From a candidate division KSB1 bacterium (GTDB lineage Bacteria; Zhuqueibacterota; Zhuqueibacteria; JANLFK01; Oleimicrobiaceae): a stretch of DNA of 64,000 bases. Position numbers and translations under genes: made by a program. Below, piece after piece: positions 1 to 64,000 of this stretch. The stretch lies in assembly GCA_024655945.1 (NCBI GenBank), contig JANLFK010000002.1, forward strand, positions 1-64,000, given 5' to 3'. Numbering within the stretch: position 1 is the stretch's first letter; each line of letters begins with the position of its first letter. A model generated the notes under the pieces. It saw only the letters and a program-made list of their open reading frames with translations, had not been told where the DNA came from and did no database searches.

Positions 1-34
1 AGGAACGGCCGGAAGCTCAAGGCCGGCCGTTCCT
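1..34. repeat. 12-bp inverted repeat with 10-bp spacer inside the transposase remnant
   Basis: Positions 1-12 (AGGAACGGCCGG) and 23-34 (CCGGCCGTTCCT) are exact reverse complements around a 10-base spacer. The transposase read on the minus strand reaches N-L-F-R-N-G-R and then hits a stop inside the spacer. If the spacer is read in the opposite orientation the frame continues as R-N-G-R-K-L-K-A-G-R-S, which suits a DDE transposase better. The spacer therefore appears inverted relative to an intact gene. This could be real inversion between the repeat arms or a hairpin artefact of assembly at the sequence edge. Confidence 0.6.
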
Positions 35-740
35 GAAGAGATTTCGATTGCTCTTCAGCGGCGCGATGAAGGAAAAGCCCTTGCGGCGACAGGCCTTCAC
101 AACCGTTGGACAGAGGTAGTAGGAATCAAAGAGCACAGTGATCTTGACGTCCTTTGGGGGCTGAAAGGCCTTGATGAGTTCTGCGGCCAGCTGCGTCGTC
201 TTTTTGAAGGGGATCCCGAGCTTCGCGCAGTGCTCCTTTTTCACATAGAGCCGGATTCCAAACGGGATCTGCACGCCGCTCAAGACAATGGTCGCACAGA
301 CGAACTGGTGGCCTCGAATCTTCTGGCCCGACGAGCCGTCGTAGATCCACTCGACCGCCTGCATCGCTTTGGTGGGCCTGTCTTCGGCGGCGTCGGTCTT
401 TTGGCCGCCACGTTTCGCCTTCTCGGTGTGGTCGATCACAAGATAGATTCGGTCGCCCGGGCGCGGCTTGAGGGCCGTGAGCAACCGGTCGGCGGTCGCG
501 GCAAGGGCCTCTTCCGGCTTCCACCTCTGGACGAGAACGAAATTGTTGAAGCGAGTACGGTGAGGTCGGCCGCGGGGGGTCCAGCTGACGATAGAGGGCG
601 GAGATGTTGCGTCGGCCGAAAGCAAACGCTACAAGTAGGACCAGGATTCGGAAATATTCGAAGTGATTCCAGAGGAAGCTGTCGCGGAGGGGCTCGAAAA
701 ACGACCCAAGCTTTTTGGGAAACCGGACGATCTTAAACAT
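17..740 (-). pseudogene. IS transposase remnant (IS4/IS701-like DDE family), frameshifted
   Basis: Two overlapping minus-strand frames make one transposase. The N-terminal part starts at 740 ([18 protein letters not shown]) and runs to R-Q-L-D-P-P-R. The rest (R-T-R-F-N-N-F-V, then D-H-T-E-K-A-K-R-G, then L-F-D-S-Y-Y-L) continues in another frame to a stop at 17-19. The D of 'DHT' and the D of 'LFDSYY' are plausible catalytic acidic residues of a DDE fold; the final Glu would lie beyond the window or is lost. The frames cross inside a run of six G (574-579 on the + strand), so a one-base indel explains the shift. It is almost certainly inactive as written. The family is assigned from general motif appearance only. 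Confidence 0.75.
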
Positions 741-800
741 GAGGCGATCTCCGATAAAGGGTTTCTGCTTTCCTTATCGGCAAGATCGCCTCTTTTTCTT
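741..800 (+). terminator. Long hairpin with T-rich tail at the IS edge
   Basis: GAGGCGATCT at 741-750 pairs with AGATCGCCTC at 783-792, and inside it CCGATAA (751-757) pairs with TTATCGG (774-780). The right side is followed by TTTTTCTTT. On the + strand this resembles a rho-independent terminator. On the minus strand it sits immediately before the transposase ATG at 740, where insertion sequences often carry a leader hairpin that limits read-in expression. It probably marks the internal end of the element; no flanking target duplication could be identified. Confidence 0.5.
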
Positions 801-870
801 TACAGGGCCTCCGTGTCCGGTTCCGAGAACGGCGGGAAGTTCCGCAAAAACTCAGTCAAGTTGAGAAGAG

Positions 871-1943
871 TACATTGCCCAAAAGGAGTGGATCTACCCG
901 CCCGCGCCGTCCATGCGCCTCATCACGGACACGATGGCCTTCTGTGCCCAGCTGTGCCCAAGTGGAACACGATCTCCATCTCCGGCTACCATATTCGCGA
1001 GGCCGGTTGTACGGCGGTGCAAGAGCTGGCGTTCACGCTCGCCGATGGGTTCGCCTATGTGGAGGCTGGCATCGCCGCCGGCTTGGATGTAGACGTCTTT
1101 GCGCCGCGGCTTTCTTTTTTCTTCAACGCTCACCTTGATCTGTTTGAGGAAGTGGCCAAGTATCGGGCGGCGCGTCGCCTTTGGGCCAGGTACATGCGGA
1201 ACAAATACGGTGCGAAGCAGCCGGAGTCATGGCTGCTTCGCTTCCACACCCAGACCGCCGGCTGCAGCCTCACCGCCCAACAGCCGGAAAACAACATCAT
1301 CCGAACGGCCTACGAGGCACTCGCCGGTGTTCTTGGGGGCACCCAGAGCCTGCACACCAACTCCATGGACGAGACTTATGCTTTGCCCACCGAACATGCG
1401 GTAAAGATTGCCCTGCGCACCCAACAGATCCTGGCCTACGAAATCGGTGTGGCCAATACCATCGACCCCTTGGCAGGGTCGTACTTCGTAGAGGCATTGA
1501 CCGATCAGATGGAGAAGGGAGCCGAAGCCTATTTTGCGGAGATCGAAAAGCGCGGGGGCGTACTCAAGTGCATAGAACAGGGCTACCTTCAGCGGCAAAT
1601 CGCCGAGGCTGCGTATCGCTATCAACGTCAGATTGAGAACCAAGAAAGGATCGTCGTGGGGGTCAATCGTTTCACAGAAGAGGGGGACACCGGCACCATC
1701 CCTATCCTGGAGATTGACCCTGCCGTGGAGCGGGAGCAGTGCGAGGCGCTCAAGCGCCTGCGGGCCGAACGAGACAACGACAGGGTCCAGAGGGTTCTTG
1801 CCGATTTGCGGCGCGTCGCCGAGGGGACGGAAAACACTGTGCCGGCCATCCTGGAGTGCGTGCGGGTGTACGCCACTGAAGGTGAAATCGTGGATGTGCT
1901 GCGCAGCGTTTTCGGCGAGTACCAGGAGCCGGAGCTCATTTGA
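871..1943 (+). pseudogene. Methylmalonyl-CoA mutase large subunit, 5'-truncated and frameshifted
   Basis: The readable protein begins [16 protein letters not shown] in one frame (from 871). It moves to a second frame around 953, just before [18 protein letters not shown], and continues to the TGA at 1941-1943. Motifs typical of the catalytic barrel are present ([42 protein letters not shown]). About the first 200 residues of this usually ~550-residue chain are missing, and 800-870 holds only a scrambled trace. The truncation coincides with the transposase remnant, so insertion is the likely cause. The enzyme isomerises methylmalonyl-CoA and succinyl-CoA together with the B12 subunit downstream. 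Confidence 0.9.
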
Positions 1944-1966
1944 GGGTGCGCGGGACAGGAGCGAGT

Positions 1967-2380
1967 GTGGAACGACCCATCCGCGTGTTGCTTGCCAAGC
2001 CCGGCTTAGATGGACACGATCGCGGCATCAAGGTCATCGCCAGCGCCCTGCGGGATGCGGGCATGGAGGTCATCTACACGGGCCTCCGCCAGACGCCCGA
2101 GGCCATTGTGCGTGCGGCCATCCAGGAAGATGTGGATGCGCTAGGCATGAGCGTACTCTCAGGGGCCCACATGACGCTCTTTCCTGAGGTGTTAGAGCTC
2201 CTCCGCGCCCAGGGGGCCGACCACATTCTCCTGTTCGGGGGCGGCATCATTCCCGACACAGACATCCATGCCCTGCGCCAGATGGGGGTCGGGGCCCTCT
2301 TCACGCCCGGCACCTCGCTGCAGGAGATCATCGACTATGTGCGCCGCGAAATCAGCGAGCGGAGGAAAAGGGAACAGTGA
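1967..2380 (+). CDS. Methylmalonyl-CoA mutase small subunit, cobalamin-binding domain
   Basis: This 137-residue protein is a stand-alone B12-binding domain. It carries the D-x-H-x-x-G signature (Asp15, His17, Gly20), where His17 would be the lower axial cobalt ligand. An S-V-L motif lies near residue 62 and a G-G-G turn near 91, both contacting the dimethylbenzimidazole tail in this family. I chose GTG 1967 because AGGAG at 1958-1962 precedes it at good spacing; an upstream in-frame TTG at 1940 has no such site. It lies 23 bases after the mutase remnant, the usual two-gene arrangement. The catalytic partner is broken here, so it is functional only if another large subunit exists. Confidence 0.93.
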
Positions 2381-2447
2381 AAGTGAGTCTGGCCTGGGTA
2401 CTGCGAGTGCCTCCCTCCACAAGCGACTATTCCAGGAACGCGTGAGC

Positions 2448-3305
2448 ATGCGTTTGGGAGAATTCGACATCCATACGGTTGTCGACAACACGTTCAAGAT
2501 GGACGGCGGGGCCATGTTCGGGGTGGTGCCGAAGACCATCTGGCGAAACCTGGTGGCGGTGGACGAAGACAACTTAGTACCGCTGGACATGAACACCCTG
2601 CTTGTTCGCACTCCGCACGCTGCAGTGCTCATCGATGCAGGCATGGGCGACTTGCTCACCGCCAAGCAGCGGCGCATCTTTGGCCTTCATGCGCCTTCCC
2701 GTCTGCTGGCTGGGCTGCAGGCCTCGGGGTTGGCCCGGGAAGACGTTGACATGGTCATCCTCTCCCATCTTCATGCCGATCACGATGGAGGAGTGGCCAG
2801 TGGCTCGTTGGAGGCCTCTGAGCCGACTTTTCCCAAGGCGAGGCACGTGGTGCAAGAGTGGGAATGGGAAGACGCGATGAGGCCTAACGAGCGCACCGCG
2901 GCCGCCTACTTCACTGATCACCTCAGGCTGCTGGAAAAACGCAAACTTCTGCGACTGGTCCAGGGCGATTGTGAGATATTGCCAGGCATCGCCGTGCGGC
3001 TCACTGGTGGCCACTGCCGCGGCCACCAAATGGTGGAGATCGTCTCGAAAGGCGAGCGGCTTGCCTATTTGGGCGACCTCCTGCCCACGGCTGCCCACGT
3101 GCGCTTCGCCTACATTGCCGGTGTGGACACCTTTCCCTTGCGCACTTTGGAGGCCAAGAAGGAACTCCTCCCCCGCCTTGCGGCCGAGGGATGGTTGGTT
3201 GCTCTTGATCACGACGTCCGGGTGAAAATCGGCAAGGTGATGGAACGCGACGGCACACTGGAAATTGTTGCCGCCAAAGGAGCGGATAGTGAGCATACCC
3301 TCTGA
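2448..3305 (+). CDS. MBL-fold metallo-hydrolase, acyl-CoA operon type
   Basis: The 285-residue protein has the metallo-beta-lactamase signature H-L-H-A-D-H-D (about residues 107-113) and later metal-site elements T-G-G-H-C-R-G-H and L-D-H-D. A dinuclear metal hydrolase is expected; the substrate is unknown. Lactonase or acyl-thioester hydrolase activity would fit the neighbours but is inference. ATG 2448 is preceded by AGGA at 2434-2437; GTG 2442 is an in-frame alternative. It overlaps the start of the carboxylase beta gene, so the two are co-translated. A clear paralogue lies at 19399-20154 with the same N-terminal block (F-G-V-V-P-K, then L-V-x-x-D-E). Confidence 0.85.
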   Translation: MRLGEFDIHTVVDNTFKMDGGAMFGVVPKTIWRNLVAVDEDNLVPLDMNTLLVRTPHAAVLIDAGMGDLLTAKQRRIFGLHAPSRLLAGLQASGLAREDVDMVILSHLHADHDGGVASGSLEASEPTFPKARHVVQEWEWEDAMRPNERTAAAYFTDHLRLLEKRKLLRLVQGDCEILPGIAVRLTGGHCRGHQMVEIVSKGERLAYLGDLLPTAAHVRFAYIAGVDTFPLRTLEAKKELLPRLAAEGWLVALDHDVRVKIGKVMERDGTLEIVAAKGADSEHTL

Positions 3306-4843
3306 TGACCGACTAACTCACCTTCGGCGCCTCCGGAAACAGGCCCGCCTCGGCGGCGGCCCGCAGCGCATCGAAGCGCAGCACCGCAAAGAAAACTGAC
3401 CGCCCGCGAACGGTTAGACCTGCTCTTGGACGACGGGAGCTTCGAAGAGTATGATATGTTCAAACGCCACCGCTGCCGCGACTTTGGCTTGGACAAAGAG
3501 AGCTACCTCGGCGACGGCGTGGTCACCGGACACGGCACCATAGAGGGCCGCCCCGTCTTTGTCTTCTCCCAAGACTTTACCGTCTTCGGTGGCTCATTGT
3601 CCGAAACCTTCGCCGAAAAGATTTGCAAAGCCATGGATATGGCGCTGAACCTGGCGATCCCGGTGATCGGTTTGAACGATTCCGGGGGGCACGCATCCAG
3701 GAAGGCGTGGAGAGCCTTGGTGGCTATGCGCAGATCTTCTGGCGGAATACCCAGGCCTCGGGCGTCATTCCACAAATCAGCGTGATCATGGGCCCATGCG
3801 CCGGGGGCGCGGTCTACTCGCCTGCCATCACCGATTTTATCATCATGGTAAAAGAAACCAGCTACATGTTTGTCACCGGCCCGAACGTGGTGAAGACGGT
3901 CACCCACGAGGAGGTGACCTTCAATGAACTGGGGGGAGCAGAGGTGCACAGCAGCAAGTCGCGCGTGGCCCACTTTGCGTGCACCTCGGAGGCGGAAGCA
4001 CTGAGCACCACGCGTAGGCTCTTCAGTTATCTGCCGCTGAACAATCTGGAGGACCCCCCGTCTGCACCGTGCGAGGACCCGCCGGACCGCCAGGACTCGG
4101 AACTGGACGATATTGTGCCCGAGAGTCCCACCAAGCCGTACGATATCAAGGAGGTCATCAAGTGAGTCGTGGACGGGGGCGAATTCTTGGAAGTGCACAA
4201 GGATTTTGGGCAGAATTTGGTAGTGGGCTTTGCCCGCCTTGGGGGGCGAGCCGTTGGCATCGTGGCCAATCAGCCAGCGGTATTAGCTGGGGTGCTGGAT
4301 ATCGATTCGTCGGACAAAGGGGCCCGCTTCGTGCGTTTTTGCGACTGCTTCAATATTCCCTTGGTGACTTTTGTGGACGTCCCCGGTTTCTTGCCAGGCA
4401 CCGCCCAGGAGTTTGGGGGCATCATCAGGCATGGAGCAAAGCTTCTCTATGGCTACTGCGAGGCCACCGCACCAAAGCTGACGGTCATTACGCGCAAGGC
4501 GTACGGCGGGGCTTACGATGTGATGAGCAGCAAGCATGTCCGCGGGGACGTTAACTACGCCTGGCCGACGGCCGAAATTGCGGTCATGGGGCCGCAGGGG
4601 GCTGTGGAGATAATCTTCAAGAAGGAGATCGCGCAGGCTCCTGATCCAGCGCGGGCTCTCGAGGAGAAGGTGGCGCAGTTTCGGGCGGAGTTTGCCAATC
4701 CCTACAAAGCTGCCGAGCGCGGGTATTTGGACGATGTGATTGAACCACACGAGACGCGACCTCGCCTCATTAGAGCCTTGGCCCTTCTGGACAGCAAAGC
4801 GGTGCCTGTACCGCGGCGAAAATATGGGAACATCCCCTTGTGA
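3289..4843 (+). pseudogene. pccB: Propionyl-CoA carboxylase beta (carboxyltransferase) subunit, broken in three places
   Basis: This ~516-codon gene matches the acyl-CoA carboxylase carboxyltransferase family: K-L-T-A-R-E-R at the start, [12 protein letters not shown] in the N half, and D-V-P-G-F-L-P-G-T and K-A-Y-G-G-A-Y in the C half. GTG 3289 follows AGGAG at 3278-3282. Three lesions interrupt it. One base appears lost near 3398 before K-L-T-A-R-E-R. Six G at 3684-3689 stand where seven are needed to read D-S-G-G-A-R-I-Q-E-G. A TGA at 4163-4165 replaces an expected Arg in V-I-K-[R]-V-V-D-G-G. With the next two genes it would form a propionyl-CoA carboxylase feeding methylmalonyl-CoA to the mutase. 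Confidence 0.9.
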
Positions 4844-4929
4844 CTGGTGGCTACCTCGGAGCATAGCACTGTGAACACGGACCCTCTTACTCCTTGTCGT
4901 GGGCGCTCCAGAGGGAGAGCGGAGTGAGC

Positions 4930-6441
4930 ATGTTCAGGCGGGTGCTCATCGCCAATCGCGGCGAAATCGCCGTCCGCATCATGCGGGCTTGCAGGGAGCT
5001 GGGCATCGAGACGGTGGCCATCTTCTCGGACGTGGACCGCTCCGCACGCCATGTGCGCTACGCCGACTACGCCTTCCCCATCGGCGCAGGACCGGCAACT
5101 GAGAGTTACCTTTGCCAAGAGCGCATCGTCGAGGCAGCACTGCAGGCAGGCGCAGAGGCCAGTCACCCGGGGTACGGCTTCCTGGCCGAGAATGCTGACT
5201 TTACACGGGCGGTGCAGGCCGCCGGTTTGGTCTTCGTGGGACCGCATCCAGAAACCACTGCTCTGCTGGGCGACAAGATTGCCGCCCGCAAGATGGCCAG
5301 TAGTGCCGGCATACCCATTGTCCCCGGCGTGGAACAGACCATTAACTCCGTCGAGGAAGCCACAGGGGTGGCGGAGCAGGTTGGCTACCCGCTCCTCATC
5401 AAGGCAGCAGCCGGTGGCGGAGGCAAGGGCATGCGCATCGCGCGTACGCCAGCGGAACTCCCCGAAGCGGTGAGGGCTGCCCGCTCAGAGTCCCAGTCCG
5501 CTTTCGGGGACGGCCGCATCTACATAGAAAAGTACCTTGAGCGACCACGGCACGTGGTGATTCAGGTCATTACCGACAGCCACGGCACTGTCTGCCACCT
5601 GGGGGAGCGAGAGTGTTCCATCCAGCGCCGCCACCAGAAGGTCGTGGAGGAGGCGCCTTCCCCGATCGTCGACCCGGAGTTGCGCGCGGCCATGGGCCAG
5701 GCGGCGGTACGGGCCGCGATGGCAGCGGGTTACCTCAACGCGGGCACGGTGGAGTTCCTCCTGGATGGTCAGCGCAACTTTTACTTCCTGGAAGTGAACA
5801 CCAGACTGCAGGTGGAGCACCCGGTGACCGAAATGGTAACCGGCATCGACCTCGTCAAGGAGCAGTTACGCGTCGCGGCGGGCTTGCCGCTCACCTTCCG
5901 GCAGGAGGAGGTGCGCTGGCACGGCGCGGCCATCGAGTGCCGAATCTACGCCGAGGACCCTTACAATGATTTCCTTCCCTCCACAGGCACGGTGAGCAGC
6001 TATCGCGAGCCCGCAGGACCGGGGGTGAGGGTCGATTCCGGCATCGGCCAGGGAGACCAGATCTCTATTCACTACGACCCTCTCATCGCCAAACTCGTTG
6101 TGTGGGGACAGACGCGCGCCGAGGCTATCGCGCGCATGCGACGCGCACTGAGCGAATGCACCATCATGGGCGTGAGAACCACCATACCCTTCCACCTTGC
6201 GGTGATGGCCAACCCACGTTTTGTGGAAGGCAGGCTCTCTACCCACTTCATCCAGGAAGAGTTCGCCAAACAGAAAGCGGAACCCGCACCGGCCGACCGC
6301 CAGCTCCTGGCAGCAATGGCGTCGCTCGCCTGCATGCTGGAAAGCCAACGACAAGTATCGCCGCGCCCCTCGGACAGCGCCTCACCCCGGATGGGAGCCT
6401 GGAAGATTGCCGGGCGGCGGCGGGCACTCGAAACGTACTGA
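4930..6441 (+). CDS. Acyl-CoA carboxylase, biotin carboxylase subunit
   Basis: The intact 503-residue protein is a biotin carboxylase. It has N-R-G-E-I-A-V-R at the N terminus, the ATP-grasp glycine loop A-G-G-G-G-K-G-M-R (about 160-170) and E-V-N-T-R-L-Q-V-E-H-P-V-T near 290-302. It carboxylates biotin with ATP and bicarbonate. Its length matches AccC-type subunits with no fused carrier; the carrier is the next gene. GGAG at 4921-4924 supports ATG 4930, with GTG 4924 a close alternative. It follows the pccB-like gene by 86 bases. The C-terminal 45 residues are Ser/Pro-rich and diverge from the family, running to the stop just before the carrier gene. Confidence 0.93.
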   Translation: MFRRVLIANRGEIAVRIMRACRELGIETVAIFSDVDRSARHVRYADYAFPIGAGPATESYLCQERIVEAALQAGAEASHPGYGFLAENADFTRAVQAAGLVFVGPHPETTALLGDKIAARKMASSAGIPIVPGVEQTINSVEEATGVAEQVGYPLLIKAAAGGGGKGMRIARTPAELPEAVRAARSESQSAFGDGRIYIEKYLERPRHVVIQVITDSHGTVCHLGERECSIQRRHQKVVEEAPSPIVDPELRAAMGQAAVRAAMAAGYLNAGTVEFLLDGQRNFYFLEVNTRLQVEHPVTEMVTGIDLVKEQLRVAAGLPLTFRQEEVRWHGAAIECRIYAEDPYNDFLPSTGTVSSYREPAGPGVRVDSGIGQGDQISIHYDPLIAKLVVWGQTRAEAIARMRRALSECTIMGVRTTIPFHLAVMANPRFVEGRLSTHFIQEEFAKQKAEPAPADRQLLAAMASLACMLESQRQVSPRPSDSASPRMGAWKIAGRRRALETY

Positions 6442-6479
6442 AAGTGTTTGCCAAGGACCTGACTTGGAACATTCCTCCT

Positions 6480-6986
6480 ATGCGATACCGCGCCGAGATC
6501 GATGGACACGAATTGGAATTTGACCTGCGTTGCCAAGGCCACTGCGCCACTGCCATCGTGGATGGCACCGTCGTGCCCATTACCATGACGCGCATCGGGA
6601 GCTCAACCGAGTATGCGGTACTGTTTGGTAATCGCTCCTTTTCCTTCGAGGTGCAGCGGAATGCAGCAGGAACCTGGGTTGCCCACTGCGGACGCGTCTA
6701 CCATTGCCGTGCACAGAATGCACAGAGAGAGGCCCTGGCGCGACTGGGCGGCGCGGCCGAAGGGCACCAACGGGCTTGGGAGCTCCGGGCACCTATGCCC
6801 GGCTTGGTTTTGGAAGTCAGGGTACGGGAGGGCGACGCGGTTGAAGCTGGTCAAGGGGTGCTCGTCGTGGAAGCAATGAAGATGGAGAACGAACTCCGGG
6901 CACCATGCGCCGGAACGGTCAAAGAAGTGAAAGTAAAGGAAAAGGAGTCAGTGGAGCAGAATCAGCTCCTGATCGTGTTCGCCTAG
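6480..6986 (+). CDS. Biotin carboxyl carrier protein of the first carboxylase
   Basis: The C-terminal third is a biotinyl domain: R-A-P-M-P-G-L near residue 102 and E-A-M-K-M-E-N, with the biotinylated lysine at about residue 134. The N-terminal ~95 residues are the variable part seen in separate carriers of acyl-CoA carboxylases. It shuttles carboxybiotin between the biotin carboxylase and the carboxyltransferase. ATG 6480 gives a family-like start (M-R-Y-R-A-E-I-D-G) but no clear ribosome site precedes it; GTG 6444 is an in-frame alternative. Translation may be coupled to the preceding gene, which ends 38 bases upstream. Confidence 0.9.
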   Translation: MRYRAEIDGHELEFDLRCQGHCATAIVDGTVVPITMTRIGSSTEYAVLFGNRSFSFEVQRNAAGTWVAHCGRVYHCRAQNAQREALARLGGAAEGHQRAWELRAPMPGLVLEVRVREGDAVEAGQGVLVVEAMKMENELRAPCAGTVKEVKVKEKESVEQNQLLIVFA

Positions 6987-7079
6987 GCAGCACCACCTTG
7001 AGGCTACGCAGGCGAGCCTCCGTCTTGCCTTGCACGGAAGACCCGAGCCGAAGGTGGCTCCATGACGGGAGACGTCACA

Positions 7080-7781
7080 ATGGACAAAGCACAGCGTGTT
7101 TGCACTCGCGAGGACGTCGAAGCCGGTTTGCGCTTGCTTCCCACCTTTTGCGATCCTTGGACTGCGGAGAAATACGCCGCGGCGCTGCGCCAGGCTCCGG
7201 AGAATCCGTATCTCCTTTGCCGAACGGCACAGAGCTTCTACTTTGCCGGTTCCTTGAGCAGGTCGGTGGAGTTGTTCCAAAAACTGTTGCAAAAGGTGCC
7301 CCGCTGCGCGAGTGCACGGCATCAATTGGGCATGGCCTACTACCGGCAGGGCAAGTTGGCGGAGGCGCGGAAGACTTTTCGTGAGGTGACCAAAATTGAC
7401 CCGCAATGTGCTATCGCCTACCACTGGCTCGGTTTGACCTGCTACCACATGGGGCGCCGCGACGAGGCGCTGCAGGCTTACCGGCAGTGCCTGGAAAAGA
7501 GCCCGGAATCTCTCATCGTGCTCTACGACATGGCCATCATCTATTCGGCGATGGGAAAGCACCAGGAAGCAGCGGAGGTATTGCGCCGTCTTACTGAAGC
7601 CTTTCCTAAGGATGCGGCTGCCTTCTACCACTTGGGCATGGCTTACAGCCACCTTGACCAGGACCAGCAGGCTCTGGCCTGCTTCAAACGCGCACTGGCA
7701 CTCGACCCGCACGACCGCCGGGCGCGTCACATGGTAGAGGTGCTTTCAGAGGTCACCAGTCAGTCGCAACGCTTGCTGTGA
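7080..7781 (+). CDS. TPR-repeat protein in the carboxylase operon
   Basis: The 233-residue protein holds about five consecutive tetratricopeptide repeats from residue ~45. Examples are [28 protein letters not shown] and [10 protein letters not shown]. There is no signal peptide or membrane segment, so it should be cytoplasmic. GGGAG at 7067 supports ATG 7080 over the upstream ATG 7062. TPR proteins scaffold complexes; a role in assembling the acyl-CoA enzymes around it is plausible but unproven. It sits between the propionyl-type carboxylase and the HMG-CoA synthase triad. Confidence 0.8.
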
Positions 7782-7815
7782 GGACAAAGACACAAACCAA
7801 ACTGAGGGGAGGACC

Positions 7816-8865
7816 ATGGTAGGCATAGTCGGCTACGGTGCCTATGTGCCACGTCATCGCATACGCATCGAGGAGATCGCCAAGATCTGGGGGGCGGACG
7901 CCCCCACGTACCGTCGTGGCCTAATGTTGGAAGAAAAGTCGGTGCCTGCTCCCGACCAGGACGCCATCACGATGGCGGTCTGCGCAGCTCGTCACGCCTT
8001 GGCACGCGCAGGCATCGACCCCAAGACGATCGGAGCAGTCTATGTGGGTTCCGAGTCACACCCCTATGCCGTAAAGCCCTCGGGCACAGTGGTCGCCGAG
8101 GCGATCGACGCTACGCCCGACGTGCACTGCGCCGACCTGGAGTTCGCCTGTAAGGCGGGCAGCGAGGCCATGTTCGTAGCTTTGGGGCTGGTTGCTGGGC
8201 AAACGGTTGAGTATGCGTTGGCCGTGGGCGCCGACACATCGCAAGGCGCCCCCGGTGATGCCTTGGAGTATTCTGCCTCGGCAGGTGCGGCCGCCTTCGT
8301 CATGGGCTCAGACAATGTGGTAGCCGAAGCCGAGTTCACCTATTCTTACATGACCGATACCCCGGACTCCTGGCGGCGGGAACACCAGTTCTACCCCAAA
8401 CACGCCGGGCGTTTCACTGGGGAACCTGCTTACTTTCACACGATCGTCTCGGCAGCTCGCGGTCTGCTGGCCAAAGCGGGACTGCAGCCGAAGGACTTTT
8501 CCTACGCGGTATTCCACCAGCCAAATGGCAAATTCCCACTTCGCGTGGGGAAAATGCTTGGCTTCACCCCGGAACAAATCAAGCCGGGACTACTCTGCCC
8601 CAAGATTGGCAACACCTACTCTGCCTCTTCACCCCTGGGTCTGACGGCCATCTTAGACAGCGCTAAACCAGGCGAGCGCATTTTCATGGTCTCATACGGC
8701 TCCGGCGCCTGAAGCGACGGCTTCGTGTGGCGTGTCACCCCCTGCATCGACGAAGTGCGGGACGCCGCACCTCGTACCTGGGATATCGTCAGCAAAAACC
8801 TGCAGTACATCGACTACGGCACCTACGCCAAGTTCCGAGGCAAGATCGTCATGGCAGAGGAATAG
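7816..8865 (+). pseudogene. Archaeal-type hydroxymethylglutaryl-CoA synthase with one internal TGA
   Basis: The frame runs 349 codons, the usual length of archaeal-type HMG-CoA synthases. It contains E-S-H-P-Y-A-V-K-P (catalytic Glu near 81), E-F-A-C-K-A-G (nucleophilic Cys near 112) and V-F-H-Q-P-N-G-K (His near 235), and ends with Y-A-K-F-R-G-K-I-V-M. A TGA at 8710-8712 interrupts S-Y-G-S-G-A-[stop]-S-D-G-F, where the family has Gly, so one G-to-T change in GGA would explain it. GAGGGGAGG precedes the ATG. The enzyme joins acetyl-CoA and acetoacetyl-CoA, and in archaea works in a complex with a thiolase and a DUF35 protein. Both partners follow immediately here. Confidence 0.9.
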
Positions 8866-8907
8866 CCCCTGGACACGCTGCGTGAATGCTAACCGATGGA
8901 GGTAGAC

Positions 8908-10068
8908 GTGGCAGGCGAAGTAGCCATCATTGGTGTCGGGCTGAGCGAGTGGGGCGAGCTGTGGAACAAGTCACTGCGCGACATATTTGTTGAAGCGGCG
9001 CTCAAGGCCATCGACGACGCCGGCGTGGAGCGCATCGATTCCATGTACGTCGGCTGCATGAGCAGCGGCCTGTTTGTCGGCCAGGAGCACCTTGCGTCGC
9101 TGCTTGCCGATTACCTGGGGATGCGCCACATCCCGGCAGCCAGGGTCGAATCCGCCTGCGCCTCAGGAGGCTTGGCACTCAAGGTAGGGTTCTTGGAGGT
9201 GGCCAGCGGCGTGAGCGACGTGGTGCTGGTGGGAGGTGTGGAAAAGATGACGGACGTGAGCACCGACCAAGCCACCGCTGCCCTGGCCACAGCGGCCGAC
9301 CAGGAATACGAAGTCTATTTTGGTGCTACCTTCCCCGCGCTCTATGCCATGATGGCCAGGGCACACATGCACCAGTTCGGCACCACGCGCGAGCAACTTG
9401 CCCAAGTGGCGGTGAAGAACCATTATCACGGTTCCATGAACCCACACGCCCAATTCCCGCACAAGATAACCGTCGAGGACGTGCTCAATTCCCTGGTCGT
9501 CGCCGACCCGCTGCGGGTGTTGGACTGCTCTCCGATTACTGACGGAGCGGCCGCAGTTGTCATCTGTTCCCTCTCCACCGCCAAGAAGATCTGCAAAAAG
9601 CCCATTGTCAAGCTCATTGGTTGTGGGCACGCCACCGACACAATCGCCTTGCATAGTCGCAGCGATCTCACCTACCTCCAGGCAACGGCACTGGCTGCGG
9701 AGCGGGCTTTGGCCATGGCTGGGAAAAGGCACGAGGATATCGATCTCATCGAACTGCACGATTGCTTCACCATCGCTGAGCTCATCGTGCTGGAGTCCAT
9801 GGGTTTCCTGGAGAGAGGAAAAGCCGGGGAGGCGACTGCATCTGGCGTAACCACCTTAGGCGGCAAGTTGCCGGTGAACACCAGCGGCGGCCTGAAGGCA
9901 AAAGGACATCCAGTGGGAGCCACCGGAGTGGCCCACGTGGTGGAGATTGTCCAACAACTGCGTGGCGAAGCAGGTGCACGGCAGGTAGAAGGCGCAAGGG
10001 CGGGGCTCACGCAGAACATGGGCGGCACCGGTGGCAGCACACTGGTGCATATCCTGGAGGTGCTCTGA
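8908..10068 (+). CDS. Thiolase (acetyl-CoA acetyltransferase) of the HMG-CoA synthase triad
   Basis: The 386-residue enzyme belongs to the archaeal/SCP-x-like thiolases. The acyl-accepting Cys is in E-S-A-C-A-S-G-G, followed by E-L-H-D-C-F-T and [13 protein letters not shown] near the C terminus. It catalyses condensation or cleavage of acetoacetyl-CoA. I place the start at GTG 8908 because GGAGG at 8898-8902 sits correctly before it; an ATG at 8896 would overlap that site. Its stop overlaps the next ATG (TGATG), which indicates tight coupling with the DUF35 gene. The triad order matches the archaeal complex that channels acetoacetyl-CoA to HMG-CoA synthase. Confidence 0.92.
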
Positions 10069-10457
10069 TGTCTGTACCAAAGTACTGGCGCGAAATCCCG
10101 CGTCGTTACCGCCTCGAGGCAGGACAGTGCGCGCACTGTGGTACCACTTTCTACCCTCCTCGGCTGGTCTGTCCAGAATGCAAGAGCCGGGAGTTTCGCA
10201 CCGTCTGCTTGCCAATGCAAGGAGTGGTGGAAACATTCACCGTGGTGCGCGTGGCCCCCAGCACTTTCCTGGACCAGGCTCCGTATGCCTTGGCAGTGGT
10301 GCGCTTGGCAGATGGCACCAAGTTATGCACCCAACTGGTCGACTGTGAACCGGAGCAGCTAAGTATCGGCATGCCAGTACGACTTGAATTCAGGCGCATC
10401 CTCGCGCGGCGCCGCGCTGGAATCGTCTGCTATGGGCACAAGGCGGTGCCGGAGTAG
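10068..10457 (+). CDS. DUF35 OB-fold/zinc-ribbon protein, partner of thiolase and HMG-CoA synthase
   Basis: The 129-residue protein has a rubredoxin-like zinc ribbon formed by Cys21, Cys24, Cys35 and Cys38 (C-A-H-C and C-P-E-C), followed by an OB-fold. This is the DUF35/DUF35_N architecture. In archaea the homologue bridges thiolase and HMG-CoA synthase and binds the CoA moiety during transfer. The ATG overlaps the thiolase stop codon. The downstream 200 bases carry a short C-P-R-C-K-G-containing frame that may be decayed zinc-ribbon sequence, but I see no gene there. Confidence 0.9.
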   Translation: MSVPKYWREIPRRYRLEAGQCAHCGTTFYPPRLVCPECKSREFRTVCLPMQGVVETFTVVRVAPSTFLDQAPYALAVVRLADGTKLCTQLVDCEPEQLSIGMPVRLEFRRILARRRAGIVCYGHKAVPE

Positions 10458-10663
10458 CCGCAGCCGAGGGCCCACGTCGTTGCCAAGTCCTCTGCACCAG
10501 CACGGGAGGCAGGTTTTCCCTTTAGCCACTGGTGAGATGCGCAGCGGACTACCCGCCACCGTGTCCTCGGTGCAAAGGGAAGGCGACGCCAGAGGAGCTG
10601 GCCTGGAAAGGGTCGCCGCAAGCATCCATGGTTAGCACTGACGGGAGGAGAACGCACCAGGCA

Positions 10664-12261
10664 ATGTTCCGCATCGAGAGCCGTATCGACACCTCTTCAG
10701 CAGAGTTCAAAGAAAACCGAGAGCACATGTTGCGTCTGGTGGAGGAGTTGCGGCAGCGCATTGCCGAGGCAAAGAAGGGTGGCCCCCCTCAGCGCATCAG
10801 AAGCACAAGGCTCGCGGCAAACTGACCGCCCGCGAGCGACTGGGCAAGCTCTTTGACCCTGACACCCCTTTCTTAGAGTTGAGCCCTCTTGCCGCCTTTG
10901 ATATGTACGACAACCAGGCGCCCGCCGCCGGCATCATCACGGGGATAGGGGTGGTGCATGGGCGAGAGGTCCTGGTTATCGCCAACCACGCGACCGTCAA
11001 GGGCGGCACCTACTTCCCAATGACCATCAAGAAGCACGTGCGCGCCCAGGAAGTGGCCATGTTGAACCGCCTGCCCTGCGTGTACTTAGTGGATTCCGGG
11101 GGCATATTCCTGCCTCTGCAGGAAGGCACGTTCGCGGATCGTGACCACTTCGGGCGCATCTTTTCCAACCAGGCTCGCCTTTCAGCCATGGGGATACCGC
11201 AAATTTCCGTTGTGATGGGTTCCTGCACCGCCGGCGGCGCCTACGTGCCAGCCATGAGCGACGAGACGGTCATCGTGCGACACCAGGGGACGATCTTCAT
11301 TGGCGGTCCACCCTTGGTAAAGGCGGCCACCGGCGAGGTAGTTACCGACGAGGAGTTGGGCGGCGCAGATGTCCACTGCCGCATCTCTGGTGTGTCGGAC
11401 CACTACGCCGAGAACGATGAACATGCCCTGCAGATCTGCCGGAATATCATCGAGTGCCTGGATCCGCCACACCGCTTCCCCATCGACGTTGCCGAACCGG
11501 AAGATCCCTACTACGACCCTGAGGAGCTGTACGGCATCATTCCCAAGAACCTGCGCAAGCCCTATGACATCCGCGAGGTTATCGCCCGCATCGTCGATGG
11601 AAGCCGCTTTCAGGAGTTCAAGCAGCTGTATGGCTCCACCTTGGTGTGCGGGTTTGCGCGCATCATGGGTTACCCCGTGGGCATACTTGCCAACAACGGC
11701 GTGCTGTTCAGCGAATCAAGCCTCAAGGGGGCGCATTTCATTGAACTTTGCACAATGAGGAGAATTCCCCTTCTGTTCCTGCAAAACATCACCGGGATCA
11801 TTGTCGGCAAGCAGTACGAGCACGGGGCATTGCCAAAGACGGCGCAAAGCTGGTGCACGCAGTGGCCAATGCCCAAGTTCACGGTCATCGTCGGCGGCTC
11901 CTACGGCGCCGGCAACTATGCCATGTGCGGGCGCGGCTATGACCCACGCCTCCTTTGGATGTGGCCCAATGCGCGCATCTGTGTCATGGGTGGTGACCAG
12001 GCTGCCGATGTCCTTCTCACCGTCAAGCTCGAGGCGCTCAAGCGGGAAGGCAAAACGATGACGCCGCAAGAAATGGAGGAGTTCCGCAGGCCAATCGTGG
12101 AGCTCTACGAGCAGCAGGCCAGCCCGTACTATTCGACGGCGCGTCTTTGGGACGATGGAGTGCTGGACCCCCTTGAGACTCGTACGGCGCTGGGGTTGGG
12201 TATCTCCATGTCGCTCAATGCGCCTATCCCCGAACAGCGCTACGGCGTCTTCAGGATGTGA
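10664..12261 (+). pseudogene. 3-Methylcrotonyl-CoA carboxylase-type beta subunit, frameshifted near the start
   Basis: The long frame matches the MCC/geranyl-CoA carboxyltransferase group. It has [32 protein letters not shown] and [15 protein letters not shown]. It starts at ATG 10664 ([10 protein letters not shown]) after GGAGG at 10645-10649. Near 10799 the frame breaks: R-I-[E][12 protein letters not shown] is restored only by adding one G. The reaction is carboxyl transfer to 3-methylcrotonyl-CoA, a leucine breakdown step. Neighbours support that: a biotin carboxylase, a carrier and a methylglutaconyl-CoA hydratase-like gene follow. As written the N-terminal 45 codons are uncoupled from the rest. 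Confidence 0.88.
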
Positions 12262-12514
12262 ACCGGCCAGGGTACGCCGTCCCGTTGCTGCAGTGGTCAA
12301 ATGTTACCTTTGGCCATGTCACAAGAGATGGACAGTGAAAGGAGCTTTCAGGGCGACCTTTGACGGCCCACGTCTGCTACAAGTTCGAAGGCCAGGGAAC
12401 GCGCGCATGCACAGGTCTCCGTCGGTCAACCCAGCGAGGGGACAAGAGGCGCCGCTCATGGCTCTTTGGAAGACGGCGCAGAGCTGACCATTGGCTTCGC
12501 GGGTGCGCTTACCC

Positions 12515-13321
12515 ATGACTGAGTACCAAACCATACCACTCCGCCCACAAGGCCCAGTCGTAACAGTGGCGCTAAATCGGCCAGAGGTGCGGAACGCTTT
12601 TGACGCTCGCATGCTGGCGGAACTCATCGACGTCTTCACCGGGTTAGCTGCCGAGTTTCCCAAAGTGCGCGTCGTGGTGCTCACGGGAAACGGCACCTCC
12701 TTTTGCACTGGTGCCGACCTCAACTGGATGAAGGAGACGGCACATTACAGCGTCGCTGACAATCTGGCTGACGCTCCTCAGGTGGCGGAGTGCATGCACC
12801 TGCTTTATCGTTTGCCGCAGCCGACCATCGCTCGGGTCAACGGGCCGGCAATCGGCGGCGGCATGGGGTTTGTGTGTGCCTGCGACATGGCCGTGGCGCA
12901 GCGCGACGCCGTCTTTAGCTTGAGCGAGGTGCGCATCGGTTTGGTGCCAGCATGCATTTCGCCCTATGTGCTAAAAAAAATCGGCGAGGGGCACTGCCGC
13001 GAGCTCTTTCTTAGGGGAGAGCGGCTTTCCGCCGAACGCGCCCAGGCCATTGGCCTGCTGAATGAAGTGGTGGAGCCGGCGAATCTTGATGCGGCGGTGC
13101 AGCGCAGGATCGAACAGCTGCTTGCCGACGGGCCACAGGCCATGGCAGCGTGCAAGCTCCTCTTGGAAAAGGTGGCGCACCAGGAGCTCGAGGAGGCGAA
13201 ATCGCTCACCGCAGAAATGATAGCCCGGTTGCGGGCAGGGTCCGAGGCGCAAGAGGGGATGGCCGCCTTCCTGGAGAGACGGACCCCCCGCTGGCCCGAG
13301 GATCTGTCCGGAGGTCAATGA
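12515..13321 (+). CDS. Enoyl-CoA hydratase family protein, probable methylglutaconyl-CoA hydratase
   Basis: The intact 268-residue crotonase-fold protein has an oxyanion-hole pair around C-T-G-A-D-L-N-W-M and G-P-A-I-G-G-G-M-G-F. L-N-R-P-E-V-R-N-A-F lies near the N terminus. Its position between the two main MCC genes argues for hydration of 3-methylglutaconyl-CoA to HMG-CoA, the step after MCC in leucine degradation. That specificity is inferred from context. ATG 12515 starts the conserved region (M-T-E-Y-Q-T-I-P-L), although no strong ribosome site is visible; an upstream TTG at 12491 is less likely. It ends 4 bases before the biotin carboxylase ATG. Confidence 0.87.
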   Translation: MTEYQTIPLRPQGPVVTVALNRPEVRNAFDARMLAELIDVFTGLAAEFPKVRVVVLTGNGTSFCTGADLNWMKETAHYSVADNLADAPQVAECMHLLYRLPQPTIARVNGPAIGGGMGFVCACDMAVAQRDAVFSLSEVRIGLVPACISPYVLKKIGEGHCRELFLRGERLSAERAQAIGLLNEVVEPANLDAAVQRRIEQLLADGPQAMAACKLLLEKVAHQELEEAKSLTAEMIARLRAGSEAQEGMAAFLERRTPRWPEDLSGGQ

Positions 13322-13325
13322 GGTC

Positions 13326-14825
13326 ATGGTGAGCAAGGTATTGGTGGCCAATCGCGGGGAAATCGCGGTGCGCGTGATCCGTGCTTGCCGCGAGCTCGGG
13401 GTAGAGACGGTGGCTGTCTACTCGGAGGCGGATGAAGATGCTCTCCATGTGCAGCTTGTCGACCAGGCGGTGTGCCTCGGTCCGGCCCCTCCCCTGCAGA
13501 GCTACTTGCGAGTTGACGCGGTCATTGCCGCAGCGCGCCACACTGGTGCCGACGCCATTCATCCCGGCTACGGCTTTCTCGCAGAGAACGCCGCTTTCGC
13601 CCAACGCTGCGAGCAAGAAGGCATCACCTTTGTGGGCCCCTGCTCCGCGGCTCTGGCCCTCGTAGGCGACAAGGTGGCTGCGCGGGCCACGGTTGCCAGG
13701 GCTGGCGTACCCACCATACCTGGAATGCTGCTCAAGACCACCGAGCTTTCCGTCCTCACCTCTGAAGCCGAAGCATTAGGCTATCCCCTCTTGGTCAAGG
13801 CCTCGGCAGGTGGCGGGGGCAAAGGCATGCGCCTGGTCCGTCATCGGGGGGAACTGAGAGCGGCCCTCGAAGCAGGTATCCGCGAGGCTGAGTCGGCCTT
13901 CGGTGACGGCTCTCTGTACCTGGAAAAATACCTCGAGGAGCCGCGCCATGTGGAGTTCCAGGTGTTGGCCGATCATCATGGCCACGCTGTGCATCTCTAC
14001 GAACGCGAGTGTTCCATGCAGCGTCGATATCAGAAAGTAGTTGAGGAATCCCCTTCTCCTGCCCTCGACGACGACCTCAGGCAGAGAATGGCTGATGCAG
14101 CACCAAAAGTCGTAAAGGCTTGCTCCTATACCAACGCCGGTACTGTGGAGTTCCTCCTGGGGAAAGATGGCACCTTCTACTTCTTGGAGGTGAACGCACG
14201 CATCCAGGTGGAGCACCCTGTAACTGAGTCGGTCACCGGTGTAGACCTTGTCCGTCAACAGTTATTGATCGCCAGTGGCGAGCCGCTCCATTTGCGTCAG
14301 GAGCAAATTACCCAGCGCGGACATGCTATTGAGTGTCGCATCTACGCCGAGGACCCGGCGCATGATTTTCTCCCCTGCCCAGGAACCCTGCTGGCGCTTC
14401 AAGAGCCGCGCGGCGCGGGGGTCCGCACTGATTCTGGCCTCTTCCCTGGGTGCCAGGTGAGCGTCCATTATGACCCGTTGTCGGCCAAGGTCATCGCTTG
14501 GGGACAAGATCGTGAGCAGGCTCGCCGCCGCATGGTGGCGGCTTTGCAGGAGTATGTGATCTTGGGGGTGCGCACGGAGATTCCATTCCTACGCGCGATA
14601 ATGAACCAGCCGGCGTTCGTTGCCGGTGAGACGACTACTGCCTTTCTGGCACGCTTCATGGATGAACTCTTGCGTGCTGCCTCCGACAAGGAGGCACAAC
14701 TGGATGCTTTGCTGGCGGCTGCAGTCGCCGAGTTCGAGCGAAGGCGAACTGCGCGCTCCGGCACCCCCAAGGAAATCACCCCGTGGCAGCGGATCGGGCG
14801 CTGGAAAGTCGGCATGGCCCACTGA
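13326..14825 (+). CDS. 3-Methylcrotonyl-CoA carboxylase-type biotin carboxylase subunit
   Basis: This intact 499-residue biotin carboxylase is a paralogue of the one at 4930. It shares A-N-R-G-E-I-A-V-R, the A-G-G-G-G-K-G-M-R ATP-grasp loop and E-V-N-A-R-I-Q-V-E-H-P-V-T. GGAGGTCAATGAGGTC precedes the ATG. Most MCC alpha chains carry the biotinyl domain at their C terminus. Here the protein ends early and the carrier is a separate gene 14 bases downstream, as in the first carboxylase of this locus. It supplies carboxybiotin to the carboxyltransferase encoded at 10664. Confidence 0.92.
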   Translation: MVSKVLVANRGEIAVRVIRACRELGVETVAVYSEADEDALHVQLVDQAVCLGPAPPLQSYLRVDAVIAAARHTGADAIHPGYGFLAENAAFAQRCEQEGITFVGPCSAALALVGDKVAARATVARAGVPTIPGMLLKTTELSVLTSEAEALGYPLLVKASAGGGGKGMRLVRHRGELRAALEAGIREAESAFGDGSLYLEKYLEEPRHVEFQVLADHHGHAVHLYERECSMQRRYQKVVEESPSPALDDDLRQRMADAAPKVVKACSYTNAGTVEFLLGKDGTFYFLEVNARIQVEHPVTESVTGVDLVRQQLLIASGEPLHLRQEQITQRGHAIECRIYAEDPAHDFLPCPGTLLALQEPRGAGVRTDSGLFPGCQVSVHYDPLSAKVIAWGQDREQARRRMVAALQEYVILGVRTEIPFLRAIMNQPAFVAGETTTAFLARFMDELLRAASDKEAQLDALLAAAVAEFERRRTARSGTPKEITPWQRIGRWKVGMAH

Positions 14826-14839
14826 CGCCGGAGACAGAC

Positions 14840-15358
14840 GTGGAACTGGAACTGGAAATAGATGGCAACACACACCACATCACGCTCCACAAAGAAGGGA
14901 ACGCCTACCTGGTCACCGTGGATGGTAAGACGATGCGCGTGGCGTGCCAAGAGCTGACACCTACCAGCAGGTTGCTCACGAGAGACAGCCGGACGCGCCT
15001 GGTGTACCTTGTGTGCCAGGGAGGGGACTACCAGGTGTGCATCAGCGGCTGCGGGCTTACCGTCAAGCGGGCGACCCGCCTATCAGCCGAACCGGGCGCC
15101 ACAGGCCGACCAGTCATACACGGTGGTTAGGTGCGCGCCCCGATGCCCGGCAAACTCATTCGCCTGTTTGTGCACCCAGGTGACCGCGTGCGCGTGGGTG
15201 ACCGCCTCGCCGTCTTGCAAGCCATGAAAATGGAACATGACATTCGCGCACCGGTCAGCGGCACGGTGAGCAGACTCAACTGCGCTGAAGAGGCACTGGT
15301 GGACGGGGGCCAGCCCCTTTTTGAGATCGAGCCAGACCATGCCGAAAGTAGCGCATAG
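14840..15358 (+). pseudogene. Biotin carboxyl carrier protein of the second carboxylase, with in-frame TAG
   Basis: The frame starts at GTG 14840 behind GGAG (14830-14833). It reads a ~95-residue variable N-terminal part, then TAG at 15128-15130, then V-R-A-P-M-P-G-K-L and Q-A-M-K-M-E-H-D, the biotinylation motif. The stop sits exactly at the domain junction where these carriers normally have a hydrophobic residue before the V-R-A-P-M-P-G block. TTG to TAG would account for it. A GTG follows the stop directly (15131), so the 75-residue biotinyl domain could still be translated alone by re-initiation. That would leave a usable minimal carrier. Confidence 0.82.
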
Positions 15359-15411
15359 GACTTGCATGGCTTGCAGTCTGACTGGAGACGACAGGCATAA
15401 GGTGCGGAGCA

Positions 15412-16205
15412 ATGGTATATCGCAGCGGAAATTTTGAGTGGATTGAGAAATCTTTTGACGGAGGCGTGGGTCTCTTAAGGATTACGAGGCCAGAAACCCT
15501 AAGTGCCCTTAGTAGCGCTCTCTTGCATGAGCTATGGGAGGCATTTTCCCAAATAGCCAATGACCAGACCATTAGGGCGGTAGTCCTCACTGGGCAGGGA
15601 AAGGCCTTTGTGGCCGGGGCGGACATAGGAGAACTGAGAAGTCTTGCCGCCGAGCTAGCGGGCGCGTTTGCGGCCTTTGGCCAACAGCTTTTCCGCAAGA
15701 TCGAAACCACGGATACGCCGGTGATCGCCGCCGTCAACGGCTTCGCTCTCGGGGGGGCTGCGAGTTGGCAATGGCATGCGATATTCGCATCGCGTCGGAG
15801 CGAGCCAGGTTCGGGCAGCCTGAGGTAAACCTGGGGCTCATTCCCGGCTTTGCCGGTACCCAGCCCCTTCCCCGGTTGGTGGGACCGGGGCGGGCCAAGC
15901 TGCTCATCCTTTCAGGCGAACTTATCGACGCACAGACCGCTCTGGACATCGGCCTGGTCGACAGGGTCGTCCCGCATGAGGAGGTGCTCCCGGCAGCGCT
16001 GGATTTGGCCCGTACCATCGCCAGCGAAGGCCCACAGGCCGTGCGACTGGCAAAACGGGTCATCAACCAAGGTCTGGGGCTCGATCTGGATGCAGGGAGC
16101 GCGGTGGAGAACGAGGCGTTCGTCCAGACCTTCCTCACCGGAGAAGCCTACGAAGGGCTTGCCGCCTTCCTCGAGAAGAGGGCACCCGTGTGGACACGGA
16201 GCTGA
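15412..16205 (+). pseudogene. Second enoyl-CoA hydratase/isomerase gene, frameshifted at a G7 tract
   Basis: A crotonase-fold protein is split across two frames. The first runs M-V-Y-R-S-G-N-F to F-A-L-G-G. The second resumes with E-L-A-M-A-C-D-I-R-I and continues through L-I-P-G-F-A-G-T-Q to the stop at 16203-16205. The join lies in seven G at 15751-15757; eight would give the expected G-F-A-L-G-G-G-C-E-L-A. K-A-F-V-A-G-A-D-I-G-E is the first oxyanion-hole element. It would hydrate a short-chain enoyl-CoA in the same pathway. It is the last gene of the + strand acyl-CoA operon, facing the convergent thiolase gene. Confidence 0.88.
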
Positions 16206-16408
16206 CTTTCGGCGCCTCTTGGCGTGGGCAGCACGACCAAGCAGGCCAAGAAAGGCGGGCTTGGCAACGTGCTCCTGAAGCCGGTCACTAAGGATCTCCG
16301 CTGTCGGCAAGAGCAGGAGGGCCCCGCAGGCGTCACGGCGCCGTCCTCCGGAGAGACAGAAATTCACGCTTGCCCCACCCTTCTGCCTAAGGTTCCCGTT
16401 CGGGCTGA

Positions 16409-17656
16409 TCACTGTGCAGGGGCAAAGATGAACACGGTAACTGTCTTGTCGTTCCCCCCCATGTTAATGCTCATCCCAAGGCGGCGCTCGGGGCGAAGTT
16501 TTACCTGGCACTCACCGGCGTTCTTGGTCAGTTGACGCCAGACATCCACAACTTGTCTTACGCCCGTACCCCCGGTGTAGTGGCCAAAACCGATGAGCCC
16601 TCCGGTGGTGTTACAGGCAACGGTACCGCCTGGTCGCGTTTCGCCGCCTGCTACAAAATCAGGCGCGCCCCCCGCTCTCACAAACCCAGCAGCCTCCAGC
16701 GAAAGGAGTCCGCTAATCGTGAAACGATCATGCACCTCACACACACCGATGTCGCCGGGTTTGACTCCCGCCATCCTGTAGGCTTTGTCAACTGCAGCGC
16801 GGGTGGTAGTCAGTTCCGTCAACTCCGGTGGTGCGGCGGTGATGTCGTTCTCCGCCACACCCATGCCGATCCGCTGCACTGCTTGCGCGCGCGGGATGCC
16901 CAATCGCGCCAAACCCTCTTCAGAGGCCAGCACAATGGCCGAAGCACCATCAGAGACCTTGGAGCAATCGTAGACGTCTAGATTGGGCAGGAAAACCTTG
17001 GGGTTGGGAGGGGTCATGCCCAGAGCGAAAAGGTCCTCGGCTCTGTTGTGGTACTCCTGCGCCTTCGGCTCACGCCGTGCGTTTTCGATGGCCTGCACAT
17101 ACCACATGGCCATGGCTCGTCTGGTGCGCTCCTGCCCGAAACGGGAAAAGTAGGCGGCGGCGCGCTCGTCGAACTTGGCTGGGAAGAAGAAGGCATGCCC
17201 CGCCTTTCGCTCGCCCGCATAGTGTGCTGCCCCGGCCAGAATGTCCGACCCGTACACCGCCTTGAAAGTGTTCTGCACTTCAACTCCGATTACCAGGACA
17301 ACCTCGGCAGTCTCTGCCAAGATGCTTTTGATGCCGGTATATACCGCCAAACCACCCGAGGCGCACGCGCCCTCGGTGCGGGTACATGGCTTGAAGCGCA
17401 GCGCCTCGTCCACGGCGGGCAGGAAGGCTGCCAAATGCCCCTGGCGGCAAAAGCGCGCGGCCATGAAGTTGCCAATGACCGCCTCGTCGATAAGCTCGGC
17501 TGAGCCAATCTGCCGAATTGCTCCCCGGCCTGCTTCGAGGATGTAGTGCTCAATGCCCGGTCGTGGCTTTTTCGGATGGAATTCGTCTCGACCGGACCCC
17601 ATCGAGATGGTGTTGTATCCAGCTGTTGCGAAGACCCCCCTCCTCAGCTTGCTCAT
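16409..17656 (-). CDS. Thiolase family protein (SCP-x-like)
   Basis: The 415-residue protein has a thiolase active-site Cys in T-E-G-A-C-A-S-G-G and the C-terminal histidine block N-T-T-G-G-L-I-G-F-G-H-Y-T-G-G-T-G. H-D-R-F-T stands where H-D-C-F-T is more usual, so the second Cys of the H-D-C-F motif is replaced by Arg. It probably cleaves or forms 3-ketoacyl-CoA, and unlike the first thiolase has no DUF35 neighbour. The start at 17656 (M-S-K-L-R-R-G) follows a strong AAGGAGG. It is the distal gene of the minus-strand acyl-CoA operon, 250 bases after the hydroxyacyl-CoA dehydrogenase. Confidence 0.88.
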   Translation of the reverse strand: MSKLRRGVFATAGYNTISMGSGRDEFHPKKPRPGIEHYILEAGRGAIRQIGSAELIDEAVIGNFMAARFCRQGHLAAFLPAVDEALRFKPCTRTEGACASGGLAVYTGIKSILAETAEVVLVIGVEVQNTFKAVYGSDILAGAAHYAGERKAGHAFFFPAKFDERAAAYFSRFGQERTRRAMAMWYVQAIENARREPKAQEYHNRAEDLFALGMTPPNPKVFLPNLDVYDCSKVSDGASAIVLASEEGLARLGIPRAQAVQRIGMGVAENDITAAPPELTELTTTRAAVDKAYRMAGVKPGDIGVCEVHDRFTISGLLSLEAAGFVRAGGAPDFVAGGETRPGGTVACNTTGGLIGFGHYTGGTGVRQVVDVWRQLTKNAGECQVKLRPERRLGMSINMGGNDKTVTVFIFAPAQ

Positions 17657-17907
17657 GCCTCCTTCCTCTTCTGTCCTGCGCACTACCTTGTTCGAACCGC
17701 CAGCCTTGCTAACCTGCCGCTGGCTGTCAAATATTCTTTCCACCCGATTGTCCGAAAGCGCCTCACCTCAGCGGTCGGCGCCCTCTGGATCTCTGCACCA
17801 CTCCTCCCCTACGGCTCTCCCAGTTCCGAGCCTCAGTGGCAGTTTCTCCCCGTCCAACGCTTCGCAAAAAAGGCTCTGGGTACCGGCAACGTGCCTCAAC
17901 GTGAGCC

Positions 17908-19248
17908 TCACACGAAGTCGTTGATTGGGCCGTACAGGTGGTAGAAACCGTTCACCAACACGCCATTCACGTCATCAGCGCAACTGGCCACACCGGTGCT
18001 TACCAGCATCTGACCCACCGCCTTCGAGTGCCGCAGGTACTTTTCGGCAAGCTGGGCGCCCAAGGTACCGGAGGCAAACAGCGTGGCGAAGAAGTGGCGC
18101 AGATATTCCTCCCTGTTTGGCGCAGCAAGCAGTTCCTTCCATGGTTTGTAGCCTTCGGGGTAAGGACCCAGTTTTGCGTCCAACTCACTCGTCCATCCCT
18201 TTGGGTCAAAGGCTCGGTATTCCCTCTTTTCCAAGTCGTAGATGGCCACAGGTCGTCCTTTCTCGTACTTCAGGATGCCATCCTTCTGGCTGCCATCGCT
18301 GCGTTGGCCGCCAACGATGCCAAGCTGATAAAAGCGGTCGATCAGTTCGCTGTGCAGCTCCTCGCCCTCAATGTGTTCATCCATCACCTTGAGCAGGAAG
18401 TAGAAGACGTCGACGCCCACGTAGTCAATCAGCTGAAAGATCACCATCGGCCGGAGCAGGAGATCTTGCGACACTTTGTTCATCAGGTACACGCCACCTG
18501 CCAAGCTGTACTCCGCAGCCAATCGTTGCGCCTCCTGGCAGGCATACAGGCCGTCGCGCGAGAAATGGCCGTTCCCGATGAAGCCGGCAATGTCATTGGC
18601 CGGAAAGAGTTTCTTGCCCAGCCGCGCGCCCAGCTCGTAAGCCAGCTCGCGCAGTTCCGGGGCGATGTTGGCTGGGCAGATCACCTCCACCAGCCTTTGC
18701 ACCACGGGCGGATTGTAGAAGTGATAGCCGATCAACCGTCCACTCAAACCAGCCTCCCAGTCCAAAAGGCCAATGGGAATCGAAGACGTGTTGGTGAAAA
18801 AGAAGGTGTCCTCCGGGCACAGATCGCGTAGCGACCGCAGCAGCCCCACCTTCGTGGCCGTGTCCTCAATAACGGCCTCAAAGACCATATGCGCCCGTCT
18901 TGCGGCCGCCAACTCCGTGCCGGGCCACAAGATACCCAAGGCGGTGTCCGCAAACTCTGCGACGACTTCAGAGTTTTCCACAAGATCTTCGCGATCCGCA
19001 TAGAGGTCGCGCAGAGCAACGATGGATTTTTCTGCCGCCTTTGTTGCCTGCGTCTTCACATAGGCGCGCAGGGCGTCCAGTGCTGCTTCGTTGACGTCGA
19101 TGCAGTGCAGCTGATAGACCTTGTGGCGGTTCTCTCTTTTGGCGCGCAGCTTGGCCATCTCCACGGCAAGCAGCGCCACGATGCCGGTCCCCATCTTGCC
19201 TGCAGCACCGATCACGGCAACGTTTTGCAACCTTTCGTCGAGCGTCAT
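17908..19248 (-). CDS. 3-Hydroxyacyl-CoA dehydrogenase family protein
   Basis: The 446-residue NAD-dependent enzyme starts with a Rossmann fold (V-A-V-I-G-A-A-G-K-M-G-T-G). It includes T-N-T-S-S-I-P-I and G-Y-H-F-Y-N-P-P-V-V, typical of hydroxyacyl-CoA dehydrogenases, where the His acts in catalysis with a Glu. It is longer than the usual ~290-residue 3-hydroxybutyryl-CoA dehydrogenase and has an extended C-terminal helical part. GGGAGGAAG precedes ATG 19248. With the thiolase and acyl-CoA dehydrogenases it completes a beta-oxidation-like set for short or branched acyl-CoAs. The substrate is not determinable from sequence. Confidence 0.88.
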   Translation of the reverse strand: MTLDERLQNVAVIGAAGKMGTGIVALLAVEMAKLRAKRENRHKVYQLHCIDVNEAALDALRAYVKTQATKAAEKSIVALRDLYADREDLVENSEVVAEFADTALGILWPGTELAAARRAHMVFEAVIEDTATKVGLLRSLRDLCPEDTFFFTNTSSIPIGLLDWEAGLSGRLIGYHFYNPPVVQRLVEVICPANIAPELRELAYELGARLGKKLFPANDIAGFIGNGHFSRDGLYACQEAQRLAAEYSLAGGVYLMNKVSQDLLLRPMVIFQLIDYVGVDVFYFLLKVMDEHIEGEELHSELIDRFYQLGIVGGQRSDGSQKDGILKYEKGRPVAIYDLEKREYRAFDPKGWTSELDAKLGPYPEGYKPWKELLAAPNREEYLRHFFATLFASGTLGAQLAEKYLRHSKAVGQMLVSTGVASCADDVNGVLVNGFYHLYGPINDFV

Positions 19249-19398
19249 GCCGGCTTCCTCCCGATTGCTCACGAGGCAGTTCTACAAAGGCCATCGATCC
19301 TTGTCCGCTTCCTGCACCACCGGAACAAACCGGTACCTTTCGCCTTCCCTTTCTAAGTGCCCGGGGCGGATCGCGCAGTCATGCTCAAGACAAACCAG

Positions 19399-20154
19399 CT
19401 ACCTTCCCTCAATGGCGCGCTGGTACAGTTCACGTCGCTTGTGCATGACGGTCACCGGATAGAGATCAAAACCCATGGTGTAGGCGATGAGCAGATGAGA
19501 CACAGCGGGGAGAATGCCGCCGAAGTAGGCTGCCACTTCCCCTTTGGACTCAATGAGCACGATCTGATGACACCGCGTATGTCCGCCGGTAACCTCCACC
19601 CCCACACCCTCTACTATGCGCGAGGAGCCCACGACAAACTGCACGAGGTTAGCTGCAGCCAGGGGGACAAAATCGGCGTCCACATAGGCGGCACGCGTCC
19701 GTTCGTTTGGGTTCAAGGCATCCTCCCACTCCCCTCTCTGGAAAAAGTGCCGCGCGCGAGGGAACACCGGTGCGGCGTTTCCTTCGGCATCCACTGCAGT
19801 GCAGGCCCCCACATGGTCAAAGTGGAGATGCGTCGCCACGACGATGTCAATCTCATCGACTCCGTACCCGCGGGCCGCCAGCGATTCCTGCAGAGACGGG
19901 GTCCGCTCGATTCGGTAGATAGAGCGCAGCCGCTGGTCCCATTTGTCTCCGAGACCTGGGTCGATGAGCACTAGATGCTCGCGAGTCCGCACCAGAAGAG
20001 GATTGATACTCAGGCGCACCCGATTGTTCTCGTCGGCGGGCACCAGTTTTTGCCAGAGCACCTTCGGGACGACGCCAAAATAGCCTCCGCCATCGAGCCA
20101 AAAGGCGCCATCCTGGAGAAAACAAAGTTCGTACTCACCCACCCGATACCGCAT
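19399..20154 (-). CDS. MBL-fold metallo-hydrolase, paralogue of the one at 2448
   Basis: The 251-residue protein has the metal-binding motif T-H-L-H-F-D-H-V-G. It shares its N-terminal block with the + strand paralogue: G-G-x-x-F-G-V-V-P-K, then W-x-x-L-V-x-x-D-E, then L-L-V-R-T. The shared block is longer than a generic MBL fold would require, so the two probably act on related substrates in the two acyl-CoA operons. AGGGAGAGACA precedes the ATG. It lies downstream of the Fe-S protein and upstream of the hydroxyacyl-CoA dehydrogenase. The activity (thioesterase, lactonase or other) is unknown. Confidence 0.85.
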   Translation of the reverse strand: MRYRVGEYELCFLQDGAFWLDGGGYFGVVPKVLWQKLVPADENNRVRLSINPLLVRTREHLVLIDPGLGDKWDQRLRSIYRIERTPSLQESLAARGYGVDEIDIVVATHLHFDHVGACTAVDAEGNAAPVFPRARHFFQRGEWEDALNPNERTRAAYVDADFVPLAAANLVQFVVGSSRIVEGVGVEVTGGHTRCHQIVLIESKGEVAAYFGGILPAVSHLLIAYTMGFDLYPVTVMHKRRELYQRAIEGR

Positions 20155-20227
20155 TGTCTCTCCCTGTAAGAGGACAGTTGGACTTCCGCGGCGGCTGCAG
20201 GTCCTTGGTGCACCATTCCAAAATGGT

Positions 20228-21403
20228 TTACAATGCCTCCGAGAGTAGCTCGCTCACGGCCTTCACCTCCAGGCGGAGATTGAGCACCTTTGTGGCATCC
20301 TCGAACATCTGCAAACAGTAGGGGCGGGCAATGGCCAGCGTATCAGCCCCAGTGCGCGCAGCCTGCAAGATCCGGACATTGGTGACACGTTCTTCCACAG
20401 GCCAATCCAACCACAGACCACCGCCTCCCCCTCCACAGCAGATGCTCTGATCGCGCGAAAAGTTCTCTATCTCGACCAAACGCAGTCCTGGGATGCTGCG
20501 CAGCACCGAACGTGGTTCGTCATATATCCCCTGTTTGCGCCCCAGGAGACAGGGATCGTGATAGGTCACCACCCTTGGCGTTTGCTTCTGAGGCACAATT
20601 CTCCTTTGGCTGATAAGGTGCGCGAATAGCTGCGTTTCGTGGACTACCGCAAGGTGCCCGTCTCGCTCGCCATAGTCCGCAGAAAACGCCGCCAGGCAAT
20701 GGGGCGAACTGACGACGATGCGCCGTACCCCGGCCGCGCCAAAGGCGGTGAGGTTAGCCTCCGCCAGTTCCCAGAAGAGCTTTTCTGCGCCAACCTTGCG
20801 CATGCTCTCGCCGCAACATGACTCCTTCTGGCCAAGGATGCCAAAGGAGATGCCAGCGCGGCGCAGGATGCTGGCAGTGGCTTTGGCCATGGATTGCGCG
20901 CGTTGGTTGTAGGCAGGCACACAACAGGGGAAGTACAACCATTCCAGCTCAGGCGAGAAGGCGGATATGGTGAGCTCCTGCGCCCGGAGGGCCCGTCGCT
21001 CAGGTGGTTCGCCAAGGGGGTTGCCGCTACTGCCCACCTTGCTCATCGCAGCTCTTATCTCCTGCGGCACGCTGCCAAAGTCGGCCAGCACGCGACGCAC
21101 GGCGCGCAGCACGACTGGCATATCGAGGCCGCGTAGGCAGCTCTTCCGACAGGCCTCGCAGCCCAGGCAACAGAAGATGTCCACCATCTCGGCGGCCAGC
21201 TCCTCCTTGTCCTCGGTGGCAGTGACGGAACCCAGCTTCACCGCTTGCGGATAGCGATATACTGGGTAATTGGTCAGCTGCACCGCAAACCACGGACAGG
21301 CGCTCATGCACTTGCCGCACTGGTAGCACTTATAGGCCTCCTGCCCGCCCTGCTCCAGGATGGCCTCCCGAATTTCCGGGATTGGGACGATGGGTCTCGG
21401 CAT
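20228..21403 (-). CDS. Fe-S oxidoreductase with two CCG domains, linked to ETF
   Basis: The 391-residue protein has two [4Fe-4S] ferredoxin motifs near the N terminus, [12 protein letters not shown] and [11 protein letters not shown]. Two cysteine-rich CCG domains follow (E-S-C-C-G-E and S-I-C-C-G-G), as in HdrD/GlpC subunits. No membrane segments are visible. Directly downstream of etfB-etfA, it most likely accepts electrons from reduced ETF during acyl-CoA oxidation and passes them to the quinone pool or another carrier. The membrane partner found in ETF:menaquinone oxidoreductases is not encoded here. It ends with L-L-S-E-A-L, 74 bases before the MBL gene. Confidence 0.88.
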
Positions 21404-21437
21404 GGATTCTAAGGCTCCGTTCGCCAGTCTCTCGTCG

Positions 21438-22418
21438 CTATCCAGCCTTGGCCGTCCTCACTGCGGCGGTCAACGCGGGCAACACCTTGAACAGGTCATC
21501 AACGATGCCAAAATCCGCGACACTGAAGATTGGCGCATTGGGGTCCTTGTTGATGGCGACAATGGTTTCAGCACTTTTCATGCCCATCAGGTGTTGGAAC
21601 TCGCCGCTTATGCCCACTGCCACGTAGAGCTTGGGGCGGACTGTTTTGCCGGAAGACCCGACCTGTCGGTCTTTGGGTAGCCACCCCGCATCGACGATAG
21701 GACGTGAACAAGCCACCACGGCGCCCAGGCTCCGCGCCAGCTCCTCGGCCAATCTAATGTTCTCTTTCTCTCGGAGACCTCTTCCTACGGATACTATCTT
21801 TTGCGCTTGGCAGATGTCGACTTCGCCAGCCGGTGCCTGCACAAAGCGCGCAAAAACTTTTTCCGCAATGGCCTGGAGCGCTGGAGGTTCGATGCGCACC
21901 ACTTCTCCAGACTTTGCCCCTGGAGTAGCCTGGCATGTGCCTGGAGGAAAGGTGACCATGTAGCCCCAGTTGGGCCGGAGAGTACCTTCCGCGGCAATCT
22001 TGCCACTATACACCGGCCTGCTGCACACCACCGTTTCCCCTTCCAGCCACACATTGCTACAGCCGGGTGCCAGCGGCATCCGCAATGCTGTGCTCAAGGC
22101 GGGAGCAAGCTCCCAGCCATAAGGGGTGTGGCCCAACAGCAGGAAAAAAGGTCTTTCCCTCTCAACCAAGGGCAAGAGCGCGCGTTGGTAGTAGTCCGAG
22201 TGGAACTGTGCGAAGCAAGGCGCTGCGAGCACAACTATTTTGTCGGCGGCACCGCGCAGTGCCTCTACCATCGCCTCCGGCTCGGCGCTTAGCAACACCG
22301 CCCACAGCGAGCCGCCCAATTCATCGACGAGTTGTCTACCCTTTGTCAGCAGCTCGAAGGTTATCTCGCCTATCGCCCCCTGCCGGTGTTCGACGAGAAC
22401 CCATACGTCCCGACTCAT
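21438..22418 (-). CDS. etfA: Electron transfer flavoprotein alpha subunit
   Basis: The 326-residue protein ends with the FAD-binding signature of EtfA: V-G-S-S-G-K-T-V[12 protein letters not shown], then [11 protein letters not shown]. With EtfB it carries electrons from acyl-CoA dehydrogenases. Its ATG overlaps the etfB stop codon (ATGA at 22415-22418), and AGGG precedes it. The extra sequence that marks bifurcating ETFs cannot be judged by eye. The adjacent CCG protein suggests electron delivery toward an Fe-S acceptor. Confidence 0.95.
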
Positions 22419-23179
22419 AGCAGTGCCCTGCCTTTCAGCAGCGATACCAACTGTTCGGCCACTTCGTTTGGGGTGCCGTGGAGGATCTCTGCCTTCTTCT
22501 CGGCTGTGGGAAAGGCCAGGGCGCGGGTTTCCCACATGACACTGTCAGCCGCTGAGCTTTGTACCACCTTGATGGGCTTGGCAGATGCTCGTTTGATGCC
22601 GAGGATTGAGGCGTAGCGGGGTTGGTTGATGCCGCTCTGCACGGTAAAGAGCGCCGGCAGATGGAGGGTGAACTCTCCCTGCAGCCCACCCTCTAACTCT
22701 CTGCGCGCCAGAACCTGGCCGTCCGCACCTACTTCCATGGCGACAACCAGGGAAAGGTGTGGCATGTGCAACAGCTCCGCAAGACTCACCCCAACCTGGG
22801 CGCTTCCGTCGTCGGCAGCTACACACCCTGTAAGGACGAGGTCTGGAGCGAGGGGCGGAATCTCTCGCGCCAGCAAACAGGCTGTGGCAAAGGGGTCAAG
22901 TTCCTCCCCTTCGGGAGGAGTGATGCGCAGCCCGTCATCGGCACCCTTTGCCAGTCCCATGCGCAACACCTCATCGGCGGCCTCGGGCCCCACGGTGACC
23001 AAGGTGACGGTGCCGCCCAGTCTCTCCTTGACCAGGAGAGCTTCTTCCAAAGCATAGTTGTCGGTCTCGTTGATGCCAAAGGTGAGAGTATCTTCCACCA
23101 GCTTCTTGCCCGAGGCGTCGATCCTGAGGATGGCCTCGGCCGCCTCAGGTACGCGTTTGATGCACACGACAATCTTCAT
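22415..23179 (-). CDS. etfB: Electron transfer flavoprotein beta subunit
   Basis: The 254-residue protein opens with M-K-I-V-V-C-I-K-R-V-P-E and contains G-I-N-E-T-D-N-Y-A-L-E-E-A and T-G-C-V-A-A-D-D-G-S-A-Q-V-G, all typical of EtfB. It forms a heterodimer with EtfA and binds the nucleotide that contacts acyl-CoA dehydrogenases. The gene lies 33 bases downstream of the first acyl-CoA dehydrogenase and overlaps etfA by four bases. This makes it part of the nitroreductase-to-thiolase minus-strand operon. Confidence 0.95.
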   Translation of the reverse strand: MKIVVCIKRVPEAAEAILRIDASGKKLVEDTLTFGINETDNYALEEALLVKERLGGTVTLVTVGPEAADEVLRMGLAKGADDGLRITPPEGEELDPFATACLLAREIPPLAPDLVLTGCVAADDGSAQVGVSLAELLHMPHLSLVVAMEVGADGQVLARRELEGGLQGEFTLHLPALFTVQSGINQPRYASILGIKRASAKPIKVVQSSAADSVMWETRALAFPTAEKKAEILHGTPNEVAEQLVSLLKGRALL

Positions 23180-23212
23180 CGTCCGACCCCTCTCTGCATT
23201 CCCAGAGTCTGC

Positions 23213-24356
23213 TCACAGCCCAAGCAAGGCGCGAGCGATAACCAGCTTTTGAATCTGGGATGTACCCTCATAGATCTCCATGACCTTGGCATCGCGGTAG
23301 AAGCGTTCCACGCTAAACTCACGCGAATAGCCGTAGCCACCATGGATTTGCACTGCCTTGCGCGCACACTCCACGGCCACTTCCGAGGCGAAGTACTTGG
23401 CCATGGACGACTCCAGGGAGAAGCGTGCGGTGCCGGCGTCCTTCAGGTAGGCAGAGCGGTACACCAGCAAGCGTGCCGCGTCGATGGCGGTGGCCATCTC
23501 GGCGAGCATGCCCTGGATGAACTGGAATTCGCTGAGCTTCTTGCCAAACTGCTGACGTTCCTTGGCGTAACGGATGGCTTCGTCCAGACACCCCTGCGCC
23601 AGGCCCACCGCCTGTGCCCCAATGTCAATGCGGCTGACGTCCAAGGTGTGCATGGCGATCTTGAAGCCTTCGCCCTCTTGGCCTGAGAGATTCTCGGCGG
23701 GCACAATACAGTCCTCAAGAATCAGCTCGCAGTTGGCCGTGGCACGGATGCCCATGGTCTCTTCGTGCTTGCCAACCCTAAAGCCCGAGAAGCCCCGTTC
23801 CACGACAAACGCCGAGATCCCTTTGTGGCGTTTCTCCGGATCGGTGTAGGCGAACACAACGTAGATTCCCGCCTCGCCGCCGTTGGTGATGAAGCGTTTG
23901 GCGCCGTTGAGCACGTAGTCGTCTCCCTGGCGAACGGCAGTGCTCTGCATGCCTGCCACATCGCTCCCGGCTACCGGTTCGGTGAGTCCGAAGGCACCGA
24001 TCTTTTCGGCGCTGCAAAGGGGCGGAAGGTATTTGCGCTTCTGTTCCTCAGTACCAAAGGTGAGAATCGGGTAAGCGACCAGCGAGTTGTTTACCGCGGC
24101 AATCACCCCGGTGCTTGCGCATACTCTCGAGATTTCCTCGATAGCCACTGCCAGCGTCAAAGTCCATTCCCCCGCCGCCATACTCCTCGGGCACAACCAC
24201 CCCTAAGAGGCCGAGCTTGGCCATCTTCTTGATGTTATCCCACGGAAACTCTTGGCTCTGGTCGATGAGTGCAGCCCTCTCCTTCAGCTCCTTCTCCGCA
24301 AATTCCCTGACCATCTCCTGCACCAGTTTCTGGTCGGGACTGAGCTCAAAGTCCAT
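23213..24356 (-). pseudogene. Acyl-CoA dehydrogenase 1, frameshifted
   Basis: The protein starts M-D-F-E-L-S-P-D-Q-K at 24356 behind a strong AGGAGG. It reads E-E-Y-G-G-G-G-M-D-F and then changes frame near 24160 to T-L-A-V-A-I-E-E-I-S-R. The rest is intact: G-L-T-E-P-V-A-G-S-D, R-F-I-T-N-G, and the catalytic Glu region M-E-I-Y-E-G-T-S-Q-I-Q. Total length would be ~380 residues, normal for short-chain or branched acyl-CoA dehydrogenases. It passes electrons to the ETF encoded just downstream. Two bases lost or one gained in A-T-G-G-A-C-T-T-T-G explains the shift. Confidence 0.9.
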
Positions 24357-24377
24357 GTTCGACCTCCTGGGGAGAGA

Positions 24378-25523
24378 TTAGCGACCGAGAATCTCCCTGG
24401 CGATGACCAACTTCTGGATCTGTGAGGTGCCTTCGCCAATTTCCATAAGCTTCGCATCTCGCAATAGCCGCTGCAACGGATTGCTGGCGAGAAGTGCTTC
24501 GGGGCCAACGACGTCGATGAGGCGCCGGCACGTGCGGGTGCCCACTTCGGAGGCGTAGAGTTTGGCCATGGCGCTTGCTGCTGTCACGCGGGCCCCCTGG
24601 TCCTTGAGTGCGGCCGCATGGTAGATCAGATGGCGCGCACACTCAATCTTGGTTGCCGCCTCGGCGATCACCTCCTGCACCCATTGGCTGCGGTGGAGCG
24701 CTGCTCCCTGGCGCCGTTGGCTGGTGGCGAAGCTGATGGCGTGGGTCAATGCCCCCTCGGCAATCCCGAGGCCGAGCACGCCGATACCGATCCTGCCGCC
24801 GTCGAGTGTTTCCATGAACACCTTGAACCCTTGGCGTTCCTCCCCAAGCAGGTGGTCACGCGGCAGGCGGCAGTCGTCGAAATGGAGTTCTGCGGTGTCG
24901 GAAGCGCGCAGGCCGAGCTTGTCCTCTCTACGTCCGACCGAGAAACCTGGGGTACCACGCTCAACGATGAAGGCGCCAATTCCCTTGGTCTTCAGCGCCG
25001 GGTCATGGCTGGCGGTGAAGACTACCACATCGGCAAAGCTGCCGTTGGTGATGAAGCGCTTTTGACCATTGACAACCCAAAAATTGTTATCCGGCCGCAC
25101 CGTCGTCTCGGTGGCCCCTGCGTCGCTACCGGCGTGAGGCTCGGTCAGGCCAAACGAGCCAATCTTCTCTACGCGGAGCAGAGGCGGCAATTACCTTCGC
25201 TTCTGCTCCTCGCTGCCACGGGCATAGATCGGGTAACAAGCGAGTGAACAGTGGGCGGCGATGGCAATGGCCGTCGAGGGGCACACTTGTGAGATCTCCT
25301 CAAGGGCGAGGATGTAGCTGCGTCAGTCTCGTCCCATGCCCCCCTATTCTTCCGGGAAGGGGATGCCCAGCCAGTCCTTCTCGCCCATGGTCCGCAGCAA
25401 CTCGAGGGGGAATTCCTCAGTGGCATCACGCTCTGCTGCTCGGGGTGCGATCACCCGTTGCGCAAACTCTCGCACTTCATCCCTGAAGCGCAAGTGTGCG
25501 GCGGTCAGCTCACAGAGGCTCAT
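24378..25523 (-). pseudogene. Acyl-CoA dehydrogenase 2, three in-frame stop codons
   Basis: The frame is continuous from ATG 25523 (GGAG upstream) to 24378 but contains TAG at 25344-25346, TGA at 25323-25325 and TAA at 25191-25193. Conserved context shows where they fall: P-E-E-[stop]-G-G-M-G-R-D-[stop]-R-S-Y-I-L and E-E-Q-K-R-R-[stop]-L-P-P-L. The first and third replace Tyr in this family, so single substitutions suffice. Downstream motifs (G-L-T-E-P-H-A-G-S-D, M-E-I-G-E-G-T-S-Q-I-Q) are intact. Because the frame is kept, this looks like nonsense decay rather than indel error. It lies 21 bases upstream of acyl-CoA dehydrogenase 1. Confidence 0.9.
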
Positions 25524-25686
25524 GAAACGTTTCTCCCGGTCACACTTCTGCTCGCCTCGTCCTCGGGAAAACGTGACCAAACTGTCCCTTTTTCCTGTGG
25601 CCAGCCTTTGGCCGGGGCATGATCTCCTTCGCCCTTTCCGGAAGCAAGGTTCGCAGGCAGCATTGCGGCGAGTAATCCTTATGCAG

Positions 25687-26747
25687 CTACACCGGTGCGC
25701 ACCTCGCCTCGCTCACACAGGGTGGCATGGTTTCTAAGAACTTGGCGTCACGAAAAAACATCTCAGCAGGATAGTCCTTGGTGTAGCCATAACCTCCGAA
25801 CACCTGCACTGCGTTGTCGGCGCAGAGCATCGCGGACTCTCTGCTCCAGGTCAATGCATGGAGGAGCTGCCCTTGAACCGGGATTCCGCGATCCATCCGC
25901 GCTGCTGCATCATAGGTCATCAGTCGTGCCGAAGCCGCACGCCGCGCGGCATCCCCCAGGAGTCGACGGACCATGTCGAAGTCCGCAATTGGCTGGCCGA
26001 ACTGCTGGCGCTCGCGGGCGTACCTGCTGGAGCAGTCGAGCGCCCCCTGGCAGATGCCCACCGCAATAGCAGACAGACAGGGTCCGCGCCAAAAGGAGAG
26101 CCTGGCTGGGTCCTGCTGGAGCAGCTGCCCCACCGCCACTGGGAGGCCATCGCACACCAAAGTAGCCAGGCCTGAGGCCCGGAAACCCAGTGCGTCCCGT
26201 GGCACCACTGTACATCCGCTGCTGGAGCAGGAGCGATGGCCCACTGCTTTGCCCCCTCCACTTCCACCTCAGCGAGGAACAATTGGGCAAACGTGCCGTT
26301 GACCACAAGGCGCAGCTCGCCACGCAGAGCGATGCCTTCCCTCTGCCGCGCCCCAACCAGCGCATCCTCGACGAGGGACACGGCGGCTATCTCTCTGCCG
26401 CTTGCCACCTGGGGCCCAAGCTCCGCCTGGAGCCGGTCTTCGCCACTTTCGGCAATGACCATTCCAACCATGGTCTGTGCGGCCAGGGACAGGGCCAGCG
26501 AAGGGAACACCCTGGCCACTTCTTCGAGCACGATAGTGACGGCCAGTGCCCCCATACCGGCGCCACCCTGAGCTTCTGGAACGGCCACTGCACAGAGCCC
26601 CAGTTGCGACGACTTAGTAATCAGCTCAATAGGCGGCGTTCCTCTGCGGTTGTGGTCGAGTGCTTGTGCGGCAACCTCTTTAGCACAGAACTCGGCTACC
26701 TCCCTGCGCAGCAGGGCCAGCTCTTCGGTCACTCCCAGCCAATCCAT
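25687..26747 (-). pseudogene. Acyl-CoA dehydrogenase 3, frameshifted with degenerate C terminus
   Basis: It starts M-D-W-L-G-V-T-E-E-L at 26747, overlapping the nitroreductase stop. The first frame runs through P-E-A-Q-G-G-A-G-M-G to about 26230. The continuation (V-V-P-R-D-A-L-G-F-R-A-S-G-L, R-E-R-Q-Q-F-G-Q-P-I, G-G-Y-G-Y-T-K-D-Y) is in another frame. The end reads F-F-R-D-A-K-F-L-E-T-M-P-P-C-V-S-E-A-R, so the Y-E-G-T-S-Q-I-Q block with the usual catalytic Glu is missing. The middle of the protein is also more divergent than its two neighbours. It is unlikely to be an active dehydrogenase. Confidence 0.82.
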
Positions 26748-27304
26748 TGCACGCGGTCCGGTTTGCGCTTAGGGGTAGGTGCTTCTCCCTCGGGGTAACC
26801 CAACGGAATGATGGCCTGCAGCTTCTTGTCCTGGACGCCCGTGATGCGGTTGATCTCCTCCGCCATATGCACAGGACCTGTCATCCAGCACACGCCGAGC
26901 CCCTGGCCGACCGCCGCCAGCAAGAGGTTCTGAATGGCCGCAGCCACCGATTGCAAGTCCGTGACCTCGCCCTCGACAGAGGGAGTGTGGTAGGCGCAGA
27001 TGACCACCGGCGCTCCTCCTAAGGTCCGAAAGAATCTCCCGGTGGCCTCCACCACCTGAGGCTTTTCCGGGAAAACCTGTTCCAGGTGTGCTCGGACGTA
27101 TTGGTCAAAGGCCCTCTCTGCCACCCGGCGCAACGCCTCTACTTTTGCGCCGGTCACCACTACAAAGTACCAATTCTGTTGGTTCATGCCCGAAGGGGCC
27201 CATTGCGCCAATTCCAACAGATGTTCTACAACAGAGCGAGGCACAGGATCAGCCTTGAACGAGCGCACGCTCCTTCTTCTGCGAATTGCCTCCTCCAGTT
27301 CCAT
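26729..27304 (-). CDS. Nitroreductase-family flavoprotein
   Basis: The 191-residue protein has the FMN-binding N-terminal motif R-R-R-S-V-R-S-F and A-P-S-G-M-N-Q-Q-N-W. A conserved G-L-G-V-C-W-M-T-G segment follows, then I-I-P-L-G-Y-P-E-G-E near the C terminus. Such proteins reduce nitro, enone or quinone-like substrates with NAD(P)H through FMN. The start at 27304 (M-E-L-E-E-A-I) follows a strong GGAGGAGG. It is the first gene of the minus-strand acyl-CoA operon and overlaps acyl-CoA dehydrogenase 3 by 19 bases. Its role in acyl-CoA metabolism is not evident. Confidence 0.88.
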   Translation of the reverse strand: MELEEAIRRRRSVRSFKADPVPRSVVEHLLELAQWAPSGMNQQNWYFVVVTGAKVEALRRVAERAFDQYVRAHLEQVFPEKPQVVEATGRFFRTLGGAPVVICAYHTPSVEGEVTDLQSVAAAIQNLLLAAVGQGLGVCWMTGPVHMAEEINRITGVQDKKLQAIIPLGYPEGEAPTPKRKPDRVQWIGWE

Positions 27305-27380
27305 CCCTCCTCCATGCAGATGCCACGGTGCCATGAGCGCGAATGTGCCCAGAGTGCTCGCCTTCCTCCGGGCTTTGAAA

Positions 27381-27417
27381 TACAAAAGGGCCCTACCGAA
27401 TTCCGGCAGGCCCTTCT
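27381..27417 (-). terminator. Hairpin followed by U-rich tail between the NQR operon and the acyl-CoA operon
   Basis: On the minus strand AAGGGCCTGCCGG pairs with CGGTAGGGCCCTT around AATT, with one bulged base, and then runs into TTTTGTA. It lies downstream of the Cys-rich protein gene (27568-27912) and upstream of the nitroreductase gene. It is well placed to end the NQR transcript. Confidence 0.65.
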
Positions 27418-27486
27418 GCAGTTGTCAGCGTGCTGTTGGTTCCTTCATCGCCGATTGAGCTCCCTCCAATGCCTGACGCCGGTAGA

Positions 27487-27528
27487 GATAGCAAGATTTC
27501 TGAAAACGTCAAGCAAAATCTCGCTATC
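27487..27528. repeat. 13-base imperfect inverted repeat downstream of the Cys-rich gene
   Basis: GATAGCAAGATTT (27487-27499) pairs with AAATCTCGCTATC (27516-27528) with one A/C mismatch and a 16-base loop. No T tract follows on either strand. It lies 40 bases beyond the stop of the Cys-rich gene and 70 bases before the terminator. It may be an mRNA 3' stability hairpin or a protein-binding site. Confidence 0.6.
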
Positions 27529-27567
27529 GTCTGCTTGCGCTCCTGCGATTCGCCCCCGGCAAGGCGC

Positions 27568-27912
27568 TCAGGTGGCGGGCGGAGTGTGTTCCTCTTTTCG
27601 CCGCGGGCGTCTCTCACAGAAACCGGAGGCGCGGGCAGTTTCCAGAAGAAGTCGAGAGTGAGGCATCCCCTCGCTGGGCAGAAGGATGGCGATCTCCTGT
27701 CCGCCTCCGTACCTCATGTACACGTTGCAGTTGTAGCAGATGGTGACGTCGTCGTCGACGCCGGCGGTGAGGTTTACTTTGCACGGGGTCCCGGCGATGG
27801 CCCAACAGGCGAATTCCGGGTTGCGGTACGCAGGGCACTGGCGGCGGACTTGCTCAGGACAGGCGTGCATCTCCCAACAAGCGGTCTTGCCCTCCCAGAA
27901 ACCCTTGTCCAT
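27568..27912 (-). CDS. Small Cys/Trp-rich protein, 'two-CW'-like
   Basis: The 114-residue protein is rich in Cys with a repeated C-W layout in the first half: T-A-C-W-E-M-H-A-C-P, Q-C-P-A-Y, F-A-C-W-A-I-A-G-T-P-C-K, and I-C-Y-N-C-N-V-Y. This resembles two-CW-type domains proposed to bind metal or an Fe-S cluster; I assign it by appearance only. There is no signal peptide. AGGAGG precedes the ATG. It follows nqrF by 96 bases on the same strand and precedes a terminator, so it is probably the last gene of the NQR operon and could be an accessory or maturation protein. Confidence 0.75.
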   Translation of the reverse strand: MDKGFWEGKTACWEMHACPEQVRRQCPAYRNPEFACWAIAGTPCKVNLTAGVDDDVTICYNCNVYMRYGGGQEIAILLPSEGMPHSRLLLETARASGFCERRPRRKEEHTPPAT

Positions 27913-28008
27913 GGCTCACCTCCTGCATGTGAGCACCGTGCCCTTGGCCCGTTCTGGAAAGTCTGCTCGTTGCTTCCGGGGGATGCCGGCGGCGGCCAGG
28001 GCTCCGGA

Positions 28009-29091
28009 TCAGAACTTGTCAAAATAGATGCACGACTCAGACATTCCCTTGCGTTTCAACACCTCAATGACTGCATCAATCATCACCGGCGGGCCGCAAA
28101 GGTAAGCCTCCATGTTGTCGCAGCCATCTAGTTTCTTATCGATCACGGTATGGATGAACCCCGTTTCCCCATCCCACTGGTCGCCCGGATCCATTGCCGA
28201 CAAAGCCGGGATGTAGGTGAAATTGGGACGCTGTCGCGCCAGCTCCAGGCACTCTTGGTAAAAATAGAGGTCCTTCACGGCTCGGGCGCCAAAGAAGTAG
28301 GTCACGCGCCTTGTCGTACCCTTCTCGAAGAGGTGCGTGATTATAGACTTGATGGGCGCCACACCGGAACCTCCGGCCACGCACAGGATGTCGCGCTGCG
28401 AGTCCTCGCGCAGATAGAATTCCCCATACGGCCCGGTGATGTAGACCTCGTCCCCCACCTGCAGGTGGTTGAAGATATAGCCTGTGCACAACCCCCCGGG
28501 AACCAGACGCACAATAAGCTCGATGGCGTGCTTCCAACTGGGTGGCGAGGCCATCGAGTAGGCGCGAAACTCGTTCGTGCCCGGCACCTCGAACTGGATA
28601 TACTGGCCAGGCTTGCACTCGATGCTGTCCGGCTCCAAGAGTTTGAGTACGATTCGCTTGATGTCATGGGTGAGGTCTGCTATTTCCGCCACCTGCGTGC
28701 GGAAGCGCTGTACGCGAAGATAGGCTTCGGGGATGAGCAGGCGCACATCCTGTTTCACCTTCACCTGGCAGACCAGGCGTACGCCCTGGCGAATCTCGTC
28801 CTTGGAAAGAAACGGCGCCTCGGTGGGCAGCACCAGGCCGCCCCCTTCCAGCACCCTGAGCTTGCAGAAGCCGCAGGTGGCGCGCCCGCCGCACGCCGAC
28901 GGGATAAATATCTTGTGGTCAACCAGGTACTGCAGTACCGAATTCCCGCCTTGCACCACCAGGGGCTCATTGTCGTTGATGTAGATCTTGCACTCCCCAT
29001 AGGTGCCAAGGTAACGGTCCAATGCTGCCAACACTACACCCAAGCCACCCGCAACTGCCGAGAGCACCAGAACGGCTGTCCATGGTATCAT
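28009..29091 (-). CDS. nqrF: Na+-NQR subunit F (NADH-oxidising, 2Fe-2S and FAD)
   Basis: The 360-residue protein has one N-terminal membrane helix (residues ~4-24). A plant-type 2Fe-2S domain follows with Cys67, Cys73, Cys76 and Cys108. The remainder is a ferredoxin-NADP+ reductase-like module: R-A-Y-S-M-A-S for FAD, G-G-S-G-V-A-P and Y-L-C-G-P-P for NADH. This is the electron entry subunit of Na+-NQR. Its presence, in place of RnfB, identifies the complex as Nqr-type. It is somewhat shorter than the ~405 residues of Vibrio-like NqrF. It follows nqrE by 39 bases. Confidence 0.93.
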   Translation of the reverse strand: MIPWTAVLVLSAVAGGLGVVLAALDRYLGTYGECKIYINDNEPLVVQGGNSVLQYLVDHKIFIPSACGGRATCGFCKLRVLEGGGLVLPTEAPFLSKDEIRQGVRLVCQVKVKQDVRLLIPEAYLRVQRFRTQVAEIADLTHDIKRIVLKLLEPDSIECKPGQYIQFEVPGTNEFRAYSMASPPSWKHAIELIVRLVPGGLCTGYIFNHLQVGDEVYITGPYGEFYLREDSQRDILCVAGGSGVAPIKSIITHLFEKGTTRRVTYFFGARAVKDLYFYQECLELARQRPNFTYIPALSAMDPGDQWDGETGFIHTVIDKKLDGCDNMEAYLCGPPVMIDAVIEVLKRKGMSESCIYFDKF

Positions 29092-29130
29092 AATGCGACA
29101 CTCGCCTCACATTGTCGAACTGATGTCGCG

Positions 29131-29712
29131 CTACTGCAAGTTCACGATGCCGGCAAAGCCCATGAAACCCAGAGCCATCAGGCCCGCGATGATCATGGTG
29201 ATACCCGGGCCTTCCAGCGCCTTGGGCACTTTGGCGAAGACAAGCTTCGTGCGGATCCCGGCCATCGCCACGATGACCGCCATCCACCCGATGCCGCTCC
29301 CCACAGCGTAGGCCATGCTCTGGATGAAAGAGTAGTTGCGCAAAATCATGAAAAGCGCAAGCCCGAGGATGGCGCAGTTAACCGTGATAAGCGGCAGAAA
29401 CACTCCCATGTTGATGTACAGCGTGGGCGAAAAGCGCTCGATGACCATCTCCACAACTTGCACCAACGCCGCGATGATGATGATGAAACTCACCAACTGC
29501 AGGTACTGCACATGATACGGCACAAGGAGCCAGTGATACACCGGCCAGGCGAAAAGCGCCGTCAGCGACATCACGAAGATGACGGCTATCCCCATGCCGG
29601 TTGCCGTCTTCAGGTCGCGCGATACGGCGATGAAGGGACACATGCCCAGGAAGTAGGTCAAGGCGATGTTGTTGGTGAAGATGGCAGCGAAAAAGATGAC
29701 GTATGGGCTCAT
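29131..29712 (-). CDS. nqrE: Na+-NQR subunit E
   Basis: The 193-residue membrane protein has about six hydrophobic helices. It carries the NqrE/RnfA signatures I-F-T-N-N-I-A-L-T-Y-F-L-G-M-C-P-F near the start and T-V-N-C-A-I-L-G near the middle. The paired half-helices with conserved Cys belong to the transmembrane Fe-S site shared by subunits D and E. It lies between nqrD and nqrF in the standard gene order. Homologous RnfA has the same topology, so the NqrE call depends on the operon context. Confidence 0.93.
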   Translation of the reverse strand: MSPYVIFFAAIFTNNIALTYFLGMCPFIAVSRDLKTATGMGIAVIFVMSLTALFAWPVYHWLLVPYHVQYLQLVSFIIIIAALVQVVEMVIERFSPTLYINMGVFLPLITVNCAILGLALFMILRNYSFIQSMAYAVGSGIGWMAVIVAMAGIRTKLVFAKVPKALEGPGITMIIAGLMALGFMGFAGIVNLQ

Positions 29713-29746
29713 GAGCTTCTCCCGTGAACGCAGCCTTTTTCACGGG

Positions 29747-30406
29747 CTACTTTCGCATTTGAAAGCCGCGCAGCAGCCAGATGTACAGACCCAAGACGAT
29801 GAACGCCCCAGGCGCCATCACCATGATGACCCACGGCTCCCACCAGGTGCCCAGCACACGGTGGTCGAACAATGTGCCGAACCCAAGTAGTTCGCGCACA
29901 AAGGCGACGATGATAAGCGACATCGCATAGCCAAGGCCTACGCCCAGGGCGTCCAAGAAAGCGCGCCCCGGGGGGTTAGAGGACGCATAGGTTTCTGCTC
30001 GCCCCATGATGATGCAATTGGTAATGATGAGTCCTACATACGGCCCCATGGCCTCGCTGATCGCCGGGTAGAACGCTTTCAAGTACTGATCCACGAAAAC
30101 CACGTACGTGGCGACGATCAGCGTGTACACCGCCATGCGTACGCGACGCGGAATCGCGCGGCGCAGCAGCGAGACGGTCACGGACGAGGCCGTCGTGACA
30201 AAAATCACGGCGATGCACATCGCCAGGGTGTTGGTGAGCTTGTTGGTCACCGCCAGAGCAGAACAGATCCCTAACACCATGCGGAAGGTCGGGTTCTCTG
30301 CCCAAATCCCTTTGACCATCTGCTTCCACCCCTCGCGCTGGGTGAGCGGGACCTTGCGGCGCAGGGGTTTCGCCTTCACTTCGCCTGAGACGGTACTATC
30401 AGCCAT
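29747..30406 (-). CDS. nqrD: Na+-NQR subunit D
   Basis: The 219-residue membrane protein has about six helices and a ~30-residue hydrophilic N terminus. N-P-T-F-R-M-V-L-G-I-C and I-I-T-N-C-I-I-M-G-R-A-E are the signatures of NqrD/RnfE; each conserved Cys would contribute to the intramembrane Fe-S centre with NqrE. It lies between nqrC and nqrE. A perfect 9-bp hairpin occupies the 105-base gap after nqrC. Confidence 0.93.
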   Translation of the reverse strand: MADSTVSGEVKAKPLRRKVPLTQREGWKQMVKGIWAENPTFRMVLGICSALAVTNKLTNTLAMCIAVIFVTTASSVTVSLLRRAIPRRVRMAVYTLIVATYVVFVDQYLKAFYPAISEAMGPYVGLIITNCIIMGRAETYASSNPPGRAFLDALGVGLGYAMSLIIVAFVRELLGFGTLFDHRVLGTWWEPWVIMVMAPGAFIVLGLYIWLLRGFQMRK

Positions 30407-30436
30407 TGCCTTTCCGTATACCTGGTTGTGAGAAGG

Positions 30437-30462
30437 TGAGGCTTGTCAGCGAGCAAGCCTCA
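30437..30462. repeat. Perfect 9-bp inverted repeat in the nqrC-nqrD gap
   Basis: TGAGGCTTG (30437-30445) and CAAGCCTCA (30454-30462) form a perfect stem with an 8-base loop. On the transcribed minus strand no U tract follows, so a full terminator is unlikely. The gap is the longest inside the nqr operon, and the hairpin could protect or process the mRNA between the halves. Confidence 0.6.
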
Positions 30463-30511
30463 TGTGCACAGCCATTCTTCGACGATCACTCTCTCCCACT
30501 CCGGCAAGCGC

Positions 30512-31132
30512 TCAGTCCTGTCGAGGTGCTTCGGGTGCACCGGGCATGCCCGCCAGGAAGCCGGCAAGTCCCCGACTTATGATCCGATCCAATGCCTTGC
30601 TGGTCTCGGTGGCACCAGTGATCGCGTCCACCTCGTTGGGGCCGTTTGCTTTCGCGCCATGCACTACATGCAACGCGGGAACAACCCTTTTTCCTTTGAA
30701 CTGTTCCTGAAACCATGGCTCATTCATGCGGCCGCCTAACCCTGGGGTCTCTGCCTGTTCCACAACCTTGAAGCCGCGCACCGTCTGCAAGTCCTCTTCC
30801 AGTGCCAGAATGACCCGAATTGGAGCCCAGAAACCTGGTCCGAAGAGCTCAAAGGCAACTCCCGTGTAGCTCTTGGCCCCATCTTTCATCACGTAGGCAC
30901 GGTAGTAGGTACCGGAGGGACCGGTGACCTCCTCCACGCTTCGCGCAAAAACCTCCAGCAAATTTCCCTCATCGTACGGAATCGAAAAGGCATCCAGCAC
31001 CATGCGCTTGAGCTTTTTCTCCTGATTGATCTGAACAGTCTGCGTGGTGTAGTCATAGACCCAGCCCAACATTGTCGCCGAAATGGCTGCGCTGACGACA
31101 AGCACCACGACCATCCGTACTCTATCCTTCAT
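30512..31132 (-). CDS. nqrC: Na+-NQR subunit C (covalent FMN)
   Basis: The 206-residue protein has one N-terminal membrane helix (residues ~7-25) and a periplasmic FMN-binding domain. The flavinylation motif D-A-I-T-G-A-T-E-T-S lies near residue 175, where a Thr carries FMN through a phosphoester bond. Flavinylation needs ApbE, which is not encoded in the window. The start at 31132 overlaps the nqrB stop (ATGA at 31129-31132). The C terminus ends in a short Pro/Ala/Gly-rich tail. Confidence 0.92.
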   Translation of the reverse strand: MKDRVRMVVVLVVSAAISATMLGWVYDYTTQTVQINQEKKLKRMVLDAFSIPYDEGNLLEVFARSVEEVTGPSGTYYRAYVMKDGAKSYTGVAFELFGPGFWAPIRVILALEEDLQTVRGFKVVEQAETPGLGGRMNEPWFQEQFKGKRVVPALHVVHGAKANGPNEVDAITGATETSKALDRIISRGLAGFLAGMPGAPEAPRQD

Positions 31133-32208
31133 CTCGACGCCACCTCCCGGTACTTGGCCATGAGGACGAGGTGGTCGATCAGGGGAGCAAACGTGTTCAT
31201 GAAGATGATCGCAAACATCACGCCCTCCACGTAGCCGGACAGGCCGCGGATGAGCACCGTGATGATGCCGGCAGCTACGGCGTAGATCCACTTGCCCACC
31301 TTGGTGAAACAACAGGTGACCGGGTCGGTGAGCATAAACATTGCTCCAAACATTGCGCCACCGGCCAGCAACTGGAAAAGCGGCGGCGCGAACCTTTCAG
31401 GCCAGAGCGAGGAGCCAATTGCAGAAAAGACCGCCATTGCCCCCAAGTAACCTAACGGCAGGCGCCAGTTGGCCACTTTGGTGGCGACAAGGAACACTCC
31501 CCCGAGCAGGATCAGAAGTGCGGACGTCTCGCCGAGGGCGCCGGCCACCGTGCCTACAAACAGCTCCTTAAGGCCGGTCAAGGAATGCGTGGCCTTGTAC
31601 GAAATGAGCGGCGTGGCGCCGGTGACAACATCCGCGGTCCATTTGGCAAATCCGCCTAAGCCGGAGCGAAACGGCTGCTGCCAGCGAGTCGTCATCGTCG
31701 CGGGAAAGGCGACCGCCAAGAAGAGCCGACCGATCATCGCCACGTTGAAGATGTTGCGTCCGGTGCCGCCAAAGGCTTCCTTGGCAAACACTGTGGCGAA
31801 GACGATGCCGACGGCAACCATCCAGAGAGGAATAGTGGGAGGCAGAATCAGCGGAAAGATGAGGCAGGTGACAAATGCCCCTTCGTGTATCTCCTCCTTG
31901 CGCGCATAGGCAAAGAGCCACTCGGTACCCACGCCGAAAACGTACGATACTGCTATGATGGCGATGCTGCGCCAGCCGAAGAAATAGATGGAAGCCAGGG
32001 TCGCGGGCATCAGCGCAAAAACGACCATAATCATGAAGCGTTTCAAATCCAAGGGGTCGCGCACATACGGGGGCGCCACTGGGACCTCTGGTTTCAGGAA
32101 GAAGAAAGCATCCAGGGCCTGCAGGGCAGTGCGCAAGGGAGAGAGGGCCTTGTACTTGCTCACAAGGCCATAGGCACTCTGGAAAAGACGCTCAAGCAGT
32201 CGCCGCAT
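31129..32208 (-). CDS. nqrB: Na+-NQR subunit B (membrane, covalent FMN, quinone site)
   Basis: The 359-residue polytopic protein matches NqrB more than RnfD. It contains H-E-G-A-F-V-T-C-L-I-F-P-L-I-L-P-P and K-E-A-F-G-G-T-G-R-N-I-F-N. V-T-G-A-T-P-L is the covalent FMN site (S/T-G-A-T). The double Gly of F-G-G-T-G lies in the region linked to quinone and Na+ handling in NqrB. It starts inside the end of nqrA (17-base overlap). It is about 50 residues shorter than Vibrio-type NqrB. Confidence 0.93.
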   Translation of the reverse strand: MRRLLERLFQSAYGLVSKYKALSPLRTALQALDAFFFLKPEVPVAPPYVRDPLDLKRFMIMVVFALMPATLASIYFFGWRSIAIIAVSYVFGVGTEWLFAYARKEEIHEGAFVTCLIFPLILPPTIPLWMVAVGIVFATVFAKEAFGGTGRNIFNVAMIGRLFLAVAFPATMTTRWQQPFRSGLGGFAKWTADVVTGATPLISYKATHSLTGLKELFVGTVAGALGETSALLILLGGVFLVATKVANWRLPLGYLGAMAVFSAIGSSLWPERFAPPLFQLLAGGAMFGAMFMLTDPVTCCFTKVGKWIYAVAAGIITVLIRGLSGYVEGVMFAIIFMNTFAPLIDHLVLMAKYREVASR

Positions 32209-33628
32209 ACTTTTCCTTCTCTTGCATCAGCGTCCGTTTTCCAAGGCGAATATCGGCCAGCAAGTCGATCTTCGATGGGCACACGTAGGAACAGAGCCCG
32301 CACTCGACGCACGAGAAGATGCCAAAGCGTTCGCTCTCCTCCACCAAACCGTGAGTCACCTGCTTGCTGAGCAAGTGGGGGATGATTTCCACCGGGCACA
32401 CATCTTCGCAGTAGTTGCACTGCACACAAGGGCGCTTTTCCCCATGTAGACTGGCCACCAGACGCCGGGAGCCAAATGGGAGCATGGCGGCGAGGAAGGC
32501 GTTGCTCGAGGAAACACTTTTCGCACCTGGCCGGAAAGAGCCGAGCAACTCCGCCTGAGTAGGGAGCGGCAAGCAGGCGAGTGCGGCGGTCGAGCGGGTC
32601 ACTGGGGCTTCCAGGTCGGTGACACGGACGCCGGTGAGAAGACCGCCAAGCACCAGATAGGGGTGGGCCTGGTCAATCAGCCGGCCGCTCACCAAAGCGC
32701 GCACGGTGGTGCCGACGGGCACCCTCACATAGCCGGGGCGGCTGAAGCCATTCCCGCCCAGCGCAAGAAGGCGTTTTGTGACCGGGCGTCCATCGACCAC
32801 CGCCTCCTTGGCATGGAGCACCACCTGCGCATCCGCGACTACGGCCCCGAGTGCTGCTGGCGAGGTAGTGACCTTCTTGCGGGAAAGTAGTGCGGTGACT
32901 AGAAGGGCCGGGTGCTCTTGCGGGTACTTCGCCGCAAGAGGCCAGACGGTGAGCCAGGAAGGCGCCGCAGTTCGCCGGTAGACCTCGCCGAAGAGGTCGC
33001 TGTCCGCCCGGCTGTAGCCCACAGCTACGGTGGCCTCGGGAAATGCTTGGTGAAGCACGCGCAAGCCAGTTACAAAGTCGTCCAATCGCCCGTTGAGCAG
33101 CACTCGCGGCCTTGGCAGAAACGGCTCAGTGCTCAGGGCCGCGATGGCAACCACCTTCACCTGCTCTGTGGGCAAGGGACTGCGCGTAAGAGGCGAGGGT
33201 AAGCCCTGGGAAAACAGAGAACCGACCCCCGCGGCATGCAGAAGGTTTTGCACTTCATCGGCCTGGAGACGCTCAAACGAGGGGGTGGCACCGGGCAGAC
33301 GCTCCTCCTCATTCCTGCCGTCCGGTTCGATGCAGATCGCTGGCACCAGGTCGTCAGCGATGGTAACCGCGCCCATTTGGGCCACCGTCCCGCTGGCCGG
33401 AGCGTGTACGGGCCAGCCAAGCTCGCCGTTTGCCCTGCCGAGCACTTGGCCTCGCACCACACGGTCACCAGGTTTGACGACGGCCTGACAAGTGCCGCCG
33501 AAACCTTGCCGCAATGGCACCCACAGAGGGCCAGAAAGGGGAACCTCTCCCACGCCGCCCTGAGGTTCTCCTTCCAACCGTGGAAAGTGAAAACCGCCTC
33601 TTATGCTCTTCCGGTATCTGCCTAACAT
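32192..33628 (-). CDS. nqrA: NqrA/RnfC hybrid subunit with two [4Fe-4S] motifs
   Basis: The 478-residue protein opens with the NqrA/RnfC-type N-terminal domain (R-G-G-F-H-F) and continues with a biotinyl/barrel-like and an SLBB-like part. It ends with two ferredoxin motifs, C-V-Q-C-N-Y-C-E-D-V-C-P (about 398-410) and C-V-E-C-G-L-C-S-Y-V-C-P (about 437-449). Canonical NqrA lacks these clusters, whereas RnfC has them. The remaining genes are Nqr-type (nqrB, nqrF, no rnfB). The subunit therefore retains or has regained an Rnf feature. No good ribosome site precedes the ATG at 33628, so the exact start is uncertain. Gene order A-B-C-D-E-F is standard for nqr. Confidence 0.9.
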   Translation of the reverse strand: MLGRYRKSIRGGFHFPRLEGEPQGGVGEVPLSGPLWVPLRQGFGGTCQAVVKPGDRVVRGQVLGRANGELGWPVHAPASGTVAQMGAVTIADDLVPAICIEPDGRNEEERLPGATPSFERLQADEVQNLLHAAGVGSLFSQGLPSPLTRSPLPTEQVKVVAIAALSTEPFLPRPRVLLNGRLDDFVTGLRVLHQAFPEATVAVGYSRADSDLFGEVYRRTAAPSWLTVWPLAAKYPQEHPALLVTALLSRKKVTTSPAALGAVVADAQVVLHAKEAVVDGRPVTKRLLALGGNGFSRPGYVRVPVGTTVRALVSGRLIDQAHPYLVLGGLLTGVRVTDLEAPVTRSTAALACLPLPTQAELLGSFRPGAKSVSSSNAFLAAMLPFGSRRLVASLHGEKRPCVQCNYCEDVCPVEIIPHLLSKQVTHGLVEESERFGIFSCVECGLCSYVCPSKIDLLADIRLGKRTLMQEKEKYAATA

Positions 33629-33799
33629 GTGTCGGCACCGTAGAATTCAGTCTTGCCAAGCAAGGCCGTTTGCTAATGGAAGCCGCCCAGCATCATGACC
33701 CGCCTCCCTCTCCGTGCGCGCGCAGCAGCACCTCTGCCAATCCGCTCGTCTGGCCCAAAATAGCCACTTTCCGGAGAAAAGCAAGCAAAAAAGCTCGGC

Positions 33800-36700
33800 C
33801 TAGGGGCTGACTGCCGTCTTGCCACGCAGATAGTCGATCATGGGCTGGGTGACCAGCGGCACCATATCGCCAATCATGTGCGGCATGAGGTTCTGCATGA
33901 CCTGGGGCATCAGTTCCGGCATTTGCTCGCGCATGTAGTCAGGCATTGGGACGCGCTCGGCCACGCGTGCAAGCATGACCGGCATCACCTTGGGCATCAT
34001 CACCGGCAACAACTTGGGGAAGAGCAGCGGGAACAAGGGCTTCATCAGCGTCAAGGCCCCTGGCACCTTGCCCATGAGGCGCATCATCGGCCCCATGCCC
34101 AACGGCATGGCGTCGATCAACTCCGGCCACATGCTGCTCATGAGTTCGGCAAAACCCTGCGGCGTCATGAGGGCGATCATCGCCTCGAACACCGCCCACT
34201 GCGCCTGTACTTCGGGATTTGGGTCTGGGAACTCGTACCCGAGTTTGGCCGCGGCGAAGCGAGCAAGGTCGACGACTTGCAAGGGCAGCTGCTTCTTGGT
34301 GGCGCTGACGCGCAGCTGAAGCTCGCAGCAGGGACAGAGGCTGAGCACGGTTTCCGCGCCGGCTTCCATCGCCTCCTCGAGCCGCACCTTGCCAATCTCC
34401 GCTGCGACCGGTGGCTCTTTGATCAGCGTCAGCACGCTCCCACAGCAGTGCGCCTCGGCCCGGTTGTGCTCCATCTCCACCAGCTCCACCCCAGGCAGTG
34501 CTCTGATGAGCTGGCGCGGTTCCTCGTACACCCCAGAGACACGACCGATGTGGCAGGAGTCGTGCCAAGTCACCTTCTTTGCCTTGCCCTTGCCGTTGGG
34601 GAACGAGAATTCGCCCCTTGCCAGTTTTCCGGCGATGACCTCTGAATAGTGGCGCGTCACGATACCATAGTCGATGCCCAGTTTCTTGGCCCACGTGGGG
34701 TAGACTTGCCGCCACATCATGTCGCAGGCAGGGCACGAGGTAACCACCGTGTCGGCACCGGCGCTCTTGACTGCTTCGATGTTGCGCTGCATCACCTCGC
34801 CAAAGAGTTCCCACTTGCCTGCCACCAGCATCGGGGTACCGCAGCAGTTCTCCTTTTGGCCGAGGTAGGAGAAATCGACACCCGCGGCGTCCAGAAGCCG
34901 GACGGAGGCCATACCGATATCGTGCTCGACATAGCTTGCCGTGCACCCGGCGAAGTAGACGGTCTTGCTCGTGTGTTGGGGGCCGTGTTTCTGCCGCAAG
35001 TCCTCGGGGAACCAGGCAGCCCGGTTCTTGCGGTAGCCTGCCCAAATGTTCCCCTGCCCGCGCAAGGCGGCGGCCATCATTTCAAAGGGCGGGAAGGTCA
35101 TGCGACGGTCGTCCGTGACCAGCTTGCCGCGGAGCTTCATCCAGGCCGGCTCGATGGGCAGCGCCGCCGAGCAACGGAGATTGCACAGCTCACAGGTCGT
35201 GCAGACCAGGAAGGTGTCCACCATTTTCTGGTTCCAGTCAACCTTCCCTTCCATGAACTGCCGCAGCCAGTACCATTTGCCGCGTGGGCTTTGGCTCTCC
35301 CAGCCGCGGCTGTAGAACTGATCGCACTCGTCGATGCAGTAACCGCACTGCGAGCAGCCATACGCATACCAGGCTACGTCTGGCGGCATGCCACGCACCT
35401 CGCCACTGGGGCGCTCTCCCACCTGGGTGATGACGGTGTTGCCAAAAGGTCTAATCAACGGTTCGAACCAGCTGGCCAGGCGCATCAAGGCGCCGAACGG
35501 GCCGTTGCCGAAAACCTTACGGGGATTGAGGATCCCTTTTGGGTCGACCTGTTTCTTGAAGCGGCGTGCTCGCTCCCGGCGCTCCTTGCCAAGGATCTCG
35601 CGGCCGCGGCTTGCGAAGTACAGACCCGTGGCGTAGGGGCGCCCGCCGTGCTTGCCCGCAATGTTCATAATGGTCATCACCAGCCCGAAGACAAAGTTGT
35701 AGCTGAGACGTCGCTGGTCGCTGGGGATAAAGCCGAGGATGACCACCTCAGGAGTCCCCCCTACTCCACGCCTGATCACCACGCCCTCTTTCACTACCGG
35801 CTGGTGAACCTTGTTTTCTATTTCGGTCATCACTGCCCCGAGGCTGTGCAGGGGAACGATGACCTCCGCAGGGACCAGAGACGGTCCAAGGCGCTTGACA
35901 ATCATCAGCTTGAAGCGATGCTCCCATTCGTGGCGGGCGATGCGCTCGCTGAGTACTTCGCCTTGACAAGGTTTGAGCAGTTGAGCTAACCTCTCCCGCA
36001 CCTGCTGGCTGTGTTCTTTGCGGAAGGCCAGGGTGGTAATGTAGGCCGCAGGCAGGATGACCCGCTCCTCGATGGGATGACCATAGTGCTCCATGAGGGG
36101 CGCGCGATTCTTCATCTCGGCCATGCGCGGATTGATGAACACCATTGCCCAAATGGGCAGGTCGGCGTCAATCACCGACTGGGCGAAACGCTGCAGCTCG
36201 TGGGCATCAGGACAGGCCACGGCGACGACGTCGAGCTCTTCGTCAGGCTTGACCCGCAGCGTCACCTGACTGAGGATCCCCGTTGTGCCTTCCATGTCGG
36301 CGACCAGATCGAGGTCGTTTCCACTCAGGTCCCGTGTCTCACCAGAAGGCAACACCACACGGGCAGAGACCACATTGTCGCGGAAGTACCCGTATTCGTA
36401 GCTTCCTATCCCGGCGCCGCCCTGTGCTAACCACCCTCCGACACTGGAAGAGGGGTAACTGGTGGGATAGAGGCGCAAGGTGAAGCCGTGTTTCTTCAGC
36501 TTGCGGTCCAGCGCCTCCCAAGTGATGCCGGGCTGCACGGTCGCGGTCTGCGCCTCTGGGTCTATTGCGATCACGTCCTTCATGTGATAGAAATCGACGA
36601 CCATCCCTTTCTTGACAGGGATCACCCCACCGTAGCCAGAGGAGGCTTTGCCGCGCGGCGTAACGGGGATGCGCCGTTGGTAGGCCCACTTCACCAATTC

Positions 36701-36877
36701 CGTAAGCTCGGCCTCGTCCTTCGGCTGCACCACGAGGTCAGGGACCGTGCTTCCTATGAACGGTCTGACCAGCGCCGGCATGGCGGCAATGTCGTGCCCG
36801 TAAAGCATCCGCTCCACTTCGTCGAAGGTCACGCGGTTGCCAAACGCCTGAAAATAACTTCTGTCGAGACGCGCCAT
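33800..36877 (-). CDS. FAD-linked oxidase fused to Fe-S/CCG oxidoreductase with Met/Pro-rich tail
   Basis: The 1025-residue protein combines a GlcD-type FAD-binding domain (about 45-185; G-K-A-S-S-G-Y-G-G and a G-G-W-L-A-Q-G-G-A-G loop) and its substrate cap. Two [4Fe-4S] motifs follow (C-S-Q-C-G-Y-C-I-D-E-C near 505; C-T-T-C-E-L-C-N-L-R-C near 560), then two CCG domains (E-N-C-C-G-T, A-H-C-C-G-S). It resembles D-lactate/glycolate dehydrogenases fused to GlcF. The last ~120 residues are an unusual Met/Pro-rich repeat tail (P-K-L-L-P-V-M-M-P-K-V-M-P, later P-E-L-M-P-Q-V-M). CGGAGAAATCCC precedes the ATG. It sits between marR and nqrA on one strand. The donor is probably a 2-hydroxy acid. Confidence 0.88.
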   Translation of the reverse strand: MARLDRSYFQAFGNRVTFDEVERMLYGHDIAAMPALVRPFIGSTVPDLVVQPKDEAELTELVKWAYQRRIPVTPRGKASSGYGGVIPVKKGMVVDFYHMKDVIAIDPEAQTATVQPGITWEALDRKLKKHGFTLRLYPTSYPSSSVGGWLAQGGAGIGSYEYGYFRDNVVSARVVLPSGETRDLSGNDLDLVADMEGTTGILSQVTLRVKPDEELDVVAVACPDAHELQRFAQSVIDADLPIWAMVFINPRMAEMKNRAPLMEHYGHPIEERVILPAAYITTLAFRKEHSQQVRERLAQLLKPCQGEVLSERIARHEWEHRFKLMIVKRLGPSLVPAEVIVPLHSLGAVMTEIENKVHQPVVKEGVVIRRGVGGTPEVVILGFIPSDQRRLSYNFVFGLVMTIMNIAGKHGGRPYATGLYFASRGREILGKERRERARRFKKQVDPKGILNPRKVFGNGPFGALMRLASWFEPLIRPFGNTVITQVGERPSGEVRGMPPDVAWYAYGCSQCGYCIDECDQFYSRGWESQSPRGKWYWLRQFMEGKVDWNQKMVDTFLVCTTCELCNLRCSAALPIEPAWMKLRGKLVTDDRRMTFPPFEMMAAALRGQGNIWAGYRKNRAAWFPEDLRQKHGPQHTSKTVYFAGCTASYVEHDIGMASVRLLDAAGVDFSYLGQKENCCGTPMLVAGKWELFGEVMQRNIEAVKSAGADTVVTSCPACDMMWRQVYPTWAKKLGIDYGIVTRHYSEVIAGKLARGEFSFPNGKGKAKKVTWHDSCHIGRVSGVYEEPRQLIRALPGVELVEMEHNRAEAHCCGSVLTLIKEPPVAAEIGKVRLEEAMEAGAETVLSLCPCCELQLRVSATKKQLPLQVVDLARFAAAKLGYEFPDPNPEVQAQWAVFEAMIALMTPQGFAELMSSMWPELIDAMPLGMGPMMRLMGKVPGALTLMKPLFPLLFPKLLPVMMPKVMPVMLARVAERVPMPDYMREQMPELMPQVMQNLMPHMIGDMVPLVTQPMIDYLRGKTAVSP

Positions 36878-36908
36878 GGGATTTCTCCGTGCGTGGGTTA
36901 TGTTCCTG

Positions 36909-37319
36909 TTACATCACTTCAGCGAGCAAGGTGAGCGCTTCGCGCACCTTTTCGTGCGCCTGCGGCGGCAGCGCAGCAAGTAGTCGCGCTTCGCATTCAG
37001 TCATCAGTTCGCCAATGCGGAGCTGCATCTGCTTCCCCTGGCTGGTGAGTGCCACGTTAACGCGGCGGCGATCCTCGGCCGCAGTGGTCACCGAAACGTA
37101 CCCCTGTTTGGCCAAGCGGTCGATCACGCGACTCCCCCGCGACGGCGAGAGCCCCATTTTCGCCGAGAGTTCGAACGCCGGGAGTGCCTCCTCTTCTTTC
37201 ATGATGAGCAGTCCATTGAACTCGGCCGGCGACAGCTCAAGCTGGTCCATGATCTTTTGCTCGGTGGCCCAACATTTTGCGCTCACCGTCATAATGAGTT
37301 CAAAGAGTCGCTTTTCCAT
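36909..37319 (-). CDS. MarR-family transcriptional regulator
   Basis: The 136-residue protein is a winged-helix regulator. It has an N-terminal dimerisation helix, a DNA-recognition region around L-S-A-K-M-G-L-S-P-S-R-G-S-R-V-I-D-R-L, and a wing at T-T-A-A-E-D-R-R-R-V-N-V. It lies 31 bases upstream of the 1025-residue oxidoreductase gene and reads toward it, so it probably controls itself and the downstream redox operon. An inverted repeat just before its start (37346-37360) could be its operator. The start at 37319 is preceded by AGGA at good distance. Confidence 0.88.
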   Translation of the reverse strand: MEKRLFELIMTVSAKCWATEQKIMDQLELSPAEFNGLLIMKEEEALPAFELSAKMGLSPSRGSRVIDRLAKQGYVSVTTAAEDRRRVNVALTSQGKQMQLRIGELMTECEARLLAALPPQAHEKVREALTLLAEVM

Positions 37320-37345
37320 AGCCACATTTCCTGCTAAGGGCAATA

Positions 37346-37360
37346 GTTGCTATCGGCAAC
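37346..37360. promoter_or_regulatory. Candidate MarR operator
   Basis: GTTGC (37346-37350) and GCAAC (37356-37360) form a short inverted repeat 27 bases upstream of the marR start codon. MarR proteins often bind palindromes at their own promoter. The repeat is short and could be chance. Confidence 0.35.
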
Positions 37361-37445
37361 CAACTGGCCGCAATTTACAATATCAGGAGGAAATTGTCAA
37401 GGAAAATTCTTCCGCGCCAAAAAGAAAGAAGGGCGTAAAGAAGAG

Positions 37446-37519
<74 letters not shown>

Positions 37520-37727
37520 AGGGCGAGGGCCGCATGGCTGATCGGCCGCGCTAAATATACCAACTGCCCGCATGGAAATCAAGCACCTTTTCGCCTCGCC
37601 TTTCCCAGGCGCGTTCCGACCCCGACGCTCGCTCGCCACGCAGGCCCACCCGTGCCAACGCCGGCCCCAGGCTGTGACGCGCCGCTCCTTTGGCGAAACA
37701 GCCGACCGGCTGACCGCGCGGCATAAA

Positions 37728-39107
37728 CTACCTCTCGATCCTCACCAGCTGCACGGCGTAGCCGGGAATGCTCAATACCGTGTCGTTGACTAAGGGGTGC
37801 TGGACATCAGCGCTTGCATCGTCCACCTGCAGGAGGCTCAGGCGCCCCGCTCCGATGCCACTGATCGCATACGACACTGCCTCGGCGGTGGGATTCGCAA
37901 TGAGGAGTGCCCTCTCCCCTGCCTCATTCAGGCCGGCCAACATCCAAAGTGACGAGGCGGGAGTAGCGGCAACCGCCAGTCGCTGCGGGTACGTGGTCAG
38001 GAGGGCCCAGAGCGAGAAGGCTCTCGCAACTCGTTTGGGTCTGCCATCGGCATAGAACATGCCGTAGAAGGTAGGCGCGTCCGCGGCAGGGTCCGGGCCA
38101 CGATAGAAGGTCGCCGCCGCGACTCCTTCCTGCTGCATGGCGATCCAGGCAGCCGTCAGAATGGCTGCCCCCTTGCCACCGGTGCGCAGCGCAAAGGCCT
38201 CGGCGCTCTTTTCCTCGACGAACATGATGTCGGTGTTCCACTCGGTAACATGCATCGTCGCCGAGGGGAACCCAGCAGCATCCAGCTCGCTGTGGTAGGA
38301 CCGCGCGCCGATGAGCCAATCGCTCGGCTCATTGGAATAGAGGTGCCAGGAGAAAAAGTCCAGCGGTGTGTTGTTCTGTTTGAGGTAGCCGAGGAAGCTT
38401 CGTACCCACTCCTTGCCTTGCGCAGTCATGAACCCGGTTTGCATCATACCAGGCCCGCCGACCTGGAGGTCGGGGAAAGCCTCCTTTAGGGCCTTCGCGG
38501 CATCCACGAAGAGCTGGAAGAATTCAAGGCGCGTGCGGGGTGGCGGCCAAAACTGCGCGTTATCCGGCTCGTTCCATATCTCCACGTAGGGGAAAGGCGT
38601 GGTGAAGCCGTTCCACTTGCCTTCACGATAGTGGCGCACCACCTCGACCGCCGCACCCACCCAGTTGGCCCTCTCCTGGGCATTGGCGGGTGGCGTGGCG
38701 TTGTTCCAAGAGTCGCCCAGCCGAAAGTAAGGCTCAAAGCCTTCGTCCACAATCGCACGCCACATGAAGTCACTGGCGGCAAAGTCATAGGCTGCCGGGT
38801 CAGACGGGTCTCGCGTGCGGTCCCGGTACATCAATGCCATGTCCAACGGCCCGTAGAAGTCGTGGGTCCGCACAAGGGTCACGCCGATTTCCTGGTAGGC
38901 TCGAGTGAGGTCCGCAGTGGCGGGCCCGGTCACCGAGGGGGCCGGGCCGATGTTGACACCAAGCAGAGGCGCAATGGTCCCCACCGGAGTACTGCCGATG
39001 GCTATGTTCACATCGGCCTGCAGGGGCGATGGCTTCTCGATGTCTTTGTGGCTGCATGCAAGAAGGACAAATGACAGACTCGCACAGCAGAGGCCTTTTA
39101 CCCGCAT
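37728..39107 (-). CDS. GH39-like glycoside hydrolase lipoprotein
   Basis: The 459-residue protein has a lipoprotein signal (hydrophobic stretch ending L-L-A-C, with the lipidated Cys near residue 19). A (beta/alpha)8 clan GH-A catalytic domain follows. E-I-W-N-E-P-D-N-A-Q-F-W carries the likely acid/base Glu, and H-V-T-E-W-N-T-D the likely nucleophile Glu, as in GH39 beta-xylosidases and relatives. A beta-sandwich-like C-terminal part follows. GGAGG with a 6-base spacer supports the start at 39107. It acts at the cell envelope; the substrate (xyloside or iduronide-type) is uncertain. Its gene has no close operon partner. Confidence 0.85.
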   Translation of the reverse strand: MRVKGLCCASLSFVLLACSHKDIEKPSPLQADVNIAIGSTPVGTIAPLLGVNIGPAPSVTGPATADLTRAYQEIGVTLVRTHDFYGPLDMALMYRDRTRDPSDPAAYDFAASDFMWRAIVDEGFEPYFRLGDSWNNATPPANAQERANWVGAAVEVVRHYREGKWNGFTTPFPYVEIWNEPDNAQFWPPPRTRLEFFQLFVDAAKALKEAFPDLQVGGPGMMQTGFMTAQGKEWVRSFLGYLKQNNTPLDFFSWHLYSNEPSDWLIGARSYHSELDAAGFPSATMHVTEWNTDIMFVEEKSAEAFALRTGGKGAAILTAAWIAMQQEGVAAATFYRGPDPAADAPTFYGMFYADGRPKRVARAFSLWALLTTYPQRLAVAATPASSLWMLAGLNEAGERALLIANPTAEAVSYAISGIGAGRLSLLQVDDASADVQHPLVNDTVLSIPGYAVQLVRIER

Positions 39108-39728
39108 GGACAGCCTCCGCCATAGACTCGCGATTGTCGGCGACATATTCCTTCTCGGTTGCACGGCATCACTCCAGAGGATGCAAAGTGTGCGAAGAAC
39201 CTCGCATTTGAGACCGGCAGTAACCTTCCGCTTGCCAAGAAACGGGGCAAATCAAGGGCACAACGTCTTGCGGGACGGTCAGGACCGATCAAAGGATCAT
39301 CCCCTCCCCCCAGGGGGAATGCTTTGCTCCTGCATTATCTAATTTACACACTGATTGTGCCAAAAGCAAGGTATTTGTCCATCCTGCCCGGCGGTCCAGA
39401 AGCATCATTTGGCGAGGGCGCGTCTTCCAGGCGTGTCAGACGCGCGCCGGACAACGATAGCTTACAGTACTCGGGTAGGACGGTGGGCAGGTCAAACACA
39501 GTGGGAAGGAAGCCTCGAGAAGGCCAGGCCTGGTCTTTGCGGCTCTCTTCGGGCGCGGGCGGCTTGCGTGGTCATCTGCCGGAAACTGCAACCCCCCATT
39601 GCTCTCTGCTCACGACACGCTCCACACATCAATTCCGTGGACCACCGCTGCTGTCCCCCCCACGTTCCTACTTCCACGGTCGACGCGCGGGATGAGAATC
39701 GCTTGTCCCCCAGGCAGGATGCGCCTGG
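39108..39728. other. Intergenic stretch with one candidate promoter
   Basis: About 620 bases separate the GH39-like gene from the next minus-strand gene. I see no credible coding frame: the open frames there are short and lack ribosome sites. A candidate minus-strand promoter lies at 39334-39363, leaving a leader of roughly 220 bases before the GH39-like gene. Confidence 0.6.
39334..39363 (-). promoter_or_regulatory. Candidate sigma70-type promoter for the GH39-like gene
   Basis: On the minus strand TTGGCA (39358-39363) is followed after 16 bases by TAGATA (39336-39341), in an A/T-rich island unlike the surrounding sequence. It is the best match upstream of the gene. Confidence 0.45.
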
Positions 39729-40541
39729 TCACGGGCTCTGTCCCCCTGCTCCGGCCCCGGGAATGCCGAGGCTCAGGCCCAGGAGCAAGTGCACAGCTGC
39801 GTTGGTCACGGTGGCGTGCCCGCGGGCAATGGGGAAGCGAGCCCTCGCCAGCGTGAACTTGGCCTCGCTGAGCAGGGAGAGTTGCCGCCAAAGGTGGTGG
39901 CGTCGTCCCAAGGCCACCTGAATCGCCGGCCCGGAAATGTAGTAACCGCCGCCTAAGAAACCGCCGGTTTCGGGATGCCGTTGCCCCCGAACCACCGTCT
40001 CGGGATGAGCGAGGACGGGTCCTCCCCCTGCGCGAACCGCCCAGTTCCCCTTCTGCCAAGCAACGTTCACGAAGAGAAGGTTGAAGCCGTGCGTGATGGC
40101 AAAGGACTGCACCTCCGCCGGCGGGTTTTCGAGGTAGAGTTTGTCGTGGACGAGTTCTGCCTCCAGGCTCCGGCCTCCACCGCGCCCCACGCGCAGCGCA
40201 TAGTAGAGCGGAAAAGAGAGCGGTCGCGGCCGAAAGCGGGCACTGATGCGCACATCGGGCCATCCCTCCTGCCGAAGGAGAAGGGGTGACCGCGCATTGA
40301 CCACTGCTCCGCTCAGGACGCTCAGTTCTACCTTCGCCCCGGCCGACGACATTCCGGCCGACCACAGAAAGACCGTGGCCCCCAGCAGCCAGAGACGCGG
40401 CCAACGGCTGAGCCCTGTTGTGCCTACGGTTCCCACCACAACAGGGGCAAAACGTTGAGCCTCGGCTGCCTCCTTGGGCCACTTGCGTGGCAACTGCCCG
40501 CGAATCTCAGCGGAGGAGGAGCATCTTGATTGTTGCGACAT
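39729..40541 (-). CDS. Probable secreted or outer-membrane beta-rich protein
   Basis: I do not recognise a family. The frame encodes a hydrophobic segment (W-P-R-L-W-L-L-G-A-T-V-F-L-W-S-A-G) ending in a signal-peptidase-like S-S-A-G-A. About 200 residues with alternating polar/hydrophobic strands, Arg and Gly follow, suggesting a small beta-barrel or envelope protein. The start is uncertain: ATG 40541 overlaps the upstream gene by 35 bases and leaves a long N-terminal region, while GTG 40436 would give a compact signal peptide. It is the likely second gene after the large type IX-secreted protein. Confidence 0.6.
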   Translation of the reverse strand: MSQQSRCSSSAEIRGQLPRKWPKEAAEAQRFAPVVVGTVGTTGLSRWPRLWLLGATVFLWSAGMSSAGAKVELSVLSGAVVNARSPLLLRQEGWPDVRISARFRPRPLSFPLYYALRVGRGGGRSLEAELVHDKLYLENPPAEVQSFAITHGFNLLFVNVAWQKGNWAVRAGGGPVLAHPETVVRGQRHPETGGFLGGGYYISGPAIQVALGRRHHLWRQLSLLSEAKFTLARARFPIARGHATVTNAAVHLLLGLSLGIPGAGAGGQSP

Positions 40542-43500
40542 CTTGTCCCGCAGTGAGCCGGGCAAAGTACACGCCCGAACTCACCAGATTCCCACGACTA
40601 TCACGCCCATCCCAGGTCACCTTGTGTTCGCCTGCCGACCGCCAATCGGCGCACAGCTCTGCCACCTGCCTCCCGGCTGCGTTCCAGACCCGCAAGGTGA
40701 TTGGGCCCGACCTCTGCAGGGCGAAGCGGATGGTGGTGCCAGAATTGAAGGGGTTGGGGTAGTTCTGGTAGAGCCTAAAGATGCTCGCCACAGCCGGCTG
40801 ATACTCCTCCACTCTGGTCGGCACAAAGGGGAACTGGGCATCCGGCCGCGCCGGGTACTCCCAATCGAAAACGATGACGTTACCTGCATCGACGCGGGCA
40901 TCCGGGGAGGCGAGGCGCAGGCACGCTTCGTAGAGAACTTCGCTCCGCGGGAGCGGTTTCCCGAGGTAGAGTGCCCCCGACGAATCATAGTCGGTGGCCA
41001 TGATGTAGAGCAGCTCCAATCCGCCGGTAGAGGAGGCATCGGGTGCCCAGACAAGATCACTGGTCGGCCCCACCGCCAACTCCTGGAAACAGGCGTTGAG
41101 CAGCCCTCTTCTTTGCCCGGCAACAACCTTCCAAACCAGGAAGGGACAGCGATACGGTCCGCTGCCAAGGGTGCCGCTGCCAGGCACGTAGCGCCAGGCA
41201 AGCTGCCCATGGGGAGCCCCAATCACACCAGAGGTGTCAATGTCGTTGACGAACTCCAATTCCACTTCATAGAACGCACCAGTGGGCGCGCCACCAAGGC
41301 GCACGCCACCCCCGAAGAAGCCCCAGCCCCGACTGACACTGGCTAACCCTGCGGGCGCCCCGCCAGGCACATCGCGGTAAGTGACCTCGCGCAATTCACG
41401 TTTGGGGAGGTAGGCTTCCACTACCTTGAAACCGTCCGTCACCGGGATGTTGCAAGCGTATTCATCAGGCAGCGGGTGCATGGTCAGCAGAGGAAGCCCG
41501 GCAGTCTGGTCCCAGAGGTTGAAGCCCCGCTCTTTCTTCTCGTTTATGGAGTCACAGACCGTGATGACGTAGGCATGGCCAGTGAGACGAGCCGGGTCGA
41601 CCACGCGCACCCTAAAGAAAGCGTCGCTGACGCGCGGGACCTCATGGACGGTCAGCTCATTGGGCACATAGGCGTACGGCTCGATTGTCAGGGAGAAGCC
41701 ATCTAAAACCACGCGATACGCGCTGTCAAAGAGTCGCAGCCAAAAGTCCACACACTTGGGTTCTGTGATCCCGGGTTTCACGCTCATCAGGAAATATTCC
41801 GTACCTGCGCCGACAGTGTCCCGGGGAGCAACATCCTCAAAACGCAACCCCTGGAGATGGAAATCAACTGCAGGGTCCCAGCTCGCCGCGAGCACGTTGA
41901 GGGCACGCACCTTTTCGCCGAAGAGGTTGACCACGGGCACCTGAAACTTCACCACTTCGCCGGGATTGGGAATGCCGTCGCTGTTAACATGGTCGGCCAC
42001 TGTGCGTGGAGGCAACACCCGCCATCTCTCGGTGAGACTGATGCCACCGAGAAAATGAGCGAACACATGCTCGCGACCTTGCCCATCCAACACGAGTAGG
42101 TCAACGTGCATGCCGACATCTTTAGGCGGAGCGCTCCAGGCATTCGCATACACGCTGTCGTCAGGTGCGCCATCCTCATGCATGCCGTCGTCGTACAGCG
42201 GAAGCCGGTGCAGCAGCAAACCACGGTAGTCAAAAAAGTCGGCCTTGACCGCGCTCACGCCGGTCTGGCTGAGCACCTTGACCCGCAGGCCTATCACGGG
42301 ACGGTTACCACCCCCAAGCTCAACAAAGAGTGCGCTCGGTTCCACCGAGAAACCTGAGAGGAACGCGGCGCGCGCAAAGCACGCCTCGCTTTTCAACGCC
42401 AAGATGCTACTCAGGGGGTCAGGACCAGCGTCGACAGAATAGGCATAGACCACTCGCTGCGTGTCCAGAGGTGCCAAGGAGAACGGCCCTGTGGCCTGCA
42501 TGAAATAAACATCGCACGGCGGCGTAAAGAGGTCATCAAGCCAGCCAGTGCGCGCGATCGGATCCCCCGAGTTCATGAACGTTGTCACTTGACCCGTGGT
42601 GGGATCCACGAGCGGTGCGCCTGCAAGGTCCAGGCCCTGCATGTTGTAGTGAAGGTGGTAGCTGCCCTGCCGACTGTAAGGCGGTTGGTAAAAGACGGGG
42701 TGTCCACAGTAGTACGCCATGTTGGCGCACGGCCGTAGGTTCTTTGCGTCGCGGATCAGACCGCGCCGGAACTGGTGGGCCGTCTCCCCTGCAGCTGGCA
42801 CTATAGGCCCCTGCAGCAGCATCACTCCCCACGCCGGCACCCCCAGGCCGTACACGGGATCGGACAACGCCCTGTTGTAGGCATAGGTCAGGTCGAGCGC
42901 GGTATCGCATGCTGATCCGTCGTCACTGGCGTTGCCCACGTCTGGGTCGGCGAAGATGCCCACGTACGTGTCGTCTATGGGCTGGGAGCCTTTGTTGATG
43001 ATTGTGTACTCAACGAAGATCGTGGAATGAAGCGCCTGCGCGGGGCACGAGAAAGCCCAGGCCAACACCTGCACTTCCACATTCAACGGCTTCGTGTGAT
43101 ACGTGACGTCGTGGAGGTGCTGATTGGCGTCGTTCATGACGTACCAGAGCGTCGCATCCCCCAGAATCAGAGGGGAACCATCCGGGTTGGTGGGAGCGCC
43201 ATGGGCAGCCGGCCATTCGGCGTAGTCTGGGTTGTAGCGGGGACTGGCAGGGTCTGCGGAATCGCCAGGCCTTATCTTGTAGATGCGATAGACAGGCAGT
43301 TCGGGGTTATCAGGAGCGCCTCCGGGCAAGATTCGTCCTGGCTGAAACTCAACATTGTAGTGGGAGCATGCGGTGCGTACCTCTCCGTTGACTACACCGG
43401 AAATCAACAGGCCCGAGGCGTACACCACTGTCTTCCCGCTTCCGGCCGGATACTCGTAGCCGGCGTTCCCGGTGAGGGGGTGCCGCCCCAACGTCCCGTT

Positions 43501-43653
43501 GTTGATGACCCACGTGCATACGTCGTTGGCGTCCAACTGCACGGCAGGCTGCGTTGTCTGAGAAGATGACCCCACCTGTTTGAGGCATGTCCCGGCGGTA
43601 GCCAGGCTCGCCACCAACACCGACAGTGCAGCAGTCAATCGTGCACCCGGCAT
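40507..43653 (-). CDS. Large secreted protein with type IX (Por-type) C-terminal sorting domain
   Basis: The 1048-residue protein starts M-P-G-A-R-L-T-A-A-L at 43653 behind GGAGG, with a signal peptide in the first ~20 residues. The body is made of beta-sandwich-like segments with no enzyme motif I can identify. The last ~85 residues are a Por-type sorting domain: L-Y-Q-N-Y-P-N-P-F-N-S-G-T-T-I-R-F, later S-G-V-Y-F-A-R-L-T-A-G. Proteins of this type are exported by the type IX system and attached or released at the surface. A near-consensus promoter lies 170 bases upstream. Confidence 0.88.
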   Translation of the reverse strand: MPGARLTAALSVLVASLATAGTCLKQVGSSSQTTQPAVQLDANDVCTWVINNGTLGRHPLTGNAGYEYPAGSGKTVVYASGLLISGVVNGEVRTACSHYNVEFQPGRILPGGAPDNPELPVYRIYKIRPGDSADPASPRYNPDYAEWPAAHGAPTNPDGSPLILGDATLWYVMNDANQHLHDVTYHTKPLNVEVQVLAWAFSCPAQALHSTIFVEYTIINKGSQPIDDTYVGIFADPDVGNASDDGSACDTALDLTYAYNRALSDPVYGLGVPAWGVMLLQGPIVPAAGETAHQFRRGLIRDAKNLRPCANMAYYCGHPVFYQPPYSRQGSYHLHYNMQGLDLAGAPLVDPTTGQVTTFMNSGDPIARTGWLDDLFTPPCDVYFMQATGPFSLAPLDTQRVVYAYSVDAGPDPLSSILALKSEACFARAAFLSGFSVEPSALFVELGGGNRPVIGLRVKVLSQTGVSAVKADFFDYRGLLLHRLPLYDDGMHEDGAPDDSVYANAWSAPPKDVGMHVDLLVLDGQGREHVFAHFLGGISLTERWRVLPPRTVADHVNSDGIPNPGEVVKFQVPVVNLFGEKVRALNVLAASWDPAVDFHLQGLRFEDVAPRDTVGAGTEYFLMSVKPGITEPKCVDFWLRLFDSAYRVVLDGFSLTIEPYAYVPNELTVHEVPRVSDAFFRVRVVDPARLTGHAYVITVCDSINEKKERGFNLWDQTAGLPLLTMHPLPDEYACNIPVTDGFKVVEAYLPKRELREVTYRDVPGGAPAGLASVSRGWGFFGGGVRLGGAPTGAFYEVELEFVNDIDTSGVIGAPHGQLAWRYVPGSGTLGSGPYRCPFLVWKVVAGQRRGLLNACFQELAVGPTSDLVWAPDASSTGGLELLYIMATDYDSSGALYLGKPLPRSEVLYEACLRLASPDARVDAGNVIVFDWEYPARPDAQFPFVPTRVEEYQPAVASIFRLYQNYPNPFNSGTTIRFALQRSGPITLRVWNAAGRQVAELCADWRSAGEHKVTWDGRDSRGNLVSSGVYFARLTAGQDVATIKMLLLR

Positions 43654-43825
43654 AGCACACCTCCTGCCCCACCTGAGGGGCAAAATCAACCCCTTGGTTC
43701 TGCCGCGCGCCGACCACGGCTCGCACAGACTCGACCTCGGCCTCCTCTTTGCGCTGAAAGGGCCGCTCGATGTCCACGCTGACTTCGGCGCGGCGATTAG
43801 GCCCAAAACCTCTGGCGCCTCATGT

Positions 43826-43854
43826 AGTATGCTCAAAAAACGCCGTGTTGTCAA
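43826..43854 (-). promoter_or_regulatory. Near-consensus sigma70 promoter for the type IX-secreted protein
   Basis: On the minus strand TTGACA (43849-43854) is separated by exactly 17 bases from CATACT (43826-43831). The predicted transcript has a leader of about 165 bases before the ATG at 43653. Confidence 0.75.
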
Positions 43855-44166
43855 GGGCAAAATTGAGGAGCGGCGCAAGACTCGGGCACTTTGCAGAAAG
43901 GACTTCGGGCGTGTGGGCGCCCCGGTGCGGGCCAGATCACTCGCAGAAGGACAGCGAGCACGCGTGGGCCTGCTCGTGCTCCCATCGCCTGCCGACCGCC
44001 TTACGCATGGGGTGAGTAAGCTGCAGGGAGAAGAGGAATGTGCCTCGTCTCCTACCAAATATGCCAAGTATCTTGCCAGCCGCTGTGCAGCAACCGTTGG
44101 CGTTTGAGCCGTCTGTTGGTGCGGAAGAAAGGCAAAGGTACGCTGCGTCAAGAAAGGAGGAATGAG

Positions 44167-44547
44167 ATGACCGATCACCGGCGTAACGTCGCTGTGCAGC
44201 CTGCCGCTCCGGAGGCAATCGAGCTTGCCTTATGCTGCCCAGCACCTTTTCCAAGCTGACGACCATCTTGGTCACGGCGATGCCGCATTCCGAAGAGTAC
44301 TCGACAAGCCGCGGAGCATCGCCTCTCGGCACCCTGACCGACCAGCCAAGGTTGCTCAGCAACCCATCGAGCACGTTGGCACCTGGACGCTCGGGCACGA
44401 CCTTGTACAAGAGGATGGACTACCGATGGGACGGCATTGCGAAGATGGCGCCGGCCTCGTTTGTGCCCCAGCGCTTGGGTTCCCTGGGAAAAAGCGGCGC
44501 CCAAGGCGGTGAGGAAGGGGGGCGCGCCGAGGTCACCCGTGGGGTAA
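44167..44547 (+). pseudogene. Unrecognised small gene, probably frameshifted twice
   Basis: AGGAGG (44155-44160) stands six bases before ATG 44167, and the frame reads M-T-D-H-R-R-N-V-A-V-Q-P before stopping at 44259. From about 44230 a second frame has strong G/C third-position bias typical of coding DNA here (M-L-P-S-T-F-S-K-L-T-T-I-L-V-T). From about 44490, at a run of five A, a third frame ends K-A-V-R-K-G-G-A-P-R-S-P-V-G at 44547. Joined, this gives a protein of about 127 residues. I cannot assign a family. It may be a decayed gene or one with sequencing indels. Confidence 0.35.
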
Positions 44548-44954
44548 TCATGTCGGGGCTCTTCCCTGCGGACAGGATGCATCAGCAGGGGCATCGCATA
44601 GATACCTTTGCCCCGCCGCCCCTTCCCCTTCCGCCTACCACTTCCCCTGATCCTCCCGATGCGGCTTCTTCGTGTCAGGCAGGCGAATCTCACACAATTT
44701 CAAGGCTCCAGTGCTCAGCGGGATGGCGCAGAGGCAGCGACCGACCACAGAGCCTGGGCGAAGTTAAAGCTCGTCTCGCCACTACCCCCGGGCCCCAAGG
44801 CGCACTGCTTGTTCGGTAGAAGGGGCTCCCTCGGGTTGAAGCCGAGGCGTTCGTCAAGTTCTCCCTTGGCGACAATGGCAAGACCACCAGCGGCGGCGAC
44901 TCACCGGCCTACGTGGACAGCCGGTGTGGAAACCCATCGTGGCTCACCGGAGGT
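44548..44954. other. Stretch without a supported gene
   Basis: This 400-base region has short open frames in several directions but no ribosome site or recognisable protein. Around 44830-44920 the + strand has a codon-like G/C third-position pattern (V-E-A-E-A-F-V-K-F-S-L-G) without start or stop context, perhaps remnant coding sequence. Confidence 0.5.
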
Positions 44955-45284
44955 TCAGCCCATTGCCGCCGCGCGCCGCAGGCGATTCTTCAGCCTCTTT
45001 ATCTGCCGCCGGATCTGCTGCAGCTCTTTGTGCTTGTGGGCTTTGATTGCCTCATCCCGTTGCCGCTTGAGCGCGCGAATCTTCATCTTGATGGTCGTCT
45101 TCTCCGGTATCGCCGCCACCCGGTGCTCGTGCATGTCGATGTTGAGCGCCTTGCACAAGGCCACCAGCAGATGCTCCTTGTTCATCTGCGTATAGCCCTG
45201 TACCGCCTCGTGCTCGAGCGTCTTTGCGATCTCTCTCAGCTCAGCCACCGTCTTGTGTTTCAGCTCCGAGTACGTGTAGGCCAT
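44955..45284 (-). CDS. Small protein with Rho N-terminal-like domain and basic coiled coil
   Basis: The 109-residue protein begins with a SAP/Rho-N-like helical unit (L-K-H-K-T-V-A-E-L-R-E-I-A-K-T-L, then M-N-K-E-H-L-L-V-A-L-C). It ends in a highly charged Lys/Arg/Gln helix (R-A-L-K-R-Q-R-D-E-A-I-K, then R-R-Q-I-K-R-L-K-N-R-L-R-R). That layout suggests nucleic-acid binding. GGAGG lies before the ATG. It is flanked by an unrelated transporter operon on one side and non-coding sequence on the other. Confidence 0.75.
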   Translation of the reverse strand: MAYTYSELKHKTVAELREIAKTLEHEAVQGYTQMNKEHLLVALCKALNIDMHEHRVAAIPEKTTIKMKIRALKRQRDEAIKAHKHKELQQIRRQIKRLKNRLRRAAAMG

Positions 45285-45402
45285 GGACGAACCCTCCTCT
45301 TGCTATGCATCAGTCAACGTCGCACTGCACGCGTTCAAAAGTGCGCGTCGTTCAGCCGCCAGCATCCCTGCCCGCCCTTCACTGGCCGTGGCAAGAGACT
45401 AC

Positions 45403-46398
45403 CTACCGCCTATGCCGCAGTCGGTCCACTGCTACGGCTGCGACGATCACTATACCGGTCACCACCTGCGTCAACCACGTAGGCCATCCGTTGAGATGGC
45501 ACCCGGTGCGTATGACCGTCATGGTCACTGCGCCCACCAAGGTGCCGAGAATCGACCCCTCGCCACCCGAAAGGCTGCCCCCGCCGATGACCACTGCCGC
45601 GATCACATCAAGCTCCAGGCCGACGGCAGCAGTTGGATCGCCTTGCTCCTGGTAGGACATGAGCATCACTCCGGCCAGCCCTGAGAACGCCCCGGTTGCC
45701 ACGTACACGAACGTCTTGACCCTCTCCACTGCCACGCCACAGAGGCGCGCGGCTTGCTCGTTTGAACCCACGGCAAAGATGCGACGCCCCAATGGTGTAT
45801 AGCGGAGGAAGCATGCGACAAGCACTGCCAATGCCACCATGAGCCACGCCCCGGGCGGCACCAACATCCACTTCCGCTCGGGCGGCAAGGCAGCGAGCAA
45901 TTCATTTAGCCAGGTCTGCTCCACGTTGATGGGCATGCTGTGTGCGAGCCCCTTGGCAAGCCCCCTGACGATGAGCAGCGTCCCCAAGGTGACGATGAAC
46001 GGCACGACGCGCAGACGTGTGATCACCAATCCGTTGACCGCACCGCAGAGCATGCCCGCCAGCACACCGCCAAGCGCGGCGAAGAACGGGCTCACGCCTG
46101 CCGAGACCATGAGCAGCGCAACCACCACCGAGCCGAGCGAGATAATCGAGCCGGCCGAAAGGTCAATGCCACCTGACACAATCACCATGGTCATGCCGAT
46201 GGCTGCCACGCCGACGATGACGGTCTGTTGGACAATAGTCTCCAAGGCCGCCAGGGTGGCGATCTTGGGATTGAGCGCGGCAAACAGGCCGAACACGAAG
46301 AGCAGCCCGAGAAATGGGCCCAGGTTGCTGAGCAAAAGACCGGGCCGAGAGAGAACACCCGGGCGCGATTGCGTGGCCTCTGTTGTCCCGCTCCTCAT
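45403..46398 (-). CDS. Sugar ABC transporter permease (ribose type)
   Basis: The 331-residue membrane protein has about eight to ten helices and the signature of RbsC-type permeases: V-S-G-G-I-D-L-S-A-G-S-I, G-L-V-I-T-R-L-R-V-V-P-F-I-V-T-L-G and G-G-G-S-L-S-G-G-E-G-S-I-L-G-T. The ATG at 46398 overlaps the ATPase stop (ATGA). It is the last gene of the transporter operon. It imports a monosaccharide or related compound; the substrate cannot be read from sequence. Confidence 0.93.
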   Translation of the reverse strand: MRSGTTEATQSRPGVLSRPGLLLSNLGPFLGLLFVFGLFAALNPKIATLAALETIVQQTVIVGVAAIGMTMVIVSGGIDLSAGSIISLGSVVVALLMVSAGVSPFFAALGGVLAGMLCGAVNGLVITRLRVVPFIVTLGTLLIVRGLAKGLAHSMPINVEQTWLNELLAALPPERKWMLVPPGAWLMVALAVLVACFLRYTPLGRRIFAVGSNEQAARLCGVAVERVKTFVYVATGAFSGLAGVMLMSYQEQGDPTAAVGLELDVIAAVVIGGGSLSGGEGSILGTLVGAVTMTVIRTGCHLNGWPTWLTQVVTGIVIVAAVAVDRLRHRR

Positions 46399-47927
46399 GT
46401 CCCTGCCTCGTTCACTGTTGCCGCGTGCATGAGCCTGTGCTCGTCGAGCACCTCGACCGGCAGCGCGGGGCCGAGTCGCCCGCGATGCATGACGGCGATA
46501 CGATCGCAAATTCCCATGAGCTCCGGCAGATAGCTGCTCACCAACAGAATCGCTTTTGGCCGCCCGTCTGGACTCAGACGCCCAGTGGCCAGGCCATCGA
46601 TGATTTGATAGATTGTCGCCTTGGCGGCAACATCGACTCCCTTGGTCGGCTCGTCCAAGAGCAGGACATCCACGTCGTGGGCCAGCAGTCGCCCCAGAGC
46701 CACCTTCTGCTGGTTGCCGCCGGAAAGGTGCACAACCTTCTGGTCTGGGCTGCTGCAGCGGATGCCCAATGGGCGAATGATCGCCTCGGCCTCCAGCCGG
46801 CGCTTGCGCAGCGGCGTTACGCTCAGTGCCCGCAATTGCCCCAACTTGCTCAGCAGGAGATTCTCGGCAACGCCGAAATGGGGAACCAGGCCCTCTTCCT
46901 TGCGGTCCTCGCTCAAGAAACCGACCCCTTCTGCCCAGCGCCGCACCGGCGAAGCAGGTCCACAATGCACCCCCACGCGAACTTGCCCTGAGCGCACGGG
47001 ATCCAGCCCGAAGATGACCCGGAGCAGCTCAGTCCTGCCAGCGCCGATCAGGCCGGCGATCCCCACCACTTCTCCCCGGTGAAGCTCGAGCGATGCCTGA
47101 ACTGGCTTCTGGCGGCCGCTCAAGGCGCGGACCTCAAGCACGAGCGCACCTTTTGTACGAGGAGAGTGGGGGTAGAGCTCATCCACCTCGCGTCCCACCA
47201 TCATCCGCACCATCTGCTCGGTGGTCACCTCCGAAAGCGGGTGGGTGCCCACAACCATCCCGTCTCTGAGTACGGTGAGCCGGTCGGCTATCTGCTGCAC
47301 CTCCTCCAGGAAATGGGAGATGTAGACAATGGACAGGCCTCGCTCCTTCAGAGTTCGCAGGATGGCGAAGAGGCGGTCGGTCTCGTCGCGGGAGAGGCTG
47401 CTCGTGGGTTCGTCAAGGATCAACACCGTGCAGCCAACGGCCAAGGCGCGGGCAATCTCCACCAGTTGCTTAGCGTTGACCGTCAAACGACTCACGGGGA
47501 CATCCGCGGGGATGCTCTGCCCGCCAAAATGGCTAAGCGCTTGCACGGCGATCCTGCGCATTTCATTGCGGCGTAGCAGGCCCCAGCTTGTGGGCTCGGC
47601 CCCCAAAACGATGTTCTCTTCGACGGTCAGGTGCGGCGCCAAGGCCAACTCTTGGTAGATCATGGCTACGCCAGCCCGTCGCGCCTCATGCGGGTTGCGA
47701 GGGCAATAAGGTGACCCATCCAACTGCATGCACCCCGCGTCGGGCGAGAGGGCCCCTGCCAGGATCTTCATCAGCGTGCTCTTGCCGGCGCCGTTCTCGC
47801 CGACCAGGGCATGGGTCTCCCCGGCCTGCAGGTCAAAATCGACGCCCGCCAGGGCAACGGTGGCACCGAAGCGCTTGGCAATGCCGTGCATCACCAGGCG
47901 AGGCGTGCCTGTCACTTGCGCAGCCAT
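46395..47927 (-). CDS. Sugar ABC transporter ATP-binding protein (two ATPase domains)
   Basis: The 510-residue protein carries two ABC domains. The first has G-E-N-G-A-G-K-S-T-L-M-K (Walker A) and L-D-E-P-T-S-S-L. The second has a degenerate Walker A (G-L-I-G-A-G-R-T-E-L), signature L-S-G-G-N-Q-Q-K-V and L-L-L-D-E-P-T-K-G-V-D. This is the RbsA/MglA layout. It overlaps the periplasmic protein gene by 16 bases and the permease gene by four. It powers import with the flanking permease. Confidence 0.94.
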   Translation of the reverse strand: MAAQVTGTPRLVMHGIAKRFGATVALAGVDFDLQAGETHALVGENGAGKSTLMKILAGALSPDAGCMQLDGSPYCPRNPHEARRAGVAMIYQELALAPHLTVEENIVLGAEPTSWGLLRRNEMRRIAVQALSHFGGQSIPADVPVSRLTVNAKQLVEIARALAVGCTVLILDEPTSSLSRDETDRLFAILRTLKERGLSIVYISHFLEEVQQIADRLTVLRDGMVVGTHPLSEVTTEQMVRMMVGREVDELYPHSPRTKGALVLEVRALSGRQKPVQASLELHRGEVVGIAGLIGAGRTELLRVIFGLDPVRSGQVRVGVHCGPASPVRRWAEGVGFLSEDRKEEGLVPHFGVAENLLLSKLGQLRALSVTPLRKRRLEAEAIIRPLGIRCSSPDQKVVHLSGGNQQKVALGRLLAHDVDVLLLDEPTKGVDVAAKATIYQIIDGLATGRLSPDGRPKAILLVSSYLPELMGICDRIAVMHRGRLGPALPVEVLDEHRLMHAATVNEAGT

Positions 47928-48910
47928 CGCTCCAGGTCTGGATTGATCAGCTGCTGCACGTGCGGCTCATCGATGTTGGCTTTCGTCACCAACATCACGC
48001 CCGTGTCGACCACCTTCTGCACTGCCTGGCCTTTCAGATGCTGGTACAGGAACGTGACCCCGAGGTAGCCCATAAGGAATGGGTTCTGCACCACAAGCCC
48101 GTCGATTTCTCCGTGCCGCAAGGCCTCTACCAGCGGCGGGCTGGAGTCGAAGCCGATGAAGCGGACCTTTCTGCTCAAGCGCTGGCGGCGCAGGGCCTGG
48201 AGCATGCCAAAGGTTGACGACTCGTTGGGACAGAAAATGCCGTCGACGGTCAACTCCCCTGCCGGGTCTTTGAAGCGCATGAGCAGGTTCTCGCTCACTT
48301 GCAGTGCCTGGGCAGTGGTGGCGCCGGCATGCTGTTCATCGCTCACCACGGTGATGCCCGGGCACTGTTGGACAATCTCCAGAAACCCTTCTTCCCTGTT
48401 TTCCGTGCTGGCTGAGCCTTCCATGCAGCGCAAGAGGATGACCCTTCCCCTGCCCTCCAGCGCCTCGACGAGCGCCCGTCCAGCTATCCGACCTCCTTCC
48501 CGATTGTCGGTGGCCACAAAGCTGACGTAGCAGTCGGCTGGGCCCTTGAGGTCCGAATCGATGATGACCACCGGGATGCCCCGGCGGGCCGCATTCTCAA
48601 CCGGTCTGCGCAGCGCCAGCGCGTCCAAGGGGGCGAGAACGATGCCACTGACGCGTTTCATCACCTGGTTATCAACCAGGGCAATCTGCTGCTGGCGCTC
48701 GTCCTCCTTCTCAGGCCCCACCCAATCGACGTCCACGCCGAGCTCGGCGGCCGCCTTCACTGCGCCGGCGTGTACTGACTGCCAGAAGACGTGAGTCGTC
48801 CCCTTGGGAATCACGGCAATCGTCACCCGTCCCGAAGCCTGCTCACGGCGGCTGCAGCCAAAAAGCACCGATAGACACAGCAGCATTACGGCGACTCTTC
48901 CTGTTCTCAT
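47912..48910 (-). CDS. Sugar-binding lipoprotein of the ABC transporter
   Basis: The 332-residue protein has a lipoprotein signal (L-S-V-L-F-G-C) and a type I periplasmic binding fold. It contains V-I-P-K-G-T-T-H-V-F-W-Q-S-V-H, L-A-P-L-D-A-L-A-L, V-V-I-I-D-S-D and G-F-D-S-S-P-P. It would capture ligand for the ATPase/permease pair. AGGAGGGAGG precedes the ATG at 48910, and a near-consensus promoter lies 53 bases further upstream. The ligand is unknown; the redox and aldolase genes downstream of the neighbouring locus suggest a sugar or sugar acid. Confidence 0.92.
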   Translation of the reverse strand: MRTGRVAVMLLCLSVLFGCSRREQASGRVTIAVIPKGTTHVFWQSVHAGAVKAAAELGVDVDWVGPEKEDERQQQIALVDNQVMKRVSGIVLAPLDALALRRPVENAARRGIPVVIIDSDLKGPADCYVSFVATDNREGGRIAGRALVEALEGRGRVILLRCMEGSASTENREEGFLEIVQQCPGITVVSDEQHAGATTAQALQVSENLLMRFKDPAGELTVDGIFCPNESSTFGMLQALRRQRLSRKVRFIGFDSSPPLVEALRHGEIDGLVVQNPFLMGYLGVTFLYQHLKGQAVQKVVDTGVMLVTKANIDEPHVQQLINPDLERWLRK

Positions 48911-48962
48911 GCGCCTCCCTCCTGCGTCGGCCGCTCCCCGTTTGTGCAGCAACCTGGTCGCA

Positions 48963-48991
48963 ATTATACTGAATTTTGCCGAAAAAGTCAA
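48963..48991 (-). promoter_or_regulatory. Consensus sigma70 promoter of the sugar transporter operon
   Basis: On the minus strand TTGACT (48986-48991) is followed after 17 bases by TATAAT (48963-48968). The operon start codon lies about 50 bases downstream. It is the strongest promoter match in the window. Confidence 0.85.
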
Positions 48992-49107
48992 GGAGACTTG
49001 TGCGGCCAGCACAACTCGCGGGCCATGACGGAACCGAGCCGGTGCCCGGTACAAAAGGTCAGCCGGAGAAAGTGATGGCGCAACCGCTCCTGGGGATCAG
49101 AAAGCGC

Positions 49108-49136
49108 TTGCGTTTCTTGTCGTCGTTTTGTAAGCT
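49108..49136 (+). promoter_or_regulatory. Weak candidate promoter for the M19 dipeptidase gene
   Basis: TTGCGT (49108-49113) and TAAGCT (49131-49136) are 17 bases apart, 25 bases before the ATG at 49161. The match is partial. It would make this a divergent pair with the transporter promoter. Confidence 0.35.
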
Positions 49137-49160
49137 TCGAGCAGAGAAACGGAGGTCGCC

Positions 49161-50831
49161 ATGGCCAGGAAACGCTCCAAGGTCAGCAGAACGGTTGTTC
49201 TCTGGCTGCTCGCCGGGCCCGCGGCGGTGGTAGCCCAGGCCTTAGAAGGGGTGGTCCTCGATCGTACCTCGGGCGCGCCGATCGACAGTGTGCAAGTGAC
49301 CATTCAACAGCAGCCTAGTGGGCGGCGCGACTCAACCCAGACCGACGCCGAGGGCAGGTGGCGCTACGCACTGGGCCCCAGCCAGGTTGAGGAGCACATC
49401 GCGCCACCGACTGGCTTTTCCGTCTCGCCTTTCTACCCCAACCCCTTCAGCGGCAGCACGCGACTGACCCTTTCTCTTACCAATCCTGGCCCGGTGCACG
49501 TCGGCATCTATGACATGTTGGGCCGCCTGGTGGAAGAGCGTGTGCTCACTCTGCCCGCCGGGGGCAGCGCCATCGCCTGGGAAGCACACGGCAGCGCGGG
49601 CGTCTACTTGGTTCGGGTCCAGGTCGAAGGCCGAGTGATGACCCAGAAGGTCGTGCAACTCCACTCAGGGCACGGCAGAGGATTGATGGCCTGTCTTCCC
49701 GCCAATGGGAACCCTCCAGCGAAGTTACCCAAGGTCAGCAAGGACGAGACAGTGTTGACCTTCAGCAAGTTCGCCTATGTGCCGGATACCCTCATTCTGG
49801 AAGAGACCACCGCGACTCCACTCGTCACCTATCTCGAGACGGTGCACGCCCACGCCGTCGTAGCGGACCTGCACAATGACGTCCTTTACAAGATCGCCGA
49901 GGAAGGGCCTTACTACCTGGGCGAGCTGCACAGCTACAACCACACGGACATCCCGCGCCTGTTGCAAGGGGGTGTGGACGTGCAGGTCTTCGCCATCTGG
50001 ATCGATCCGGAACGATACCCGAGCAATCCATTTGCGAGGGCTGTGGAATATGTGACACTCTGGCGCCAGGAGGTTGCCGACAACTCCGCCCACATCGCAC
50101 AGGTCACCAACTGGACGGAGATAAACGAGGTTTTGGCAAGCGGTCGGATAGCGGGAATATTGGCCGTGGAAGGCGGGCACGCCATAGAGAATTCGCTCGC
50201 CAAGCTGCGTGCGCTCTACGAGTCCGGCGTCCGGTGCCTGACCATAACCTGGAACAACAGCACGGAATGGGCCATTTCGGCTTCTGACCCACGCTCGACC
50301 TCCGTGGGCCTTTCCCCTTTCGGCAAACAGGTCATCTCCCTGATGGATTCGCTGGGGATGGTTATTGACGTCTCGCACGCGGGCGAGCAGACCGTGCGGG
50401 ATATCTTGGCGGTGAGCCGGAATCCGATCATCGCCAGCCACTCAGGGGCACGGGCACTCCGTGACCACCTGCGCAACCTGCGCGACGAGCAGATTCTGGC
50501 CATCGCCGCCTCAGGGGGCGTCATCGGCGTCGTTTTTTACCCAACCTTCTTGGTGAAAACTGGTCAACCCGCCGATGTGAATACTGTGGCGCACCACATC
50601 GATTACATCGCCAGGCTGGCAGGAGTCGATCACGTGGCCATCGGCTCAGACTTTGACGGGATTGGCCGGACACCGCAGGGCCTGGAGGACTGCTCCCGCC
50701 TTCCGGATTTGACGTGGACACTGCTGCGCCGTGGCTACACGATGGCCGATGTCGAGAAAATCCTCGGGGGCAATTTCCTGCGCGTCTTCCGCGAGGTGTG
50801 TGGAACCGGCTCCATTGCCGGCGCGCCTTGA
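49161..50831 (+). CDS. Secreted M19 membrane dipeptidase with internal Por-type domain
   Basis: The 556-residue protein has a signal peptide (residues 1-27), a carboxypeptidase-regulatory-like segment (28-75) and a Por/FlgD-Ig-type domain (about 86-165; F-Y-P-N-P-F-S-G-S-T-R-L, G-V-Y-L-V-R-V). A renal dipeptidase domain follows from ~215. Its zinc ligands are all visible: H-N-D in D-L-H-N-D-V, Glu in A-V-E-G-G-H, His in D-V-S-H-A-G, His in S-H-S-G-A-R and Asp in G-S-D-F-D-G. Type IX sorting domains normally end the protein, so an internal copy is unusual. GGAGGTCGCC precedes the ATG. It hydrolyses dipeptides or related amides outside the cytoplasm. Confidence 0.9.
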   Translation: MARKRSKVSRTVVLWLLAGPAAVVAQALEGVVLDRTSGAPIDSVQVTIQQQPSGRRDSTQTDAEGRWRYALGPSQVEEHIAPPTGFSVSPFYPNPFSGSTRLTLSLTNPGPVHVGIYDMLGRLVEERVLTLPAGGSAIAWEAHGSAGVYLVRVQVEGRVMTQKVVQLHSGHGRGLMACLPANGNPPAKLPKVSKDETVLTFSKFAYVPDTLILEETTATPLVTYLETVHAHAVVADLHNDVLYKIAEEGPYYLGELHSYNHTDIPRLLQGGVDVQVFAIWIDPERYPSNPFARAVEYVTLWRQEVADNSAHIAQVTNWTEINEVLASGRIAGILAVEGGHAIENSLAKLRALYESGVRCLTITWNNSTEWAISASDPRSTSVGLSPFGKQVISLMDSLGMVIDVSHAGEQTVRDILAVSRNPIIASHSGARALRDHLRNLRDEQILAIAASGGVIGVVFYPTFLVKTGQPADVNTVAHHIDYIARLAGVDHVAIGSDFDGIGRTPQGLEDCSRLPDLTWTLLRRGYTMADVEKILGGNFLRVFREVCGTGSIAGAP

Positions 50832-50860
50832 GCCTCCCTGCAAAAGCGAGGGCGGCGAGG

Positions 50861-51547
50861 TCAAACTTTGCAGGTCTCTCGCACTATGGCCTGCCAGCGC
50901 TTGGCCTCTTCCTGCATGAGCAAAGGGGTGGCAATGTCCTTGGTCAGAGCTGACCCGCAAAAGATGCCCTCGGGGTCCAGGGCCGCGATTTTGGGCAAGT
51001 TCTGGAAGCTAACACCGCCGGTGTAGACCACGGTCAGGCCACTGAACGGCCCCTTCCAGGCCTTGGCCAGCTCCACGTACAGCGTGTTTCCTGCCACCGC
51101 CGGGAAGAGCTTGTAGACCCACTGGTAGGGATACATGGTCTTGAGCTGGTCAAACTCGCAGCCATAAAGCTCTGCCTTCTGCGCCAGCTGTTTTCCCACG
51201 TCGCCCAGGCCACCTGGGACGACCATGACGTCACGCTCCACACAGGTCTGCACCACTGCCGGCACATAGTCAGCCGAGACGACGCCGGCCACACCCAGCT
51301 CAATGGCCTGCTCAGCTTGGCGCGGCGTCATCACCGTGCCGGCCAGAACCAAGGCATCGGGATGCTTCTCCAGCACGGCGCGCAACCCATCCAGGGCGGC
51401 AGCCGAGCGAAAGGCCACTTCCAGCACTATGCCGAGTGGGTCCAGTGTCTCAAATGCTGTCACGCACTCGGCAGCAGAGCGCGCTGTCAGAAGGGCGATG
51501 AGGCGGTGCTGCTTAAGCCGCTGAAATGCTTGCTGGGACTTGTGCAT
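50861..51547 (-). CDS. KDPG-aldolase-family protein
   Basis: The 228-residue TIM-barrel protein matches class I 2-keto-3-deoxy-6-phosphogluconate/4-hydroxy-2-oxoglutarate aldolases. L-E-V-A-F-R-S provides the catalytic Glu region and V-Y-K-L-F-P-A the Schiff-base Lys. G-T-V-M-T and G-G-V fit the phosphate/carboxylate sites. It would cleave a 2-keto-3-deoxy sugar acid to pyruvate and an aldehyde. AGGAGAGACC precedes the ATG. It closes the minus-strand operon that begins with the OYE-GltD fusion, 38 bases after the flavoprotein. Confidence 0.9.
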   Translation of the reverse strand: MHKSQQAFQRLKQHRLIALLTARSAAECVTAFETLDPLGIVLEVAFRSAAALDGLRAVLEKHPDALVLAGTVMTPRQAEQAIELGVAGVVSADYVPAVVQTCVERDVMVVPGGLGDVGKQLAQKAELYGCEFDQLKTMYPYQWVYKLFPAVAGNTLYVELAKAWKGPFSGLTVVYTGGVSFQNLPKIAALDPEGIFCGSALTKDIATPLLMQEEAKRWQAIVRETCKV

Positions 51548-51585
51548 AAGGGTCTCTCCTGCAATCCGTGTTAACGCTCAGCCAC

Positions 51586-53595
51586 TCAGCGAATAATGTT
51601 GTCCCGCCGGAACTCGTTCCAGACGTTTTCGAACCAGGTGTCTTCGCGGGGAATCGGCCGCACCGGCACCCAGCGTGTATGCGCCTTGCCAGCCTCGTCC
51701 AATTGCACCTCCAGGATGTGCTCGTTGACGAACGCCCCCTGTTCGTTGAGGGTGAACCGCCACTCTTCAGCAAGCTCAGGACAGGGAGGCTCGCCAGCGG
51801 GGTCAAGCACAAGGTAGGAACCACGGCTGCGCCCCCCTTTGGCCAGATATTCCTTCATGGCCTCAAGGTACACCGCGTGGGTGAGGCATAGGTCGAGGTC
51901 GCGGAAAGCCTCTGGCAGCTCGCGCGGACTGGCGACCCCCAGCTTCGTGCGCAGCCGTTCCAATTGTTCCCAGGCCTCGGCAGCCGCCTTTGTCACCCCG
52001 CCGCTGCTGCGGATGTGCGCCCCGTAGGAGGACATCCTCTCCTGCAGCTCCTTTCGCGCCGTACGCCGCAGGCCACTGTCCCTGCTGCGCTCGATGAGCA
52101 TGCGTCTGGCGCACTCCAACTTCGCCAGCACCTGCTCGCCGGCCTCTTGGGAGAACAATCCATCCGCAGGCGGCTCCTCCGCATAGCGCTTGGCAATGAA
52201 GGTCGCTGCGCGCAGACTGCCGACCTGCCCGGCATTCAAGGCCGAGCCCCCTGGTCGGTAGACCCCGTGACTGCCGTTCACCTCGCCCACGGGGAACAGG
52301 TGCCTGATGTTCGACTCCCACCAGATGTTCCCCTGTAACCCGCCGTTGTTGTGCTGCGCGCACACGGCAATCTCCAGAGGCTCCTTGCAGATGTCGATGC
52401 CGTGGGATTTGTACAGATCGATGGCCGGCTGGTTCATCTTTGCCAGGCGCTGAATGGGCGTGTCAAGCAGCGCCCCTGAGCGCTCCAAGTAGCCGCGCGC
52501 CTCCTCAGCCAGACTGTCGAAGCGAAAGTCTTCCAGCAGTCCCGCACCACTGGGGTTACGGGTAAAGTCCATGAAGACTCTTCTGCCCTTGCGCACCGTC
52601 TCCTGGTAGACAAGAATGTCGATCAACGACGAGCCATAACTGCGTACTTTGCGGGGATCGAACGGCCATTGATAGCCTTTCAGAAAGATGGCAGTAGCGA
52701 GAGTCCCCATGCTGGGGAAATAGCGGTTCAGGAACTCCTGCTCGTCGCTGCCGTCCTGGGCGGTGGAAATGTACCGGGGTATTACTTGTTGATAGCTCCC
52801 CGAGACGTTCCAGCGGAAGCCAGTGGAGGCCAGGCCGTACTGCCATTCGGTGAGGTTCTGCGCGACCGCGCCGATTTCCAAGGCTATGCCCGTGGAGCCG
52901 AGCTGGCTCTCCGGATAGACCGAAGCCCGATAGATGCCCGCCGGCCCGCCAGTGGCCAAGACCACGTTCACCGCGTTGAACAGCACGAAGCCCAGGCGCG
53001 CGGTTTCCAGACTGTCCAGGTCCAAGGCAACTGCGCCGATCACTTGCTTATCGGCGCCTGCCCCTTTGGTCAAAAGGGCAATGACCTGGTGGTGGTTCAG
53101 CACAGGAATCCCCTTTCTCTGCACGTCGCGAGCGAGGGCCTGGAACATGAGCTGCGAGGTGAGTGGCCCGGCCGAGGTCGCGCGCTGACGGGGATCATGG
53201 TCGGTCTTGTATCCCACAAATGCACCATAGCGGTCGTGGGGAAACGGCACGCCCAGGCTCACCAGGTGGAAAAACGCCTGCAGGGAATTCTGCGCCTCGC
53301 ACAGCGCGATGTCGCCGTGCATGGACCCGCCTTGGCAGAGGTCGCGGGCCATGTCAAGGGCGCAATCGGGCAGCTCGCCCGAGAGGGAAAGTTTGTAGTA
53401 GGTCTGCTTGTCCGAACCGGTGTTGTTGGAGGTGCCCCCACCCCAACGGTCGGTGACGATGAGCACGTCCGCTTGTCCCTTGTCCACCAACGTCACGGCC
53501 GCGTTTAGCCCGGCAGCGCCACTGCCAATCACCAAGGTGTTGCAGCGATAGATCGGAAAGCGGAAACCGCCAATATCGACTTCTGACTTTCGCAT
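51586..53595 (-). CDS. FAD-dependent oxidoreductase, fumarate-reductase-like flavoprotein
   Basis: The 669-residue protein has an N-terminal FAD-binding fold (V-I-G-S-G-A-A-G-L-N-A-A), a central capping region and a second FAD-contact block (F-P-V-G-E-V-N-G-S-H-G-V-Y-R-P-G-G-S-A). Overall it resembles fumarate reductase/succinate dehydrogenase and AprA-type flavoproteins. No Fe-S or cytochrome partner gene is adjacent, so its electron acceptor is open; the Fe-S-rich OYE-GltD fusion upstream is one possibility. The start at 53595 follows GGAGGAG with better spacing than the in-frame GTG at 53604. The substrate is unknown, probably a sugar-derived acid or enone. Confidence 0.85.
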   Translation of the reverse strand: MRKSEVDIGGFRFPIYRCNTLVIGSGAAGLNAAVTLVDKGQADVLIVTDRWGGGTSNNTGSDKQTYYKLSLSGELPDCALDMARDLCQGGSMHGDIALCEAQNSLQAFFHLVSLGVPFPHDRYGAFVGYKTDHDPRQRATSAGPLTSQLMFQALARDVQRKGIPVLNHHQVIALLTKGAGADKQVIGAVALDLDSLETARLGFVLFNAVNVVLATGGPAGIYRASVYPESQLGSTGIALEIGAVAQNLTEWQYGLASTGFRWNVSGSYQQVIPRYISTAQDGSDEQEFLNRYFPSMGTLATAIFLKGYQWPFDPRKVRSYGSSLIDILVYQETVRKGRRVFMDFTRNPSGAGLLEDFRFDSLAEEARGYLERSGALLDTPIQRLAKMNQPAIDLYKSHGIDICKEPLEIAVCAQHNNGGLQGNIWWESNIRHLFPVGEVNGSHGVYRPGGSALNAGQVGSLRAATFIAKRYAEEPPADGLFSQEAGEQVLAKLECARRMLIERSRDSGLRRTARKELQERMSSYGAHIRSSGGVTKAAAEAWEQLERLRTKLGVASPRELPEAFRDLDLCLTHAVYLEAMKEYLAKGGRSRGSYLVLDPAGEPPCPELAEEWRFTLNEQGAFVNEHILEVQLDEAGKAHTRWVPVRPIPREDTWFENVWNEFRRDNIIR

Positions 53596-53629
53596 GGATG
53601 CCACTCCTCCCGGCAGAATGCCTGGACAT

Positions 53630-54400
53630 TCACAGCCGGCGCAGGTGAAAACCGCCGTCCACGTTGATCACTTCCCCAGTCGAAAAAGGGAAGGCGCCCG
53701 AGGCGATGGCGGCAACCGCCTTGCCAATGTCCTCCGGGGAGCCCCATCGGGCGATGGGGGTCAGCCCTTGGGCGATGAGGGCGTCGTACTTATCCTTCAC
53801 CGCTTTCGTCATATCAGTTGCAATGATGCCCGGCCGGATCTCGTAGACATTTATCCCGTACTGCGCCAGACGATCGGCAAACAGGATGGTCATCATGGAC
53901 ACCCCTGCTTTGGAGATGCAGTACTCCCCGCGCGAGGGCGACGAGGCATAGGCGGAAATGGAGGAGATATTGACGATCTTCGGGCTGCGCGTCGCGTCCT
54001 GTTGCTTCTGTTCGATCATCCATTTCGCCACCGCCTGGGTCAGGAAGTAGGGGCCCTTGAGGTTAATAAACAGCACCCGGTCGAAACTCTCCTCTGTGGC
54101 TTCGAGAATGTCCACGCGCTGCGCTGGTGCCACTCCGGCATTGTTCACCAAGAGGTCGAGTCTTCCAAAGCGTGCGCGGCAGGCCTCCACCAACCGCGCC
54201 CTTTCTTCCGCCTTGGAGATGTCGGCCTGAACGTAGAGGACTTCCGCTCCCAAGTTCTGCAGCGCCTGCACGGTCTGCTCAGCCTCCTTGGCCTCCCAGA
54301 CATCGTCCACGACGATGTCGAAGTCGATGCGGGCAAGCGCTTCGGCGATTCCCCGTCCGATACCCCGTGCACCTCCAGTAATCAGGGCTACTTGGCGCAT
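53630..54400 (-). CDS. SDR-family dehydrogenase (FabG-like)
   Basis: The 256-residue protein is a classical short-chain dehydrogenase. It has [11 protein letters not shown] for the dinucleotide, N-N-A-G, catalytic Ser in I-S-S-I-S, and Y-C-I-S-K as Y-x-x-x-K, with C-terminal I-N-V-D-G-G-F. An acidic D-D near residue 32 favours NAD+. It would oxidise or reduce a secondary alcohol in the pathway, for instance a sugar acid. GGGAGGAGTCGTC precedes the ATG, and the gene overlaps the end of the OYE-GltD gene by 13 bases. Confidence 0.9.
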
Positions 54401-57024
54401 GACGACTCCTCCCGCAAATAGGCATCAATCTCTTCGGCAGCAGCCAGGCCATCTGCAACGGCCTGCACTGCGGTAGTGCCGCCGTTCACTATGTCACCGC
54501 CTGCGAACACGCCGCGCCTGCTGGTTGCGTGGTGCCCCGGTCCGATGACCACCAGGTTCTGCGCAGTCAACTTCACCCCTGGCAGCAGCTGCGACAAGTT
54601 GTCCGGCGCTTTCTGTCCCAGGGCCTCAATGACCAAGTCAACCTGGATTTCAAACTCCGTGCCGGGCAGTTCTCGCGGGGCACAGAACCCACGGGGATCA
54701 GGGTCGGCGAGCTCCACATGCGCCAGTCGCACTGCCCTCACTCTGCCGTCCTCGGGGGTGTAACCCTTGGGCATGAACAAGTTCAGGAAGTGGATGTCCT
54801 CAAGCAGCGCGGACTGCTTTTCCGATAGCCACGCCGGCATCGTGCGAAACGATTCGAAGCACATGACATATACGTTGCGCGCCCCGTTCTTCTTGGCGGT
54901 AAGAGCGGCGTCCATCCCCGTGTTTCCCCCACCTACCACGGCCACGGTGCGCGGCACCGAGACGCGTCCTGCCCGTTTGGCCTCAGCCAGGAAGTCGATG
55001 GCACTGACCAGGTTCTCGTATGGCTGCGGCGCCAACGTTTTTCCCTCCGGCAACCCCATGGCCAGGAACACGGCGTCGAAACTGCGGAGGAGTTCCTCCA
55101 GATTGTGTTCCGCAGTCAGAGGCGATTGGTACCGGACATGCAGGCGGTCGTCGGGGAGAAGCTTCAGCAGGGTTTCGATCTCCTGGTCGGCCTTTTCGTA
55201 CGGAATGCGATAGGCAGGGATGAGATGGCGGACGACGCCCCCTGGTCGTGCCGCTGCCTCGCGCACCTCGACCTGGTGTCCTTTGCGTACCAAAGCTATG
55301 GCGCACGTCAATCCCGCTGGACCGGCACCCACCACGGCCACCCTCTTCCCCGACGGCTGCGCGGGCACCATCTGCCGCACCAGACCGCGCTCCCGGGCTT
55401 CCTTGGCCAAGAGGAGCTGCATGTCCCGGATTGCCACCGCGTTGTCGGTGAGAATCTTCTCGACGCAAGCCCCCTCGCAGAGGACCTCAGTCGGGCAGAT
55501 GTAGGCGCACATCTCGGGCAAAAGATTGCGCTCGGTCATGATCCTGTAGCCACGCTCGATATCCCCTTCAGCGAAAGCCTTTATGAAACCCGGCACGTCG
55601 ATCTGCGCAGGGCAGGCGCGTTGGCAGAACGGTGTGGCACAATTCCGACAGCGCTCCGCCTCCTCCTTGAGCCGATCCATTGCCAAGCGGCGCCCCAGCC
55701 TGTAGTTGACGCTGTAGATCTCCCTGTCGTGGATGACGCACCCGGTGCTCAGGCCGTCCCGCATGATCTGGGTGCACGCCGAGCACGAGATGCAGCATTT
55801 GTACGGGTCCATGGCGCCCACGTTTTCCAGGTCGCGCACGAAATCTGGGTAGGCCAAAGCGCCCCGTCCGAGCCCGATCAGCGTTGCCCACCCTTGCCGC
55901 ACCACTCCTGCCGCCACGTTTGGCAGGAAGAACCGCAACCATGAGTACCCCGAGCCAACCACTGGTAGGTCCGGATGCGCCCGCTGAATGTCGCGCGTGA
56001 TGCGTAGGAAAAGGTCAATTCCCTCTAACGGGTGAACGTCCGGAATGTAGCCACCCTTGATGGGAAAGTCGAAAGGTCGCCCGTAATGCGGGTTGTAGTA
56101 AGGATTGCCGATGGAGAGGTTTAGGACTGGCACACCCAGTTCCTTCAGCATGCGCACAAGCCGGATTGGCTCTCCGAGGTCCGGCACCTTATGGTCCTTC
56201 CTGGAAACCCCGAAGCCGTACGGGTACTCAATGGCATCGTAGACGTTGAGCCGCGTAGTCACAAACACGCCCGGCACCTGCTCGATGATCTTGTGCACCA
56301 CCTCCCGCAAGAATCTCGTGCGATTTTCGAAAGAACCCCCATACCTGCTGTTCTCTCTGGTGAACGAGGCCAACAGCTCGGACACGAGATAGCGGTGGCA
56401 GGCCTTGATGTCCACGCCGTCAAAGCCGGCCTGAGCAGCCAGTTTGGCCGCGCCGACGTACATCTCCTGCAACCTATCCAGCTCGGCGTCGCTGATCAGG
56501 GGGTAATCGGGCGGCAGCTGGTGCAAAGGGTCAAGCACCTTGCTGTGGTGAGCGATGATTGGCGCCGGCTTTCCGGTGGGCTTGGAGTAGCGCCCCGAGT
56601 GCGTCAGCTGCAGGACGCAGACGATATCGCGCTGACCGCCAAACGGCTTGCGCGCCGCCTCCCGCGTCTCCTCCACCAGCCGGGCAAACTCATCGACATT
56701 GTCCGGGTGAATCCACAGCTGACGCGGGTTGGACCTGCCCTCTGGTACCACGGCTGTGGCCTCAAACCAGATGAAACCGCTTCCGCCGGCGGCGTAACGC
56801 CGATAGCGGCGGAATGTGAGATCCCCCGGCCCGCCGTCCGGCGCGGCGTCGAAACCTTCGATGGGGTGAACCAGAAAGCGATTGGGCAGCCTCCTACCGG
56901 CGATGGTAAGCTTGTCGAACAGGATGCTCAGATCTTCGTCGTAAGGCAGGGTGAGTCCCAGCTCCTGCAGTTTGGCAAAGAGGTCTTCCTTGTGCTTGAA
57001 ATTGAATCGCTGATGTTGCGCCAT
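54388..57024 (-). CDS. OYE-family flavoenzyme fused to Fe-S/GltD-type NAD(P)H oxidoreductase
   Basis: The 878-residue protein joins three parts. Residues ~10-410 are an old yellow enzyme/2,4-dienoyl-CoA reductase-type FMN barrel. Next comes a TMADH-like cluster motif C-I-S-C-S-A-C-T-Q-x9-C. Then a DPYD/GltD-type Fe-S segment ([25 protein letters not shown]) and two nucleotide-binding folds follow ([18 protein letters not shown]). Electrons could pass from NAD(P)H through FAD and three predicted [4Fe-4S] clusters to FMN, which would reduce an activated C=C bond. GGAGGTATC supports 57024 as start rather than 57045. It heads a four-gene operon. Confidence 0.88.
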
Positions 57025-57213
57025 GATACCTCCGCGCTCGGACATTCCCGTTTATGAGGACCGTTGACCTGGCAGAGTCCGAAAGGTTGCAGTGGACCCG
57101 TGCGAACGGCGCTACGTTGCCCAAAGGTCTGATTGCGCACTTGGTCACAATGGCGAATGCGAAATGCAACGAGTGCGTCGAATTGGGCGTTGCTGGCACC
57201 CGAGCGGACAGCA

Positions 57214-57241
57214 AATATAGAAAATCAACCGGCAAAATCAA
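57214..57241 (-). promoter_or_regulatory. Candidate promoter for the OYE-SDR-flavoprotein-aldolase operon
   Basis: On the minus strand TTGATT (57236-57241) lies 16 bases before TATATT (57214-57219), in an A/T-rich island about 190 bases from the operon start. The sequence between 57025 and 57409 is otherwise non-coding and carries this promoter and its divergent counterpart. Confidence 0.55.
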
Positions 57242-57350
57242 AGTGAATATTCCCCCCTTGTCGCCGGCAAAACCGCGTTTTGCCGTATCCAAAGCGCTCC
57301 TGCGAAGGTGCCGGGTACCGGGAAGTGCGCTGGCAGCATCGCTTTACCGC

Positions 57351-57379
57351 TTGCTTTGTTCGCCCACATTTGATATATT
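57351..57379 (+). promoter_or_regulatory. Candidate promoter for the epimerase-to-amidohydrolase operon
   Basis: TTGCTT (57351-57356) and TATATT (57374-57379) are exactly 17 bases apart, and the ATG follows 30 bases later behind GGAGGAGAG. Together with the minus-strand promoter at 57214-57241 it forms a divergent control region of about 380 bases. Confidence 0.65.
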
Positions 57380-57409
57380 CCAACTCCGACACTGCTTGGA
57401 GGAGAGCGC

Positions 57410-58450
57410 ATGGCACCGCATTGGCCTTCTCGGATCAGCGACGAAGCACAGCTTGAGGACCTCCTCTCGGAACCCCTGCCAGAGGTGGTTGCGGCGTTAG
57501 CTACACTGCAGGGGGACATCCTCATTCTCGGCGTGGGCGGCAAGATTGGCCCCTCTCTGGCGCGCATGGCTAAGCGGGCCTCAGAAGCGGCAGGGGTGGC
57601 GCGCCGCATCATTGGCGTGGCCCTTTTCGAAAGCGAGCAGGCCCGCGAACAACTGGAGCGTGAAGGCATTGAGGCCATCCACGGCGACCTGCTCGACCGG
57701 GCTTTCTTAGAAGACCTGCCGGATGTACCTAACGTTATCTTCACGGCCGGCATGAAATTCGGTTCGGTCGCCAACCTCCCGCTCACCTGGGCCATCAACT
57801 GCTACCTGCCTGCACTGGTGGCCGAACGCTTCCGCAGCTCGCGAATTGTGGCTTTTTCCACGGGGTGCGTGTATCCGCTTGTGCCGATAACGAGCGGCGG
57901 CTCGCTGGAAACTGACCCTCCCCAGCCGGTGGGCGAATACGCCCAATCGTGTCTTGGCCGCGAAAGGATGTTCGAGTACGCCTCGCTAAACTACCGGACG
58001 CCCGTGGCTATCATCAGGTTGAACTATGCCGTCGAGATGCGCTACGGCGTGCTTGTGGACATAGCCCAGAAGGTGCTTGCTGGCGAGCCCATCGACCTGA
58101 GCATGGGGCACGTGAACGTCATCTGGCAAGGTGATGTCAACGCGATAGTGCTCCGCTGCTTGCAGCATTGTCAGTCCCCGGCTCTGGTGTTGAACGTCAC
58201 CGGGCCTGAGACGGCAGCGGTGCGCTGGTTGGCTACTGAATTCGGCGCACTCTTCGGCAAAAAGCCAAAGTTCATAGGACAGGAAAGCGACACCGCGCTC
58301 CTGAGCAACGCGGCCCGGGCCTTTGCACTCTTTGGCTACCCGAGGGTTCCGCTGGAAGTGTTGGTTCGCTGGACGGCCGACTGGATTGCCAGCGGCCGGC
58401 CGCTCCTCCACAAACCAACCCACTTCGAAGTGCGAAACGGAAAGTTCTGA
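57410..58450 (+). CDS. NAD-dependent epimerase/dehydratase-like protein without the catalytic lysine
   Basis: The 346-residue protein is an extended-SDR fold with a G-V-G-G-K-I-G nucleotide loop and a catalytic-site block S-T-G-C-V-Y-P followed by G-E-Y-A-Q-S-C-L-G-R-E-R-M-F-E-Y. The expected Y-x-x-x-K reads Y-A-Q-S-C, so the Lys is replaced by Cys. Either a different residue assists catalysis or the protein acts as a sensor or isomerase of another kind. GGAGGAGAGCGC precedes the ATG. It is the first gene of the rightward operon, 9 bases before the DHDPS-like gene. Confidence 0.85.
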   Translation: MAPHWPSRISDEAQLEDLLSEPLPEVVAALATLQGDILILGVGGKIGPSLARMAKRASEAAGVARRIIGVALFESEQAREQLEREGIEAIHGDLLDRAFLEDLPDVPNVIFTAGMKFGSVANLPLTWAINCYLPALVAERFRSSRIVAFSTGCVYPLVPITSGGSLETDPPQPVGEYAQSCLGRERMFEYASLNYRTPVAIIRLNYAVEMRYGVLVDIAQKVLAGEPIDLSMGHVNVIWQGDVNAIVLRCLQHCQSPALVLNVTGPETAAVRWLATEFGALFGKKPKFIGQESDTALLSNAARAFALFGYPRVPLEVLVRWTADWIASGRPLLHKPTHFEVRNGKF

Positions 58451-58459
58451 GGCGCCTCG

Positions 58460-59533
58460 ATGTCCTCTCCGTCTCTCCCTGCAGAGCTTGCCGCGCGTTT
58501 GCGAGCGGGAATGGTGATCCCTGCTCATCCGCTCGCCCTCACGCGGCGGCGCACCCTGGACGAGCGTCGCCAACGCGCACTCGCCCGCTACTATCTGGAC
58601 GCGGGCGTAGGGGGTGTCGCCGTGGCCGTGCATACGACCCAGTTCGCCATTCGCAAACCGAGCGTAGGTCTTCTGCGGCCCGTGCTGGAGCTGGCAAGCG
58701 AAGAAGTCGACCGGCACACAAGGTCCACTGGCAGAGCGGTGCTGAAGGTGGCGGGAGTCGTAGGCAAGACGGCTCAAGCGGTGCGTGAAGCAGAACTGGC
58801 GGCCCAATTGGGCTACCATGCAGTGCTCCTGAGCCTGGCGGCCTTCCCGAAGGCGAGCAACCGCGAGCTCATCGCTCACTGCCGCGCGGTCGCCTCGGTC
58901 ATGCCGCTGTTCGGCTTCTATCTGCAGCAGGCAGTCGGCGGACGAGTTCTTGATGTCGACTTTTGGCGACGCTTTGCCTCCATAGAAAATGTGGTTGCCA
59001 TCAAGATAGCCCCCTTCAATCGCTACCGGACCTTGGACGTGGTACGCGGCGTCGTGGAGTCAGGGCGTGGCGAGGAGATCGCTCTCTACACGGGCAATGA
59101 CGACAACATCGTGATCGACCTTCTCACCACCTACTCCTTGCGCAGTGGGGGCGCACGCGTGCAGAAACGCATCGTCGGTGGCTTGTTGGGTCATTGGGCA
59201 GTGTGGACCAAGAAGGCGGTGAAGCTTTTCGCCCGGGTAAGCGGAGTCGCAGCCTGCGGCCAAGATATTCCGGCTGAGCTCCTGACGCTCGCCGCACAGG
59301 TCACCGACTGCAATGCCGCCTTTTTCGACGCCGCCCACGGCTTTGCCGGCTGCATCGTCGGTCTGCACGAGGTTCTCAGGCGCCAGGGCCTCCTGCAAGG
59401 AGTCTGGACCCTGGACCCAAGCGAGGGCCTGTCCGCGGCGCAAAAGAAGGAAATCGACCGCGTGTATGCCGCCTATCCGGAGTTGAACGACGACGCATTC
59501 GTCGCGGAGAATCTGGACAAGTGGCTGTCGTGA
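58460..59533 (+). CDS. Dihydrodipicolinate synthase-family aldolase/lyase
   Basis: The 357-residue protein has a DHDPS/N-acetylneuraminate lyase-type barrel. The Schiff-base Lys is in V-V-A-I-K-I-A-P-F-N-R (near residue 182), and a Y-T-G-N-D-D loop follows. It is longer than DHDPS (~290), and the usual Tyr-bearing Y-N-x-P motif is not obvious. Family members make or break C-C bonds next to a 2-keto acid, or dehydrate sugar acids. Its tight coupling to the epimerase-like gene, and the separate KDPG-type aldolase in the divergent operon, point to a catabolic role. It is unlikely to be the lysine-biosynthetic enzyme. Confidence 0.85.
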   Translation: MSSPSLPAELAARLRAGMVIPAHPLALTRRRTLDERRQRALARYYLDAGVGGVAVAVHTTQFAIRKPSVGLLRPVLELASEEVDRHTRSTGRAVLKVAGVVGKTAQAVREAELAAQLGYHAVLLSLAAFPKASNRELIAHCRAVASVMPLFGFYLQQAVGGRVLDVDFWRRFASIENVVAIKIAPFNRYRTLDVVRGVVESGRGEEIALYTGNDDNIVIDLLTTYSLRSGGARVQKRIVGGLLGHWAVWTKKAVKLFARVSGVAACGQDIPAELLTLAAQVTDCNAAFFDAAHGFAGCIVGLHEVLRRQGLLQGVWTLDPSEGLSAAQKKEIDRVYAAYPELNDDAFVAENLDKWLS

Positions 59534-59573
59534 GAAGTGTCGCCACCTCATTGGTTCGCCAGGGAGACATGCT

Positions 59574-60572
59574 ATGAGCAAGCTGCTGCGCGTTGCTATC
59601 ATCTGCCTGTTGGTTTGTTCCTGCTTCGCCGAAATGGGAATTGCGCGCACCTTGTACGTGGTGACGCGCAGCACCAAGGTCTTCAGGTTGTCGAAGCGGG
59701 ACTTCCCCAGCGTGGGGCTGTTCGCGACCCGAGACAAAGGCCAAACGTGGGAGCACCTCGGCTGGCACTACACCAAGTGCTTCTCCGGAGCCACTACTGT
59801 GGTCGATGGCCAACGCGTCTACTATCTGGCCTGTGGCAATGGTGTGCAAAAGTCCCCAGACGGCGGCCAGTCGTGGACCATTACCACCGGCTCGAACATC
59901 ACCGAGTGCTTGAAGGTGGCAACCGACCCGCGCAATAGCCAGGTGGTCTACACTGCTTCCGCCTATGGCATTTTCAAGACTGTGGACGGGGGCAAGACGT
60001 GGCAGGAGAAGAACCGCGGACTGGCCAGCACTTTCACAGCTGCGGTGATTATCGACCCTGATGACCCGGAGATTCTCTACTGTGCCACCGAAGCTGGAGT
60101 CTGCCGAAGCAGGGACGGAGCCGAACAGTGGGAGCCCATCGGGCTGCTCGGCCTGGGTGTGCGGACGATTGTGCAGCACCCCGTGCACCGCGATATGCTC
60201 GCCGTGGGCACCGAAGAAGACGGGGTATGGCTCTCTCACGACCGTGGCACTACCTGGCAGCCGGCCAACGCTAGTCTGACGCACAAGACCGTGTACGCCC
60301 TTGCCTTTGCGCCCCAGGACGACCGCACCATGTACGCCGGCACTTTCCAAGGCGGGGTCTTCAAGTGCGAAGACGGAGGCGCCACCTGGAGGAGTTGCAA
60401 TGAAGGCCTGCGCGTCTTGGACATCCACGCGGTGCTCGTCGACCCGGACGACAACAACACCGTCTACCTGGGCACGCTCAACGACGGCGTCTGGTGCAGC
60501 ACTGACGGCGGCGGCCACTGGCGCTTCATCGGTCTGGAAACAAGCCAAGTCTGGGACATGTTCTTCGAGTGA
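59574..60572 (+). CDS. Secreted Asp-box beta-propeller protein
   Basis: The 332-residue protein has a signal peptide (I-I-C-L-L-V-C-S-C-F-A) and seven Asp-box-like motifs S/T-x-D-x-G-x-T-W. Examples are R-D-K-G-Q-T-W, P-D-G-G-Q-S-W, V-D-G-G-K-T-W, H-D-R-G-T-T-W and E-D-G-G-A-T-W. This predicts a propeller of the sialidase/photosynthesis-factor (YCF48) type. The arginine triad of true sialidases is not apparent, so an enzymatic role is doubtful. Binding of carbohydrate or protein at the envelope is more likely. GGGAG precedes the start. It lies 40 bases after the DHDPS-like gene. Confidence 0.85.
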   Translation: MSKLLRVAIICLLVCSCFAEMGIARTLYVVTRSTKVFRLSKRDFPSVGLFATRDKGQTWEHLGWHYTKCFSGATTVVDGQRVYYLACGNGVQKSPDGGQSWTITTGSNITECLKVATDPRNSQVVYTASAYGIFKTVDGGKTWQEKNRGLASTFTAAVIIDPDDPEILYCATEAGVCRSRDGAEQWEPIGLLGLGVRTIVQHPVHRDMLAVGTEEDGVWLSHDRGTTWQPANASLTHKTVYALAFAPQDDRTMYAGTFQGGVFKCEDGGATWRSCNEGLRVLDIHAVLVDPDDNNTVYLGTLNDGVWCSTDGGGHWRFIGLETSQVWDMFFE

Positions 60573-60613
60573 TGCTGATGACCTTGCACCTTCTGGCAGC
60601 TGGGAGCGTTGAC

Positions 60614-63049
60614 ATGGCACGAGTGCACTTTGCTTTCGGGATGGCGGCGTTGTTTCTGTTCTGCGCTGGCTGTCTGGCATCGGCTGGAGAGACTGGCTAC
60701 AAGCAAAGGCTCAACCAGGTGCTGACCTGGGCAGATACCAGCAAGAGCGAGAGTTTCTTTTCTGCAGCAGCCAAGATCTACAACGCCACGCACAAGGAGG
60801 AAGGGTTTCGCACCTTTTCCCGTGCCCTGCGCCGCTTAGAAAAGTCGCCCTCAGGCATGTTCGACATCTACAGCCTGATGATCAGCTACCTGGCGGTGCG
60901 CGACCGGCTGCCGGACAGCCTCAACCAGCAAGTCCGCCAGGCAATGCGCACCGCCTGCTTCTATCGCGGCGACACGGAAAACCATCTCACCATGTACTAC
61001 ACCGGCCTCTATCTGGCGGCGCAAGCCTTCCCTGACCTCCCGGCAGAAAAGTGGTACACAGGCAAGTCGGCTGCAGACAACATGGAGGAAGCGCGCGCCT
61101 GGCTGGATTACTGGATGCGCACCACCACGACCATCGGCCAGGGAGAGTTCGACTCGCCCACCTACATGGCCTTTTTCCTCGCACCCATGTTTGGTCTCTC
61201 CCAATGGGCGGAAGACCCTGTCATGCGGGACAATGCCAAGGGGATGTTGTACTGGCTGATCGCTGACTTTGCCGTGGAGCACTTGGAGGGAATGTACGTC
61301 GGCGCTCACAGCCGCGAGTACCCAGAACGGTTGATTGACAAGACAAATCCCGCCTCGGTGATGAACAGCTGGGCGTGGCTTTTCTTCGGAAGGACTCCGC
61401 CGCGCTACGATGACACCCTGCTCGCCGCAGCGTTCAGTGACTTTGTGCTGCCAGAGGTCCTCTACCGCATCGGCATCGACCGCAGCAGGCCCTATGTGCA
61501 CACCGAAACCAAACGCGTGCGCAACATCATGCGCCTGGGCACGGAGAAAAACCCTCCGGTCTACAAGTACACCTACATGACCAAAGACTATGCGCTCGGC
61601 TCAATGATGGGCGGCGGCATTCTGCAGCCCATTCAGCAGCATGTGTGGGACGTGAGCTTTGTCACCGAGAGCCGGCACGCCTCCATTTTCTCGGTTCACC
61701 CTTACATCGGCCAGGAAGACTTGGGCATGTTCTTCCCAGAGGAGATGAAGTTTGCCCTCGACGAGGTGACGCGTTTTCACACCTACTATGGCAGCGAGAA
61801 CAAGTGGTCGTCCAGCTCGCCATACGAGAAGACTTTCCAACACAAGAATGCTTTGATCGTCCTGTATGACATTCCGCCCGGCACGACCTTTCCGCACGTC
61901 GATACCTATTTCCCCAAGGACCTGGCGCGGCGGGAAGTTGACCCTTCCGGATGGATATTCGGCCAGGGCGGACGGACCTACATCGCCTACTTCCCGCTCA
62001 AACCGGGCGAGTGGATTGAGGAGTCAGAAGGCTACCGTTTTCGCAGCTACGCCTTGAAAAACGGCTGCATTGTCGAAGTCGCACAGCAAGACGAGTATCC
62101 ATCTTTCGAGGAGTTCAAGCGGACCATCCGCCGCAACACCCTGGTGCGGGACACCTTTGACGCTACCGTCACAGTGAGCTACACTACCTCTGCCGGAGAT
62201 GTCATGCAATTTGCCTACCATGGCGAACGGCGTCTGAACGGCACGCCCATCAATTTCGCCGACTATGGTCTGTTCAAGGGGCCGTTCCTCAACGCCGAAG
62301 TCGGAAGTCGCCGCCTGTTCATCGAGCACGGCGGGCAAGGGGTCGTAGTGGACTTTGCGGCGGCGGAACGTGCTCTCATTTTGCCCGTGGTGACCTGCGT
62401 GCGCACGCCGCAGGCTCCAGCGCTGGACGGCTCGCTGACCGACCCCGTCTGGGACAAGGCCCACCCTATCGTGCTGAGCGACGCCATCACAGGAGCTTCT
62501 CCTCGCTACCGCACTGAGGTACGCCTGCTTTACGATGAGAGCCATCTGTACGTGGGCTTCCGCTGCGAGGACGAGCACGCCTGGGGCAGCGTCAGTAAAC
62601 GCGACGGTCCCATCTACGAAGAAGAGTGCGTGGAGGTCTTCCTCAATCCTGCAAGCTCCACGCACCAGTACTATGAAGTCAACCTGAGCCCGCGCAACGT
62701 GGTCTTCGATGCTTGCATCGTCAACGATCGCACGCCGCAGCGAGCGGATGCCACCTTCAAGAGTCTCAAGGAGTGGGACGCTGAAGGGCTGCGGACTGCC
62801 ACCGCCGTCGACGGGAAGCTTAATGCGCCGGGGAAGGCGCGCGCTTGGACCGCAGAGATGGCCATCCCGTTGAGCCAGCTCTATGGTGCTCCGCACCGGC
62901 CGGTGAAGTCTAGGGAGACCTGGCGGGCGAACTTTTACCGCATTGACACGCCCGAAAGAAAGAAGGCTCAGGAGCTCTATGCCTGGAGCCCCACTGGCAG
63001 GCAGGCATGCCACCTGCCCTGGCGCTTCGGTTACCTCCGCTTCGAGTGA
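60614..63049 (+). CDS. Secreted two-domain protein: alpha-helical toroid plus CBM9-like domain
   Basis: The 811-residue protein has a signal peptide (A-A-L-F-L-F-C-A-G-C; possibly lipidated). A long N-terminal part (to ~570) with helical repeats follows, recalling polysaccharide lyase or heparinase-like toroids (W-L-D-Y-W-M-R-T-T-T, D-S-P-T-Y-M-A-F-F-L). The C-terminal ~210 residues are CBM9/DOMON-like: A-L-D-G-S-L-T-D-P-V-W-D-K-A, Y-V-G-F-R-C-E-D-E, E-C-V-E-V-F-L-N-P. This suggests binding and possibly cleaving a polysaccharide. GGGAG supports ATG 60614. It is the fourth gene of the rightward operon. Confidence 0.82.
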   Translation: MARVHFAFGMAALFLFCAGCLASAGETGYKQRLNQVLTWADTSKSESFFSAAAKIYNATHKEEGFRTFSRALRRLEKSPSGMFDIYSLMISYLAVRDRLPDSLNQQVRQAMRTACFYRGDTENHLTMYYTGLYLAAQAFPDLPAEKWYTGKSAADNMEEARAWLDYWMRTTTTIGQGEFDSPTYMAFFLAPMFGLSQWAEDPVMRDNAKGMLYWLIADFAVEHLEGMYVGAHSREYPERLIDKTNPASVMNSWAWLFFGRTPPRYDDTLLAAAFSDFVLPEVLYRIGIDRSRPYVHTETKRVRNIMRLGTEKNPPVYKYTYMTKDYALGSMMGGGILQPIQQHVWDVSFVTESRHASIFSVHPYIGQEDLGMFFPEEMKFALDEVTRFHTYYGSENKWSSSSPYEKTFQHKNALIVLYDIPPGTTFPHVDTYFPKDLARREVDPSGWIFGQGGRTYIAYFPLKPGEWIEESEGYRFRSYALKNGCIVEVAQQDEYPSFEEFKRTIRRNTLVRDTFDATVTVSYTTSAGDVMQFAYHGERRLNGTPINFADYGLFKGPFLNAEVGSRRLFIEHGGQGVVVDFAAAERALILPVVTCVRTPQAPALDGSLTDPVWDKAHPIVLSDAITGASPRYRTEVRLLYDESHLYVGFRCEDEHAWGSVSKRDGPIYEEECVEVFLNPASSTHQYYEVNLSPRNVVFDACIVNDRTPQRADATFKSLKEWDAEGLRTATAVDGKLNAPGKARAWTAEMAIPLSQLYGAPHRPVKSRETWRANFYRIDTPERKKAQELYAWSPTGRQACHLPWRFGYLRFE

Positions 63050-63144
63050 GAAAGGCACCACATTGTCCAGGCGCAACGGCGCGAAACTGTGCCGCCGCGC
63101 CTTCAGCGCAGAGAGGGAAGCATTGACCAGGAGGATGACCAAGC

Positions 63145-64000
63145 GTGGCTCTTAACCGCGACCAGGGAAGCACTAACCTATCGGAGCAGAGGCAAACCAT
63201 CTACTTCGACTGTTTCGCGGCGATCGGCAGAAGGGCCGCCAAAGATCCGCGCGCGCCGTGGAGCACTGCGGCGCTGTTGGCGGAAATGGAGCGCTGCCAG
63301 GTGCATGGGGCGCTGGTCTTCGCCCATCAGGCGCGGGAGACGCACCCGGCCGTGGGTAACCCTCTGGTCACGGAGGAGTGCAGGCGGCACCCACGGCTGT
63401 TCCCATGCTGGGTGGGCATTCCCCACCACACCGGCGAGTTCCCCCCTCCCGAGCAATTGGTGCGCGCGATGGAGGCCGCTAACGTCCGCGCCTTGAAGAT
63501 CTTTCCACGACTCTTCGAGTTTCGCGTGGACGAAGCCACCTTGGGCCCGCTGCTTTCCTGCTTGGAAGAAGCCGGCATTTTGCTGATTGTCGACGCCGGG
63601 CGCTACGACGAGGCAGTGCAGATCGATTGGCAGGAGGTGAACTGGATCTGCAGTCGTTTTCCCCGCCTCAACCTTCTGTTGCACAGCGTGCGCTGGGAGA
63701 GCACGCGCACACTGGTCCCGCTTGCCCAGCGCCATCCGAACCTGTACTTCGAATTCTCCAACTACCAGGGTAATCGGATGCTGGAGTTCTGGTGTGAGGT
63801 GATTGGCCATGAGCGCCTCCTGTTCGGCTCGGAGGCACTCGTAAAGAGCATGGGGGCAGCGCGCGCGTATGTGGATTACGCAGAGCTCACCGAGGCGCAG
63901 CGGCGCGCCATCGCCAGCGGCAACCTGCAACGCCTATTGCGCCTGCCCTCACTCCCTCCGCCCTACCCGACAAAACCCAAGCAGGAGGACCACGTGCTTC
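63145..64000 (+). CDS. Amidohydrolase_2-like protein, cut by the window end
   Basis: The frame begins at GTG 63145, ten bases after AGGAGG (63129-63134), and continues open to the window end, so the C terminus is missing. The fold matches metal-dependent amidohydrolase-2 proteins: A-L-K-I-F-P-R, L-L-I-V-D-A-G, L-L-L-H-S-V-R-W-E and L-L-F-G-S-E-A near the ends of strands. The first-strand metal motif normally H-x-H reads F-D-C-F-A-A-I-G, so two metal ligands are absent. It may be a divergent lyase/decarboxylase or a metal-free relative. It probably belongs to the operon of the epimerase-like gene. Confidence 0.78.
   Translation, partial: MALNRDQGSTNLSEQRQTIYFDCFAAIGRRAAKDPRAPWSTAALLAEMERCQVHGALVFAHQARETHPAVGNPLVTEECRRHPRLFPCWVGIPHHTGEFPPPEQLVRAMEAANVRALKIFPRLFEFRVDEATLGPLLSCLEEAGILLIVDAGRYDEAVQIDWQEVNWICSRFPRLNLLLHSVRWESTRTLVPLAQRHPNLYFEFSNYQGNRMLEFWCEVIGHERLLFGSEALVKSMGAARAYVDYAELTEAQRRAIASGNLQRLLRLPSLPPPYPTKPKQEDHVL

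Follow-up and report, generated by a model that had tools for sequence, protein, structure and literature searches.

The proteins closest to the one described here belong to two described groups. Flavoproteins of the GlcD/LDHD family combine an FAD_binding_4 with an FAD-oxidase_C domain, and iron–sulfur proteins of the HdrD, GlpC, GlcF and LdhH type combine a 4Fe-4S pair with two CCG domains. A further point of reference is SdhE, the HdrB-like CCG protein that anchors 8-methylmenaquinol:fumarate reductase, for which we know of no Met/Pro repeat domain. In the study describing it, amphipathic helices are held responsible for the membrane association of SdhE, in which no transmembrane domain is predicted (PMC2680327). 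The window, a stretch of 64,000 nucleotides from a candidate division KSB1 bacterium, encodes a protein that is, judged by its domains, an FAD_binding_4/CCG fusion oxidoreductase, with FAD_binding_4, FAD-oxidase_C, 4Fe-4S and two CCG domains all above the Pfam cut-offs (141, 36.5, 35.2 and 118 bits). It shares both flavin domains with GlcD/LDHD but fuses them to the 4Fe-4S region, the CCG domains and a C-terminal tail; it shares the 4Fe-4S pair and the two CCG domains with the HdrD/GlpC/GlcF/LdhH type, but the tail is extra, and all scores lie far under the equivalog cut-offs (the best, NF045670, at 149 against 800 bits). The match to SdhE is a weak one in the CCG domain (E 0.0014), and whereas SdhE is a separate subunit, the tail of the window protein is fused.

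The best Foldseek matches of the full-length model are mouse LDHD chains. The motifs GHxGDGNxH and GEHG hold the catalytic metal. When the window protein is aligned to mouse LDHD with phmmer, GHxGDGNxH and (S/G)EHG are absent at the aligned places, where other residues stand, and the absence of these 2-hydroxyacid metal-site motifs leaves the name “D-lactate dehydrogenase” unsupported. A separate GlcD-like protein of methanogen-type genomes has both of them. None of the NCBIfam equivalog models reaches its cut-off for the window protein: GlcD (TIGR00387) scores 114 against 568 bits, the YdiJ D-2-hydroxyglutarate dehydrogenase (NF049975) 57 against 1350, and the HdrB/HdrC-type models 37 against 345, 23 against 450 and 12.5 against 160. 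One candidate for a tailed homologue was MA4631 of Methanosarcina acetivorans. A published account gives MA4631 as a D-lactate dehydrogenase and MA4632 as an archaeosine gene (PMC11619418). Since the archaeosine synthase gene of genome G234 adjoins a separate GlcD of 456 residues (locus L170), MA4631 is probably not the tailed protein, and we dropped it as a homologue. For HdrD2 (MA0526), too, no link appeared in the passages of two studies (PMC4169405; PMC2838876). The papers listed by literature searches on the tail and on the NQR/KSB1 neighbourhood gave, as far as the listings show, nothing on the tail.

Table 1. Features of the oxidoreductase locus; coordinates are positions in the window.
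Feature	Coordinates	Strand	Remarks
NQR/RNF-type gene set	28009..33628	-	downstream, same strand as oxidoreductase
FAD / 4Fe-4S / CCG oxidoreductase with C-terminal Met/Pro helical domain	33800..36877	-	ORF, 1025 aa
C-terminal Met/Pro-rich helical domain	33818..34222	-	residues 886-1020; conservation, dN/dS, predicted structure
Long helix 2 of predicted hairpin	33827..33940	-	residues 980-1017; six tetrads at 987-1010
Long helix 1 of predicted hairpin	33953..34057	-	residues 941-975; five P-x-h-h tetrads at 950-969
Second CCG domain	34310..34573	-	residues 769-856, Pfam
First CCG domain	34715..34960	-	
4Fe-4S dicluster region	35159..35362	-	residues 506-573; Pfam Fer4_17 at 508-573
FAD-oxidase_C domain	35513..36232	-	residues 216-455, Pfam; without GHxGDGNxH and GEHG metal-site motifs
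FAD_binding_4 domain	36326..36742	-	residues 46-184, Pfam
MarR-family regulator	36909..37343	-	directly upstream of oxidoreductase, 31 bp gap

The Met/Pro-rich repeat tail to which the first-pass annotation drew attention is real. Both strings quoted there, PKLLPVMMPKVMP (residues 954–966) and PELMPQVMQNLMP (residues 987–999), are present, and the tail starts slightly earlier than had been given, at about residue 886 (window position 34222). Residues 886–1020 hold 23 Met (17.0%, against 3.3% in the rest of the protein; hypergeometric p 1e-8) and 20 Pro (14.8%, against 6.0% elsewhere; p 7e-4), a significant enrichment in both. Met–Met pairs at a spacing of four number 11, against 3.7 in shuffles (0 of 2000 reached 11), and at a spacing of eight they number 8 against 3.5 (p 0.009); Pro–Pro pairs are significant at a spacing of eight (p 0.006) but not, taken alone, at a spacing of four (5 against 2.7; p 0.11–0.12). 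AlphaFold2 predicts the full-length protein (69 sequences) with a mean pLDDT of 85.6 and a pTM of 0.85, and the tail alone with 84.6 and 0.72. In these models the tail folds and is not disordered; it is predicted as all helix, and its last two helices, 941–975 and 980–1017, are long and form a hairpin. The first runs through the tetrads PLLF, PKLL, PVMM, PKVM and PVML and the second through PELM, PQVM, QNLM, PHMI, GDMV and PLVT. The unit of the hairpin sequence is P-x-hydrophobic-Met/hydrophobic with a period of four residues and Pro at most fourth positions, and a Pro every four residues inside a confidently predicted helix is of structural interest in itself. An amphipathic helix had been proposed for the tail, and helical it is by prediction, but not an ordinary amphipathic one: at 100 degrees per residue neither of the long helices has a hydrophobic moment that stands out from shuffles (p 0.58 and 0.97), and the hydrophobic period of both lies at 90–95 degrees, about four residues (p 0.0005; 0 of 2000 shuffles). 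The Kyte–Doolittle maximum over 19 residues is 1.46 in the tail, slightly above the 1.35 of the body, and the tail is less hydrophobic than is usual for membrane helices.

The domain is uncatalogued, with no convincing match in Pfam or the PDB. The tail model gave no PDB match in Foldseek at E up to 10, a second structural look at the tail (one chain) gave no Z of at least 2, and a Pfam search with the window's tail found nothing at E up to 1. HEAT_EZ matched 4 of 35 tails, the best at E 0.22, and the best PDB sequence match of the tail was a helicase-like protein at E 0.13, both at chance level.

Conservation was examined in 80 relatives, the best of 160 identified in named genome contigs; they are 62–76% identical to the window protein (blastp). 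Of the 80, 77 carry the whole tail in frame. The tail of L087 lies in a different reading frame, L074 is cut by the end of its contig and L056 ends within the tail, and with these three left out the alignment comprises 78 rows including the window protein, spanning many bacterial phyla and Methanoperedens. Over these rows a tail column carries 3.60 bits of information on average; the CCG domains have 3.62 and 3.59, the FAD domains 3.30 and 3.17. Identity is 90% or higher in 54% of the tail columns. As one of the six search peptides used to find relatives lay within the tail, an extra search was made with residues 1–885 alone. It matched 17 of 81 genomes of the window's phylum at 1e-40, and close matches (at least 65% identity) carried the tail in all 11 of the 11 genomes of that phylum that had them. 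In three genus pairs among the window, G020 and G021 (NG86), dN/dS of the tail is 0.061, 0.058 and 0.035, and that of the other parts of the protein 0.031–0.068, with dS above 1 in two of the three pairs. Among 15 rows of distant copies, the mean majority share is 0.855 in Met columns, 0.704 in Leu columns and 0.588 in Val columns; three Ile columns are likewise well kept (0.822).

The protein of L149:1184-3901 (G377), 905 residues long and 37% identical over 892 positions, has the same domain order as the window protein but ends about 27 residues past the last aligned position, without the Met/Pro domain; a tailed archaeal relative (L118) is 46% identical over 1013 positions. That a tailless relative exists indicates that the tail marks one clade, and since this relative ends at the expected place, the tail is, as had been proposed, an extra after the second CCG domain. 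In one archaeon (L114) the protein is split into two genes, one for FAD and 4Fe-4S (626 aa) and one for CCG and tail (398 aa); because the tail stays on the CCG subunit, it belongs with the CCG half.

The downstream set of the window comprises an RnfC/NqrA-like protein with 4Fe-4S, an NqrB/RnfD-like protein, further membrane subunits and an NqrF-like protein. Its first subunit scores best with RnfC (235 bits, just under the cut-off of 246) and also matches NqrA in addition to the 4Fe-4S pair, and the NqrF-like last subunit reaches 276 bits against 295, so that judging by these similarities the set is possibly a hybrid Na+ pump of mixed NQR/RNF character. Six genomes of this phylum have either a Na+-NQR (G013, G015, G017) or an NQR/RNF-like hybrid (G000, G020, G021) adjoining the gene. 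The order of a MarR gene followed by the oxidoreductase is common to G020, G021, G015 and G017: in G020 and G021 the MarR gene, the oxidoreductase and the following subunits are as in the window, and in G015 and G017 one or two other genes follow before NqrA and more NQR genes. G013 has NQR genes downstream of the oxidoreductase, and among the best 80 loci, some on contigs with hardly any flank, this one (L026) alone has NQR/RNF homologues in its flanks. The NQR linkage is limited to the window's phylum, and outside the NQR-linked genomes the tailed gene is mostly alone, without a shared partner. Among the 78 loci listed, 71 have an upstream ORF, and by cluster these are ArsR-type in 14 loci, MarR-type or MarR-like in 5 (clusters 13 and 28), PocR/HTH-type in 3, MenC-like (o-succinylbenzoate-synthase-like) in 5 (L036, L047, L054, L057 and L067; cluster 3) and a FadL-type porin (OMPP1/FadL/TodX, PF03349) in 4 (L044, L046, L048 and L049; cluster 4), names given by similarity, since HMM tests covered at most one member of each cluster. 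The one MenC-like member tested reached 342 bits with TIGR01928 against a cut-off of 201, and the PF03349 assignment also stems from one member. The MenC-like genes hint at menaquinone; MenC-like proteins can also be racemases.

The explanation we prefer, tentatively and with slightly less than even confidence, is that the tail is a helical module for docking, placed on the electron-exit side of the enzyme, where it would contact the membrane or a lipoquinone. More broadly, our preference is for roles in which the tail would bind membrane, quinone or another subunit. Under this proposal the oxidoreductase would be cytoplasmic, an electron donor would reduce the FAD, and electrons would pass from FAD to the 4Fe-4S clusters and on to the CCG clusters, in the half that bears the tail. 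The Met/Pro hairpin would lie on the membrane surface or cup a lipoquinone (menaquinone, or methanophenazine in methanogens), a placement that would let the CCG clusters reduce it. The proposal builds on domain order, conservation, the predicted fold, the four-residue periodicity, the tail–CCG linkage and the genetic neighbourhood, and we favour it because the tail is on the CCG side, neighbours in some lineages are quinone-linked and SdhE offers a precedent. Against it we count a tail hydrophobicity barely above that of the body, the non-significant moment at 100 degrees and the restriction of the NQR linkage to one phylum.

The hairpin is predicted in a monomer and could in reality form an oligomer interface, with those of two or more subunits packing as a helical bundle that would hold a soluble complex together. 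The confidently predicted hairpin agrees with this and the very high conservation would fit a packed interface, but plain packing would not usually keep Met and Pro invariant at this many positions; somewhat unlikely in our estimate, it stays a serious rival because the tail is less hydrophobic than membrane helices usually are. Methionine-bristle grooves are known from the SRP54 M domain and calmodulin, and by analogy the Met side chains of the tail might bind a lipid-like substrate, or else a partner protein (an NQR subunit, for example), instead of the bilayer. We think this improbable: the preference for Met over Leu or Val across distant copies and the FadL-type porins upstream in four loci would suit it, but most loci are lone genes, the three Ile columns are also well kept, and no SRP-like match for the tail was found in the Pfam, PDB sequence or Foldseek searches. 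Copper or another metal bound through the Met side chains, also raised in the first-pass annotation, is very improbable despite a Met every four residues, as the tail lacks Cys, His1000 varies among homologues (H, K, N), no signal peptide is obvious in the first 40 residues of the protein, and the lineages are mostly anaerobic. Functionless low-complexity drift, to which the Met/Pro bias and the decayed copies of G055 and G773 that keep tail pieces might point, has a negligible probability and is excluded, since the tail is under strong constraint equal to that of the catalytic domains in conservation and dN/dS, and homologues keep it (77 of the best 80, with one more in another frame). The first-pass annotation had named loss of the tail in homologues and unconstrained codons as the signs of such drift, and the data show the opposite.

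Counted with tail-only profiles, the domain is found in the window's own genome (1 of 1), in 12 of 82 genomes of its phylum, in 36 of 246 in the phylum of Methanoperedens, in 10 of 301 in the phylum of an Anaerolineales genome, in 14 of 297 in that of a Syntrophaceae genome, and in 61 of 80 genomes of one methanogen-type archaeal family, there as diverged copies, a few of them fragments. The matches lie within open frames of at least 1000 residues in 10 of 12 cases in the window's phylum, 9 of 11 in the phylum of the Anaerolineales genome and 10 of 14 in that of the Syntrophaceae genome. No tail was found in plasmid records and no free-standing tail in viral contigs. An unnamed enzyme of many anaerobic bacteria and archaea carries a domain absent from the libraries searched. 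A wider claim, which we rate as rather unlikely, is that the P-x-h-Met/h tetrapeptide hairpin is a new module that docks CCG proteins to lipoquinone or membrane, was carried by one enzyme clade through both bacteria and archaea and perhaps also occurs on its own. If the tail does dock to quinone or membrane, it would show how soluble-looking HdrD-type proteins do without an integral subunit in reaching the respiratory chain, and would serve as a sequence signature for finding such enzymes.

As to the tail on other proteins, one candidate emerged: L179:2480-2878 (-) is an intact ORF of 132 residues that consists of the tail domain alone, with no remains of the core in 4.2 kb, and may be a free-standing tail module or another relic. 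It adjoins a peptidase-like ORF. The other short frames inspected are broken or at contig edges; those in the phyla of the Anaerolineales and Syntrophaceae genomes and in G055 reflect decay, frameshift, rearrangement or a contig edge, and that of G060 in the window's phylum (787 aa) is on a short contig. L180 is rearranged, L181 is frameshifted, L182 is at a contig edge, L178 is half a tail near a contig end and L183 is a relic of 31 residues. In the decayed L100 (G055:C17), residues 10–43 are followed directly by 915–1022 in a different frame, the body being deleted. In the methanogen-type genome G252, a transposase-like ORF (L115:3786-5090) interrupts the tailed gene.
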